In this document: positions 1-24,381 of the stretch, one piece after another
Position numbering within the stretch: position 1 is the stretch's first letter
How the letters are laid out: every line of letters begins with the position of its first letter
Virus record (IMG/VR): IMGVR_UViG_3300010883_000449
Coordinates: 1-24,381 of that record
Length of the DNA stretch: 24,381 nt
Strand: one strand, 5' to 3'
Origin: a virus
Notes under the pieces: generated by a model
Told to the model about the DNA's origin: nothing
The model's input: only the letters and a program-made list of their open reading frames with translations
Databases searched by the model: none
Translations under genes and position numbers: made by a program

Positions 1-2
1 AT

Positions 3-3000
3 GTTGCTAGCTTCATTGATATGGATACGACCAACGTTAACGGCAAGCAGCGTGACTTGAAGATCGCTCAATCTCTTGATGATTGGGTTACTAGCGGGGG
101 TGTGACTGGCGACAAGGATTTCCAGTCTTCTGTTATCAACAGTTTAGATACTGAATCTGGTTTCACTAAATCTTCTGGTGGCATTCCTGAAGATAAGGTT
201 ACTGTCGGTAAGCACACGCCGTCGTATGTGCCTAATGCTGATGCCTTAAAGAAGTCAAAGCAGACTGATTTACCACTCAAGCAGGTCTTGTCGCAGACTG
301 ATGAGAACTATGCACAAAAGCGTACTGCTGCTGCGGAGTTGCTTGCTGAGGTGGGGACTGTTGATGCTTTGAATGATCCAGAGTTTATGTTAACCGACTT
401 TGATGTTAATGATGAAATGTTTGACGCTATCATGGACGGTTCCATTGAGCGCTATGCGGTGAACAGTCCTCCGAGTGCACATCCGGGTATTAATGCGCAA
501 GTTGGTTTCCCAACTAAGATGATTGTTGACAAGGAGACAGGTAATGTCTACTTCTTCAAGAAGCCCGCCCGTAACGACACAGAGCACTTGTCAGAATCTT
601 CAGCGGCGATTGTTGCACAGGATTTAGGACTCCCTGTCCCGAACGTTACGTTTGCTGGAAATGATTATCTTGTTAGCGGTGATGATGTGGCTCCTAACGG
701 TCAAAAAGTGACTAAGTTTGGTGATACGACAAACCGGCCTATGATTATCGAGCATGTGGGTAACGTTCTAGACCTGAACACAGGTTCTGGCTCAGGTCTC
801 AACCACAAGCAGTTGGGGGCCATGCTTGCTCAGCAATACTTGATTAGCGAGCCTGACAACCACGGTGACAACAGAATCTCTATGGTAGGTAAAGACAACA
901 AGACATCAATCTTCGCTTTTGATGCAGGAAAGGCGTTCCTTCCCCACGATGAGAAGTTTGGTGAACAGTTCTTCGGCTCTGCTTTCGGCCAGACTATTAG
1001 TGGGTATTCTCCAGAAGAGCGTAAGGCCATCATTGGTGAAGCGCAGAAAGCATTAAGCAATTTTGATGTTGTCGCTTCGCAGGAACGTATTAGGGATCAA
1101 GTTGAGGCCGGTAAGTTGACGGATGACGAGGCTGCCCGGTTGATACAAATTTCTGACTTTGTTGCTCAGCGCCACGGCTCATGGAAGACCACCATGGAGA
1201 AAAACTTTGCAGACGATATGCTTGGTGATATTGAATTGAATGAAGCGCTCTCGTCGTTCGGTAAATTCTCCGTAGATACGCCTGCGTTCACTCCGATGCT
1301 AGGTAAGACGGTTGATCCTTCTGCTGATCCTACAGACCCTAAATCTTATGCCTCCGGTGTGGGCAAGGTTGCAGCGGGAATGTCAGTTCCTGAGTCAACT
1401 GTGAAGAATATTCAGAGTGCTCCTGCGCAGACGGTTATTAAAGCATTAAATGCTAAGCGCCCAGATAATCAGTTGACAACTGAGCAGACTACACTAGATG
1501 GTCCTGATGTTGTTGGAAGTCAGATGTCTGTTACAGACGGAATGATGGTGAATGTGGGATCGTTTACGGACCCCAAGTTTGTTAAGGCTACTGAGTTTAG
1601 ATCACAGTTGGAAGATCATTCGTTTGATGAGATCGTAAAGTTCTTAGAAGCCAACCCTGAGAAAGTCTACAAGATTAACAATGGAACCGCTTCGTCAAGT
1701 GGGTGGAGTAAGGTAGTCCAGTTTGGTTCAGATGGTAGCGGAAACTCTATTTTGACCCTAAGCGTTGATGATGACAGCAAGGCTGCTTCGGGCAGTATTA
1801 CTGCGAGTGACTTGCACGGGGCGGAGATGTCTTCATCACATGGTGGTCTAAATGGTGCAGTGCCTAAAAATGCTGTGAATAATAATGATTTGTACGTTGT
1901 TGATTTTGGGGACGTTAAGGTTGTGTTGACACCTGATTCATTTGGACTCAATGGGCGTACTAAATCAAACATGCACAAGCAGTTGCGTGTTTTTGTTACG
2001 GGCGATTCCCGTGAAGAGATGAAGACTTCTCCACAAGATGTTATGGAGCGTGCTTTTGCTAACGTGGGTATTGATGCTTCTCCTCCTTCTGAAACCCAGA
2101 TACGTGATACGCTTGCTCGCAGATTCCTGCGTTGGACTTCAACGCCTCAGGCCAATGGTGCTCCGGGGTCGTCTGAAGGTTCACCGATGTACGGAGTCGG
2201 TTATGAGAAATCTGCGGTACAGAACACTGTGCTGAAGAGAATGGCTGATTGGGGGATTACTCCAAGCGATATTACTGTTCGTATGGATGCGGGTAAGCCG
2301 AATGTTGTTCTTTCGCCAGAAAAGGCTAAAGAGATTATTTATGCCAATAGTGGCGGGGTGGGTCCTGATGCGCTTGGCGATAATATGCCTCGTTACAAGC
2401 ATAACTTTTATAGCACGTCAGCTATTGGTAAACTGACCTCCTACGGCAGTTATATCTCGGAGGATGACATGGATACGGCAATTGGTATTCTTTACTTTGA
2501 CGGCTCTAGTTCGGGTGGCCTGGACCGCACCTTAAATATACCTTCCGGGTTTGCTAAAGGCCAGTCTGTTAATCAGGATATTGGTAATGGTAGTTCCGAA
2601 AACTTATACATGAGAGTAGAACAATCCACCGCAAGTACTCTTGACACCGGAGCATTTATGTACTTCCCGGACGATGGTGTTGCTGATATAGAAGCCCTGT
2701 ACATAATGTCGGACTCATATGGGCTGGAGCACCCCGCCGACCATATTCGGCCTTCATGGTCAAGGTCGGCAGGGAATACGCCGTTTGCGAAACTTTTCAA
2801 CAGTAACGAAGCGATTAATGACTATACTTCAAAGGGCCAGGTTAATTGGAGTAATGGAATCCTTAATATGGATACTAGCGAAAGTAAGACCACGCAAATT
2901 GAAAGCGCTGTGAGAAAAGCCAATATTCCAGTTGATGTATTGAACGCACAAAATGTGGTCTCTCGACGCACGAATGGTATGTATCAGATGTTAGTGTGGG

Positions 3001-3191
3001 TAAAGTCTCCTGATGGGCCTGTCGCATCTTGGGGTACTGAAGTTTCGACAAAAGAGTTGCTTGCTTCTCAAATGACTGGTAGACTTCCAGAGATCAAAAC
3101 TGTTGACAGTTCTGGCCGTAAACCGTGGCAGATATCTTCATCTGGAATCTCCACTTCAGTAACAGTCGATGATGACCCTGATGCATTGTGA
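3..3191 (+). CDS. Very large phage protein with kinase-like (HipA/PI-kinase type) region, 5' end outside window
   Basis: The frame is open to the window edge and the first in-frame ATG (position 21) has no Shine-Dalgarno, so the gene probably starts upstream; residues are counted from that Met (1056 aa). Residues about 165-320 resemble the catalytic core of HipA or phosphatidylinositol-kinase folds: a possible ATP-binding lysine in YFFKKP (180-181), an ESSAAIVAQ helix followed by LGLPVP, a catalytic-loop-like DNHGDN (279-284) and a metal-binding-like FDAG (D301). The rest, about 700 residues to the C terminus, is Ser/Thr/Gly-rich and acidic, and I recognise no domain in it. Its place ahead of the capsid genes suggests a virion-associated or injected protein, for instance fused to a portal-proximal head protein, but that is inference. 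The kinase resemblance is from motif order only and has not been tested by profile search. Confidence 0.75.
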   Translation, partial: VASFIDMDTTNVNGKQRDLKIAQSLDDWVTSGGVTGDKDFQSSVINSLDTESGFTKSSGGIPEDKVTVGKHTPSYVPNADALKKSKQTDLPLKQVLSQTDENYAQKRTAAAELLAEVGTVDALNDPEFMLTDFDVNDEMFDAIMDGSIERYAVNSPPSAHPGINAQVGFPTKMIVDKETGNVYFFKKPARNDTEHLSESSAAIVAQDLGLPVPNVTFAGNDYLVSGDDVAPNGQKVTKFGDTTNRPMIIEHVGNVLDLNTGSGSGLNHKQLGAMLAQQYLISEPDNHGDNRISMVGKDNKTSIFAFDAGKAFLPHDEKFGEQFFGSAFGQTISGYSPEERKAIIGEAQKALSNFDVVASQERIRDQVEAGKLTDDEAARLIQISDFVAQRHGSWKTTMEKNFADDMLGDIELNEALSSFGKFSVDTPAFTPMLGKTVDPSADPTDPKSYASGVGKVAAGMSVPESTVKNIQSAPAQTVIKALNAKRPDNQLTTEQTTLDGPDVVGSQMSVTDGMMVNVGSFTDPKFVKATEFRSQLEDHSFDEIVKFLEANPEKVYKINNGTASSSGWSKVVQFGSDGSGNSILTLSVDDDSKAASGSITASDLHGAEMSSSHGGLNGAVPKNAVNNNDLYVVDFGDVKVVLTPDSFGLNGRTKSNMHKQLRVFVTGDSREEMKTSPQDVMERAFANVGIDASPPSETQIRDTLARRFLRWTSTPQANGAPGSSEGSPMYGVGYEKSAVQNTVLKRMADWGITPSDITVRMDAGKPNVVLSPEKAKEIIYANSGGVGPDALGDNMPRYKHNFYSTSAIGKLTSYGSYISEDDMDTAIGILYFDGSSSGGLDRTLNIPSGFAKGQSVNQDIGNGSSENLYMRVEQSTASTLDTGAFMYFPDDGVADIEALYIMSDSYGLEHPADHIRPSWSRSAGNTPFAKLFNSNEAINDYTSKGQVNWSNGILNMDTSESKTTQIESAVRKANIPVDVLNAQNVVSRRTNGMYQMLVWVKSPDGPVASWGTEVSTKELLASQMTGRLPEIKTVDSSGRKPWQISSSGISTSVTVDDDPDAL

Positions 3192-3207
3192 CCGAAAGTA
3201 GATAGTT

Positions 3208-3666
3208 ATGGCTAATTTAAAAATTGTTGAAGAGTACAATCTGCCTCCGTGGGTAGACTTGGGTTTGGAATCCCCAAGTGGAACGTATATCTACCCAGTG
3301 ACAGTTGCTTTTACTGGGAAAGAAAACGGTAAAGGTATTAAACCCACATATGTAGGGATGAACCCCTTTGACGAGACTTTCGCATTTAGTGTGGGAGGCT
3401 TTGAGGTGCAGAATGGCAACCTTAGAACAAGCATACTCTATGGCACGGACCACGGTGTACGGAACTACAAGATTACTAAACTGTATTCAGAAGGCGACAC
3501 CATAGTTTTTGATGTGCGGCAAAGGCAGGACCCCGATTCGGAGACGGCCCCTAACCCTGACAAAATTATAATTAGGGAGTTGACCGAGCAAGAAAAAGAG
3601 TATGTGGCTAAGGTTGAGGAGCAGGATTTGAATTTTACGGTGGATCGCAGAGACGATTTATCATGA
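3208..3666 (+). CDS. Hypothetical protein, 152 aa
   Basis: I do not recognise this protein. It begins 16 nt after the large upstream gene, with only a weak purine stretch (gaaag) before the ATG, so it is probably co-transcribed with that gene. The composition looks beta-rich: alternating hydrophobic and polar residues through about 20-120, with Gly/Pro/Asn turns, followed by a charged C-terminal helix (about 122-140, rich in Glu and Lys). There is no signal peptide, membrane segment or cysteine cluster. Its stop overlaps the next start in an ATGA arrangement, so the two are translationally coupled. A small virion or decoration role is possible from position alone, with no domain to support it. 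Confidence 0.7.
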   Translation: MANLKIVEEYNLPPWVDLGLESPSGTYIYPVTVAFTGKENGKGIKPTYVGMNPFDETFAFSVGGFEVQNGNLRTSILYGTDHGVRNYKITKLYSEGDTIVFDVRQRQDPDSETAPNPDKIIIRELTEQEKEYVAKVEEQDLNFTVDRRDDLS

Positions 3667-4001
3667 TTTTTGCTTTTGACCTACCTATTACCCCTGTTCG
3701 GGCGATGGCTCTCCGGCAAGTCCGTCCTGCGGACAAGCAGTCTGTGGGTTATAGTCCGTTAGCGGCTGAACGTGTTTGGGCGTGGGACCCGAAGACTGAA
3801 ACACTCAAAGTCTTTCTGAAACCTGATTCGTTCGCTTCACGTGATCACAAAAAGTTTAAAAACGACTTCGGGGAACGTTCTGCTGCGGAGCAGTGGGAAA
3901 TTGTTGCTCGGGGTGATATGAAACCGAAATATATCCGCCAATTTGTCGATGATGCTGATTTGTTCAAAGACTTAGGGTGGGTTAAGTTGACAGACAAGTA
4001 G
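3663..4001 (+). CDS. Hypothetical protein, 112 aa
   Basis: I do not recognise this protein. The ATG overlaps the previous stop (ATGA), a typical phage coupling arrangement. It is a soluble, charged protein with a short hydrophobic start and no signal peptide or transmembrane helix. The middle (about 35-60) is WAWDPKTETLKVFLKPDSF, which could form a beta-hairpin. The C-terminal half looks helical and charged. The end of the reading frame contains the -35 box of the promoter for the next gene, so this gene probably closes the first transcription unit, although no terminator is visible after it. Confidence 0.68.
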   Translation: MIFAFDLPITPVRAMALRQVRPADKQSVGYSPLAAERVWAWDPKTETLKVFLKPDSFASRDHKKFKNDFGERSAAEQWEIVARGDMKPKYIRQFVDDADLFKDLGWVKLTDK

Positions 4002-4016
4002 GGGCTGTGTTATACT
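3987..4016 (+). promoter_or_regulatory. Near-consensus sigma70-type promoter with extended -10
   Basis: TTGACA at 3987-3992, an 18-nt spacer, and TATACT at 4011-4016 preceded by TGT (extended -10). The -35 lies inside the end of the upstream gene. The predicted start is near 4023, leaving a leader of about 20 nt with a strong GAAAGGAG ribosome-binding site before the ATG at 4045. It would drive the 116-aa, 396-aa and ferredoxin genes up to the terminator near 5938. Confidence 0.8.
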
Positions 4017-4044
4017 CGTAGGATTCTCACGAAAGGAGAAAAAT

Positions 4045-4395
4045 ATGTGGATGTACACAAAGCACGGCGCTTACTCAGTGGTTGAGCAATATTCGGGCGA
4101 GGGGATGGCGGTAAGAACCCGTCATCGCCAGTATCTCGAAAATTTGATGGAGGCGGCAGAGGTTTCACACGACATCGTTGTTACCCCAGATCGAGACTAC
4201 GAGTTCCGCATTGTGGTAAGCAAGGCGGAGTGGGATGTTATCGGAAAGTATTTGATTACTTCGATCACATACCCAGATTTTAAGACACATCTGAACCGGT
4301 CAGGATTTTTTGATGAATCGGTAGAGGAGAGTCACGCAATCTATATAGGCGCATATAATAGTTATGTGAAGAATTCTAATTCTATTTACGCTTAA
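4045..4395 (+). CDS. Small conserved protein of unknown function (MWM-TKHG type), 116 aa
   Basis: The ATG follows GAAAGGAG by 6 nt. The start MWMYTKHGAYSVVEQ, the central TPDRDYEFRIVVSKAEW (about 47-63) and the later YPDFKTHL resemble a short family I associate with actinobacteria and phages, whose members share an MW.xTKHGF start, a D-Y-x-[YF]-R stretch, a following Trp and a Y-x-[ND]-F-K motif. No function is known to me. There are no membrane segments or cysteines, and the fold looks mixed alpha/beta. It is the first gene of a unit with a very strong promoter, so it is probably expressed well and perhaps independently of the late structural genes. The family assignment comes from memory of the motif pattern. 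Confidence 0.75.
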   Translation: MWMYTKHGAYSVVEQYSGEGMAVRTRHRQYLENLMEAAEVSHDIVVTPDRDYEFRIVVSKAEWDVIGKYLITSITYPDFKTHLNRSGFFDESVEESHAIYIGAYNSYVKNSNSIYA

Positions 4396-4411
4396 CAACA
4401 TGGAGTAGAAA

Positions 4412-5602
4412 ATGGCAAAGGACCCCTTGGATGGTCAAACAGTACCTACAAAAAAGATGGCAGAGGAATTGTCACGTATTCTAGGCTGTTCTGGGGCGCA
4501 CCGTGTCGATGATGACACTTGGGGTCCTTGCCAATCTCCACGTGATTTGATGAAACTCATTGAGTTGGGTAACCCTGCTTTCCGTAACTGGAAAAAAAAT
4601 CAGACACGGAAGAAAGCCGTCGTAGACCTTATCAGCATGAAGGCTGCTAGGACTAAGGGTGTTTTCAAGAATCGTAGGGAAGCAGAAATGACTGCTGCTC
4701 GTCTAGGCTGTACCGGTGCTCATCAAGTTCGTCAGGGCGTCTGGGCACCTTGTGCTACACCAGAGGAGCACAATGCTGCACACGGTAATACTGGCTCTGG
4801 GCGCTCTCGGGTGTTGCGAGCACAGCGGCCCGCACGCCGTGTTGTTGTGAATGAGCGTGTTTGGGAAAATCTTCGGGAGCGTGGTCCTCGTGGGATTGAG
4901 ACTTTGCCGGGGGGTGGTTTGGTTTCAGCTAAGGAGGGTGTTGGCGATTCGTTTAAGCCTACTGCGGGTATGGTTGAAGAAGCAAAGAAGGGTCTTGAGT
5001 GGCGGCGTGAGACTGGTCGTGGTGGTACTATGATTGGTGTGGCCCGTGCCCGAGATATCTCTAACGACAAGAACTTGCCGTATGGTACTGTTAAGCGTGT
5101 CAAGGCATACTTTGATCGTCACCAGAGTGATTCTAAGGCTGAGGGGTATAGGCCCGGAGAAAAGGGATTCCCCTCTAATGGGCGAATAGCTTGGGCGCTT
5201 TGGGGTGGCGATGCCGGATACACTTGGGCTAAAAACATTGTTCAGCGAGTAGACGGTACTAAGAAGTCTTTTGACAGTATTGAGGAGAAGCGGTTTTATA
5301 CCAGGACTCGTCGGACAGAGTACGCTAAGCGTGGTATAGCACTGCCTGATGGATCGTATCCTATTCGGGATGTTGGTGATTTGCGGAATGCTATTCAGGC
5401 GTATGGCCTTGGTAAAGATCGGGCGGCTGTAAAACAACATATCATTAAGCGTGCCCGTACTCTGGGACGCACTGATTTGGTTCCTGCTGACTGGAAGACC
5501 CGAGAAAAAGCGGCTAGGCGTTATGGTCCGAATGATCAGAAGCCTCCTGCTAAGCCTTCAGAGCGAGTTCGTGGTGCAAGGCTAAGAGGGGTAGCGAAAT
5601 GA
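4412..5602 (+). CDS. Phage structural-cluster protein with duplicated Cys/His motif, 396 aa
   Basis: A basic, multi-part protein. The N-terminal part carries two copies of a short motif: LGC-S/T-GAH, four to six residues, W-x-PC (residues 24-40 and 98-114), each with Cys and His spaced C-x3-H-x9-C. Residues about 185-285 hold a Trp/Gly-rich domain (WRRETGRGG, GVARARDI, AYFDRHQ, GRIAWALWGGDAG) that I have seen in phage head-region proteins. The C-terminal part (about 305-365) resembles a frequent phage module, with ALPDGSYPI, RDVGDLRNAI, IIKRARTLG and a closing DLVPADW. The family is not functionally defined to my knowledge, and a role in head assembly is inferred from its place just ahead of the capsid gene. 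The ATG at 4412 follows a short ATGGAG purine stretch. Its stop overlaps the ferredoxin start by 4 nt. Confidence 0.75.
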   Translation: MAKDPLDGQTVPTKKMAEELSRILGCSGAHRVDDDTWGPCQSPRDLMKLIELGNPAFRNWKKNQTRKKAVVDLISMKAARTKGVFKNRREAEMTAARLGCTGAHQVRQGVWAPCATPEEHNAAHGNTGSGRSRVLRAQRPARRVVVNERVWENLRERGPRGIETLPGGGLVSAKEGVGDSFKPTAGMVEEAKKGLEWRRETGRGGTMIGVARARDISNDKNLPYGTVKRVKAYFDRHQSDSKAEGYRPGEKGFPSNGRIAWALWGGDAGYTWAKNIVQRVDGTKKSFDSIEEKRFYTRTRRTEYAKRGIALPDGSYPIRDVGDLRNAIQAYGLGKDRAAVKQHIIKRARTLGRTDLVPADWKTREKAARRYGPNDQKPPAKPSERVRGARLRGVAK

Positions 5603-5871
5603 AAGTATGGATAGATCAAGACCTCTGTACTGGTGATGGCTTGTGTGCTGAAATTGAGCCAGCTATCTTCGGGATGGCTGAAGATGGGCTTGCCTACGTT
5701 AAAGAAGTAGCGTGGCCCACGGTCTATTCTAAAGATGGTATAAATGCTTCGGAAGACCCTATCCTCCAGATGGCCGAAGGCGTTGCTGCTGTCCCTGATG
5801 ACAAACTAGAGTCTGTTATTGAGTCAGCCGAGGAGTGCCCTGGTGAGTGTATCTTTATTGAGGTTGGATAG
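5599..5871 (+). CDS. Small ferredoxin ([3Fe-4S] or Asp-ligated [4Fe-4S])
   Basis: A 90-aa soluble electron carrier. The cluster motif is CTGDGLC (C10, C16), with Asp13 where a classical four-Cys ferredoxin has its second cysteine. The last ligand is in ECPGEC (C80 followed by Pro, plus C84). The pattern C-x2-D-x2-C...CP matches single-cluster ferredoxins of the actinobacterial and Pyrococcus type. Known members pass electrons to cytochromes P450 or other oxidoreductases; no partner enzyme is in this window. Residues about 36-75 form a longer acidic insert than usual. The ATG overlaps the stop of the 396-aa gene (ATGA), so translation is coupled, and a strong terminator follows. C84 is an extra cysteine whose role is unclear. 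Confidence 0.9.
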   Translation: MKVWIDQDLCTGDGLCAEIEPAIFGMAEDGLAYVKEVAWPTVYSKDGINASEDPILQMAEGVAAVPDDKLESVIESAEECPGECIFIEVG

Positions 5872-5902
5872 TATTCTGTAGTCCTACCCCTTGGGCCGTT
5901 AG

Positions 5903-5938
5903 AGCCTCCGTCTGGTTCACACCGGCCGGGGGCTTTTT
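5903..5938 (+). terminator. Rho-independent terminator after ferredoxin gene
   Basis: Left arm AGCCTCCGTCTGG (5903-5915), loop TTCACA, right arm CCGGCCGGGGGCT (5922-5934). The stem has about 13 positions with one mismatch and two G-T pairs, and it runs into five T residues. It closes the ferredoxin unit 32 nt after the stop codon. Confidence 0.85.
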
Positions 5939-6174
5939 GGTTCTTGGAGTTGACACATCCACGTAGTACTCGCAGGTAGACTGGTTGATTCAACTGAGTG
6001 ATATACATTAAACTATATTTCAGTGCGGCATAAACAGATTATTACAAGAGTTCCCGTGATTGTCTTTACGTTGGTGCTAGCATAATAAGTGACTGGTTTC
6101 GCCCCCCATTATTTTTAATGTTGGGTCGCCTGTCATTAAACAATATGTAAAACTCAAACCTTAAGGAGATTAAC
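5939..6174 (+). promoter_or_regulatory. Regulatory region ahead of major capsid gene
   Basis: About 235 nt without a convincing open reading frame. It contains TTGACA at 5950-5955 with no -10 at normal spacing, a very AT-rich stretch at 6001-6020, a possible TTGTCT/CATAAT pair (6060-6086, short 15-nt spacer), and, nearest the gene, TTAAACAATATG at 6136-6147 preceded by TCGCCTG. The last element recurs before the tail sheath gene. The ribosome-binding site AAGGAGAT lies at 6163-6170. I cannot say which element is the true late promoter. Confidence 0.5.
6136..6147 (+). promoter_or_regulatory. Element TTAAACAATATG shared with sheath gene leader
   Basis: An exact 12-nt match to 14559-14570. In both places a TCGCC(C)TG block ends three nucleotides before it. 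It lies 27 nt before the capsid ATG. It could be a phage-specific late promoter core or a leader-RNA element. Confidence 0.5.
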
Positions 6175-7464
6175 ATGAGTTTTGATGAAAGTCGGCTCAA
6201 CGAACTGAAGAGTGCTCTAGACTCAAAAATGTCAGAGCAGGAACAGATCGCTGATTCAATTCAAATTGAGGGTGAAACCCTCATTGCGGACGATGAAAAG
6301 AAATCCGCTTTTCAAGGAAACATGACCCAGATTCGTGAAATCAAGGGTCTTATTGAAGACATGACTACCCTACGTGACGTGTCAGCATGGTCATCGGAGG
6401 CTGAGTACAAATCAGTCGCCGCTGAAGTTGCTGCCGGGTTTGAGGCAGAAGTTGCTCACAGCCGTGGTTCGGTTGGTAGTCAGTTCCTCAACTCAGATCA
6501 GTTCAAGTCACTTGAGGGTGGACGCAACGGTGTGAACATGTCTGCGCCTTTCGAGGCTAAGTCACTCCACACCAAGGACATCTACTCAGGATTGCCCACC
6601 GGCAACCCTTCGTCATTCGGTGGCGTCGAGCGTGATGGTATTGTTCCGATTGCACAGCGTCGTAGCCGTGTTCGTGACCTTTTCCCGGCACGCACGACCA
6701 ACGCTGCTGTCATCGAGTACTTCCGTCAGAGCGGCTTCACTAACAATGCCTCAGTTGTCCCTGAGTACGCCTCAGGCAACTTCGGTGCGAAGCCACATTC
6801 CACAATGACTTTCGTGGGCGAGCAGGCTCCTGTTCGTACCATTGCTCATTGGGAAGCAGCTCACCGGAACGTTCTCGCTGACGAGCCGCAGTTGCGGTCG
6901 ATCATCGACAACGAACTCCTTTACGGGCTTCGTCTGACCGAAGATAACCAGATTCTTTCCGGTGCTGGCACCGGTGAAGACCTTACTGGTATTCTCAACA
7001 CAACGGGGATTCAGACCTACTCATGGTCAGCAGGCGCTACGACTCCTGTTGCTGATACCAAGGCGGATGCTCTTCGTCGTGCGGCTACGTTGGCATATCT
7101 TGCCTACTACGGGCCGACCGGCATCATCGTCCACCCTGGTGACTGGGAAGACATCGAACTCACCAAGAACTCACAGGGCACGTATCTTCTTGCCATGTCA
7201 GTTGCTGGTGGCGCAGAGTCACGTGTCTGGCGTATTCCCGTCATTGACACGCCTGCCATCGCTGAGGGTACTGCTCTCGTCGGTGCGTTCGGTACTGGCG
7301 CTCAGTTGTATGACCGTGAAGCGGCTTCAATCCGTATTTCGGAACAGCATTCAGACTTCTTCGTCCGCAACGCCATCGTTGTGCTTGCCGAAGAGCGTCT
7401 GGCTCTCGCCGTGAAGCGGCCAGAGTCGTTCGTCAAGGTCACATTCGACGCAGCGCCAAGCTGA
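6175..7464 (+). CDS. Major capsid protein, HK97 fold
   Basis: A 429-aa protein, the usual size for an HK97-type capsid subunit made with an N-terminal delta domain. Residues 1 to about 80 are a charged helical stretch (SRLNELKSALDSKMSEQEQ onward) expected to act as an internal scaffold, removed by a maturation protease if one is encoded upstream. The body has the typical sequence order: VERDGIVPIAQRRSRVRDLF, an E-loop-like region with the EYFRQSGF strand, the spine helix ending ELLYGLRLTEDNQILSGAGTGEDLTGIL, and the P/A-domain segment HPGDWEDIELTKNSQGTYL. The last residues (LAEERLALAVKRPESFVKVTF) are typical of the family. Translation starts after AAGGAGAT with ideal spacing. It lies between two terminators, as expected for the most highly expressed virion gene. 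Confidence 0.95.
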   Translation: MSFDESRLNELKSALDSKMSEQEQIADSIQIEGETLIADDEKKSAFQGNMTQIREIKGLIEDMTTLRDVSAWSSEAEYKSVAAEVAAGFEAEVAHSRGSVGSQFLNSDQFKSLEGGRNGVNMSAPFEAKSLHTKDIYSGLPTGNPSSFGGVERDGIVPIAQRRSRVRDLFPARTTNAAVIEYFRQSGFTNNASVVPEYASGNFGAKPHSTMTFVGEQAPVRTIAHWEAAHRNVLADEPQLRSIIDNELLYGLRLTEDNQILSGAGTGEDLTGILNTTGIQTYSWSAGATTPVADTKADALRRAATLAYLAYYGPTGIIVHPGDWEDIELTKNSQGTYLLAMSVAGGAESRVWRIPVIDTPAIAEGTALVGAFGTGAQLYDREAASIRISEQHSDFFVRNAIVVLAEERLALAVKRPESFVKVTFDAAPS

Positions 7465-7500
7465 GTCGGGTAGCTAATACGAATCAAGGATAATTGATTG

Positions 7501-7528
7501 CCCCCGGTTCTTCGGAGCCGGGGGTTTT
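7501..7528 (+). terminator. Terminator with UUCG tetraloop after capsid gene
   Basis: A 10-bp stem, CCCCCGGTTC (7501-7510) with GAGCCGGGGG (7515-7524, one G-T pair), is closed by the extra-stable C(TTCG)G tetraloop and followed by TTTT. Confidence 0.95.
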
Positions 7529-7572
7529 CTCTTTCTGTTGTGATTGCCCTCTGGCTCCGGCTGGGGGGCTTT

Positions 7573-7581
7573 TGCTATACT
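7573..7581 (+). promoter_or_regulatory. Extended -10 promoter, probably leaderless
   Basis: TGC followed by TATACT (7576-7581), with the ATG 8 nt later at 7590. The transcript would start at or beside the ATG, and no Shine-Dalgarno is present. The -35 region is weak, which suits an extended -10. Confidence 0.65.
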
Positions 7582-7589
7582 AAGGTATT

Positions 7590-8318
7590 ATGTCTCTAAA
7601 CAATGGTGAATCGGCATTACCTAATCCGACATGGACCAAGGATGATGTAATCGTGTTGGAGGCTATAGACGACTACTACGCTGCGGGCCTGATCCGATTC
7701 TTGGGATTTCTGGTAGGCTGCGAGGGCACCCTTTCCGATTCTACTTTTGATTTGATTTTAGTGGTCCATTCTATTATTAATCCTATGAATGAGTATTATT
7801 CTTTTGATGATGCTGAAAGCCTTGTGGCGGTGGCAAGCGAGTTTTGCTTGGTAGACTGTGAATATGAGAATCAAGTTTTGTCGATGGTGGAGTTACAGGA
7901 TAACGCTGTGCTGTTTCTTGCGATGCATGGGGAGCACAACTTTGCTTTAGACGCTGCGGTCTGCCTATCGGTACAGGCTTCTTCGATCATGTCTGACCGC
8001 ACTGTGCTGCCTTCCCTTGCTTTGTTTGGGGAGTGGGAAGAGATTGCCGCCATTGTACTAGATGCTCTGTTGACTCAGGGTAAGTTACGTGATAGTATAG
8101 GGTGGCTTATGGAAGAGACTTCACACACTATTCTGTGTAATTCAGAAATCGAGTTTGTGGGTATTGTCCGTAAGTTGTGTGCAAGCGGTTTACTAGACGT
8201 GACGATAGGTGTAGACGATAAAGCGTTGGTCGGGATCGAGCAAAAAGCCGCAGGTTTGTTTTTACTGTTCTCCGGTCGAACTGAGATGGCTCGCACACTC
8301 GCTGATCTTTCAGTTTGA
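7590..8318 (+). CDS. Hypothetical protein, 242 aa
   Basis: I do not recognise this protein. It is acidic and leucine/alanine/valine-rich, and looks almost wholly alpha-helical, as in helical-repeat proteins, with several helices of about 15-20 residues. There is no clear signal peptide or transmembrane helix. Five to six cysteines are scattered without a metal-binding pattern. It sits between the capsid terminator and the ribonucleotide reductase promoter and has its own apparently leaderless promoter, so it forms a single-gene unit and behaves like an accessory (moron-like) gene. An antihost or superinfection function is possible but nothing in the sequence shows it. Confidence 0.75.
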   Translation: MSLNNGESALPNPTWTKDDVIVLEAIDDYYAAGLIRFLGFLVGCEGTLSDSTFDLILVVHSIINPMNEYYSFDDAESLVAVASEFCLVDCEYENQVLSMVELQDNAVLFLAMHGEHNFALDAAVCLSVQASSIMSDRTVLPSLALFGEWEEIAAIVLDALLTQGKLRDSIGWLMEETSHTILCNSEIEFVGIVRKLCASGLLDVTIGVDDKALVGIEQKAAGLFLLFSGRTEMARTLADLSV

Positions 8319-8343
8319 CGTGACGCAAGCCAGATGATACAAT
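8315..8343 (+). promoter_or_regulatory. Promoter for ribonucleotide reductase gene
   Basis: TTGACG (8315-8320), a 17-nt spacer, and TACAAT (8338-8343). The -35 overlaps the stop of the upstream gene. The start would be near 8350, giving a leader of about 100 nt. Confidence 0.7.
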
Positions 8344-8349
8344 TGTATC
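8336..8349. promoter_or_regulatory. Perfect 14-bp palindrome over the -10 box (candidate operator)
   Basis: GATACAATTGTATC is its own reverse complement and covers the whole -10 hexamer, the position expected for a repressor site. A second ATACAAT half lies at 8404-8410, 67 nt downstream. It loosely resembles an AT-rich NrdR-type box, but I would not assign it to NrdR. Confidence 0.5.
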
Positions 8350-8452
8350 TTCAAATCATGCCAGTCTCACAGTGACTTGACACCTGCGCTAACTGCGTTC
8401 CATATACAATACTAAAACCACTTAAATCATATCTACAAAGAAAGAGAGAACC

Positions 8453-10408
8453 GTGGACCCTTTTTATATCCCCGACAACTTCGCTAACGATTATGCTGAC
8501 CAGATTCCGCCTTGGGGGTTCAACGGTTTAGGTTATGTGACGTACAAACGAACGTATGCACGGCCTGTTTTTGAGGAAGGTACAGACTTCATTGAGCGTA
8601 CCGAGGAGTGGCATGAGACCATTCAGCGAGTAGTGAATGGTGCTCAGAGTATTGGTGCTCAGTTGAGCGAGGAAGAGGCAAAGCGTCTGTATGATTACTT
8701 GTTCAACCTTAAGGGTTCGGTTGCGGGGCGCATGTTGTGGCAGTTGGGTACTGAGAATAATCAGCGACTAGGTGGGGATAGTTTGGTTAACTGCTGGTTT
8801 GTTGATGTTCAGAAGCCCACGGATTTCTCTTGGGCGGTTGAGCGTTTGATGCTTGGTGGCGGTGTTGGTTTCTCTTGTGATCAGCCTGAGCGCTTAGGTG
8901 TGGTTCGTGCTGGTTGGGTTAGTCATCAGGATGCAAATGATTCTGACTTCATTGTCCCTGACACTCGTGAGGGTTGGGGCAATGTTATACGTAAGGTGTT
9001 TGAGTGCTATCTTGGCGACGACGATGATCCGCAGTACATGACGTATGCCACTCATCTTATCCGCCTTGCGGGAGTTCCGATTAAGACGTTTGGTGGTACT
9101 GCTTCTGGGCCTGCTATTCTTATCTCAGGTATTGAAAAGATTTGTGCTGTTCTGGATGGTGCCGTTGGTCGGTCCCTGACTTCAGTTGAGGTTCTGGACT
9201 GCATGAACATTATTGGTTCAATCGTGGTGGCTGGTAACGTTCGCCGGAGTGCCGAGATAGCTGTTGGCAGTCTGGACGACGAAGCATTCTTGATGGCAAA
9301 GCGGTGGGACTTGGGCAATATCCCGATTGAGCGGGCCATGTCTAACAACACTGTGTTTGTGTCACCTAAGCAGATGCAGGACATGCCTGAGATGATTTGG
9401 GACGGTTACAAGGGGAACGGTGAGCCGTACGGTTTCTTTAATCTAGAGGCTTCTCGTCAGTTTGGGCGCATGGGCGAAGAGCGCCCTGACCCGTCTATTG
9501 TCGGGGTTAACCCCTGTGCGGAGATTCCATTGGCTAATCGGGAGTCGTGCAACCTGGCAGAAATCTTCTTGCCCATGATTGATTCGCCAGAAGAACTGCA
9601 AGATGTGGCGCAACTTCTTTACAAGGTACAGAAGTCCGTTGCTGCGCTCGGATATCTTGATCCCACGTCCGACAAGATTACTTCGCAGAACATGCGTCTT
9701 GGTCTGGGCATTACGGGCGTTACGCAGGCGCTGGGCAAGATTGATTGGTTGGATGAAGCGTATGTTTCGTTGCGTGCCTTGGATGCAGAGTGGTCGGCAA
9801 AGCGTGGCTGGCCGGAGTCGATTAGGCTTACGACGATTAAGCCATCGGGCACTCTTAGCCTTCTTCCAGGTGTGACTCCCGGCGTTCACCCCGGTTTTAG
9901 CCAGTACTTTGTGAAGCGGATGCGTATGGCGTCCGGCGATATTCTTGTCAACTACTGTCGATCCAAGGGTTTCTACGTTGAGCCTGTGCGTAACTTTGAT
10001 GGCTCAGAAGACCCTCGCACAGTGGTGGTTGAGTTCCCTTGTGCGTTCCCTGATGGAACTATTGAGGCTAAGGACATGACGGCGATTGAGCAGATGGACC
10101 TTGTTCGGTACTTGCAGAAGGTGTGGGCAGACAATGCTATCTCTGTGACCGTGTATTACAAGAGCGATGAATTGGATGGGATTCGTGAGTACCTTGCTAA
10201 GAACTGGCATGAGATGAAGTCTGTTTCGTTCCTGCTGCACAGTGAGCATGGTTTTGATCAGGCTCCGATGGGCGAGTTGACCAAGGGTGAGTATGAGCAC
10301 ATGGTTAACAACACCTCACCGCTTGGTGAAAAACTAACGGGGTCTACTGTCATGTCAGATGATGACTTAGAGGACGCTTGTGTTTCCGGGGCGTGTCCCG
10401 TTAGATGA
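8453..10408 (+). CDS. nrdJ: Adenosylcobalamin-dependent (class II) ribonucleotide reductase
   Basis: A 651-aa monomeric enzyme of the Lactobacillus leichmannii RTPR type (that enzyme is about 739 aa). It reduces ribonucleoside triphosphates to deoxy forms using coenzyme B12, and so feeds phage DNA synthesis. Visible residues: C114 in LVNCWF and C366 in ESCNLAE form the expected redox pair; C355 (thiyl radical) and E357 lie in NPCAEI; PSGTLSLLPGVTPG (464-477) is the substrate phosphate loop; C643 and C648 in DACVSGACPVR are the swinging C-terminal thiols. All catalytic residues are present. The GTG start is fixed by an in-frame TAA 27 nt upstream; the ribosome-binding site is weak (AAAGAGAG). 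Its place between capsid and connector genes, away from any replication gene, is unusual. Regulation through the palindromic promoter upstream is likely. Confidence 0.96.
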   Translation: MDPFYIPDNFANDYADQIPPWGFNGLGYVTYKRTYARPVFEEGTDFIERTEEWHETIQRVVNGAQSIGAQLSEEEAKRLYDYLFNLKGSVAGRMLWQLGTENNQRLGGDSLVNCWFVDVQKPTDFSWAVERLMLGGGVGFSCDQPERLGVVRAGWVSHQDANDSDFIVPDTREGWGNVIRKVFECYLGDDDDPQYMTYATHLIRLAGVPIKTFGGTASGPAILISGIEKICAVLDGAVGRSLTSVEVLDCMNIIGSIVVAGNVRRSAEIAVGSLDDEAFLMAKRWDLGNIPIERAMSNNTVFVSPKQMQDMPEMIWDGYKGNGEPYGFFNLEASRQFGRMGEERPDPSIVGVNPCAEIPLANRESCNLAEIFLPMIDSPEELQDVAQLLYKVQKSVAALGYLDPTSDKITSQNMRLGLGITGVTQALGKIDWLDEAYVSLRALDAEWSAKRGWPESIRLTTIKPSGTLSLLPGVTPGVHPGFSQYFVKRMRMASGDILVNYCRSKGFYVEPVRNFDGSEDPRTVVVEFPCAFPDGTIEAKDMTAIEQMDLVRYLQKVWADNAISVTVYYKSDELDGIREYLAKNWHEMKSVSFLLHSEHGFDQAPMGELTKGEYEHMVNNTSPLGEKLTGSTVMSDDDLEDACVSGACPVR

Positions 10409-10456
10409 CTTAGTGGCGTAGTAAGCACCACTGGCACATTCTTGCGGAGAGGCTAT

Positions 10457-10462
10457 TATAAT
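10457..10462 (+). promoter_or_regulatory. -10 box TATAAT ahead of putative small RNA
   Basis: A consensus TATAAT about 50 nt after the reductase stop. The best -35 match (CTGGCA, 10431-10436) has a long 20-nt spacer. Predicted start near 10469. Confidence 0.45.
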
Positions 10463-10468
10463 TAGTTG

Positions 10469-10630
10469 CGATCTGGCGAAAGTTTGGGTTGTAAATTATA
10501 GTTGTACCGGCAAGCAGGCTAACCCCGAAGGAGGAGATTGTGAATATCGGTTAAAGTGCCGGTGATCGAGAAGCAATCAAATTACCTAGGTGGGGTCAGG
10601 TCGCTTGAACCTGACCCCGCTTGGCGTTTA
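10469..10630 (+). ncRNA. Candidate small structured RNA (about 150-160 nt)
   Basis: The 232-nt gap after the reductase gene has no gene of normal size, but holds a consensus -10, a long hairpin and a terminator in order. The hairpin pairs ACCGGCA (10506-10512) with TGCCGGT (10557-10563). An inner stem pairs TAA+CCGA (10520-10528, with CC bulged) with TCGGTTA (10547-10553). The 18-nt apical loop (10529-10546) displays GGAGG within a Shine-Dalgarno-like AAGGAGG that begins at the stem end, followed by GTG and a five-codon frame (GTG AAT ATC GGT TAA). I match it to no known riboswitch or tRNA. It could be an independent RNA, or a 3' end structure of the reductase message. Confidence 0.45.
10592..10630 (+). 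terminator. Rho-independent terminator after ribonucleotide reductase/small RNA
   Basis: A perfect 10-bp stem GGGGTCAGGT (10592-10601) / ACCTGACCCC (10609-10618) with the loop CGCTTGA. The T tract is weak (GCTTGGCGTTT), so termination may be partial. The -35 of the next promoter lies in its loop and right arm. Confidence 0.75.
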
Positions 10631-10634
10631 AGAT
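10605..10634 (+). promoter_or_regulatory. Promoter, probably leaderless, for 117-aa gene
   Basis: TTGAAC (10605-10610), an 18-nt spacer, TAAGAT (10629-10634), then 6 nt to the ATG. No Shine-Dalgarno precedes the ATG, which suits transcription starting at the start codon. The -35 is embedded in the preceding terminator. Confidence 0.6.
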
Positions 10635-10640
10635 AGTAGT

Positions 10641-10994
10641 ATGGTTTCTCTTCATGATTTCAAAAATCATAAAATATTTATTGATTTAACGTATCTTGCC
10701 GATATGGTTCAATTTAATGGATTGTCAACCACTATTCCTCTAACACCTGAAGGCAAGGTGTCGCTACCTTTTGCGTTGGCGTCTATTTGTGGATTCCACC
10801 AGTATCCAGAAGTGGATGACTTTTTTTACTTAGTGGATTCTGTCCCTGCTGTTTACAGGGCGCAGTTTATCCGGTGTTGGGAAGCAATCGAGTTAGAAGT
10901 TAACGAGGATATTGTAGAGTGGTCTGAAAGAGTAGGGACTGCGGAGACTGTTAAACGCCTACGCTCTTTATCAAAAGAAATACAGTTATCCTGA
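10641..10994 (+). CDS. Hypothetical protein, 117 aa
   Basis: I do not recognise this protein. It is soluble and acidic toward the C terminus. Residues about 1-60 contain hydrophobic stretches of mixed alpha/beta type, and about 60-117 form amphipathic helices (WEAIELEVNEDIVEWSERV and onward). There are no membrane segments and no metal-binding motif. The ATG lies directly downstream of a -10 box with no ribosome-binding site, so it is probably translated from a leaderless message. It sits as a single-gene unit between a terminator and the next promoter (TTGACA begins 8 nt after its stop), in the accessory island between capsid and connector genes. Confidence 0.68.
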   Translation: MVSLHDFKNHKIFIDLTYLADMVQFNGLSTTIPLTPEGKVSLPFALASICGFHQYPEVDDFFYLVDSVPAVYRAQFIRCWEAIELEVNEDIVEWSERVGTAETVKRLRSLSKEIQLS

Positions 10995-11001
10995 AGTCGG
11001 C

Positions 11002-11030
11002 TTGACAACTCTTTGTGGGTGTATTATCAT
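11002..11030 (+). promoter_or_regulatory. Near-consensus promoter, leaderless, fixing the start of the HA/HTH gene
   Basis: TTGACA (11002-11007), a 17-nt spacer, TATCAT (11025-11030), then 6 nt to the ATG at 11037. The predicted transcript begins at the ATG. This argues against the longer in-frame TTG start at 11013, which lies inside the promoter. Confidence 0.75.
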
Positions 11031-11036
11031 ACTTCT

Positions 11037-11429
11037 ATGAATCACCATGAGCGATGGAAAAAACATTACAATGCATTGATTCAGTACTACAACAGGTACG
11101 GCGATGCAATGCCACCCAGTGGTCATACAGAGTTCCTACCTGACGGAGAAGAAATAAACTTAGGTAATTGGGTTAGTTACATGCGTACTCGCTACAAGCA
11201 GCAGGCACTGCCAGACGACAGAATTGCTATGCTTTCGGCGCTGCCTAGTTGGGAGTGGGGACCAGTTCGGCCTGGCCCAAAGTCAAAGACCGAAGTGATA
11301 ATTCGCAACACGGATATTTTGGCGAGACACAAGTCTGGGATGCCATTATCGTCTATCGCAAAGCAGTATGGTCTCTCTAGACAGAGAGTACACCAAATAG
11401 TTAAGGAGAGTTATGTCCAAGGAATATAA
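11037..11429 (+). CDS. Helicase-associated-domain protein with sigma-region-4-like HTH
   Basis: A 130-aa putative DNA-binding protein. Residues 7-75 match the helicase-associated (HA) domain pattern: W7, Y11-x2-L, Y17, G22, a P, then LGNWVSYMR, a basic stretch, L58, RI, L and a closing W72-x-W. Residues about 91-123 are a helix-turn-helix, ILARHKSGMPLSSIAKQYGL then SRQRVHQIV, very like the -35-reading helices of sigma factor region 4. HA domains bind nucleic acid in phage and actinobacterial proteins; an HA plus sigma4-like HTH pair suggests a transcription regulator. The ATG at 11037 is preferred over TTG at 11013 because the -10 box sits between them. Its end overlaps the next gene by 17 nt. 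Confidence 0.8.
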   Translation: MNHHERWKKHYNALIQYYNRYGDAMPPSGHTEFLPDGEEINLGNWVSYMRTRYKQQALPDDRIAMLSALPSWEWGPVRPGPKSKTEVIIRNTDILARHKSGMPLSSIAKQYGLSRQRVHQIVKESYVQGI

Positions 11430-11724
11430 AGACCAAGATTGGGAAAAAGTTTTGAGTAAACTGACCGAAGAAAATGCGGAGACTCGTCCACATCCTGCAA
11501 CTGCCTATATAGGTCTTGTGTCGTTTGTTGTGGTCACTGCCCTGTCGGCGCTTGCAGTCATGCGGATTAACAGCACCGTCAATCGTGCGTGGGAGGACAT
11601 GGAAGTGTTCCGCCCCGGTATAGGGTTTGTGGACGCATTTGTGATCACAGGGCTTGTATGGTTCCTATTCTTGTTGAAGGTGAGCATCTCTGAGGCAGTG
11701 GGCCGGTCGAATGACAAGCGTTGA
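11413..11724 (+). CDS. Small membrane protein with two transmembrane helices
   Basis: A 103-aa protein. Residues about 30-50 (AYIGLVSFVVVTALSALAVM) and about 70-90 (a segment rich in Phe, Val, Ile and Leu) are predicted transmembrane helices. The N-terminal 28 residues are strongly charged, the 20-residue linker carries Arg/Glu, and the tail is basic. By the positive-inside rule both termini are probably cytoplasmic. The size and two-helix layout would fit a holin, but it is not beside the endolysin and could equally be an accessory membrane protein such as an exclusion factor. GGAG lies 7 nt before the ATG. It overlaps both neighbours (17 nt and 14 nt), so the three genes form one tight operon from the 11002 promoter. 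Confidence 0.78.
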   Translation: MSKEYKDQDWEKVLSKLTEENAETRPHPATAYIGLVSFVVVTALSALAVMRINSTVNRAWEDMEVFRPGIGFVDAFVITGLVWFLFLLKVSISEAVGRSNDKR

Positions 11725-12211
11725 TATTGTGCTTACCACGTGGGATGACTCCGCTGCGTATATTGCTAAAGACATATTTGGGGCGAGCGGATCAGCACCG
11801 GCCAGGAAGTGGCCGCCGATGCCCACAACTGAGCGTATCCGTGTTCACTTGGATATCATGATTGATAAGTATTTTAACAGTAGTGATGCGGTTCCTACAC
11901 GTATCGACTGGACCACTATGGCTCGTTTGTCTATTAAGGCTAGTGGGTGTCTTGACGAGGTGGAGACAGTTGAAACCTTGTGCAGTAAGCAGCGTGATTA
12001 CGGTCCAAACAATATTGCAAGATTTGGACATTCTGGTCTGTTGCTTAGGCTTCATGATAAAGTTGCCCGTTTAGAGAATTTGCTTGCGCAGGGTCGTGAT
12101 GCACAAAACGAAAGTCTTCACGACACATATCTTGATATTGTGGGGTACTCTGTTATTGGTGTGATGTTGCTTGACGGAAGTTTCTTTTTTCCTCTTGCGT
12201 CTTTCGCTTAA
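11711..12211 (+). CDS. DUF1599-like (nucleotide modification associated domain 1) protein
   Basis: A 166-aa protein whose second half matches the pattern of this family, known from phage genomes and linked in the literature to base modification or nucleotide metabolism: K93-x-RDYGPNN, GLLLRLHDKVARLENLL (109-125) and NESLHDTYLDIVGYSVI (133-149). The conserved acidic residues (D116, E122, D138, D142) on helical segments recall MazG/all-alpha NTP pyrophosphatase-like folds, although catalytic activity is unproven. The N-terminal 80 residues are less conserved in appearance. It is the third gene of the operon led by the HA/HTH protein, overlapping the membrane gene by 14 nt. With ribonucleotide reductase nearby it suggests an accessory island touching nucleotide pools. 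Confidence 0.8.
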   Translation: MTSVDIVLTTWDDSAAYIAKDIFGASGSAPARKWPPMPTTERIRVHLDIMIDKYFNSSDAVPTRIDWTTMARLSIKASGCLDEVETVETLCSKQRDYGPNNIARFGHSGLLLRLHDKVARLENLLAQGRDAQNESLHDTYLDIVGYSVIGVMLLDGSFFFPLASFA

Positions 12212-12247
12212 AGAGTAATCCGTAGAACCCGTCAAGGTACGGTATCA

Positions 12248-12278
12248 TATATAAGTAGCGGACGTTACCGAGGAGGAA
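12248..12278 (+). promoter_or_regulatory. Possible -10 (TATATAAG) and strong ribosome-binding site for 50-aa gene
   Basis: TATATAAG (12248-12255) is followed 16 nt later by GAGGAGGAAAG just before the ATG at 12282. I see no good -35, so the promoter call is weak while the ribosome-binding site is clear. Confidence 0.4.
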
Positions 12279-12281
12279 AGT

Positions 12282-12434
12282 ATGCCCGATCCAATAGATG
12301 TTGATGACATAGAACTTGATGAAGAAGATGCAGCTTCTCGGCGTCCAGGCTTATTGACACGCCTTCGCCGTCGTCTGGCTCGTAGTCTCCGCCGTGGTGC
12401 TAATCGTTTACGCAGTGGCCGAGACAGGTCTTAA
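12282..12434 (+). CDS. Small charge-segregated protein, 50 aa
   Basis: A short frame with one of the best ribosome-binding sites in the window (GAGGAGG, 6 nt before ATG). The first 18 residues are acidic (MPDPIDVDDIELDEEDAA). The last 30 are arginine-rich (RLRRRLARSLRRGANRLR), a likely amphipathic basic helix. It lies immediately before the connector gene, 19 nt from its start, so it probably belongs to the neck operon. The basic tail could bind DNA or a negatively charged virion surface, but no family is recognised. Translation potential is judged from the ribosome-binding site, the in-frame stop just ahead of the next gene, and the sensible composition. Confidence 0.7.
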   Translation: MPDPIDVDDIELDEEDAASRRPGLLTRLRRRLARSLRRGANRLRSGRDRS

Positions 12435-12453
12435 TTCTAGTTGAGGTGGTGGC

Positions 12454-13095
12454 ATGGCCCTAATTACAGTTTCTGACATAACAACCTATATGGATATTAC
12501 TTTCACTAATGTCCAAGAAGATGCTGCTCAGTTTGTTATTGAGGGTCTACAGGCTGAACTGGAGGGCTACCTTCGGCGTCCAGTTGAGCAGGTAGCTTTC
12601 ACAGAATCATACAGAGTACCTGATGTGGGTAGGGGTGTGGTAAATAATCAGTATTACTATAATTACACCACAGACCCTTCAAGTTCGCTAACTTCTCCAG
12701 GTATAATTTATACTCCTATGTATACGTTGTATTTAGAGAATAGTCCTGTTCTGTCTGTGTCGTCGGTAACGCTTACTCCTGCTTCGGCTGGGGCAACCAC
12801 TACCGCTCAGGTCGCAGAGCGAGATTATGTAACTAGGGACTACGGTATTGATTTGTTTAATGCGTATGCAAATGACCGTATTGCTGTTTCGTACACTGCG
12901 GGTTTAGATGGGGCTAACATTAAAGCGTTTAAGATACTGATGCTTCGTGCAGCGACTCGGGAAATGCAAAACATGCATGACGATGTTGTTGGCCTTAAAG
13001 ACTTAACAACACGAAACGTGGCCCCGCTTGAGACTGGTTTCTCGGATCGTGAGTTACTGAGTATCAAGAGGTATCGCAGAGTACGGGTGGCCTAA
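12454..13095 (+). CDS. Head-tail connector (adaptor) protein
   Basis: A 213-aa protein. The N-terminal pattern TVSDITTYMDITFTNVQEDAAQFVIEGLQAELEGYLRRP is typical of HK97 gp6-like or SPP1 gp15-like adaptors: a start helix pair with a buried Ala/Leu face, and EGYLRRPVE leading into strands. The middle is a beta-rich section (FTESYRVPDVGRG, then SVSSVTLTP, then DYVTRDYGIDLF), and the C-terminal helices contain LMLRAATREMQNM. The protein would form the ring between portal and tail completion proteins. It is the first of three consecutive neck genes with almost no spacing (1 nt to the next). It is longer than the HK97 protein (about 110 aa). The start ATG follows GAGGTGG. Confidence 0.72.
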   Translation: MALITVSDITTYMDITFTNVQEDAAQFVIEGLQAELEGYLRRPVEQVAFTESYRVPDVGRGVVNNQYYYNYTTDPSSSLTSPGIIYTPMYTLYLENSPVLSVSSVTLTPASAGATTTAQVAERDYVTRDYGIDLFNAYANDRIAVSYTAGLDGANIKAFKILMLRAATREMQNMHDDVVGLKDLTTRNVAPLETGFSDRELLSIKRYRRVRVA

Positions 13096-13096
13096 G

Positions 13097-13591
13097 ATGC
13101 GTGTGCAAGTCAGAATTGTAGACGTTGACACTTCTAGGGCAGATAGACGTTTTGTGAAGATTCTTCGCAGATCACGGGATTTTAAGCCTGTGTTCCGTTG
13201 GGTGTTTCAAGAGTTGCAGAAAGCCCACCGTGACAATTTTAGAACGGGTGGTGCTACTTCTGGCTTTCCGTGGAAACCGCTAGAGCCGCAGTATGCTTCT
13301 TGGAAGATTGAGAACTATGGCGCAAACGGCGTGTTGGTGCGTACCGGTGATTTACGGAGTAGTCTGACCATGAATAGTGGTAGGGGTGCGGTTCGTGATA
13401 TGGGTGCGAGAACAGCAGAGTTTGGTACAAAGCTACCTTATGCACAGTTTCATCAAAGCGGTACCAGCAATATGGCCCAACGAAAGCCACTATTTTTGCC
13501 TAAACTAATGGCAGACCAGACAGCACATGTTGTTGGAGAGTATCTGGTACATGGCTCAGTGGGCGTGAAGGCCACAGGAGGATTGATCTAA
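13097..13591 (+). CDS. Neck/virion morphogenesis protein (phage Mu gpG / HK97 gp10-like)
   Basis: A 164-aa basic protein with the layout of the phage virion morphogenesis family: an N-terminal strand, F(K/R)PVFRWVFQELQKAHRDNF, then GFPWKPLEPQYASWK, VRTGDLRSSLT (the family's most conserved block), and finally EFGTKLPYAQFHQSGTSNMAQRKPLFLP. Members act in head-tail joining and tail completion. It starts 1 nt after the connector stop and ends 1 nt before the tail terminator gene, so the three are one translation unit. No cysteine or membrane segments. The domain match is from the ordered motifs and is fairly firm. Confidence 0.85.
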   Translation: MRVQVRIVDVDTSRADRRFVKILRRSRDFKPVFRWVFQELQKAHRDNFRTGGATSGFPWKPLEPQYASWKIENYGANGVLVRTGDLRSSLTMNSGRGAVRDMGARTAEFGTKLPYAQFHQSGTSNMAQRKPLFLPKLMADQTAHVVGEYLVHGSVGVKATGGLI

Positions 13592-13592
13592 A

Positions 13593-14465
13593 ATGATGTC
13601 AGGACCTAGGTTTGCTAAAAACTATGTGTCAAATTATTTAGGTAACGACTTGCCTTCTCGTTTGATCACGTATCGAAACCATTGGGGGTTAAGTTCAACT
13701 CAGTTACCAGACCCTCGGTACTATCTTAGTTATGAGCCGTTTGCTCTGGATGCATGGCCCACGGTTATTAATCTGGTGATTAACACTCGCTCGGTTACAA
13801 GAGAAGGCTACGAGTTTGATCATGATCCAAACTTTCGTGTTGTATACGAAATGCGTACATATATCTGGGTACGGGATCAGGGAGCTGAAACTGTTACAGC
13901 GCAGCGTGACAACTTAACTACTGTTATACGAGAAGCATTGATGGATGGTCCGTCACTGTCTGAGTATGATACTTCTGTTCCATGCTCTCCGAAAATTGAT
14001 GAAGGCACGATTAGAGAAGAGTTTTCTGACTTAACGTTGATTAAGGGAGAGCGGCTGTTGGCGGGCGCTTATATTGCCTATGATCTTGCTTTGGAAGAAA
14101 TTATCGACCACACCCCTGTAGGCGTGTTTACAAGTGCTGACGTTACCGTGACTTCTTTGCCCATTACTGCGATTGCCCCCACGAATTTGCTTGGTATTCC
14201 TGGTGACACTCAGGTCACGTTATCGTGGAAAGAGTCTACATGGAACGGCGGTGTGCATGAAATATCTGGGTATACTGTGCAACAGTCTATTGATGCAGGT
14301 TCGACGTGGACTACTGTGACGGCGGACACTGGCAGCACAGATGGTTTCTATGTGGTTACTGGGCTAGGTAATGGTGTATCTTATTCGTTTAGAGTGGCCG
14401 CAAACAATACAGCCGGTGTTGGAGCGTATTCTGCTGCGAGTACGGCTGTAAGCCCTGTAGCTTAA
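13593..14465 (+). CDS. Tail terminator-like protein with C-terminal fibronectin type III domain
   Basis: A 290-aa protein. Residues 1 to about 180 show a mixed alpha/beta pattern with VINLVINTRSVTREG, FRVVYEMRTYIWV and AQRDNLTTVIREALM, as expected for a tail terminator or neck protein in this gene position. Residues about 195-288 are a fibronectin III domain: P196 in APTNLLGIPGDTQVTLSW, then GG..EISGYTVQQSIDAGSTW, GLGNGVSYSFRVAANNTAGVGAYS and a closing SPVA. Such Ig-like and Fn3 appendages on virion proteins are thought to aid surface attachment. The ATG follows AGGAGG by 11 nt. The terminator role is inferred from order (connector, gpG-like, this, sheath); the Fn3 call is strong. Confidence 0.8.
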   Translation: MMSGPRFAKNYVSNYLGNDLPSRLITYRNHWGLSSTQLPDPRYYLSYEPFALDAWPTVINLVINTRSVTREGYEFDHDPNFRVVYEMRTYIWVRDQGAETVTAQRDNLTTVIREALMDGPSLSEYDTSVPCSPKIDEGTIREEFSDLTLIKGERLLAGAYIAYDLALEEIIDHTPVGVFTSADVTVTSLPITAIAPTNLLGIPGDTQVTLSWKESTWNGGVHEISGYTVQQSIDAGSTWTTVTADTGSTDGFYVVTGLGNGVSYSFRVAANNTAGVGAYSAASTAVSPVA

Positions 14466-14515
14466 TTTGTTTATCAGGGATATAGTTCCTGCGACTTCCA
14501 AGCACTTGGTGGTAA

Positions 14516-14521
14516 TATAAT
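14516..14521 (+). promoter_or_regulatory. -10 box TATAAT ahead of tail sheath gene
   Basis: A consensus hexamer in the 139-nt gap before the sheath gene. No good -35 lies at the right distance. Predicted start near 14528 and a leader of about 77 nt. Confidence 0.5.
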
Positions 14522-14558
14522 AGTTGACAGAGCAGACACATTACGTTTCGCCCTGAGG

Positions 14559-14570
14559 TTAAACAATATG
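14559..14570 (+). promoter_or_regulatory. Element TTAAACAATATG shared with capsid gene leader
   Basis: Identical to 6136-6147, preceded by TCGCCCTG. Here it also forms one arm of a small hairpin, ACAATA (14563-14568) with TATTGT (14573-14578), loop TGCG. It lies 34 nt before the sheath ATG. Confidence 0.5.
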
Positions 14571-14604
14571 CGTATTGTACATTCGATGAAAATGGAGGCT
14601 TAAA

Positions 14605-16131
14605 ATGCCGGGAGTTAACGTTACTACTGCGGTGCGGTCGGGTCCTGTGGGTGCCGGAGATATCGTTGCAGGTCAGGTATTTATGGTGGGCGAGGCCGAA
14701 CGTGGCCCCACTGCTGAGCCTACCCTTCTTCGTTCATTTGGTGATTACACAACCTACTACGGAAACTACAAATCAACCAATCTTTATGCTCATGTCAAGA
14801 CGTACTTTGACGAGGGTGGCACCCGCTGCCATGTTCAGCGTGTGGTGGGTTCTGGTGCGGCGGCAGGTTCCGTTTCACTAGCCTCAAACTCTGGTGCTTC
14901 AGCCGGTATGACTATTACCGCTAGCTCTGTTGGTACATGGGCATCAAACCTTACGGTTGCTGTTCTTGCTGCTGATTCATCAGGCTACCGACTTCAGTTC
15001 GTGCTAGATAGTGCGACTCTGTTGACAACTCGTGACTTGGCGACCGTTGCTGACGGTATTAACTTTGTTAACGCTTCGGGAATCAAGCACCTATTGGTAG
15101 CTTCGACTACTTTGACCGATGCACAGGCTGACAATGCCAGCAATAACTTAGACATTGCGGTTGCGGCTGCTGTTAGCGGTAGCGCTTCGGATGGGTCGGC
15201 AGTTTCAAACACCGAGGTCGTTGCTGCTCTTGCTATTGACGACACTGGTAAGTTGTCACCTAACCTGAACACTGGTGCGGTGTGTGCTCCGGGTCGCACA
15301 GGAGCCGCCATTTGGGCTGCTCTTGCTGCTCACGCTGGCGCATTTAATCGAATTGCACTTTGTAGCTTTGGTGCAGCGGATTCTGCTGCTACCGCTAAGA
15401 CGGACGCTGCTACCTACTACGCTGATGCTAATGCTAGCCACATGGCATTTTACTGGCCGTACGTGAAGGTTGCGGCACCTGCGGTTACTGAACTCGCTAC
15501 GGGCGAGTCCACTATTCAGGGTGCAACGATCACAATCTCACCTGAGGCTTACACCGCTGCTGCTCGTAGTCGTGCAGTTCAGAAGGCGGGCGGTCCTTGG
15601 CGGGTAGGCGCTGGCGCAATTTCAGCAGGACGCACCCTTAAGGGTCTGGCTTCTGATGTAACTCCGGCAACTGGTGATGCACTAGATGCTGCACGGGTGA
15701 ACGCAATCCGCAAGGTTGGCGACTCAATCCGAGTTTACGGCGCACGCTCAGTTTCCAGCGATGAAGCAAACTGGCGCTATATCTCGATGCGTGACACAAT
15801 GAACTACATTGTTTTGGGTGTCGAAGACCGGATGGAACAGCACGTGTTCAGCGTGATTGATGGACGAGGTAACACTTTTGGTGTGATTCGTGCTTCAATC
15901 AAAGCGTTCCTTGACCCCATTCGGGTAGCAGGCGGTCTGTATGAGGCGTTTGATGACACTGGCAATCCGGTTGATGCCGGTTACAGTGTGCGTGTTGATA
16001 GCACTATCAACCCTGCCACACAGTTAGCTACAGGCTTAATCAAGGCGCAGGTTGGCATTCGGGTTTCCGGTGTGGCTGACCTTATCGACATTACAATCAC
16101 TAAGAGCAACTTGAGTGCTCCGCTAATCTAA
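14605..16131 (+). CDS. Tail sheath protein
   Basis: A 508-aa protein that polymerises around the tail tube and contracts at infection, which defines the phage as myovirus-like. Family signs: the start MPGVNVTT, then VFMVGEAERGPTAEPTLLRSFGDYTTYYG, an Ala/Ser-rich variable central section (about 90-230), a typical late section with HMAFYWPYVKV and a later RSRAVQKAGGPWRVGAG, and the C-terminal domain IRKVGDSIRVYGARSVSSDEANWRYISMRDTMNYI through a closing IKAQVGIRVSGVADLIDITI. GGAGG lies 8 nt before the ATG. It has its own leader with a shared element also found ahead of the capsid gene, and the tube gene follows after 14 nt. Confidence 0.96.
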   Translation: MPGVNVTTAVRSGPVGAGDIVAGQVFMVGEAERGPTAEPTLLRSFGDYTTYYGNYKSTNLYAHVKTYFDEGGTRCHVQRVVGSGAAAGSVSLASNSGASAGMTITASSVGTWASNLTVAVLAADSSGYRLQFVLDSATLLTTRDLATVADGINFVNASGIKHLLVASTTLTDAQADNASNNLDIAVAAAVSGSASDGSAVSNTEVVAALAIDDTGKLSPNLNTGAVCAPGRTGAAIWAALAAHAGAFNRIALCSFGAADSAATAKTDAATYYADANASHMAFYWPYVKVAAPAVTELATGESTIQGATITISPEAYTAAARSRAVQKAGGPWRVGAGAISAGRTLKGLASDVTPATGDALDAARVNAIRKVGDSIRVYGARSVSSDEANWRYISMRDTMNYIVLGVEDRMEQHVFSVIDGRGNTFGVIRASIKAFLDPIRVAGGLYEAFDDTGNPVDAGYSVRVDSTINPATQLATGLIKAQVGIRVSGVADLIDITITKSNLSAPLI

Positions 16132-16145
16132 GGAGAGATTTAGAC

Positions 16146-16625
16146 ATGGCAAAAGCAACACAAAGACAGATTGTAGCATCAATCAATCCAACGCCCGTTA
16201 CGGGTCATATCAATGGGCCTGAGTTTGGCGTCACGTCATACTTTGCTACGGTTAGCGGTGGAGAAATTAGTGCGTCTGTTGAGAAAGTTTATGATGGTGG
16301 TGCGTCTTTCCCTCAGGTGCTGTGTGCTCCTTCGGAGATTGGTGACATTACTGTCAGCCGGTTCTATGACCCGGCTACAGACGGTGCAAATGATCATGCC
16401 AAGTTGTCCAGGTTACGACAACTAGTAGGTTCATGCTACTACGACATTGCAATTTTCACGCTTAACTGTGATCTCAAGGACCCCGGTTCAGAGCGTGTGT
16501 ACCCACGGGCACTACTTGTCGGACTCACAGAGCCTGATGGTGATGCTTCATCGGGCGCTCCGGCTTCCTACTCACTCACCTTTGCTGTGAGCGAGATTCA
16601 GAAGGAAGTTCCAGTAGACGGCTGA
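16146..16625 (+). CDS. Tail tube protein
   Basis: A 159-aa protein, the usual size for a contractile-tail tube subunit, placed directly after the sheath gene as in most such phages. The sequence is beta-rich: FGVTSYFATVSGGEISASVEKVYDGGASFPQ (the pattern of a tube N-terminal strand and loop), GDITVSRFYDP, LNCDLKDPGSERVYPRALLVGL and the final strand ASYSLTFAVSEIQKE. It stacks as rings to form the inner tube through which DNA passes. AAGGAGAG lies 10 nt before the ATG. A UUCG terminator closes the unit 28 nt after the stop. Confidence 0.92.
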   Translation: MAKATQRQIVASINPTPVTGHINGPEFGVTSYFATVSGGEISASVEKVYDGGASFPQVLCAPSEIGDITVSRFYDPATDGANDHAKLSRLRQLVGSCYYDIAIFTLNCDLKDPGSERVYPRALLVGLTEPDGDASSGAPASYSLTFAVSEIQKEVPVDG

Positions 16626-16653
16626 ACCGGTAAAGGTTACATTTTTTAGGATT

Positions 16654-16684
16654 GGCGCTACTTCGGTAGCGCCTTTTCTTTTTT
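16654..16684 (+). terminator. Terminator with UUCG tetraloop after tail tube gene
   Basis: A perfect 8-bp stem GGCGCTAC / GTAGCGCC closed by TTCG, followed by an 11-nt T-rich tract (16674-16684). A second C(TTCG)G terminator in this window, like the one after the capsid gene. Confidence 0.95.
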
Positions 16685-16755
16685 ACATTGCTTGTTTTTG
16701 GGTGCGCATTGTTATATGGTACTTATTATACATATTTTCTACATGAGGCTAAATC
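16685..16755 (+). promoter_or_regulatory. AT-rich promoter region of endolysin gene
   Basis: The stretch holds TTGTTA, TATATG, TATTAT and TATACA boxes, none paired at ideal spacing. A promoter here is likely because the preceding terminator isolates the endolysin gene, but the exact boxes are unclear. A weak purine stretch (GAGG) precedes the ATG. Confidence 0.4.
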
Positions 16756-17490
16756 ATGAGTATTCCAACGGTAAGTAATCGGGTCAACATCAAGGACCTT
16801 CACCCTAAGTTTAAGTCCCGGCTGGAAGCATTCTTTGCTGATCCACGTATCAAGGGCAAGGTGTCTGTTGTTTCTGGCGTTCGGACCTATCAGCAACAAA
16901 AGTATCTGTATAACGGCTATAAGAGTCGGCGTCCAGGTTTCAACTTGGCGGCTAATCCTGACCGTGTAAATAGTGCGGGATTTCAAGGATCATACCATAT
17001 GGACCAGCCTAAGTTCGGTGGTTACGGGTATGCCGTTGATTTTCGTATTGTTGGTAAGGGCATTTCCACTAGGCAAGTGAATCAGATTGCTAAAGAATTT
17101 GGAATTTGCAAGACGGTTTCTAGTGAGTGGTGGCACCATCAGCCGTGTCGTGTGAGCGGTTCTACTATGGAGTGGTTCCCTGTTAAGGGCAACATTAAGG
17201 TTCCTGCACCGGTTTCGGTGAAGTCGGAGAAGGCGGCAGCGCTTGAGTTTGTTGCTGCTGCGGTGAAGACTGTTGTCCGTAAGGGAGATAAGGGGACGGT
17301 TGTAGAGTTGCTACAGAAGTTGCTTGATAAGCAGGGGTATAAGTTGACTTCTCGCCCTCGCAAGAACTCTGGGGTTGACGGAGCTTTTGGACCTAAGACT
17401 TTGAAGGCTGTGAAGCAGTTCCAGAAGGACGAAGGTCTTGTTGTGGATGGTATTGTTGGCCCTAATACTTGGAAGGAATTGACTGACTAA
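16756..17490 (+). CDS. Endolysin: M15 (VanY/D-Ala-D-Ala type) peptidase with peptidoglycan-binding domain
   Basis: A 244-aa cell-wall hydrolase that would open the host peptidoglycan at lysis. Residues about 15-132 are an M15-family Zn peptidase: SGVRTYQQQ (40-48), H81 in GSYHM and D95 in GYAVDFR as metal ligands, E124 (catalytic) and H127 (metal) in SEWWHH. Residues about 173-243 are a peptidoglycan-binding type 1 domain (VRKGDKGTVVELLQKLL, then SGVDGAFGPKTLKAVKQFQ, then DGIVGPNTWKEL). An Ala/Lys-rich linker joins them. There is no signal peptide, so release needs a holin; no certain holin is adjacent. The gene is isolated between a terminator and the chaperone promoter, inside the tail cluster rather than in a lysis cassette. 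Substrate bond specificity (D-Ala-D-Ala or L-Ala-D-Glu) cannot be told. Confidence 0.92.
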   Translation: MSIPTVSNRVNIKDLHPKFKSRLEAFFADPRIKGKVSVVSGVRTYQQQKYLYNGYKSRRPGFNLAANPDRVNSAGFQGSYHMDQPKFGGYGYAVDFRIVGKGISTRQVNQIAKEFGICKTVSSEWWHHQPCRVSGSTMEWFPVKGNIKVPAPVSVKSEKAAALEFVAAAVKTVVRKGDKGTVVELLQKLLDKQGYKLTSRPRKNSGVDGAFGPKTLKAVKQFQKDEGLVVDGIVGPNTWKELTD

Positions 17491-17503
17491 TTTTCTTAGT
17501 GGC

Positions 17504-17533
17504 TTGACAGCGCTGACAGAAAGTTACTAGACT
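17504..17533 (+). promoter_or_regulatory. Promoter, probably leaderless, for tail chaperone gene
   Basis: TTGACA (17504-17509), an 18-nt spacer, TAGACT (17528-17533), then 7 nt to the ATG at 17541, with no Shine-Dalgarno between. Confidence 0.65.
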
Positions 17534-17540
17534 ACACAGT

Positions 17541-18071
17541 ATGAGCGAAAATAAAGAAAATAACGAAATTATTGAAGTTGCAGGTTCGGATAGTCCTACT
17601 CCGGCTACTGCTAAGATTAAGTCCAAGCGAGTTACAGTTCTGGACCAGTTGAAGGAAGAGATTAGCCGTGAGGTGACTCGTCCTGAGATTGAGATGCCTG
17701 TACCTGAACGTAAGGGCGTAACAGTTAGATTTTCCCCTAATATCACGAACGATCAGTTGAAGGCGTGGCGTCGGAATTCGACAAACCGTAAAACTGATGA
17801 GTTAGACTCTATCAAGTTTTCGTGCTATGTTGTGGGGCAGACCGTTTCAGGTATTTACTTTAACGACGAATTGGTGTCAGATGAGGAGGGTAATGCTATT
17901 ACCTTTGCATCGCAGGCTATTATGGACATGACGGACACAGAGCGTCCTCTACCTGATGCGATTCGTGCGTTCTATGCTATTGACCCACACCTTGAGAATA
18001 CGGCTCTAAAAATTCTTGACTACGCCGGTTACGGCGATGATCTTGAGACAGCAGACCCTACGAAGGGCTAA
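17541..18071 (+). CDS. Tail assembly chaperone, upstream product (gpG-like)
   Basis: A 176-aa protein just before the tape measure, the standard place for the short chaperone. It is hydrophilic and acidic: a disordered start (1-35), a Lys/Glu helix, then VRFSPNITNDQLKAWRRNS and a domain with FSCYVVGQTVSGIYFND, and a C-terminal helical part ending DYAGYGDDLETADPTKG. The short upstream product and the frameshifted longer product bind the tape measure and guide tube polymerisation in known phages. Assignment rests on the position plus the overlapping -1 frame downstream, since chaperones are poorly conserved. An apparently leaderless promoter starts the gene. Confidence 0.82.
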   Translation: MSENKENNEIIEVAGSDSPTPATAKIKSKRVTVLDQLKEEISREVTRPEIEMPVPERKGVTVRFSPNITNDQLKAWRRNSTNRKTDELDSIKFSCYVVGQTVSGIYFNDELVSDEEGNAITFASQAIMDMTDTERPLPDAIRAFYAIDPHLENTALKILDYAGYGDDLETADPTKG

Positions 18072-18265
18072 TTGACGAATTAGCCGATGATGTTAGGATT
18101 AGGTCAGCGGCACGATTAGCCGAAGCATTTCACACTGATCCGCTTGATATTCTAAACTCTGATTATGACGAGTGGCTTATTCGTATGGCGTGTGCTAAAG
18201 CTCTTGCAACCGATCACAAGGACCGTGATCGAACCCGCCGTGGCACCACTGGTGGCTATGGATAA
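18047..18265 (+). CDS. Tail assembly chaperone, -1 frameshift extension (gpGT-like C terminus)
   Basis: The -1 frame relative to the upstream chaperone is open from 18047 (after TGA at 18044-18046) to TAA at 18263-18265. It has no ATG, GTG or TTG near its beginning, so ribosomal frameshifting is the likely way it is made. The extension, about 65 residues, reads LIDELADDVRIRSAARLAEAF, then HTDPLDILNSDYDEWLIRMAC, then a basic Gly-rich tail. The DPLDIL and DYDEWLIRMA stretches are characteristic of second chaperones. The shift must fall between 18047 and 18071: likely places are the CCCT at 18056-18059 (proline codon CCT to CCC) or GGGC just before the upstream stop at 18065-18068. Either gives a 241-aa fusion. 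No classical heptamer such as GGGAAAG is present. Confidence 0.8.
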   Translation, partial: DSRPYEGLIDELADDVRIRSAARLAEAFHTDPLDILNSDYDEWLIRMACAKALATDHKDRDRTRRGTTGGYG

Positions 18266-18286
18266 AACTGAATAGTAGGACAGGTG

Positions 18287-18316
18287 TTTACTTGATGCCG
18301 GGAATTTCTGTAGAAT
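18287..18316 (+). promoter_or_regulatory. Promoter ahead of tape measure gene
   Basis: TTTACT (18287-18292), an 18-nt spacer, TAGAAT (18311-18316). The start would be near 18323, with a leader of about 37 nt carrying AGGAG before the GTG at 18360. Confidence 0.55.
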
Positions 18317-18336
18317 AGCTCTATAGGGATTCCCGG
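18298..18336. repeat. Inverted repeat CCGGGAAT ... ATTCCCGG around the tape measure -10
   Basis: Perfect 8-bp arms at 18298-18305 and 18329-18336, separated by 23 nt that contain the TAGAAT box and predicted start. It may be a two-half operator or, in RNA from an upstream promoter, a hairpin. Confidence 0.6.
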
Positions 18337-18359
18337 TTTCTCGTTGTTAGGAGTACCAC

Positions 18360-21300
18360 GTGGCTGTTGAAGAAAAAGTTGTAATTAAGGTAGAGGTAGA
18401 TGCCGATATCAGTAATGATATCGCTGCTATACGTACTCGCCTTAAGGCAATCGAAGACCACATGGGGGCGTTTAACCGCAAAGCCAAAGACATGGATCGG
18501 GGTATGGATCGTGTCAATAAGCGCTTTAAGAAGATGGAGGGTATACTTACAAAAGTAACTGCTGTTTTCATGAAGTTTATGGCTACTTTAGCCAAGTTCT
18601 CTTTTATTGCCCTAGCGGGGCAGCTCGGTCTTTTTACGGCTGGCCTTCTGGCAGCTAAGGCTGCTCTTATTACGGGTAGAGCGGCAGCGTCGGCGTATCA
18701 AGCGTCGTTGAGAGGCTTATCGGTTGCGGCGGCTGGTGTTGCTACTGCTTTGGCTGTTGCGGCAGCAGCAATGCGGCAGTTTAACGAGGTGCAGTTAGGT
18801 TTCCAGTTTGGTGGTGGTGCTCAAGGAAGGGCCAACGCTAGCAGGGCGTCGAGAAGCATTGGTAGCCGCACCAGGGGCCTTCTAGGTAGCGAGGCCACGT
18901 CTGCTATGGTAGGGTCGCTTGGACGTGGGGGCGTTACACCCAATCAGACTAACAACATTATGCGCCAGTTGTTAAACATTTCAGGTGGGGATGCTAAGGC
19001 GGCTCAAAGTTTGGCGTCGTCAATAGGCTCTGGCGATGTGAAGAAAGCAACAACCGCTTTGCGGGGTGGTGTTGGGTTTAATCAGGGGTCGCTGAAGAAT
19101 GTAAGTTCGATGCAAGGGCTTATGGGCATTGTTGGAGGTGGAGGCGCTACGGGCGCTAACTTCCAGACGGTTGGCTCAGAGATGGCGTCAACTTTTATAG
19201 GTACGCTTAAGACTGAGTTTGCTGGCATGAGAGGCATTTTTGCTGATTTAGGCGCACCTTTACTTGAGCCGTTCCGTAAGTCGTTTGCAAATATCTCTAG
19301 GATGCTTAAAGAAGATATCCTGTCTATGTCGGTTGTTCTTCAGAAGTTTGGTGCCGAGTCTTTTGCTCCCTCGATTGAGACGTTTATTGGGGCGACTAGC
19401 GAGTTTATTCGTAAAAACATTATCAACAATATGACAGACATTAAGGAGATGGGTCAGTCGTTTGTTGACTTTGGTAAGGCTATTCAGGAGTTTTTCCTTA
19501 ATCTCGGTGATTATCTGGGTAAGTTAGAACCTGCGGCTAATGTTGTTATTGATATGTTTAAGGCTATGGGTGGTGCTGCTGGTGGGCGTGGGTTGTTCCA
19601 GTCGTTTAATCGGTTGATTGTTGAGAATGCGGATGCGTTTAAGGATTTTGGTTCGTCTATTGGTAATGTGATTGGTGCTTTGTTTGACCAGTTGTCTGGC
19701 GGGCAGATGGGCTTCTTTAATAAGTTGCCGTTGTTGGCTGATGTGTTTAATACGTTGGCGAACGATGTTATTCCTAGTTTGTTTGGGGTGTTTAATAAGT
19801 TTGCGCCTCTTATGGAACGTCTGCCGGGGGCGTTGGAGGCGTTGGCTAATGTTTTGGATATGTTGGCTCCTATTGTGGAGACGTTGGTTTCTGCTATTTC
19901 TGGGTTGTTTGGGATTCTTCAGGGGATTAGTGGTGGCGGTGGTGGTGCTCTAGGCGATATGGGTCAAGTGGCATTATTGGGTGGCTTGATGATGATGACA
20001 AAGGGCAAAGGCCGTGGCTTGCTGGGTAAGGGTGCTAGGGGTGCTGCTGGCGCTCGGACTATCGGCACAGCAGCAGCCGGAGGAGGAGCAATGTCTGCTT
20101 CCCATATTCGTTCGGTTAATGCAAACTTGCAGAACTTTGGTAATGTCTCACGTGGTGCTAGACTGGCGGGATCACTAAACGTTGGGCACGCTTCTTTGAC
20201 TGCGGGCCGAGGTGCTGGATTCCTTGGTAGGGCTGGTAAGTTGGGTGCGCTTGCGGCTGGTCTTGAGGGCCTTAACATGATTGGAGATTACAGAGACGAC
20301 GGCTTTAGCGGTATTGCAAGTGGGTACAACCAGAGGGCTACAGATAGTCCACTCTTTGCTGGCCTTGGTACAGGTACGGCGGCGTCATTTCTTCTTGGAC
20401 CTCAAGCTGGGCTTGCGGTAGGCGGTGCCACGACTTTGCTAGGTGCAGCTAATCGGGGGCTGGCAGGTGACAATAGTATGGGGAACAACCTTACTGGTGC
20501 TCTTGGTGGTGCTGCAATCGGTGCAAGTATTGGTGCGTTTGGTACTCCAATCGGTATGGCTGTGGGTGCCGTGGTTGGTGGCGTTATTGGTGGTGTTGGT
20601 ACGTATTTTGCAGGAAGAGAGGGTCAAAAAAGGCTAAAAAAGGCGTCTGAAGCTGCGTCAAAAAAAGTCAAGTTAGACGTTGCTGCTTTCGAGGTAGGTT
20701 CAGGTTCTGCTGCAACGAACTTGCTAGCTGGACAGGCCGAATTGCTTGCAAAGGCTATGGATGCGGCTATTGACGAAGAGACCGGCAACCGGAAGATGGA
20801 GGGGGATACTCGGGAGTTCAGAGATTACCTGAAGTCTATTGGTGTTGATCCTGAGTCTGTTCACCGTGACGAAATGTTTACGGACCTGTTCAATGACAAT
20901 ACTTTGGATGATATGGACTCCCAAATACAAAAAGCCAATACGCTGATGACTGATCAGATGGAATCCATCGCTGAGCAAACCGGCTTATCAATGAACGAAG
21001 TTGAGCGAGTACTTAACGATTTCAACATTGATCCTTTCGTGGACTATATGGAAGACTCGGTTGCTGCGATCATCAACTTAAGGAACCAGACGGTTGCCGA
21101 CCTAACACAGACCTTTTTACCTGACTTTTTCTCAAGTCAGCAACAGCAAAATGAGCTGCTTAAAACCAACCAGGCACAGTTTACAGGCATAGTAAAGGGC
21201 TACGGTGCAACCGGTGAGGTCACCACTGATCAGGCGATGGATTTCTTGTCCACGAGCACACAGTTGCACATTGCTGAGGGCATGACCCCGATGCAGGCGT

Positions 21301-22094
21301 CAGTTGCGGCTATACAATCATTGGAGACAAGCCTCCGCAAAAACCTAGGTGCAGGGTCAAGCAGCACTATTTTTGCAGACTTGGGGTTGAACCGAGACGG
21401 TTCGGTCACGCAGGAGCTTATAGGCAGGATATCTAGTGCATTAGGCTTGGGGCCGAGCGTTGTCGGAGACGCCATCTTTGGTAAGCCTTTCTACGGCCCA
21501 GTGGCAGGATATGCCGACCGATACAGTAACGTTGGTCCCCAAAGCGGTCTAGATTTCTCTAACCTTGCGACTGGTACGCATAATGTACAAGCGTTTGGGG
21601 TGTCGGCGGCGAATTTTGATCCTGCGACTCTGCGTAGCTTATTCGGGGATAAATCTATGGGCGGGATGGTGATTAACCCGGCGGCGGAGACAGCATTTAG
21701 AGACGCTGTGATGTCTTCTATTAGGGAAGACTTCGGTGATAGTGATCACAACATTCGTAATGTTCTTCTCACAAACGCAGCTTATGACCTTGACAATAAA
21801 GGGCAAAACGGTTTTACCTCACAGGAAGCGCTGGATGCAAGTGAGACATACGGTATGGATATCACTGTGCTTCAAGCGGCACTAGATGGGTTGCCTGGTG
21901 GGTTCGGTGAGGTTATGAAGCAGTACCAATCGGAACTGATTGAACAAGTTATTGCTGGAGGCCGTCCTGTGGTGAGTATTAGCGGTGATTTGAATACGGT
22001 TGAGCGAGGCGCAGACACGTATGTTATTACAACTGAAATCTCCAGCACCTCCAACACCCGGCACGAGGGTCCACCCTCTGAGTCAGGCAGGTGA
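18360..22094 (+). CDS. Tape measure protein
   Basis: A 1244-aa protein, the longest in the window, that sets tail length and is ejected before DNA. The N-terminal 60 residues are charged and helical (IRTRLKAIEDHMGAF, then MDRGMDRVNKRFKKMEGIL). Next is a long Ala-rich hydrophobic section (about 65-140), further helical segments with repeated hydrophobic residues (about 270-520), a Gly-rich hydrophobic zone (about 530-780) with several putative membrane-inserting helices including AAIGASIGAFGTPIGMAVG, and a hydrophilic C-terminal third that is Asp/Gln/Ser-rich. No lysozyme or peptidase domain is visible. The GTG start follows AGGAG. At roughly 1.5 angstrom per residue (a known rule of thumb) the tail would be near 190 nm. 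The position after the chaperone pair confirms the call. Confidence 0.95.
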   Translation: MAVEEKVVIKVEVDADISNDIAAIRTRLKAIEDHMGAFNRKAKDMDRGMDRVNKRFKKMEGILTKVTAVFMKFMATLAKFSFIALAGQLGLFTAGLLAAKAALITGRAAASAYQASLRGLSVAAAGVATALAVAAAAMRQFNEVQLGFQFGGGAQGRANASRASRSIGSRTRGLLGSEATSAMVGSLGRGGVTPNQTNNIMRQLLNISGGDAKAAQSLASSIGSGDVKKATTALRGGVGFNQGSLKNVSSMQGLMGIVGGGGATGANFQTVGSEMASTFIGTLKTEFAGMRGIFADLGAPLLEPFRKSFANISRMLKEDILSMSVVLQKFGAESFAPSIETFIGATSEFIRKNIINNMTDIKEMGQSFVDFGKAIQEFFLNLGDYLGKLEPAANVVIDMFKAMGGAAGGRGLFQSFNRLIVENADAFKDFGSSIGNVIGALFDQLSGGQMGFFNKLPLLADVFNTLANDVIPSLFGVFNKFAPLMERLPGALEALANVLDMLAPIVETLVSAISGLFGILQGISGGGGGALGDMGQVALLGGLMMMTKGKGRGLLGKGARGAAGARTIGTAAAGGGAMSASHIRSVNANLQNFGNVSRGARLAGSLNVGHASLTAGRGAGFLGRAGKLGALAAGLEGLNMIGDYRDDGFSGIASGYNQRATDSPLFAGLGTGTAASFLLGPQAGLAVGGATTLLGAANRGLAGDNSMGNNLTGALGGAAIGASIGAFGTPIGMAVGAVVGGVIGGVGTYFAGREGQKRLKKASEAASKKVKLDVAAFEVGSGSAATNLLAGQAELLAKAMDAAIDEETGNRKMEGDTREFRDYLKSIGVDPESVHRDEMFTDLFNDNTLDDMDSQIQKANTLMTDQMESIAEQTGLSMNEVERVLNDFNIDPFVDYMEDSVAAIINLRNQTVADLTQTFLPDFFSSQQQQNELLKTNQAQFTGIVKGYGATGEVTTDQAMDFLSTSTQLHIAEGMTPMQASVAAIQSLETSLRKNLGAGSSSTIFADLGLNRDGSVTQELIGRISSALGLGPSVVGDAIFGKPFYGPVAGYADRYSNVGPQSGLDFSNLATGTHNVQAFGVSAANFDPATLRSLFGDKSMGGMVINPAAETAFRDAVMSSIREDFGDSDHNIRNVLLTNAAYDLDNKGQNGFTSQEALDASETYGMDITVLQAALDGLPGGFGEVMKQYQSELIEQVIAGGRPVVSISGDLNTVERGADTYVITTEISSTSNTRHEGPPSESGR

Positions 22095-22142
22095 TCCAGG
22101 TGGTAGACGCACCCCAGGCAAGAAAGGACCATAGGAGTTCCA

Positions 22143-22871
22143 ATGGCTAAAACAAACGCATACACAAATAGCGCCGCAGGACAGGGCAGCAGTAGAAGTG
22201 TAGTACGGCTCGCTAAACCGATGCGTGCTCAATTTGTGTTCCCTGACGGCTTTGCCGCTAAAGATAAGTACGGCAACTACCCTACATTGCAGAGTGGACC
22301 AGACGGTTCAGTGGAGCCTTTTGACTTTCCGTTTGGTCCTAAAGATTTAAAGTACGATCAGTTCTCTCCGAAGTTCCAAGAACTTAGCAGGCCATTTAAG
22401 AAACCGTTGTTAGTTTCTGATTCATCATCGTTACGCACATTGTCGTTTAATGCTGTTATAGCAGATAAGGAGTCGGGTGGCAAACTTTCTATCATTGAAC
22501 TACTTGATCGTTTAGAGGCGATTGCGGATTCTGGGGCTGCGTTTCAGTTTAAATATGGTTTAACCGCCCTACCGTTTTCGGTTATGCTAACTAAGTTCTC
22601 TTATTCGGTGTCGTATCGAATGTTAGATGGTTCGCCAAGTCGTGCAGAAGTTTCGATTCAGCTAACCGAATCGGTTTTCGCTAATCAAGACCTTACTATT
22701 TTAAAGGCGGTGTATAGAGACCCCACAGTTACACCTAATATAGCATCTCCCACGCCTGAGCCTGATGACACGGTTGATGAGGCGGACCCGATCCTGTGGA
22801 CTATTGGCGGTGACGGCGAGGCAGACTCCCGCCCTCTGGCCGAAGATGCAACCGCTATGATTTTTTATTAG
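22143..22871 (+). CDS. Baseplate/tail protein after tape measure (XkdP/gp53-like position)
   Basis: A 242-aa protein. In contractile tails the gene after the tape measure usually encodes a baseplate protein such as PBSX XkdP or an Afp7/gp53-like protein, often with a LysM domain. Here the core (about 55-190) fits the same layout: PFGPKDLKYDQFSPKFQELSRPF, PLLVSDSSSLRTLSFNAVIAD, LLDRLEAIADSGAAFQFKYGL and VMLTKFSYSVSYRM-x-EVSIQLTE. Residues about 195-220 are an acidic Pro/Thr/Asp linker and the end (LWTIGGDGEADSRPLAEDATAMIFY) may be a remnant of, or an attachment to, a LysM-like unit, though I cannot show it. GGAG lies 7 nt before the ATG. The function is inferred largely from position. Confidence 0.7.
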   Translation: MAKTNAYTNSAAGQGSSRSVVRLAKPMRAQFVFPDGFAAKDKYGNYPTLQSGPDGSVEPFDFPFGPKDLKYDQFSPKFQELSRPFKKPLLVSDSSSLRTLSFNAVIADKESGGKLSIIELLDRLEAIADSGAAFQFKYGLTALPFSVMLTKFSYSVSYRMLDGSPSRAEVSIQLTESVFANQDLTILKAVYRDPTVTPNIASPTPEPDDTVDEADPILWTIGGDGEADSRPLAEDATAMIFY

Positions 22872-22890
22872 CTGAGATGAGGAGCTTGTT

Positions 22891-24273
22891 ATGCCATTAG
22901 ATGTTGAAAAATTATCTGTAGAATCGTTGCAGGTTGGCGAATTAGGTGACCGGCTTGTCGAAGTACACGAATCAATACTGGACTTAAGCATTGACCTGTC
23001 TGCCGATATGGTCAGCCAGTTAACTTTCAGGATAAGCGACCCTTACTTAAAGTTGCACAACAATAATTATTTTATGATTGGCCGAACTGTAACATACGGT
23101 GAATACAAGTTTGAGATTGCTGCGGTTGATCTGAAGTTTGGTAGAGCGGCTGAGGTGAATGTGACTGCGAGGTCGCAGGCCACTCAAAAGCTACGGCGGG
23201 AAAAAGGTAACAAAAACTTTGGTAGTATTTCTCCGACTATTTTTGCAGCACAGGCTGCTGCACGAGTTGGGCTTTCGTTTTTCGGTGAGGACTCACCTAC
23301 CGATGGGAAGATTGAACGGGTACAAAAAGATAACAGGGACGAGTCAACTTTTGATATGTTAAAAAGTTTGGCTGGCAAGAATGAGTTTCGGTTTTTTGAG
23401 GCGAACAACACAATGTTTTTTGCATCTGAAGAGTTCATTGTACAAAACCAGGGCAAGTTTAAAATCCACTTGAATATGGCGGGATTAGGCACTCCTTCTC
23501 GTTCAGCGTTTTTCCCGTCATCGGGTAGTGTCCGAAGAACGTCTGATGGTGAAAAAGCGGCAACAGCTAAGTTTCAGTTACTGCCGTCTGCTTCAGCATT
23601 TTCAATTTATCCCGGTTCGTCGTTCAACATTACTGGTGTTGAAAACTTTACACAGCCATTCATGGTTGATAGGGTGGAGATGCGTGCGGGAGAGGGTAAG
23701 ATGGTAAATATTTCTGCGACCGCTGTTGAAGAAACCCCTGATTCTGGTTGCAGCACACAAACGTTTAGACTTGGTGTGCGTGGGAGCGATTGTGTGAAAC
23801 GAATCCAGCAGGCGGTAGGAACAAGTGTAGACGGCTGGTGGGGTCCCCTCACAAACGCTGCTGTCTTACGCTTTCAGCAGGCAAATGGTTTACCTGCGGA
23901 CGCTATTTGGGATGCCGACGATTGGGCTAAACTTGAAGGGAAATACGTAAGGCCCAACTCTTCCTTCCAGCCCACGACGCCTGCCAGTTCTAAATCCGGT
24001 GGGGAAGTAACAATTGAGGATGTGTGGTATGCAGACAAAAAGTATGACTCGTTCCAAGGGTCCAGGTATATTGCTAAGCATGGGAAACTTCCACTTCCCT
24101 ATCCATACAATAGCAATGTGACCGTGAGTGCTAGTACCATCCCACATGGGCCAAACGATTTTTACTATGCTTCTGATGATTATAATCAGTATATTCCGGT
24201 AATAAGCTATCTGAAGAGGTTGGCGCAGCAGTTGGCAAAGCAGAAGACTAGCGGTTACGGGAGCATGACGTAA
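22891..24273 (+). CDS. Baseplate hub protein with embedded peptidoglycan-binding domain
   Basis: A 460-aa protein. Residues 1 to about 285 follow the pattern of the gp27/gpD/XkdQ hub family: an early SVESLQVGELGDRLVEVHESILDLSIDLSADMVSQLTFRI, a KFEIAAVDLKFG stretch, PTIFAAQAAARVGLSFFGEDSPTDGKIERVQKDNRDESTFDMLKSLAGKNEFRFFE, and a final barrel segment. Residues about 292-349 are a peptidoglycan-binding type 1 domain (LGVRGSDCVKRIQQAVG, then VDGWWGPLTNAAVLRFQQANG, then WDADDWAKLEG). The tail (350-460) is a Ser/Pro/Tyr-rich segment of unknown fold. The hub joins tail tube and spike, and the extra domain would grip the cell wall during penetration. Its stop overlaps the next start (TAATG). Confidence 0.82.
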   Translation: MPLDVEKLSVESLQVGELGDRLVEVHESILDLSIDLSADMVSQLTFRISDPYLKLHNNNYFMIGRTVTYGEYKFEIAAVDLKFGRAAEVNVTARSQATQKLRREKGNKNFGSISPTIFAAQAAARVGLSFFGEDSPTDGKIERVQKDNRDESTFDMLKSLAGKNEFRFFEANNTMFFASEEFIVQNQGKFKIHLNMAGLGTPSRSAFFPSSGSVRRTSDGEKAATAKFQLLPSASAFSIYPGSSFNITGVENFTQPFMVDRVEMRAGEGKMVNISATAVEETPDSGCSTQTFRLGVRGSDCVKRIQQAVGTSVDGWWGPLTNAAVLRFQQANGLPADAIWDADDWAKLEGKYVRPNSSFQPTTPASSKSGGEVTIEDVWYADKKYDSFQGSRYIAKHGKLPLPYPYNSNVTVSASTIPHGPNDFYYASDDYNQYIPVISYLKRLAQQLAKQKTSGYGSMT

Positions 24274-24381
24274 TGAGTAGACGAACTTCTAGATCAACTT
24301 CATACACTAGCGGAGTCAACCCCGTTGGCCCGTTCAGGGCAAAGGTAGTTTCCGTTTCCGGTGGGCTTGCCTCTATTCAGA
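24273..24381 (+). CDS. Probable baseplate spike protein, 5' end only (cut by window)
   Basis: An open frame starting with ATG at 24273, overlapping the hub stop by 1 nt (TAATG), running to the window end. About 36 residues are visible: a Ser/Thr/Arg-rich start, then PVGPFRAKVVSVSGGLASIQ, which resembles the beginning of an OB-fold as found in spike and baseplate-tip proteins (gpV/gp5-like). The gene order after the hub supports a spike or tip protein. Too short for a sure call. Confidence 0.6.
   Translation, partial: MSRRTSRSTSYTSGVNPVGPFRAKVVSVSGGLASIQ

Follow-up and report, generated by a model that had tools for sequence, protein, structure and literature searches.

A structured RNA family with an invariant Shine-Dalgarno-like stretch, located upstream of a small protein gene in aquatic phages

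A region of about 155 nucleotides in a phage contig, at about positions 10464 to 10619 of the stretch of DNA analyzed here (24,381 nucleotides; the window), very probably represents a real, structured, and discrete RNA family, as judged from its homologues. The RNA contains a strong complement of the 16S rRNA 3' end and is found directly upstream of the gene for a 117-amino-acid protein (P117). Tentatively, our best single reading is that of a trans-acting phage RNA that would engage 30S subunits, either as a decoy or as a minigene.

Results

Genomic context of the element

The window covers 24.4 kb of the genome of a contractile-tailed phage and, besides the structural genes listed in Table 1, contains tail tube and endolysin genes. 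A ferredoxin-like protein (Fer4_15; 5599-5871) is phage encoded upstream of the capsid gene. Among named phages, the closest relatives of the sheath and capsid proteins belong to Gordonia and Arthrobacter phages, and several genes of the window have a -10 box, some of them also a -35 box, just 5 to 9 nt ahead of the start codon. The host is therefore likely to be actinobacterial. At 11002-11037, 7590, and 17541, TTGACA-17-TANNNT-like boxes, or a -10 alone, abut the start codons (leaderless). Unlike these leaderless-type genes, the structural genes have Shine-Dalgarno (SD) sites, which may separate expression classes.

From the stop codon of the ribonucleotide reductase (RNR) gene at 10408 up to 10641, no gene-sized open reading frame (ORF) was found, in line with a sequence-only reading of this region, and the homologous regions have stops in most frames. 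The sequence elements listed in that reading were all recovered at or near their given positions, including a consensus -10 box; a promoter-like -10 (score of at least 7) precedes the RNA by a fixed distance in 25 of 28 homologues, against 7.7 expected. The same reading recognized no known RNA family, and indeed a search of the window with the Rfam 15 covariance models returned no match, no family reaching its gathering threshold or coming near it. A search of six loci, five of them with the element, at E ≤ 5 gave a chance match to SNORD66 as its sole result, in the one locus with a truncated element, and ARAGORN found no tRNA or tmRNA genes in the element region. By these searches, the element is a conserved small RNA gene outside every catalogued RNA family tested.

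Table 1. Coordinates of the features discussed in the text
Feature	Position	Strand	Sequence or remark	Partner-swap p
Major capsid protein gene	6175
Class II RNR gene	8453-10408
-10 box of the promoter assigned to the RNA	10454-10462	+	TATTATAAT; TATAAT 10457-10462, TATTAT 10454-10459
P0, 5' variable hairpin	10464-10479	+	AGTTGC..CGAAA; 82% of cells paired	0.23
P1	10483-10529	+	TTTGGGTT 10483-10490 with AACCCCGAA 10521-10529	0.005
P1b hairpin	10502-10513	+	invariant loop UACCGG, 10505-10510	0.003
SD-like stretch	10528-10538	+	AAGGAGG(AGAT), AAGGAGG in all copies; extended complement of 16S rRNA 3' end
P2	10536-10578	+	GATTGT 10536-10541 with GCAATC 10573-10578	0.03
Mini-ORF	10540-10554	+	GTG-AAT-ATC-GGT-TAA, GTG at 10540
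P3	10547-10569	+	TCGGTT 10547-10552 with GATCGA 10564-10569; loop bears GCCGGT	2e-4
Second CCGG loop	10559-10563	+	CCGGU; candidate loop-loop partner of ACCGG, 10506-10510
Terminal (terminator-like) hairpin	10592-10618	+	GGGGTCAGGT 10592-10601 with ACCTGACCCC 10609-10618	2e-4
Predicted P117 gene promoter	10605-10634	+	TTGAAC 10605-10610 (hairpin loop/3' arm), 18 nt, TAAGAT 10629-10634
P117 gene	10641-10994	+	117 aa; predicted leaderless
Tail sheath gene	14605
Putative tape measure protein gene	18360		long reading frame; called on size and position only

Conservation of the RNA-P117 unit

Related viral contigs were fetched using the neighboring proteins as bait. The RNA was found directly upstream of the P117 gene in 47 of 47 other viral contigs encoding a relative of this protein, and each RNA-carrying contig, up to 128 kb in size, harbors a single copy. 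These phages form a widespread aquatic clade, contractile tailed and probably infecting actinobacteria. An alignment of 28 distinct RNA sequences was obtained, in which the window differs from its closest distinct relatives (L050 and L056) at one position of the 75-column core; at the DNA level, the RNR and P117 genes of the window and L050 are 88% identical. Training on 21 sequences gave a covariance model that recovered the divergent copies that had been held out (L034, E = 5e-5; L055, 1e-5; L035, 6e-7), while the most divergent group (L042, L029, and L131) reached E values of only about 0.5 to 0.8. A functional tie between the RNA and the RNR was considered and rejected, since the RNA stays with the P117 gene while its distance to the RNR gene ranges from a few tens to about 1,200 nt.

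DNA and protein searches of named phages gave no match, nor did a search of sampled bacterial genomes with P117. The searched records of the nearest isolated relatives, the Gordonia and Arthrobacter phages, contained neither RNA nor protein, the null result being weak for the RNA, of which a diverged copy could escape. A pattern search independent of the protein (GTACCGG..AAGGAGGAGA..GCCGG) retrieved same-clade members only.

Variable insertions flank the RNA-P117 unit on either side, the unit itself being intact: about 550 to 590 nt lie between RNR and RNA in L009 to L021, and about 1.1 kb separates P117 from the next gene in L042 and L029. That gene (11037-11429 in the window) encodes a small protein with a helicase-associated (HA) domain and a sigma-70 region 4-like helix-turn-helix (HA-HTH), a possible transcription regulator that is kept beside P117. 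In L043 to L046, the RNR gene is broken up by about 900 nt, which may represent an intron or intein; the gene spans about 2.86 kb in L044 to L046 versus 1.95 kb otherwise.

Covariation argues for a specific fold

Single-sequence folding gave a z score of -3.1 with the terminal hairpin and -0.5 without it, and longer 5' pieces folded singly were uninformative (-0.5 to 0.03). Because significance came only through the 3' hairpin, the structure of the 5' part rests on comparative evidence. Across the 28 homologues, 88.2% of the cells are paired in the fold we propose, compared to 30 to 48% when the partners are slid by 1 to 3 columns, and 18 pairs show two-sided changes, compared to 2 to 10. Compensatory changes, by which the sequence-only reading proposed that its candidate be judged, are thus present. 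We also swapped the 3' strands among 14 representatives of less than 85% identity (Table 1; these p values ignore phylogeny). By these comparisons, the terminal hairpin and P3, a hairpin absent from the earlier reading, are strongly supported, the former with 100% of the cells paired and two-sided changes, G-U intermediates included, in 6 of its 10 pairs, the latter with 93.9% of the cells paired and two-sided changes in 4 of 6 pairs. More weakly supported are P1 (69 to 75% of the cells paired, the alignment being imperfect there), P1b, which takes a 12-bp form in L055, and P2 (96% paired, with one-sided changes). Partner swapping gave no support for P0. Overall, the covariation supports well an element family with a specific fold.

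The stem arms also bear on a reading in which DNA promoter or operator signals, and no RNA, account for the conservation. Two promoters do lie within 200 bp, and the hairpin overlaps the -35 box of the downstream one. However, the arms take many G-U combinations (14 U-G at columns 168 to 182), which break dyad symmetry and keep RNA pairing, and P3 and P2 are far from both promoters. We therefore regard DNA signals alone as very improbable.

A long nested hairpin with an outer stem had been described in this region. Its complementary strands, ACCGGC (10506-10511) and GCCGGT (10558-10563), are present in the window, but they would join the loops of P1b and P3, so that ACCGG/CCGGU would be a loop-loop (pseudoknot) contact rather than a nested outer stem. 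The CCGG being invariant (28/28), covariation neither supports nor refutes this contact. The inner stem of the nested hairpin, TAACC/GGTTA (87.5% of the cells paired, one pair being broken in 9 of 28 copies), shares its 5' bases with P3 and fits less well than the competing P3 pairing, TCGGTT/AGCCGA; it could represent an alternative state. From the alignment, RNAalifold recovered no helix apart from the CCGG helix and the terminal hairpin, probably because of the pseudoknot-like arrangement of the other helices and the gappy alignment.

The terminal hairpin and the predicted promoter of P117

The 10-bp hairpin of the window is perfect, as had been noted. In the window, where its tail is GCTTGGCGTTT, it was not called by a consensus terminator scan, but relatives have U-richer tails (GCTTTTTAC and GTTTTCTTATT). 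In most copies, a -35-like TTG lies within the hairpin loop or 3' arm, and TANNNT is found 5 to 7 nt ahead of the P117 start codon in all 28 copies (3.3 expected). The P117 gene has no SD (anti-SD energy, -2.7) and is predicted to be leaderless. Since it would have its own promoter, the RNA would not be its ordinary 5' untranslated region.

These features weigh on the possibility that the RNA is a cis-acting leader of P117, a ribosome-mediated attenuator or a riboswitch, in which translation of the mini-ORF or binding of a ligand would alter folding and set polymerase passage of the terminal hairpin. The order of promoter, short ORF with a strong SD, hairpin, and gene is the classic layout of an attenuator, and the RNA always precedes P117 directly. 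Furthermore, AACCCC has more than one possible partner, a pairing with GGGG being possible, which bears on mutually exclusive terminator and antiterminator forms. However, the predicted P117 promoter overlaps the hairpin, the gene starts 5 to 7 nt after the -10 in all 28 copies, a read-through message, lacking an SD, would be devoid of a normal start, and the strands of the terminal hairpin are separate from the covarying upstream helices, with which it shares none. The earlier suggestion of a leader-peptide or ligand-sensing device is, for the downstream gene, weakened by these predictions, and we consider it unlikely.

P117 as a possible partner of the RNA

P117 is acidic (pI 4.2 to 5.4), and its AlphaFold model is all helical (pLDDT 94). 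No relative of the family was found in Pfam, PHROG, or PDB, and Foldseek returned no PDB fold match for the model, ToxN-like folds included. One uncharacterized protein of an uncultured phage resembles it in predicted fold (E = 2e-3; TM, 0.85).

RNA and P117 might form a pair, the RNA being bound or neutralized by the protein or neutralizing it, as in type III toxin-antitoxin systems or another ribonucleoprotein. toxIN loci consist of a promoter, a pseudoknotted RNA, a terminator-like hairpin, and a small protein gene, an arrangement that the window locus recalls, where the terminator-like hairpin that separates the RNA from the protein gene is paired in all 28 copies. Strict one-to-one co-occurrence in fixed order over 47 contigs, as well as a distant homologous pair in the phages described below (L072-type), would fit such a function. 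Against it, P117 is acidic and all helical with no ToxN-like or other significant structural match, each contig has one RNA unit where toxIN has tandem repeats, the P117 gene has its own predicted leaderless promoter, and the neighboring HA-HTH, TM103, and DUF1599 genes are retained as consistently as the RNA-P117 pairing. Taken together, we find an RNA-protein pair decidedly unlikely.

An invariant Shine-Dalgarno-like stretch followed by a mini-ORF

The window carries AAGGAGGAG at 10528-10536, and AAGGAGG is kept even in copies with up to 34 differences in the 77 core positions. The predicted anti-SD duplex of the window (-14.8 kcal/mol) is the second strongest of the 24 window sites compared, the first belonging to one structural gene, and the 28 distinct copies range from -11.8 to -15.5 kcal/mol. 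The SD-like stretch with a short frame that had been pointed out is therefore invariant in its AAGGAGG part and conserved in its frame in most copies. In contrast, GGAGGAG had been placed in an exposed apical loop, while in the consensus fold it belongs to the linker that connects P1 with P2. When the sequences were folded thermodynamically with the loop-loop contact left out, GGAGG had a mean unpaired probability of 0.20 to 0.93 among homologues and 0.39 in the window, whose minimum-energy fold partly pairs the SD to CCCC. As this accessibility is mixed, we infer SD exposure from the consensus fold.

The five-codon GTG frame of the window was confirmed, and GTG, three codons, and a stop lie 5 to 6 nt downstream of the site in 20 of 28 copies (the stop is TGA instead of TAA in L049). 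Other frames are used in L034 and L055 (ATG-GTA-TCG-GCG-TAG, 7 nt downstream of the site) and in L040 (TTG-TTT-TAT-CGG-TGA), L038 and L039 harbor only a TTG-TAG start-stop, and L035, L041, and L042 lack the full mini-frame. In 13 of 14 representatives, a start is followed by a stop within six codons, with 1.8 expected by shuffling, an excess that we take as suggestive and give no p value because the sequences are related. Helix constraints could also have produced the conserved mini-frame as a side effect.

The same stretch could serve a protein sponge or a base-pairing small RNA, in which GGAGGAG or the UACCGG loops would capture mRNAs or an RNA-binding protein of the host. Such molecules typically show features seen in this RNA, namely a pair of invariant CCGG loops and a GGA that is repeated. 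However, the invariant stretch reaches AAGGAGG, beyond what a GGA motif needs, and Csr/Rsm-type RNAs are recognized by several GGA motifs in hairpin loops together with a host CsrA homologue, where this RNA has a single GGAGGAG in the consensus-fold linker. To our knowledge, CsrA/Hfq-type partners are also atypical of actinobacteria. A sponge or base-pairing role thus appears quite improbable to us.

A candidate second RNA with the same complementarity

In L047, L048, and L072, the RNA was not detectable by the covariance model search, and a distant P117 homologue (E of about 1e-8 to 1e-7) follows the RNR gene. This homologue is preceded by a folding region of different sequence that contains AGGAGGTGAT / GAGGAGGTGAT, fully complementary to the 16S 3' end; anti-SD pairing of GAGGAGGTGAT is predicted at -18.2 kcal/mol. 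A strong GCCACCGG hairpin follows the SD-like site, and after it comes a -10 (TAAAAT), with the start codon only a few nucleotides farther on. An analogous contact could be made by CGGCC, ahead of the site, with GGCCG, behind it. In these three near-identical sequences, the SD-like stretch would be what persists when all else changes, which is a lead and not proof. The RNRs of L072, L047, and L048 share 93 to 95% protein identity with those of L049, L052, and L053, which have the standard RNA/P117 cassette, suggesting cassette exchange.

Discussion

In the reading that we tentatively prefer, a discrete structured RNA of about 155 to 160 nt would be made from its own promoter and end at the terminal hairpin. 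P1/P1b and P2/P3, tied by the CCGG-CCGG loop-loop contact, would flank a linker bearing a near-maximal invariant SD and, in most members, a start, three codons, and a stop. Docking there via their anti-SD, 30S subunits would be held idle or put through a futile minigene, and the outcome would be a shift in which messages are translated during infection, acting in trans on host ribosomes. Transcription as a discrete RNA, ribosome binding, and an effect on translation are all inferred from sequence. Because late genes of the phage also use SD sites, a general SD decoy would come at some cost to the phage itself. A more specific proposal, that of a ribosome trap whose loop-loop-locked scaffold would tilt actinobacterial translation toward leaderless messages, such as that of the linked leaderless gene, we hold to be rather doubtful.

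Among known systems, the lambda bar minigenes are phage transcripts that engage ribosomes unproductively through a start codon and a very short frame of a few codons (PMC8012679). Our RNA resembles them in having an SD, a start, very few codons, and a stop in nearly all representatives, most of them with the exact five-codon form. However, bar is AUG-AUA-UAA, while here there are four sense codons, a variable start codon and frame, and an elaborate conserved fold around the site. We know of no comparable conserved multihelix scaffold in lambda bar. For a bar-type minigene, translation is expected to bring about peptidyl-tRNA drop-off and inhibition. Attenuator leaders likewise place a short SD-led ORF and then a hairpin ahead of a gene but differ in that P117 is predicted to be leaderless, with its own promoter inside the hairpin. 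Known phage small RNAs, e.g., c4 of P1/P7 and AsxR, act in trans and depend on structure for function (PMC12197685); they pair with mRNAs or other small RNAs, whereas the RNA described here itself bears an SD, that is, complementarity to 16S rRNA. By this comparison, it is somewhat like a lambda bar minigene and a member of no family tested. We found no phage anti-SD decoy RNA described in the literature.

Overall, these data point to a family of structured RNAs that is not in Rfam and has a constant protein partner, across a widespread clade of aquatic phages. If ribosome binding is true, it would represent an RNA-only route by which a phage manipulates translation initiation via the anti-Shine-Dalgarno sequence, and whether the division of actinobacterial translation into SD-led and leaderless modes is exploited by phages would become directly testable.
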